Of a stretch of DNA of 7,830 nucleotides, positions 1 to 7,830 are shown in pieces. The stretch is from Nitrospinae bacterium RIFCSPLOWO2_12_FULL_45_22. Its GTDB lineage: Bacteria; 2-12-FULL-45-22. The stretch is taken from positions 2,988 through 10,817 of the forward strand of contig MHDQ01000131.1 of NCBI GenBank assembly GCA_001803565.1, given 5' to 3'. Numbering within the stretch: position 1 is the first letter of the stretch; each line of letters begins with the position of its first letter. Below the pieces are notes generated by a model. That model was not told where the DNA came from, ran no database searches, and worked only from the letters and a program-made list of their open reading frames with translations. The translations under genes were made by a program, and so were the position numbers.

Positions 1-969
1 AAAATCTTACATAACGATTTAGAGCGGCATCAACTTGCCCATGCTTACTTATTCCTGGGGCCGGAAGATATAGGCAAGAAATATACTGCTATTAGCTTTG
101 CTAAGGCGGTGAATTGCTCTCAAAAGCAGGCGGACTTTTGTGATGAATGTCTATCCTGCCGAAAGATAGATAAGGCCATTCATCCCGATATAAGTCTGGT
201 TAGGCCCCAGGGGAATTATATCCGGATTGACCAGTTGCGAGAGCTGCAAAATAGGATAGCTTTTAAACCATTAGAAGCTAAAAGCAAAGTAGTGATCATG
301 GATGAGGCAGAGAAACTTACCCCGGAAGCGGCCGGCGCTTTATTAAAAACCCTGGAAGAGCCTCCGTCCAATACTATAATAATCCTGGTATCACACAAGC
401 CTTTTAGCCTACCTGCCACTATTATTTCCCGGTGCCGCTTAATGAAGTTTAACTCCTTAAAGCCCGCTAATATAGCAAAAATCTTGATAGAAAAGGTATC
501 CTTTAACCCGGAACAGGCCCGGTTAGTAGCCTCGTTATCGCTTGGCAGGATAGGGAGGGCCCTGACCCTGGACTTATCGCGAATACTAGCTTTGAGAGAT
601 GAGGCATTAAGAGTTTTTGACCTTGAGAGGGGCAATAGAATAAAGTATATTTTAAGTAAGCTTAAAGAATGGGAGAAGGATCGCAATGAGGCTGAGGAGT
701 GGTTAAATGGCTTACTGATAGTTGGTCGGGATCTGATGGTTTTGGTCAGTGGGCTCCCCTCGGTCTTTTTAATTAATAGTGACCTGGAGAAAAGACTGAG
801 CAGTATTGCTAACAAACTAACATTAGAAATGACCATTAGCCTATTAGAAAACATTAGAAAAACCCAGCAATTGTTACCACAAAATGTCAATACTCAATTG
901 GCTATGAATAATCTGCTAAATGATATTTTAGAAATGATAGACCTCGGGAGGAAAAATGAAGATCTGTGA
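1..969 (+). CDS. holB: DNA polymerase III delta' subunit, 5' end missing
   Basis: This is the clamp-loader subunit delta' of the replicative polymerase, an AAA+ family protein that helps load the sliding clamp in the cytoplasm. The frame is open from base 1, so about a dozen N-terminal residues lie outside the window; 322 residues are visible. In visible numbering there is a degenerate P-loop (GPEDIGKK, 20-27), a zinc-binding set of cysteines (C39, C47, C50, C53), a Walker B-like DEAE at 101-104 followed by a helix with LLKTLEEPP, and the SRC motif at 143-145 that marks delta'/gamma proteins. The altered P-loop (no GKT) is usual for delta', which does not hydrolyse ATP. The stop overlaps the ricT start by 14 bp, which indicates one operon. 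The DnaX gamma/tau protein is the main alternative, but it has an intact Walker A and is longer. Confidence 0.95.
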   Translation, partial: KILHNDLERHQLAHAYLFLGPEDIGKKYTAISFAKAVNCSQKQADFCDECLSCRKIDKAIHPDISLVRPQGNYIRIDQLRELQNRIAFKPLEAKSKVVIMDEAEKLTPEAAGALLKTLEEPPSNTIIILVSHKPFSLPATIISRCRLMKFNSLKPANIAKILIEKVSFNPEQARLVASLSLGRIGRALTLDLSRILALRDEALRVFDLERGNRIKYILSKLKEWEKDRNEAEEWLNGLLIVGRDLMVLVSGLPSVFLINSDLEKRLSSIANKLTLEMTISLLENIRKTQQLLPQNVNTQLAMNNLLNDILEMIDLGRKNEDL

Positions 970-1486
970 ATGGGGGATCGGAGCCCCCTTAAGAAAAATC
1001 CTGCGTAAGGCCGCCGAAGAAAATATAGAGGCCATTGCACATCTGGAGGAGTTAGAGCGCGAGGCCATGCAGTTTTGTCAAGAAAAAATAAAAGAGAGAA
1101 GTCTACCTATGGAACTGTTGGATGTGGAATTTAACTCTGATCAATCCAAAGCGACCTTTTATTTCAAGGCTAATAAACGGGTTGATTTTCGTGAGCTGGT
1201 AAAAGAGTTAGCCCAACAGTTCAAGACCAGGATCGAGATGCGGCAGATAGGAGCAAGGGATGAAGCAAGATTGTGGGGCGGAGTAGGTGTGTGCGGGCGG
1301 GGCCTTTGTTGTACCACTTTTTTGCGGCAATTTCAGCCTGTCTCTATCAATATGGCTAAACAGCAAAAACTTACCCTAGACCCGGCTAAAATCTCAGGTC
1401 AATGCGGCCGGCTTATGTGCTGCTTAGCCTTTGAGCTAGATATGAGGGATAAGTATAAACAAAAAGAGAGGGGCGTAGATGGCTAA
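956..1486 (+). CDS. ricT: PSP1 C-terminal domain protein (RicT/YaaT), short N-terminus
   Basis: RicT (YaaT) acts in Bacillus with RicA and RicF in the Fe-S-carrying Y-complex that influences RNA processing and developmental phosphorylation. The 176 residues carry the PSP1 core: the RVDFRELVKELA helix, the TRIEMRQIGARDEA segment, and two cysteine clusters, C113/C118/C119 and C150/C155/C156, in the GxCGRxxCC and GxCGRLMCC contexts. Start choice rests on a strong GGGAGG at 946-951, four bases before ATG 956. The gene overlaps holB by 14 bp and metG by 8 bp, so translation is probably coupled. Family members are usually about 270 aa. The usual N-terminal 65-70 residues are absent here, and similarity begins near APLRKILRKA (10-19). 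The family call is secure; whether the short form is functional is not. Confidence 0.9.
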   Translation: MKICEWGIGAPLRKILRKAAEENIEAIAHLEELEREAMQFCQEKIKERSLPMELLDVEFNSDQSKATFYFKANKRVDFRELVKELAQQFKTRIEMRQIGARDEARLWGGVGVCGRGLCCTTFLRQFQPVSINMAKQQKLTLDPAKISGQCGRLMCCLAFELDMRDKYKQKERGVDG

Positions 1487-3446
1487 AAATACCTTTTATG
1501 TAACTACACCTATCTATTATGTCAATGATATTCCCCATATCGGTCATGCTTATACAACTATTGCGGCCGATGTCCTGGCCCGCTATAAGCGTCTGTCGGG
1601 CTATGATGTCTTTTTCTTAACCGGTACCGATGAGCATGGGCAGAAAATAGAGAGGACTGCCCTGGAGTCAGGTGAACAACCCCAATCGTTAGCTGATAGA
1701 GTTGTGGAACGCTTTAAGGAACTATGGGCAAGGCTCAATATCTCCTATAACGATTTTATCCGCACCACAGAATTGCGGCATAAAGAGGCAGTGAGGGCCT
1801 TTTTCCAGAAAGTATATCAGCAGGGAGATATTTACTTAGGTGATTATGAGGGGTGGTACTGTACACCCTGCGAGAGCTTTATAACTGAAACCCAGGTCTC
1901 GCTGGAAAATAATTGCCCTGATTGTGGCCGGCCAGCCGAAAGGGTGAAGGAGAAGAGTTTTTTCTTCCGGATGTCTAAATACCAGGAGCCGCTCCTGGAT
2001 CATATTGAAAAAAATCCCGCTTTTATCCAGCCGGTCAGCCGTAGGAACGAGATTATCAGTTTTGTAAAAGGGGGACTCAAGGACCTGAGTATCAGCCGTA
2101 CGAGCTTCCGCTGGGGCATCCCGGTCCCTTTTCAGCCTGATCATATAATCTATGTCTGGTTTGATGCCTTAACCAATTATATCTCTGCTATTGGCTACCC
2201 CGGCAACCAGGGCCTCTTCCAGAACTTCTGGCCCGCGGATGTGCACCTGGTAGGGAAAGACATATTACGCTTCCATACTGTCTACTGGCCTACCTTCCTT
2301 ATGGCGGCTGGCTTGCCCCTGCCTAAAAAGGTCTTTGCCCATGGCTGGTGGACTGTGGAAGGGAAAAAGATGTCCAAATCCCTAAGAAACGTGGTAGACC
2401 CTAATCGCCTCATTGATACCTATGGGGCAGATGCCGTGCGCTACTTCCTGCTCCGCGAAGTCCCTTTTGGCCTGGATGGTGATTTTTCGCATGAGACCTT
2501 TATCCAACGCATTAATAGCGATCTAGCTAATGACCTGGGTAACCTCTTCAACCGCTCCCTGGTTATGATAAAGAAGTACTTTGGTGGTAGGCTCCCCACA
2601 GCGAGCACCCCGGGCGATGGCGCTATACTCTTAAAGAGCAAAGCCGAGGAACTGTATCAGGAACTAGAGCCAGCTTTTAATGAGCTGGCCTTTAATAAAG
2701 TCCTGACCAGGGCCTGGGAACTTATAAATATCACTAATAAATATATAGATAGCTCAGCACCCTGGGTACTGGCTAAAGAACCTGCTAGAAAATCAGAGCT
2801 TGGCCAGGTCTTATATAGTGTTATGGAGACACTACGGATAATAACCCTTACCCTGGCCCCGTTTATGCCTTCTACCGCTGAGGAGATGTGGTATCAACTG
2901 GGCCGGGAAGAAGACTTGTGGGGTCAACAGATCAATTCTATAAAGGACTGGGGGCTATCTCCGGCTGGTATAGAGGTCCGGCCCAGGAAACAGCTCTTCC
3001 CACGGCTGGAGCGAGATATTTCTCTGAAATTCAAGGAAGAAATAACAGATCGGGGAGCTGCCCTAATCCCTGAGCCCCAAGCCCCGGGCTCCGACCCCCG
3101 ACCCCCGATCCCTTCCCTCATTAGCCTGGCTCAGTTCCAGCAGGTGGATTTGCGCACAGCCAGGGTGCTGGAGGCAGAGGTAGTAAAAGGGTCTAAAAAG
3201 CTGATTAAATTGAAACTGGACCTGGACTATGAAAAAAGGACCGTGGTGGCCGGTATTGCCCAGAGCTACCAGCCAGAGGAGTTATTGGGCAAGACGGTGA
3301 TTTTAGTTGCTAACCTGGAACCAACCAAATTAATGGGTATTGAGTCGCAAGGGATGATCCTGGCAGCCGATACTGATGAAGCTACGGGCAAGCTGGCCCT
3401 GGCTACTTTTACTGATCAGGTCAAACCTGGCACCCGACTGCGTTAG
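1479..3446 (+). CDS. metG: methionyl-tRNA synthetase with C-terminal tRNA-binding domain
   Basis: This enzyme charges tRNA-Met with methionine using ATP in the cytoplasm. It is a class I synthetase of 655 residues. Visible features are the HIGH signature (20-23), a zinc knuckle with C128, C131, C146 and C149, the KMSKS loop (297-301), the helical anticodon-binding region, and a C-terminal OB-fold tRNA-binding/dimerisation domain from about residue 551 (QVDLRTARVLEAE onward). Length and layout match the common bacterial dimeric form. The start ATG follows AGAGAGGGG at 1465-1473 and overlaps the ricT stop by 8 bp. The linker before the C-terminal domain (about 528-547) is rich in Pro, Asp and Arg, and is partly encoded by a 7-bp repeat. 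I see no sign of damage. Confidence 0.98.
   Translation: MAKNTFYVTTPIYYVNDIPHIGHAYTTIAADVLARYKRLSGYDVFFLTGTDEHGQKIERTALESGEQPQSLADRVVERFKELWARLNISYNDFIRTTELRHKEAVRAFFQKVYQQGDIYLGDYEGWYCTPCESFITETQVSLENNCPDCGRPAERVKEKSFFFRMSKYQEPLLDHIEKNPAFIQPVSRRNEIISFVKGGLKDLSISRTSFRWGIPVPFQPDHIIYVWFDALTNYISAIGYPGNQGLFQNFWPADVHLVGKDILRFHTVYWPTFLMAAGLPLPKKVFAHGWWTVEGKKMSKSLRNVVDPNRLIDTYGADAVRYFLLREVPFGLDGDFSHETFIQRINSDLANDLGNLFNRSLVMIKKYFGGRLPTASTPGDGAILLKSKAEELYQELEPAFNELAFNKVLTRAWELINITNKYIDSSAPWVLAKEPARKSELGQVLYSVMETLRIITLTLAPFMPSTAEEMWYQLGREEDLWGQQINSIKDWGLSPAGIEVRPRKQLFPRLERDISLKFKEEITDRGAALIPEPQAPGSDPRPPIPSLISLAQFQQVDLRTARVLEAEVVKGSKKLIKLKLDLDYEKRTVVAGIAQSYQPEELLGKTVILVANLEPTKLMGIESQGMILAADTDEATGKLALATFTDQVKPGTRLR
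3091..3111 (+). repeat. three 7-bp units inside the metG linker
   Basis: The units read CCGACCC, CCGACCC and CCGATCC. Three units of seven equal 21 bp, so the metG frame is kept, and they encode part of the Pro/Asp/Arg-rich linker between the anticodon-binding domain and the C-terminal tRNA-binding domain. A surface linker would tolerate such an insertion. Confidence 0.7.
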
Positions 3447-3549
3447 GTTATTACGTTATTGGGTTACTAGGTTATTAGGTAACTAAATAACGCAATGACC
3501 CAATAACCTAATGACTAAATAACGCAATGGCGCAATTACGTAATAACTC
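3446..3549 (+). repeat. array of thirteen 8-bp units filling the metG-tatD gap
   Basis: Reading from the last base of the metG stop codon, the sequence divides without remainder into 13 octamers up to the base before the tatD ATG. The first four to five resemble GGTTATTA (GGTTATTA, CGTTATTG, GGTTACTA, GGTTATTA, GGTAACTA). The next eight resemble AATAACGC/AATGACCC, which is the same motif on the opposite strand. The array is therefore also an imperfect inverted repeat; for example, 12 bases around GTTATTGGGTTA pair with TGACCCAATAAC with one mismatch. It holds no visible ribosome-binding site or poly-T terminator. Confidence 0.9.
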
Positions 3550-4947
3550 ATGCTGATAGACACCCATGCCCATCTGGATTTTCCTGATTATGAACCTGAC
3601 CGGGAACAAGTGCTCCAGCGGGCCTCAGACGCAGGGATACAATATATTATTACCGTCGGGACTGACCTCGCTTCTAGCAAAAAGTCTTGTGAGCTCAGCC
3701 AGTCTTATCCCCAAATATATGCCAGCATCGGCATCCATCCCCACGAAGTCAAAGAGCTGGGGCCTGACCCCTCAGATATTTACGATGTCCTGAAAGGGCT
3801 AGTGCGGCAGGGCAAAGGGAAAGTAATAGCCTGGGGAGAGGCTGGGTTAGACTATTACCGGGATTATTCTCCCAGGGAGGTTCAGGAGAGGGAATTTCGC
3901 CACCAGGTCAGGATAGCTCAGGAGCTGGACCTGCCTTTGATTATCCATGCCCGGCAGGCCCATGACGAAGTATTGAAAATCCTTAACGAAGAAGCGGGCC
4001 CCAGGTTGCGGGGTGTCTTCCACTGCTTCTCTGGCGATGAGAGGATTGCTAAGGAAGTGCTGGGCTTAGGTTTTTATATCTCCCTGGCAGGCCCCCTTAC
4101 CTACCCCAACTCTCATAAATTACAGCGGCTGGCAAAAATACTCCCTACTGACCGCCTATTGCTGGAGACCGATGCCCCCTTCTTAACACCCCAACCACGG
4201 CGCGGGAAACGAAACGAGCCCGCCTTTGTCACCTATGCGGCGGATAAACTCGCTGAGATAAAGGGGCTTTCTAGTAGAGATATTGCCCGGATAACTTCCC
4301 TCAATGCCTCTCTTCTGTTCGGCATAGGAGGAAAGGATAAGACCGCTAAGATCGTTTACCAAATAAGGAAATCCCTCTACCTCAACCTGACTAATCGCTG
4401 CACCAACAACTGCTGCTTCTGTGTCAGGAACGATACCACCTATGTTAAAGGGCATAACCTGAAACTATCCCAGGAGCCTTCCATAGAGGAGCTCTGGCAA
4501 GCCACAACTGCAGAAGACCCAGGCCGCTACCAGGAGGTGGTATTCTGTGGCTTAGGGGAACCTACGTTGAGGCTAGAGGTTATTAAAGAGATTGCCCGTC
4601 GCTTAAAAACCAGAGGGATAAGGGTACGGCTCAACACCAATGGCCAGGGCAATTTGATCCATGCCAGAAATATCCTGCCGGAGCTAGAGGGCTTGATTGA
4701 TGCTATCTCTGTGAGCCTCAATGCAGAGGATAAAGAAAAATATTATCACTTATGCCACCCCATATTTGGCCTTGATACTTATGACCAGGTCAAGGAATTT
4801 ATTAGGGGGGCGAAGCGATATATCCCGCAGGTAGGTGTCACGGTGCTGGATATGCCCTGGGAGATAGATCTAAGCAAGTGTCAGGAGATAGCAGAAAAGG
4901 AGTTGGGGGTTTCCTTCCGCATCAGAGAATATAACATACTCGGCTGA
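3550..4947 (+). CDS. fusion of TatD family hydrolase and TatD-linked radical SAM protein
   Basis: Residues 1 to about 258 form a TatD-type metal-dependent hydrolase (TIM-barrel, DNase family). Metal ligands are visible: H6 and H8 (THAHLD), E97 (GEAGLD), H133 (IIHARQ), H158 (VFHCFSGD) and D208 (LETDAP). Residues about 270-465 form a radical SAM domain with the 4Fe-4S cysteines C284, C288 and C291 (CX3CX2C) and a CGLGEPTL segment (333-340) in the SAM-binding GGE position. Free-standing radical SAM proteins encoded next to tatD are a recognised family, and fusions occur; the substrate of that half is unknown. The ATG directly follows the octamer array and has no clear Shine-Dalgarno sequence. 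Both halves look complete, and there is no frameshift at the junction. The gene is separated from metG by 103 bp and probably belongs to the same transcription unit. Confidence 0.93.
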   Translation: MLIDTHAHLDFPDYEPDREQVLQRASDAGIQYIITVGTDLASSKKSCELSQSYPQIYASIGIHPHEVKELGPDPSDIYDVLKGLVRQGKGKVIAWGEAGLDYYRDYSPREVQEREFRHQVRIAQELDLPLIIHARQAHDEVLKILNEEAGPRLRGVFHCFSGDERIAKEVLGLGFYISLAGPLTYPNSHKLQRLAKILPTDRLLLETDAPFLTPQPRRGKRNEPAFVTYAADKLAEIKGLSSRDIARITSLNASLLFGIGGKDKTAKIVYQIRKSLYLNLTNRCTNNCCFCVRNDTTYVKGHNLKLSQEPSIEELWQATTAEDPGRYQEVVFCGLGEPTLRLEVIKEIARRLKTRGIRVRLNTNGQGNLIHARNILPELEGLIDAISVSLNAEDKEKYYHLCHPIFGLDTYDQVKEFIRGAKRYIPQVGVTVLDMPWEIDLSKCQEIAEKELGVSFRIREYNILG

Positions 4948-4959
4948 AAAATCTATTTA

Positions 4960-4985
4960 CCACGGAGTCACAGAGAACACGGAGA
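4960..4985 (+). repeat. CACGGAG-type intergenic repeat
   Basis: The stretch reads as degenerate CAC(G/A)GAG-like units: CCACGGAG, TCACAGAG, AACACGGAG. Similar CACGGAG/CACAGAG runs are a common intergenic repeat in many environmental bacterial genomes; this is from memory, not a search. It lies between the fusion gene and the 214-aa gene and may supply purine-rich bases to a nearby start. Confidence 0.6.
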
Positions 4986-5019
4986 ATGGAAGAAGATTTA
5001 AATCAATTAGCAGAAAGGA

Positions 5020-5664
5020 TTGCACTATAAAAACTCGGTGCCCTCTGAGGCTTTTTTTAAAATCAAATATGAAGACCTGATGGGCATTTTTTATGGGATG
5101 ACTAAGGAGATATATGTGGGCGACCGCTCTCAGGTAAGGCCTGGTAGTTTTTGGACCAGCTTTGAGACCGACCCCTACCTAAAAATTACCAGGAGCGATA
5201 TCTATGGTCGGTGTGTCCCTTGTATAGAGAGCTTATATTTTCAGATCAAAGAGGGGAAAGAGCTAATAAATGTAGAACTGGTAAACAATTGCTGGAAGGT
5301 AGGGATTATACTTAATAGCGAAGAAGAATGCCTGGCCTTTTTATATTATTACCAGGAAATTTTTTTGTCCGCTAGACCAGTCAGGGGCCGCTTTGGTACG
5401 CGAGATGCCAACTTAGGCACCTATCTCCTCCTGTTCCAGGCCGAGAGCGAAACCGAGAAGGACATCTTAGCGGAAGAACTGACACTATGCAAAGCTGCCT
5501 TACAGCGACCAGCCGAGATCTTTATCCAAAAAGGTTGTGCCAGCCTCTATCATGAGCTGCTGGGTCCCTGGCAGGCCTGGCAAGCATATACCCCTATCCA
5601 GAAGCCTGACCTTGTTCCTCAGCTCCTGTCTCATATCCGCAAACTCCTCTTCTGGGATGAATAA
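5020..5664 (+). CDS. hypothetical protein, 214 aa, start uncertain
   Basis: I do not recognise this protein. It has no evident signal peptide or membrane segment, so it is probably cytoplasmic. It contains one CxxC (C65, C68; GRCVPCIES), further lone cysteines, an aromatic-rich stretch near 105-117 (LAFLYYYQEIFL) and a helical, Trp/Leu-rich C-terminus ending RKLLFWDE. The frame opens after a TAG at 5008-5010, so the first possible start is TTG 5020; AAAGGA touches it and is too close for a good ribosome-binding site. GTG 5038 and ATG 5080 are alternatives. An ATG at 4986 in another frame gives 14 residues ending ERIAL that read naturally into YKNSVPSEAFF, so the true N-terminus may have been lost to a small indel near 5025. 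It follows the fusion gene on the same strand and faces the antitoxin gene. Confidence 0.7.
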   Translation: MHYKNSVPSEAFFKIKYEDLMGIFYGMTKEIYVGDRSQVRPGSFWTSFETDPYLKITRSDIYGRCVPCIESLYFQIKEGKELINVELVNNCWKVGIILNSEEECLAFLYYYQEIFLSARPVRGRFGTRDANLGTYLLLFQAESETEKDILAEELTLCKAALQRPAEIFIQKGCASLYHELLGPWQAWQAYTPIQKPDLVPQLLSHIRKLLFWDE

Positions 5665-5735
5665 CCCACCTGGTTGGCCGTAATCTTTAACTATTACCCT
5701 TTCCGCCTTGACTTAAACTTACTATGAATACTTTT

Positions 5736-5993
5736 TTACATTTTAGCTACTTCTTTTTTCATTTCATCTAAGGATATTCTTTTCCCTAGTTTAAATTCCT
5801 TTCTTGATTTTGCAATAATCTCGAGGAATTCTTGATTTGTGCTTAAAGATATTGATTCCATATCTACGTCTTTTAGCGAAACAAGCGCCGCCACAGGCTT
5901 ATCCTTCGATTTTAGAACCAGTATTTCTTTATCAATTTCTTTGGCATACTCAGATAAAGGTTTGGAGGCCGTTTCTAAATCAATTGTTTTCAT
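5736..5993 (-). CDS. Phd/YefM-family antitoxin
   Basis: This 85-aa protein has the Phd/YefM layout. An N-terminal DNA-binding part (ETASKPLSEYAKEI, about 7-20) leads to the typical KDKPVAALVSLKD strand segment (about 30-43), followed by a charged, helical C-terminal tail that would wrap the toxin. Such proteins neutralise their toxin and repress their own operon. The gene lies directly downstream of a RelE-like toxin gene; in the repaired toxin frame the stop TGA overlaps this ATG as ATGA. The order toxin-then-antitoxin is the reverse of the commonest RelBE layout but is seen in other systems. The antitoxin looks intact although its partner is broken. It converges with the + strand genes, with 71 bp between; I see no clear terminator there. 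Confidence 0.85.
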   Translation of the reverse strand: MKTIDLETASKPLSEYAKEIDKEILVLKSKDKPVAALVSLKDVDMESISLSTNQEFLEIIAKSRKEFKLGKRISLDEMKKEVAKM

Positions 5994-6297
5994 AATTTCA
6001 CCGTCTTTCCAGCCATAAATAAGACACTACCTTTCTTATAACCTACTGCAAGGATTTTTACAATTTTACAATATTGGGATCATCTGATGTGATAGCGTAA
6101 AATGCACGAAGGTTGCCTATTCTTAATTCCCAAGGGGCAATTGGGTTAGGACGAAGAGGTTTTCTATTTCGTGTCTCTTTCAGAGGCTCGTGGAAAAGTT
6201 GCTTTTCAATTCCATCCATTATTAATGAACGCTGACTTGCGTTTAGGTGTTTGAAATGTTCTCTGACGCAATCGGCAAATTCGATTTTGTAGGCCAT
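5990..6297 (-). pseudogene. RelE-type toxin gene broken by an 8-bp duplication
   Basis: As it stands the frame runs from ATG 6297 to a stop at 6058, giving 79 residues. These match the RelE/ParE toxin fold: YKIEFADCVREHFKHL at the start, then ELRIGNLRAFYAI before the end. The final strand is cut off at NIVKL. Immediately after, another frame encodes KILAVGYKKGSVLFMAG and then KTVKL-stop, the usual C-terminus of the family. The break falls at two tandem copies of TTGTAAAA (- strand). Removing one copy gives a continuous 99-codon frame whose stop overlaps the antitoxin start. RelE-type toxins are ribosome-dependent mRNA endonucleases, and C-terminal residues are needed for activity in characterised members, so this copy is probably inactive. 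No Shine-Dalgarno sequence precedes the ATG (AGAATAAAAA). Confidence 0.88.
6056..6071 (-). repeat. 8-bp tandem duplication causing the toxin frameshift
   Basis: On the + strand TTTTACAA occurs twice in direct succession (6056-6063 and 6064-6071). It adds 8 bp, which is not a multiple of three, inside the toxin gene. Slippage at such a repeat could also delete one copy and restore the gene. Confidence 0.9.
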
Positions 6298-6325
6298 TTT
6301 TTATTCTAATTTTAAAGCCACAATG

Positions 6326-6357
6326 GGTAAGGGAGAGGCCGTCGCCACTCCCTTACC
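6326..6357 (-). other. strong hairpin at the 3' end of the structured region
   Basis: GGTAAGGGAG pairs perfectly with CTCCCTTACC over 10 bp. After a U-U mismatch three more G-C pairs close a GACG loop. The following bases (CATTGTGGCTTTAAAATT on the - strand) lack a real T-run, so this is not a textbook Rho-independent terminator. It may be the 3' boundary stem of the RNA or an element upstream of the toxin gene, whose ATG lies 28 bp further on. Confidence 0.6.
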
Positions 6358-7229
6358 GTTGTCGCAATAGGGTCAATTCCCTATATTTGCCCCGATAGAA
6401 AACTTTCCTAACGAGGTTTACCAGCGTGAGTCTTTCTCTCACTGGGCGGCCCCCGCAAGATTGCCCCAAATAGGGGAGTAATCATATCGACCTTTGCCTG
6501 TTTGCAACAGGTGTTCCCTTGTTGATACGATTACCGAAGGTAGTCGATCAATATCTACATCGAGAGTGTTCTTAGCGTTACATTGAGCCTTCCCCTACTT
6601 TTCATACATGAAAGTAAGGGAGAGCCTTATGTGGCCGATACTCGTAAGCTAACTTCTCCCATGCGGTTACCTCTCCTACCTCTCTCTTTTAGGTGTACCC
6701 TTTTGAGCTTCCAAAAGAAAGCCCTCCTCCGGGTACGCTGTAGACCCTAAAGAGCAAGAGCCAGGGATAGCCCCGTGCTCACCATCGCATAACGCCAACA
6801 TTTCGGCATAGCCTTATAGTTGCCGCTTATCTCCATCTTCACAAATGGAGAACGACGTAGATCATTCATCGGTCAGTTATTGCACCATTTTCCTCAGGTG
6901 AAACCACCAAGCACCCCCACGAGTCATCCATGGATAATCGTCCACTACATGGACGGAGGTCAATAGACTACATAACCCCAGCGCTTCAGTCGTCGTTAGG
7001 CTCCTGGCGCACAGAGAAGGCCGAATCGTGACTCCTCCCGAAGTATCATTGCCTGGCCCCTTCGCCACAGCCCATTTCTGGACTGCCCTGGCTGCATACC
7101 CCTCAAAAGAGAGTTCGAGCAATGACTTCTGTACGGAGACGAATCCGCACCTGTCTGCCAAGGCACAGGCAGGCTCCGACCCTAAAAGGGCCTCACCGTT
7201 TAAGACTGAGCGCAATTAACCTGCGTCTC
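6326..7229 (-). ncRNA. candidate large structured RNA, about 900 nt, family unknown
   Basis: This is the longest stretch without a convincing gene. It is dense in local stems, read on the - strand: 7208-7229 (GAGCGCA stem with one bulged A), 7150-7173, 7131-7150 (7 bp), 7068-7085 (CAGUCCA-GAAA-UGGGCUG, a GNRA loop), a longer-range 7-bp helix pairing 7119-7125 with 7046-7052, 6940-6954, 6831-6850, 6752-6756 with 6776-6780, 6695-6700 with 6731-6736 enclosing 6705-6724, 6588-6625 (about 16 bp), 6522-6551, 6497-6511, 6421-6445, and 6326-6357. In the stems at 7068, 7131, 6705 and 6588, G-U wobbles on the - strand would be A-C mismatches on the + strand, so the - strand is the likely RNA. Size and complexity recall large bacterial RNAs such as OLE, GOLLD or ROOL, but I recognise none of their motifs. 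Transcription is not shown. Confidence 0.5.
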
Positions 7230-7230
7230 A

Positions 7231-7288
7231 CGGTAACGATAGAGCTAAGCTGCCGCTGAAAGCGGTTGGCTGGAGCGAATGGTTAGGT
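7231..7288 (-). mobile_element. integron attC site (left)
   Basis: On the - strand it opens with ACCTAAC (R'', 7288-7282), then CATTCGCTCCAGCC, a hairpin CCGCTTTCAGCGG, and AGCTTAGCTCTATC before GTTACCG (R', 7237-7231). The CGCTCCAGCC left arm is shared with the right attC. The R' end keeps GTTA but breaks the GTTRRRY rule, because the bases after G belong to whatever follows the cassette. The site lies three bases after the stop of the 127-aa membrane protein gene, as expected for a cassette recombination site. Confidence 0.85.
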
Positions 7289-7290
7289 GC

Positions 7291-7674
7291 TCAAGACACA
7301 AAGCCAAAATAGCCGAACAAGAGTCCGACGAAAATCCAAACATATGGAAGTATCCTCAAAACCCTGTCGTTGAAAAATGGTTTGGAGAGACTCTGAAAAT
7401 ATTTTGGGAAGGCTATTATGATTACGCCTTTCATTAGGGTGAGCCAGCCGATAATCGTTATCAGCACAGTCCAGTTTCTTTCCCAGCTATTGTGATAGTT
7501 CACTATCATAAATCCAATAATGACTGCCGTGAGACCCATAAAGTATGTCAGTGCAGTGTTCTTGAACATGTCGTCCTTTAGTCTGCGATAATGATCTGCA
7601 CTGAAAATCCCACCTACAGCAACCGATAGATATATTACCGAAATGATTTTGGCGATGAGCCTAGATAGTTCCAT
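7291..7674 (-). CDS. small four-helix membrane protein, cassette-borne
   Basis: This 127-aa protein has four hydrophobic segments: residues about 6-25, 39-59, 68-92 and 106-124. They are separated by short charged loops, including HYRRLKDD and YHNSWERN. It is probably an inner-membrane protein of unknown role. The WTVLITIIGWLTLMKG stretch resembles a widespread family of small uncharacterised membrane proteins; this is from memory. ATG 7674 is chosen because GGAGG at 7683-7687 lies 8 bases upstream. ATG 7689 and GTG 7716 are in frame, but the latter starts inside the attC. The stop lies three bases before the next attC, leaving almost no non-coding DNA in the cassette. No promoter is visible between the attC and the gene, so expression probably depends on read-through from the right. 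Confidence 0.8.
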   Translation of the reverse strand: MELSRLIAKIISVIYLSVAVGGIFSADHYRRLKDDMFKNTALTYFMGLTAVIIGFMIVNYHNSWERNWTVLITIIGWLTLMKGVIIIAFPKYFQSLSKPFFNDRVLRILPYVWIFVGLLFGYFGFVS

Positions 7675-7682
7675 ATCAGCGG

Positions 7683-7687
7683 CCTCC
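7683..7687 (-). promoter_or_regulatory. ribosome-binding site deciding the cassette gene start
   Basis: GGAGG on the - strand lies 8 bases before ATG 7674. It overlaps the alternative ATG at 7689, which has no site of its own, so 7674 is the likelier start. Confidence 0.65.
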
Positions 7688-7698
7688 ATATCTGTTGC

Positions 7699-7759
7699 GC
7701 CTAACGATAAGCTCACCCGCGCGCGGTTTTTGCGCGTCGGCTGGAGCGCTTTGTTAGAC
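7699..7759 (-). mobile_element. integron attC site (right)
   Basis: On the - strand it reads GTCTAAC (R'', 7759-7753), AAAGCGCTCCAGCC, a GC-rich hairpin around GACGCGCAAAAACCGCGCGC, GGGTGAGCTTATC, then GTTAGGC (R', 7705-7699). Both ends fit the RYYYAAC/GTTRRRY consensus, and length (61 bp) and arm sequences are typical. The polarity gives cassettes reading on the - strand, in line with the flanking ORFs. Confidence 0.92.
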
Positions 7760-7830
7760 CCATTGTTTGTTGGGCCACTTTCATCAAACTGCGCAAAGCA
7801 TCATTGACAGAGGCGTCATCACGAAATACT
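7713..7830 (-). CDS. C-terminal end of an upstream cassette ORF, partial
   Basis: An open frame enters from the right edge and gives 38 residues, beginning VFRDDASVNDALRSLMKVAQ and ending KTARG. The stop TGA (7715-7713) lies inside the attC, so the last 18 or so residues are encoded by the recombination site, a common feature of cassette genes. The piece is too short to assign a family. Without the upstream part it cannot be excluded that this frame is accidental. Confidence 0.5.
   Translation of the reverse strand, partial: VFRDDASVNDALRSLMKVAQQTMGLTKRSSRRAKTARG

Follow-up and report, generated by a model that had tools for sequence, protein, structure and literature searches.

The gene-free stretch consists of two separate modules

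What does a bacterial genome encode in some 900 nt (positions 6326-7229) that lack a gene, look densely folded and lie beside integron cassettes? The window, i.e. the entire 7,830-nt stretch of DNA analysed here, is located on contig C131 of a 3.67-Mb assembly comprising 321 contigs (85% complete), and the initial annotation had proposed that this part of it may give rise to a single large RNA of unknown type from the minus strand. The absence of genes was borne out: ORF calls and protein-family searches detected no recognisable gene in 6326-7229, and none of the six frames produced a match to a protein family (Pfam, NCBIfam, tblastn against plasmids). A decayed protein gene, whose discovery the annotation had named as evidence against an RNA, was sought by the same searches and rejected, as none of them returned a protein match.

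The idea of one giant RNA did not survive BLAST against the own genome, in which the two halves of the stretch match different contigs, each without the other. Therefore, 6326-7229 is not one unit, and a single 900-nt RNA is ruled out by the separate genomic copies of its halves. Two distinct folded modules without coding function, designated elements A (461 nt) and B (228 nt), make up the stretch together with the attC-like spacer that separates them. The features are, in minus-strand order:

7291-7716, minus strand: gene of the preceding cassette, small membrane-like protein without family (ORF call, Pfam)
7231-7288, minus strand: attC1 of the preceding cassette (read from the sequence; layout as the attC at 1710-1765 of locus L003)
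7004-7231, minus strand: element B, non-coding module of about 228 nt starting with GTGAGACGCAGG (copies in loci L003, L004 and L005)
7086-7179, minus strand: conserved core of B, ~78 nt (alignment of the B copies)
7149-7174, minus strand: dispersed palindromic REP-like repeat, 25-mer CCTGCCTGTGCCTTGGCAGACAGGT (many near-exact matches on many contigs of the genome)
6787-7001, minus strand: attC2, a degenerate, remodelled attC-like spacer (read from the sequence; weak fold)
6322-6782, minus strand: element A, non-coding structured module of 461 nt (82% identity over its whole length to positions 1570-1135 of locus L002 on contig C261)
6326-6357, minus strand: 3' hairpin of A (repeat search; of the type that also closes B in L003)
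6058-6297, minus strand: putative RelE-like ORF of 79 aa, after A in the same cassette (no Pfam match)
5736-5993, minus strand: Phd/YefM-like antitoxin ORF (PF02604, E 3.7e-4, under the curated cut-off)

Element A has the 5' end GTGAGCACGGGG and a 3' hairpin closing in CCCATT, while B starts directly after the GTT of attC1. The window copy of B has a degenerate 3' hairpin, and its core carries a 16-column REP-like insertion, which is unique to this copy. A 112-aa ORF with a TTG start (6877-7215) spans this insertion and the spacer, and the B copies exhibit frame-breaking indels. The spacer possesses the core boxes GCCTAAC (7001-6995) and CGTTATGC (6794-6787), separated by a long, poorly paired middle; at the matching place, L002 has a well-formed attC. 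A sigma-70-like promoter on the minus strand is present in the spacer at 6963-6934, and none was found on this strand within A or B. Elsewhere in the window, an ORF of 465 aa (3550-4947) fuses a TatD DNase to a radical SAM domain, and variants of GGTTATTACGTTATTGGGT are repeated on both strands of intergenic DNA at 3447-3550 and at about 2270-2370 of locus L026, beside unrelated genes.

Folding of the minus strand of 6326-7229 yielded -368.9 kcal/mol, corresponding to a z-score of -5.7 relative to dinucleotide shuffles. The description as densely folded thus holds for the stretch as such, but most of the excess resides in element A (minus-strand z -6.2 to -6.8), with z-scores close to chance for B (-1.6) and in between for the spacer (-2.5). 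The strand preference that had been deduced from G-U pairs is not reflected in fold strength, as the plus strand reaches z -7.3; in the substitutions of A it does have a partial counterpart (see below).

Both modules recur in the genome and begin at attC boundaries

In the own genome, element A has one further copy (L002, 82% identity from end to end), and B has three, located in L003 (C216), L004 (C99) and L005 (C260). Exactly these two A and four B copies were recovered by covariance models built on the respective cores. The B copy in L003 is of whole length (1707-1467), the copy in L004 extends from 1644 and that in L005 is partial; the latter two are truncated at the 3' side. Long runs are nearly identical between the A copies, and the ~78-nt core of B is nearly invariant in all four copies, while the remaining B sequence diverges.

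In all five copies that are readable at this point (both copies of A, and those of B in the window, L003 and L004), out of six in total, the 5' start of homology coincides with the boundary of the preceding attC. The upstream attC sites of the two A copies differ, and homology starts at CGTT; those of the B copies likewise differ in sequence, yet homology begins where the attC ends. The closing triplet at this position is GTT, and CTT in L004. In both elements, 4-10 nt separate the crossover G^TT from GTGAG. The sixth copy, partial B in L005 (1501-1594), directly adjoins sequence that codes for a repeat protein, with no attC visible where the contig ends. At the other side, A and B have a terminal hairpin in common, with the minus-strand consensus CGGGGAGGGGGTGGCTACGKCCYCCCTTACCCAYT; the corresponding pattern matches the genome three times, always in element copies, and a reversed control not at all. 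Local alignment of A from L002 with B from L003 scored z 5.2 against shuffles. A and B are hence discrete modules with genomic copies, constant position and orientation in the readable copies, a common 3' hairpin and no detectable protein.

The direction of the arrays could be read from the attC sites. On the minus strand, the L003 attC (GCCTAACAATTCATTCCAGCCGACC...GCGGCTGAACTCAATCGTT) has the same layout as the aadA1 attC (L034) in cassette direction and as the first attC after an intact intI in the own genome (L021), and the attC sites of L002 and L003 taken in minus direction fit the top-strand attC pattern. The cassette ORFs near A and B are on the minus strand, too. Attributable to this layout and these genes, we conclude that the arrays run on the minus strand and that A and B are the 5' heads of cassettes, in sense with them. 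The stretch is therefore not merely adjacent to integron cassettes, as annotated at first, but forms the starts of two of them. The genome encodes two full-length integron integrases scoring above the curated cut-off, along with several fragments or split copies, and the coexistence of full-length and broken integrases suggests repeated gain and decay of integrons.

Toxin-antitoxin (TA) genes usually follow A and B. The RelE-like ORF of the window is located 25 nt downstream of A and is followed by the Phd/YefM-like antitoxin, without an attC between A and these genes. In L002, a putative PIN-like ORF follows A after about 320 nt; in L003 a small TA-like pair, and in L004 a short ORF, is found downstream of B. 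Downstream of B in the window lies the degenerate attC-like spacer. No copy of the window's TA cassette without element A was found in the own genome.

Substitutions in element A tend to preserve minus-strand pairs

The two A copies differ by 49 substitutions. When the minus-strand fold of L002 served as reference, 18 pairs were kept vs. 11.6 expected (P 0.005) and 11 were broken vs. 20.3 expected (P 0.0006). With the window fold as reference the trend was weaker (P 0.10 for kept and 0.18 for broken pairs), and pair keeping on the plus strand was weaker in most comparisons. The kept changes are mostly G-C/G-U exchanges, and two-sided changes were not in excess (2 vs. 1.0 in shuffles). No pair-keeping signal was detectable among the B copies, in a test that is approximate since it used L003 and L004 copies lacking their first few 5' bases. 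With no more than two copies of A and four of B, which all come from a single genome, covariation is weak. Taken together, the substitution patterns lend moderate support to selection for minus-strand RNA pairing in A; RNA-level selection in B is unsupported. Of the large RNA first envisaged, what stands is a plausible structured minus-strand RNA of about 460 nt for element A, not a giant of ~900 nt. Reading a single window can merge neighbouring cassette parts into an apparent giant RNA.

The modules match no known RNA family

Rfam searches with 6326-7229 yielded nothing at gathering thresholds and no credible match at E<=10, and the covariance models of OLE, GOLLD, ROOL, HEARO and group I introns did not match A or B. 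The initial failure to assign the stretch to a known giant RNA is thus confirmed by a search. The two models built from the A and B cores detected nothing in 385 other genomes (386 including the own), and neither BLAST against 60 relatives nor searches of phages and plasmids revealed a match to A or B. Exact-pattern scans of GTDB and IMG/VR were likewise negative, although diverged copies would escape exact patterns. As far as could be searched, the A/B family appears to be peculiar to this lineage.

Intron derivatives, DNA elements and decay as alternative explanations

A real ORF-less group II intron resides at an attC of the own genome in the same orientation as A and B, which makes group II introns the strongest rival: A and B could have arisen from attC-associated group IIC introns by internal deletion, as non-autonomous elements that lack domain V and are mobilised in trans. 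In favour are their 5' GUGAG, a 3' hairpin that looks like domain VI and ends in AYU, and, by eye, AGAAGUUAGC in A and CAGAAGUCA in B, which are similar to the domain III motif AGAAGUCAGC. The shared motifs AGAAGTYAGC and CAGAAGTCA were picked by eye post hoc and deserve little weight. The resident intron (L029; RF02001 122 bits, RF01998 32 bits) has a related partial copy, L014. However, the Rfam library that detects L029 finds no group II model in A or B at E<=10, and a profile of six IIC introns including domain V, which recovers L014 at 1.9e-25, finds nothing in either. An ordered-block test gave p 0.07-0.70 for A and B compared to z 10 for L014. RF00029 did not match A or B, although its sensitivity to IIC introns is limited, and the domain V motif GAACCGCC...GGTGGT is absent from both by eye. 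Moreover, the introns of L029 and L034 begin exactly at CGT^T, whereas A and B have their start several nt further downstream, past a complete GTT box, and PF00078 revealed no group II reverse transcriptase in the own genome. Membership in the group IIC introns was rejected on these grounds, as domains I-IV, domain V and insertion at CGT^T were all lacking while the positive controls L029 and L014 were detected; that A and B are distant or heavily deleted derivatives of such introns strikes us as unlikely, if less so than the two explanations below.

The resident intron itself is an ORF-less element of ~850 nt in cassette orientation (about 1501-2361 of L029, contig C17, minus strand), and related introns occur at plasmid-borne class 1 integrons. 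It shares an extra stretch of ~130 nt with L014, and its domain V is not listed by RF00029 at E<=10 in spite of the 122 bits with RF02001. The sole reverse transcriptase found in the genome (L017, contig C291) is part of a long ORF that also encodes TPR-like repeats and other sequence, unlike an intron-encoded protein.

Defined ends with differing flanks, hairpins at both ends, several copies and the 3'-truncation of B in L004 and L005 are also what discrete non-autonomous DNA elements would leave behind, i.e. MITE-like elements, for instance of the IS200/IS605 or IS110/IS1111 type, which target attC and form hairpins at the DNA level without a functional RNA. IS1111 elements provide a precedent, as they target attC (PMC11187229). 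Nevertheless, no consistent target motif or duplication was seen, homology begins at the integrase crossover, and A keeps minus-strand pairs better than plus-strand pairs. The sole IS110-type transposase found in the genome (L026) has nothing in common with A or B, neither ends nor similarity, and an IS110/IS1111 element was rejected. We regard DNA elements as improbable. Still less credible is that A and B are decaying non-coding or formerly coding DNA without present function, whose folding stems from hairpin-rich cassette DNA. The fold of B barely above shuffles and the modest one of the spacer would agree with decay, as would two features of B in the window, its degenerate 3' hairpin and its REP-like insertion, but long near-identical runs in A, the nearly invariant 78-nt core in four otherwise divergent B copies and the six frames devoid of a protein match speak against it.

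Non-coding leaders of integron cassettes as best explanation

We put the chance at roughly one half that A and B are non-coding cassette leaders or fused gene-less cassettes, specific to this lineage, from which TA cassettes obtain a structured RNA and possibly a promoter. B and A would be the non-coding heads of two successive cassettes in a minus-strand integron array, each beginning at the preceding attC boundary, lying in sense with the cassette genes and ending in a GC-rich hairpin. Each module might be transcribed as a structured leader; alternatively, it may originate from a gene-less cassette that lost its own attC and became fused to the next cassette. In either case, the module could supply a regulatory RNA and/or a promoter to the cassette genes and would spread through integrase recombination of cassettes. 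As in a gene-less cassette, A and B start at the preceding attC crossover (CGTT; CTT in L004) and contain no protein-coding gene. Several observations do not fit the cassette-leader reading well: covariation is weak, attC2 is degenerate, A and B showed no sigma-70-like promoter on the minus strand, and sharp 3' ends with differing flanks could also mean insertion of a discrete mobile element. The partial B of L005, next to a plain gene and with no attC in view, likewise speaks against it, although its contig ends there.

More speculatively, and in our view rather unlikely, A and B could be the first representatives of a new RNA class whose structured members move as cassette heads and control the TA cassettes joined to them, possibly derived from a retroelement of which the terminal hairpin was kept. 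If the cassette-leader reading is true, the reuse of a conserved, strongly folded module in front of different TA cassettes would suggest that RNA or promoter leaders can be exchanged between cassettes. Of all parts of integrons, non-coding cassettes are the least understood.

Comparison with known systems

The giant RNAs OLE, GOLLD, ROOL and HEARO resemble the stretch in size range and dense folding only; A and B are two modules without an Rfam match at E<=10. Group IIC-attC introns (PMC7923331; RF02001; L029, L034, L035) likewise reside directly after attC, with a GUGNG-like 5' end and a terminal GC-rich hairpin. In contrast, A and B have no match to domains I-IV or V and no intron-encoded protein, and their start is displaced from CGT^T, leaving the R' box upstream. 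A non-coding RNA on an integron has a precedent in sRNA-Xcc1 of Xanthomonas campestris, described as an integron-encoded trans-acting sRNA (cited in PMC8876359); the likeness concerns this description, and the RNA of A and B is predicted. Gene-less (ORF-less) integron cassettes with promoter activity are known from Vibrio and Treponema (PMC11014356, PMC6557892), and sense promoters are documented in Vibrio (PMC11014356). Like these, A and B are non-coding units between attC sites, in sense with the downstream cassettes. They differ in that A is large and strongly folded, that they have either a degenerate attC of their own at the 3' end or none, that their promoter role is putative and that they recur as conserved modules before different TA genes. 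New would be how large and conserved A is, and that one head is reused in front of different genes.

Follow-up and report, generated by a model that had tools for sequence, protein, structure and literature searches.

In integrons, the integrase IntI recognises the folded bottom strand of an attC site and exchanges cassettes at the G/TT of the R' box. Published surveys place integrons across various bacterial phyla as well as archaeal MAGs and describe their distribution as patchy (PMC9024848, PMC9668308). Here we analysed a stretch of 7,830 nucleotides (the window) from a draft MAG (3.67 Mb in 321 contigs, 85% complete), corresponding to positions 2988-10817 of contig C131. The right end of this window almost certainly belongs to a sedentary chromosomal integron, of which it forms the distal part beside the metG operon and which would work by the standard IntI/attC cassette mechanism. 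Matches to an attC covariance model, integrase genes and attC sites that number in the dozens across the genome and are co-oriented together show a real chromosomal integron. Weak points of this reading are a degenerate R' box (GTTACCG) at the left site and the draft state of the MAG.

The left part of the window carries a housekeeping block on the plus strand (1-5664), assigned from open reading frames (ORFs) and family matches as holB, ricT (PSP1), metG, a tatD/radical-SAM fusion and a 214-aa ORF. The fusion gene is a single ORF (3550-4947) in which a TatD nuclease is joined to a TatD-linked radical SAM domain. The coding strand switches at about position 5700, with genes on the minus strand from there rightward, and the housekeeping block adjoins the distal end of the cassette array. 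The right edge of the window is the end of the 10.8-kb contig, and the array could not be traced further in that direction.

To identify attC sites, we took ten sites from contigs of this genome other than C131, aligned them by sequence only and derived a covariance model that contained neither window site; a box-and-arm scan had supplied a first list, which often reported both strands and missed the left window site, and the model was used instead. The R and L helices covary across the ten outside sites, with 85.7% of cells paired and a covariation score of 0.382 relative to 0.126 in shuffled alignments (0 of 500 shuffles; 0.10 or less when slid). Applied to the window, the model matched 7699-7759 (61 nt, minus strand; 53.5 bits, E=1.1e-11), with boxes R'' GTCTAAC, L'' GCTCCAGCC, L' GGGTGAGC and R' GTTAGGC, and 7232-7288 (57 nt, minus strand; 36.9 bits, E=1.3e-7), with R'' ACCTAAC, the same L'' GCTCCAGCC and the degenerate R' GTTACCG; the next-best match in the window reached 9.3 bits (E=0.7). 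By the model match and the pair covariation, both sites qualify as attC, for which complementary R''/R' core boxes and an unpaired base in the L''/L' pair are required; their bottom strands fold into the expected R/L hairpins under DNA parameters (z about -2), a fold energy that by itself cannot separate the top strand of an attC from the bottom strand. By sequence, fold and orientation, 7699-7759 and 7232-7288 are genuine attC recombination sites.

The initial annotation had described two attC sites of 58 and 61 bp with a common arm and one orientation, 468 bp apart. The longer site was sized correctly and the shorter is 57 nt; the sequence CGCTCCAGCC, in minus-strand reading, is indeed common to both, and both are minus-oriented, so that the cassettes read from right to left. 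The starts of the sites are 467 bp apart, with 410 bp between them, and the pair therefore forms an array under a definition of at least two attC sites in one orientation less than 4 kb apart. A 32-nt element at 6970-7001 on the minus strand (GCCTAAC ... GTTATGT; 8.6 bits, not significant) is possibly an eroded attC that has lost its middle.

The window contains one complete cassette, running on the minus strand from 7703 to 7237 between two G/TT cutting points and closed by the left attC. Its ORF (start ATG at 7689, stop at 7291; 132 aa) is the one previously noticed between the sites, and its stop lies two bases, rather than the reported three, ahead of the R'' box at 7288. The hydrophobic sequence suggests a small membrane-type protein. 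It matched no Pfam or NCBIfam family above cut-off and is encoded by a single-copy gene in the genome; tblastn recovered distant hypothetical relatives (28-36% identity) on plasmids of Rhizobium, Sinorhizobium, Phyllobacterium, Methylocystis and Priestia, and no relative was found in viral contigs. The right attC closes an upstream cassette, of which the ORF tail runs off the contig end.

The suggested search for further attC sites and an intI gene succeeded on other contigs of the genome, the window's own contig ending at the window edge. Two full-length IntI are encoded, on C243 (467 bits) and C304 (439 bits), relative to a TIGR02249 cut-off of 265 bits that was passed by 0 of 14 control genomes. 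The alignment of the C243 protein with an integron integrase of solved structure, 2a3v (IntI4 in that entry), runs from end to end (E=7e-92), and the catalytic regions (R, HxxR and Y) as well as the IntI-specific insert are conserved; the genome thus encodes an IntI-type tyrosine recombinase with the IntI-specific domain. Both intI contigs carry attC sites: C243 shows the usual divergent layout, with intI on the minus strand followed by a cassette and its attC on the plus strand and then a HigB/HigA pair, also on plus, and C304 combines intI with six co-oriented attC sites and cassette genes encoding a TPR protein, a DUF6680 protein and others of no known function. Many partial IntI-like integrase genes (on C115, C136, C7, C317, C55 and others) suggest repeated integrase decay in this genome.

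The covariance model gave 63 matches in the genome at an E-value of 0.5 or better. The loci examined comprised 59 attC sites on 30 contigs, namely 56 sites on 27 contigs of this genome and three single sites of a related genome. All 12 contigs with multiple sites have them in one orientation (median gap 783 bp), and many sites are found close to a contig end, in keeping with the breaking of assemblies at repeats. Under the proposed mechanism, the IntI tyrosine recombinase would be supplied from elsewhere in the genome by the two full-length genes, bind the folded bottom strand of attC and cut between the G and TT of R'; cassettes, typically one gene with its attC, could then be cut out in circular form and integrated either at attI or at a different attC. 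Presumably this array belongs to one element with the intI genes, its sites recombine and its cassettes are expressed.

Next to the array, the lineage of the host was considered. The comparison set included one other genome of the phylum, from the same order and another family, and the next nearest genomes shared only the domain; the best named full-length MetG relatives, from several phyla, are about 54% identical. The proposal that the host belongs to a lineage other than the Proteobacteria holds. The related genome, which is 68% complete, gave no metG match. Both genomes of the phylum carry IntI above the cut-off, and for this reason integrons may be old in the lineage. The C243 integrase shares 62% identity with that of the related genome, as against 53% with the single outside IntI in the comparison. 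With only two genomes of the phylum in the comparison, the earlier suggestion of a cassette array in a lineage with few known examples is fair, and the attC model, the intI genes and the co-oriented sites support the array itself: the system is of a known kind, and its lineage is thinly sampled.

Directly behind the left attC, at the cassette boundary, begins a strongly folding stretch of about 900 nt without a convincing ORF (6316-7231, minus strand), whose predicted RNA fold has a z of -7 relative to 20 shuffles. Its first 200 bases (to about 7037) are found again on C216, where they directly follow an attC, and on C99 and C260, and its second half (6792 to 6322, from the TTATGC at 6792) has an 82% identical copy on C261 that forms the start of a cassette behind an attC; the multi-copy, ORF-less copies map to L034:2855-3107, L032:5920-6104, L033:5227-5320 and L031:1130-1583. 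In at least three places, the stretch begins at a cassette boundary behind an attC. Between the window and C261 copies, none of 134 predicted pairs is broken and three are changed on both sides, in a prediction that itself favours such pairs. No match was found in plasmids, and the exact 25-base core was not found in viral contigs. A palindromic repeat of 24-26 bp occupies 7149-7174 and has near-identical copies on 15 or more of the genome's contigs; since other copies of the stretch are without it, it was apparently inserted into the one in the window.

Further left lie a 79-aa ORF (6058-6297, minus strand), possibly a RelE-like toxin from the look of its sequence and its position (no family match), and an 85-aa Phd/YefM-like antitoxin (5736-5993, minus strand; sub-threshold PF02604 match, E=3.7e-4, 20.6 bits relative to a cut-off of 29.8). 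Together with the structured stretch, this putative toxin-antitoxin pair probably represents the worn tail of the array, that is, former cassette DNA; the covariance model recognised no further attC in the window between this tail and the metG operon. The stretch may be a leader RNA, a mobile intron in decay or a fusion of two non-coding cassettes. A broader idea, which we regard as tentative and on balance doubtful, is that large structured non-coding RNAs form a family of modules in the cassette arrays of this lineage, placed at cassette starts directly behind attC and sometimes ahead of toxin-antitoxin genes, and that the integrase moves them as leaders or non-coding cassettes. A limited literature search returned no such class of cassette-borne structured RNA modules.

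The intron possibility concerns this stretch alone and leaves the attC sites untouched: it would be a degenerate group II intron at attC instead of cassette DNA. Group IIC introns that target attC are known (PMC7923331), and the GTGAG with which the stretch begins directly behind R', the strong fold and the recurrence behind another attC are all compatible with one. However, the stretch matched no Rfam family, and no group II model even at an E-value of 10; it contains neither a reverse transcriptase nor a recognisable domain V, its homology starts at the cassette boundary as a cassette origin would equally predict, and the usual orientation of group IIC-attC introns is opposite to that of the cassettes (PMC7923331). 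We therefore consider an intron unlikely. Group II reverse transcriptases were matched at just two places in the genome, neither of them linked to the stretch: C191 has a maturase fragment at the contig end, and C291 has a large fusion ORF. The latter (L134; C291, 13901-14833, minus strand) is a 1003-aa open frame combining a group II-like reverse transcriptase, TPR-like repeats and an apparent primase-type domain.

As for the array as a whole, cassette DNA from another organism of the sample could have been mis-binned or joined to the metG block in a chimeric contig, given a draft MAG of 321 contigs, attC repeats that break assemblies and a contig that ends just past an attC. This is very improbable: sequence from the non-coding stretch next to the metG block is found again on further contigs within this bin, including some that carry attC sites; the other genome of the phylum, from a different family, has its own IntI; the integrases of the two genomes are closer to each other (58-62% identity) than to the one outside IntI compared (51-56%); and G+C is alike on either side of the junction between housekeeping block and array (47% and 45%). 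The short arms, and the weak R' box of the left site, could raise the suspicion that the hairpins arose by chance or are repeats of another kind with a mere resemblance to attC. The probability of this is negligible, because a model built independently of the window sites gives E-values of 1e-11 and 1e-7; the agreement in orientation, the intI genes and the dozens of attC sites elsewhere in this genome likewise speak against it, and this explanation was rejected on the covariance model and the genome context.

Taken together, the analysis contributes a chromosomal integron of dozens of cassettes from a phylum for which two genomes were compared. Its cassettes are a source of accessory genes of no known function, and the structured non-coding stretches behind attC offer a testable lead for cassette-carried RNA. 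Among described systems, the group IIC-attC introns (PMC7923331) share with this locus a structured non-coding stretch that starts directly behind the R' box of attC, and differ in that the stretch here has no intron family match and no reverse transcriptase. The contig of the window, with two attC sites and neither intI nor attI along the 10.8 kb to the window edge, is formally by itself a CALIN (cluster of attC sites lacking integron integrase) of two sites; unlike in a CALIN, the genome has two intact intI genes, and the absence of intI from this contig is therefore likely due to a contig break or to the distal position. Compared with the sedentary chromosomal integrons of Vibrio, Xanthomonas and others, the present system differs in a host phylum of two compared genomes, in an array split over dozens of contigs and in the structured non-coding stretch behind some attC sites, whereas it shares with them the IntI tyrosine recombinase, the R''-L''-L'-R' box order with an unpaired base in L'', and short co-oriented cassettes that include toxin-antitoxin cassettes and many of no known function.
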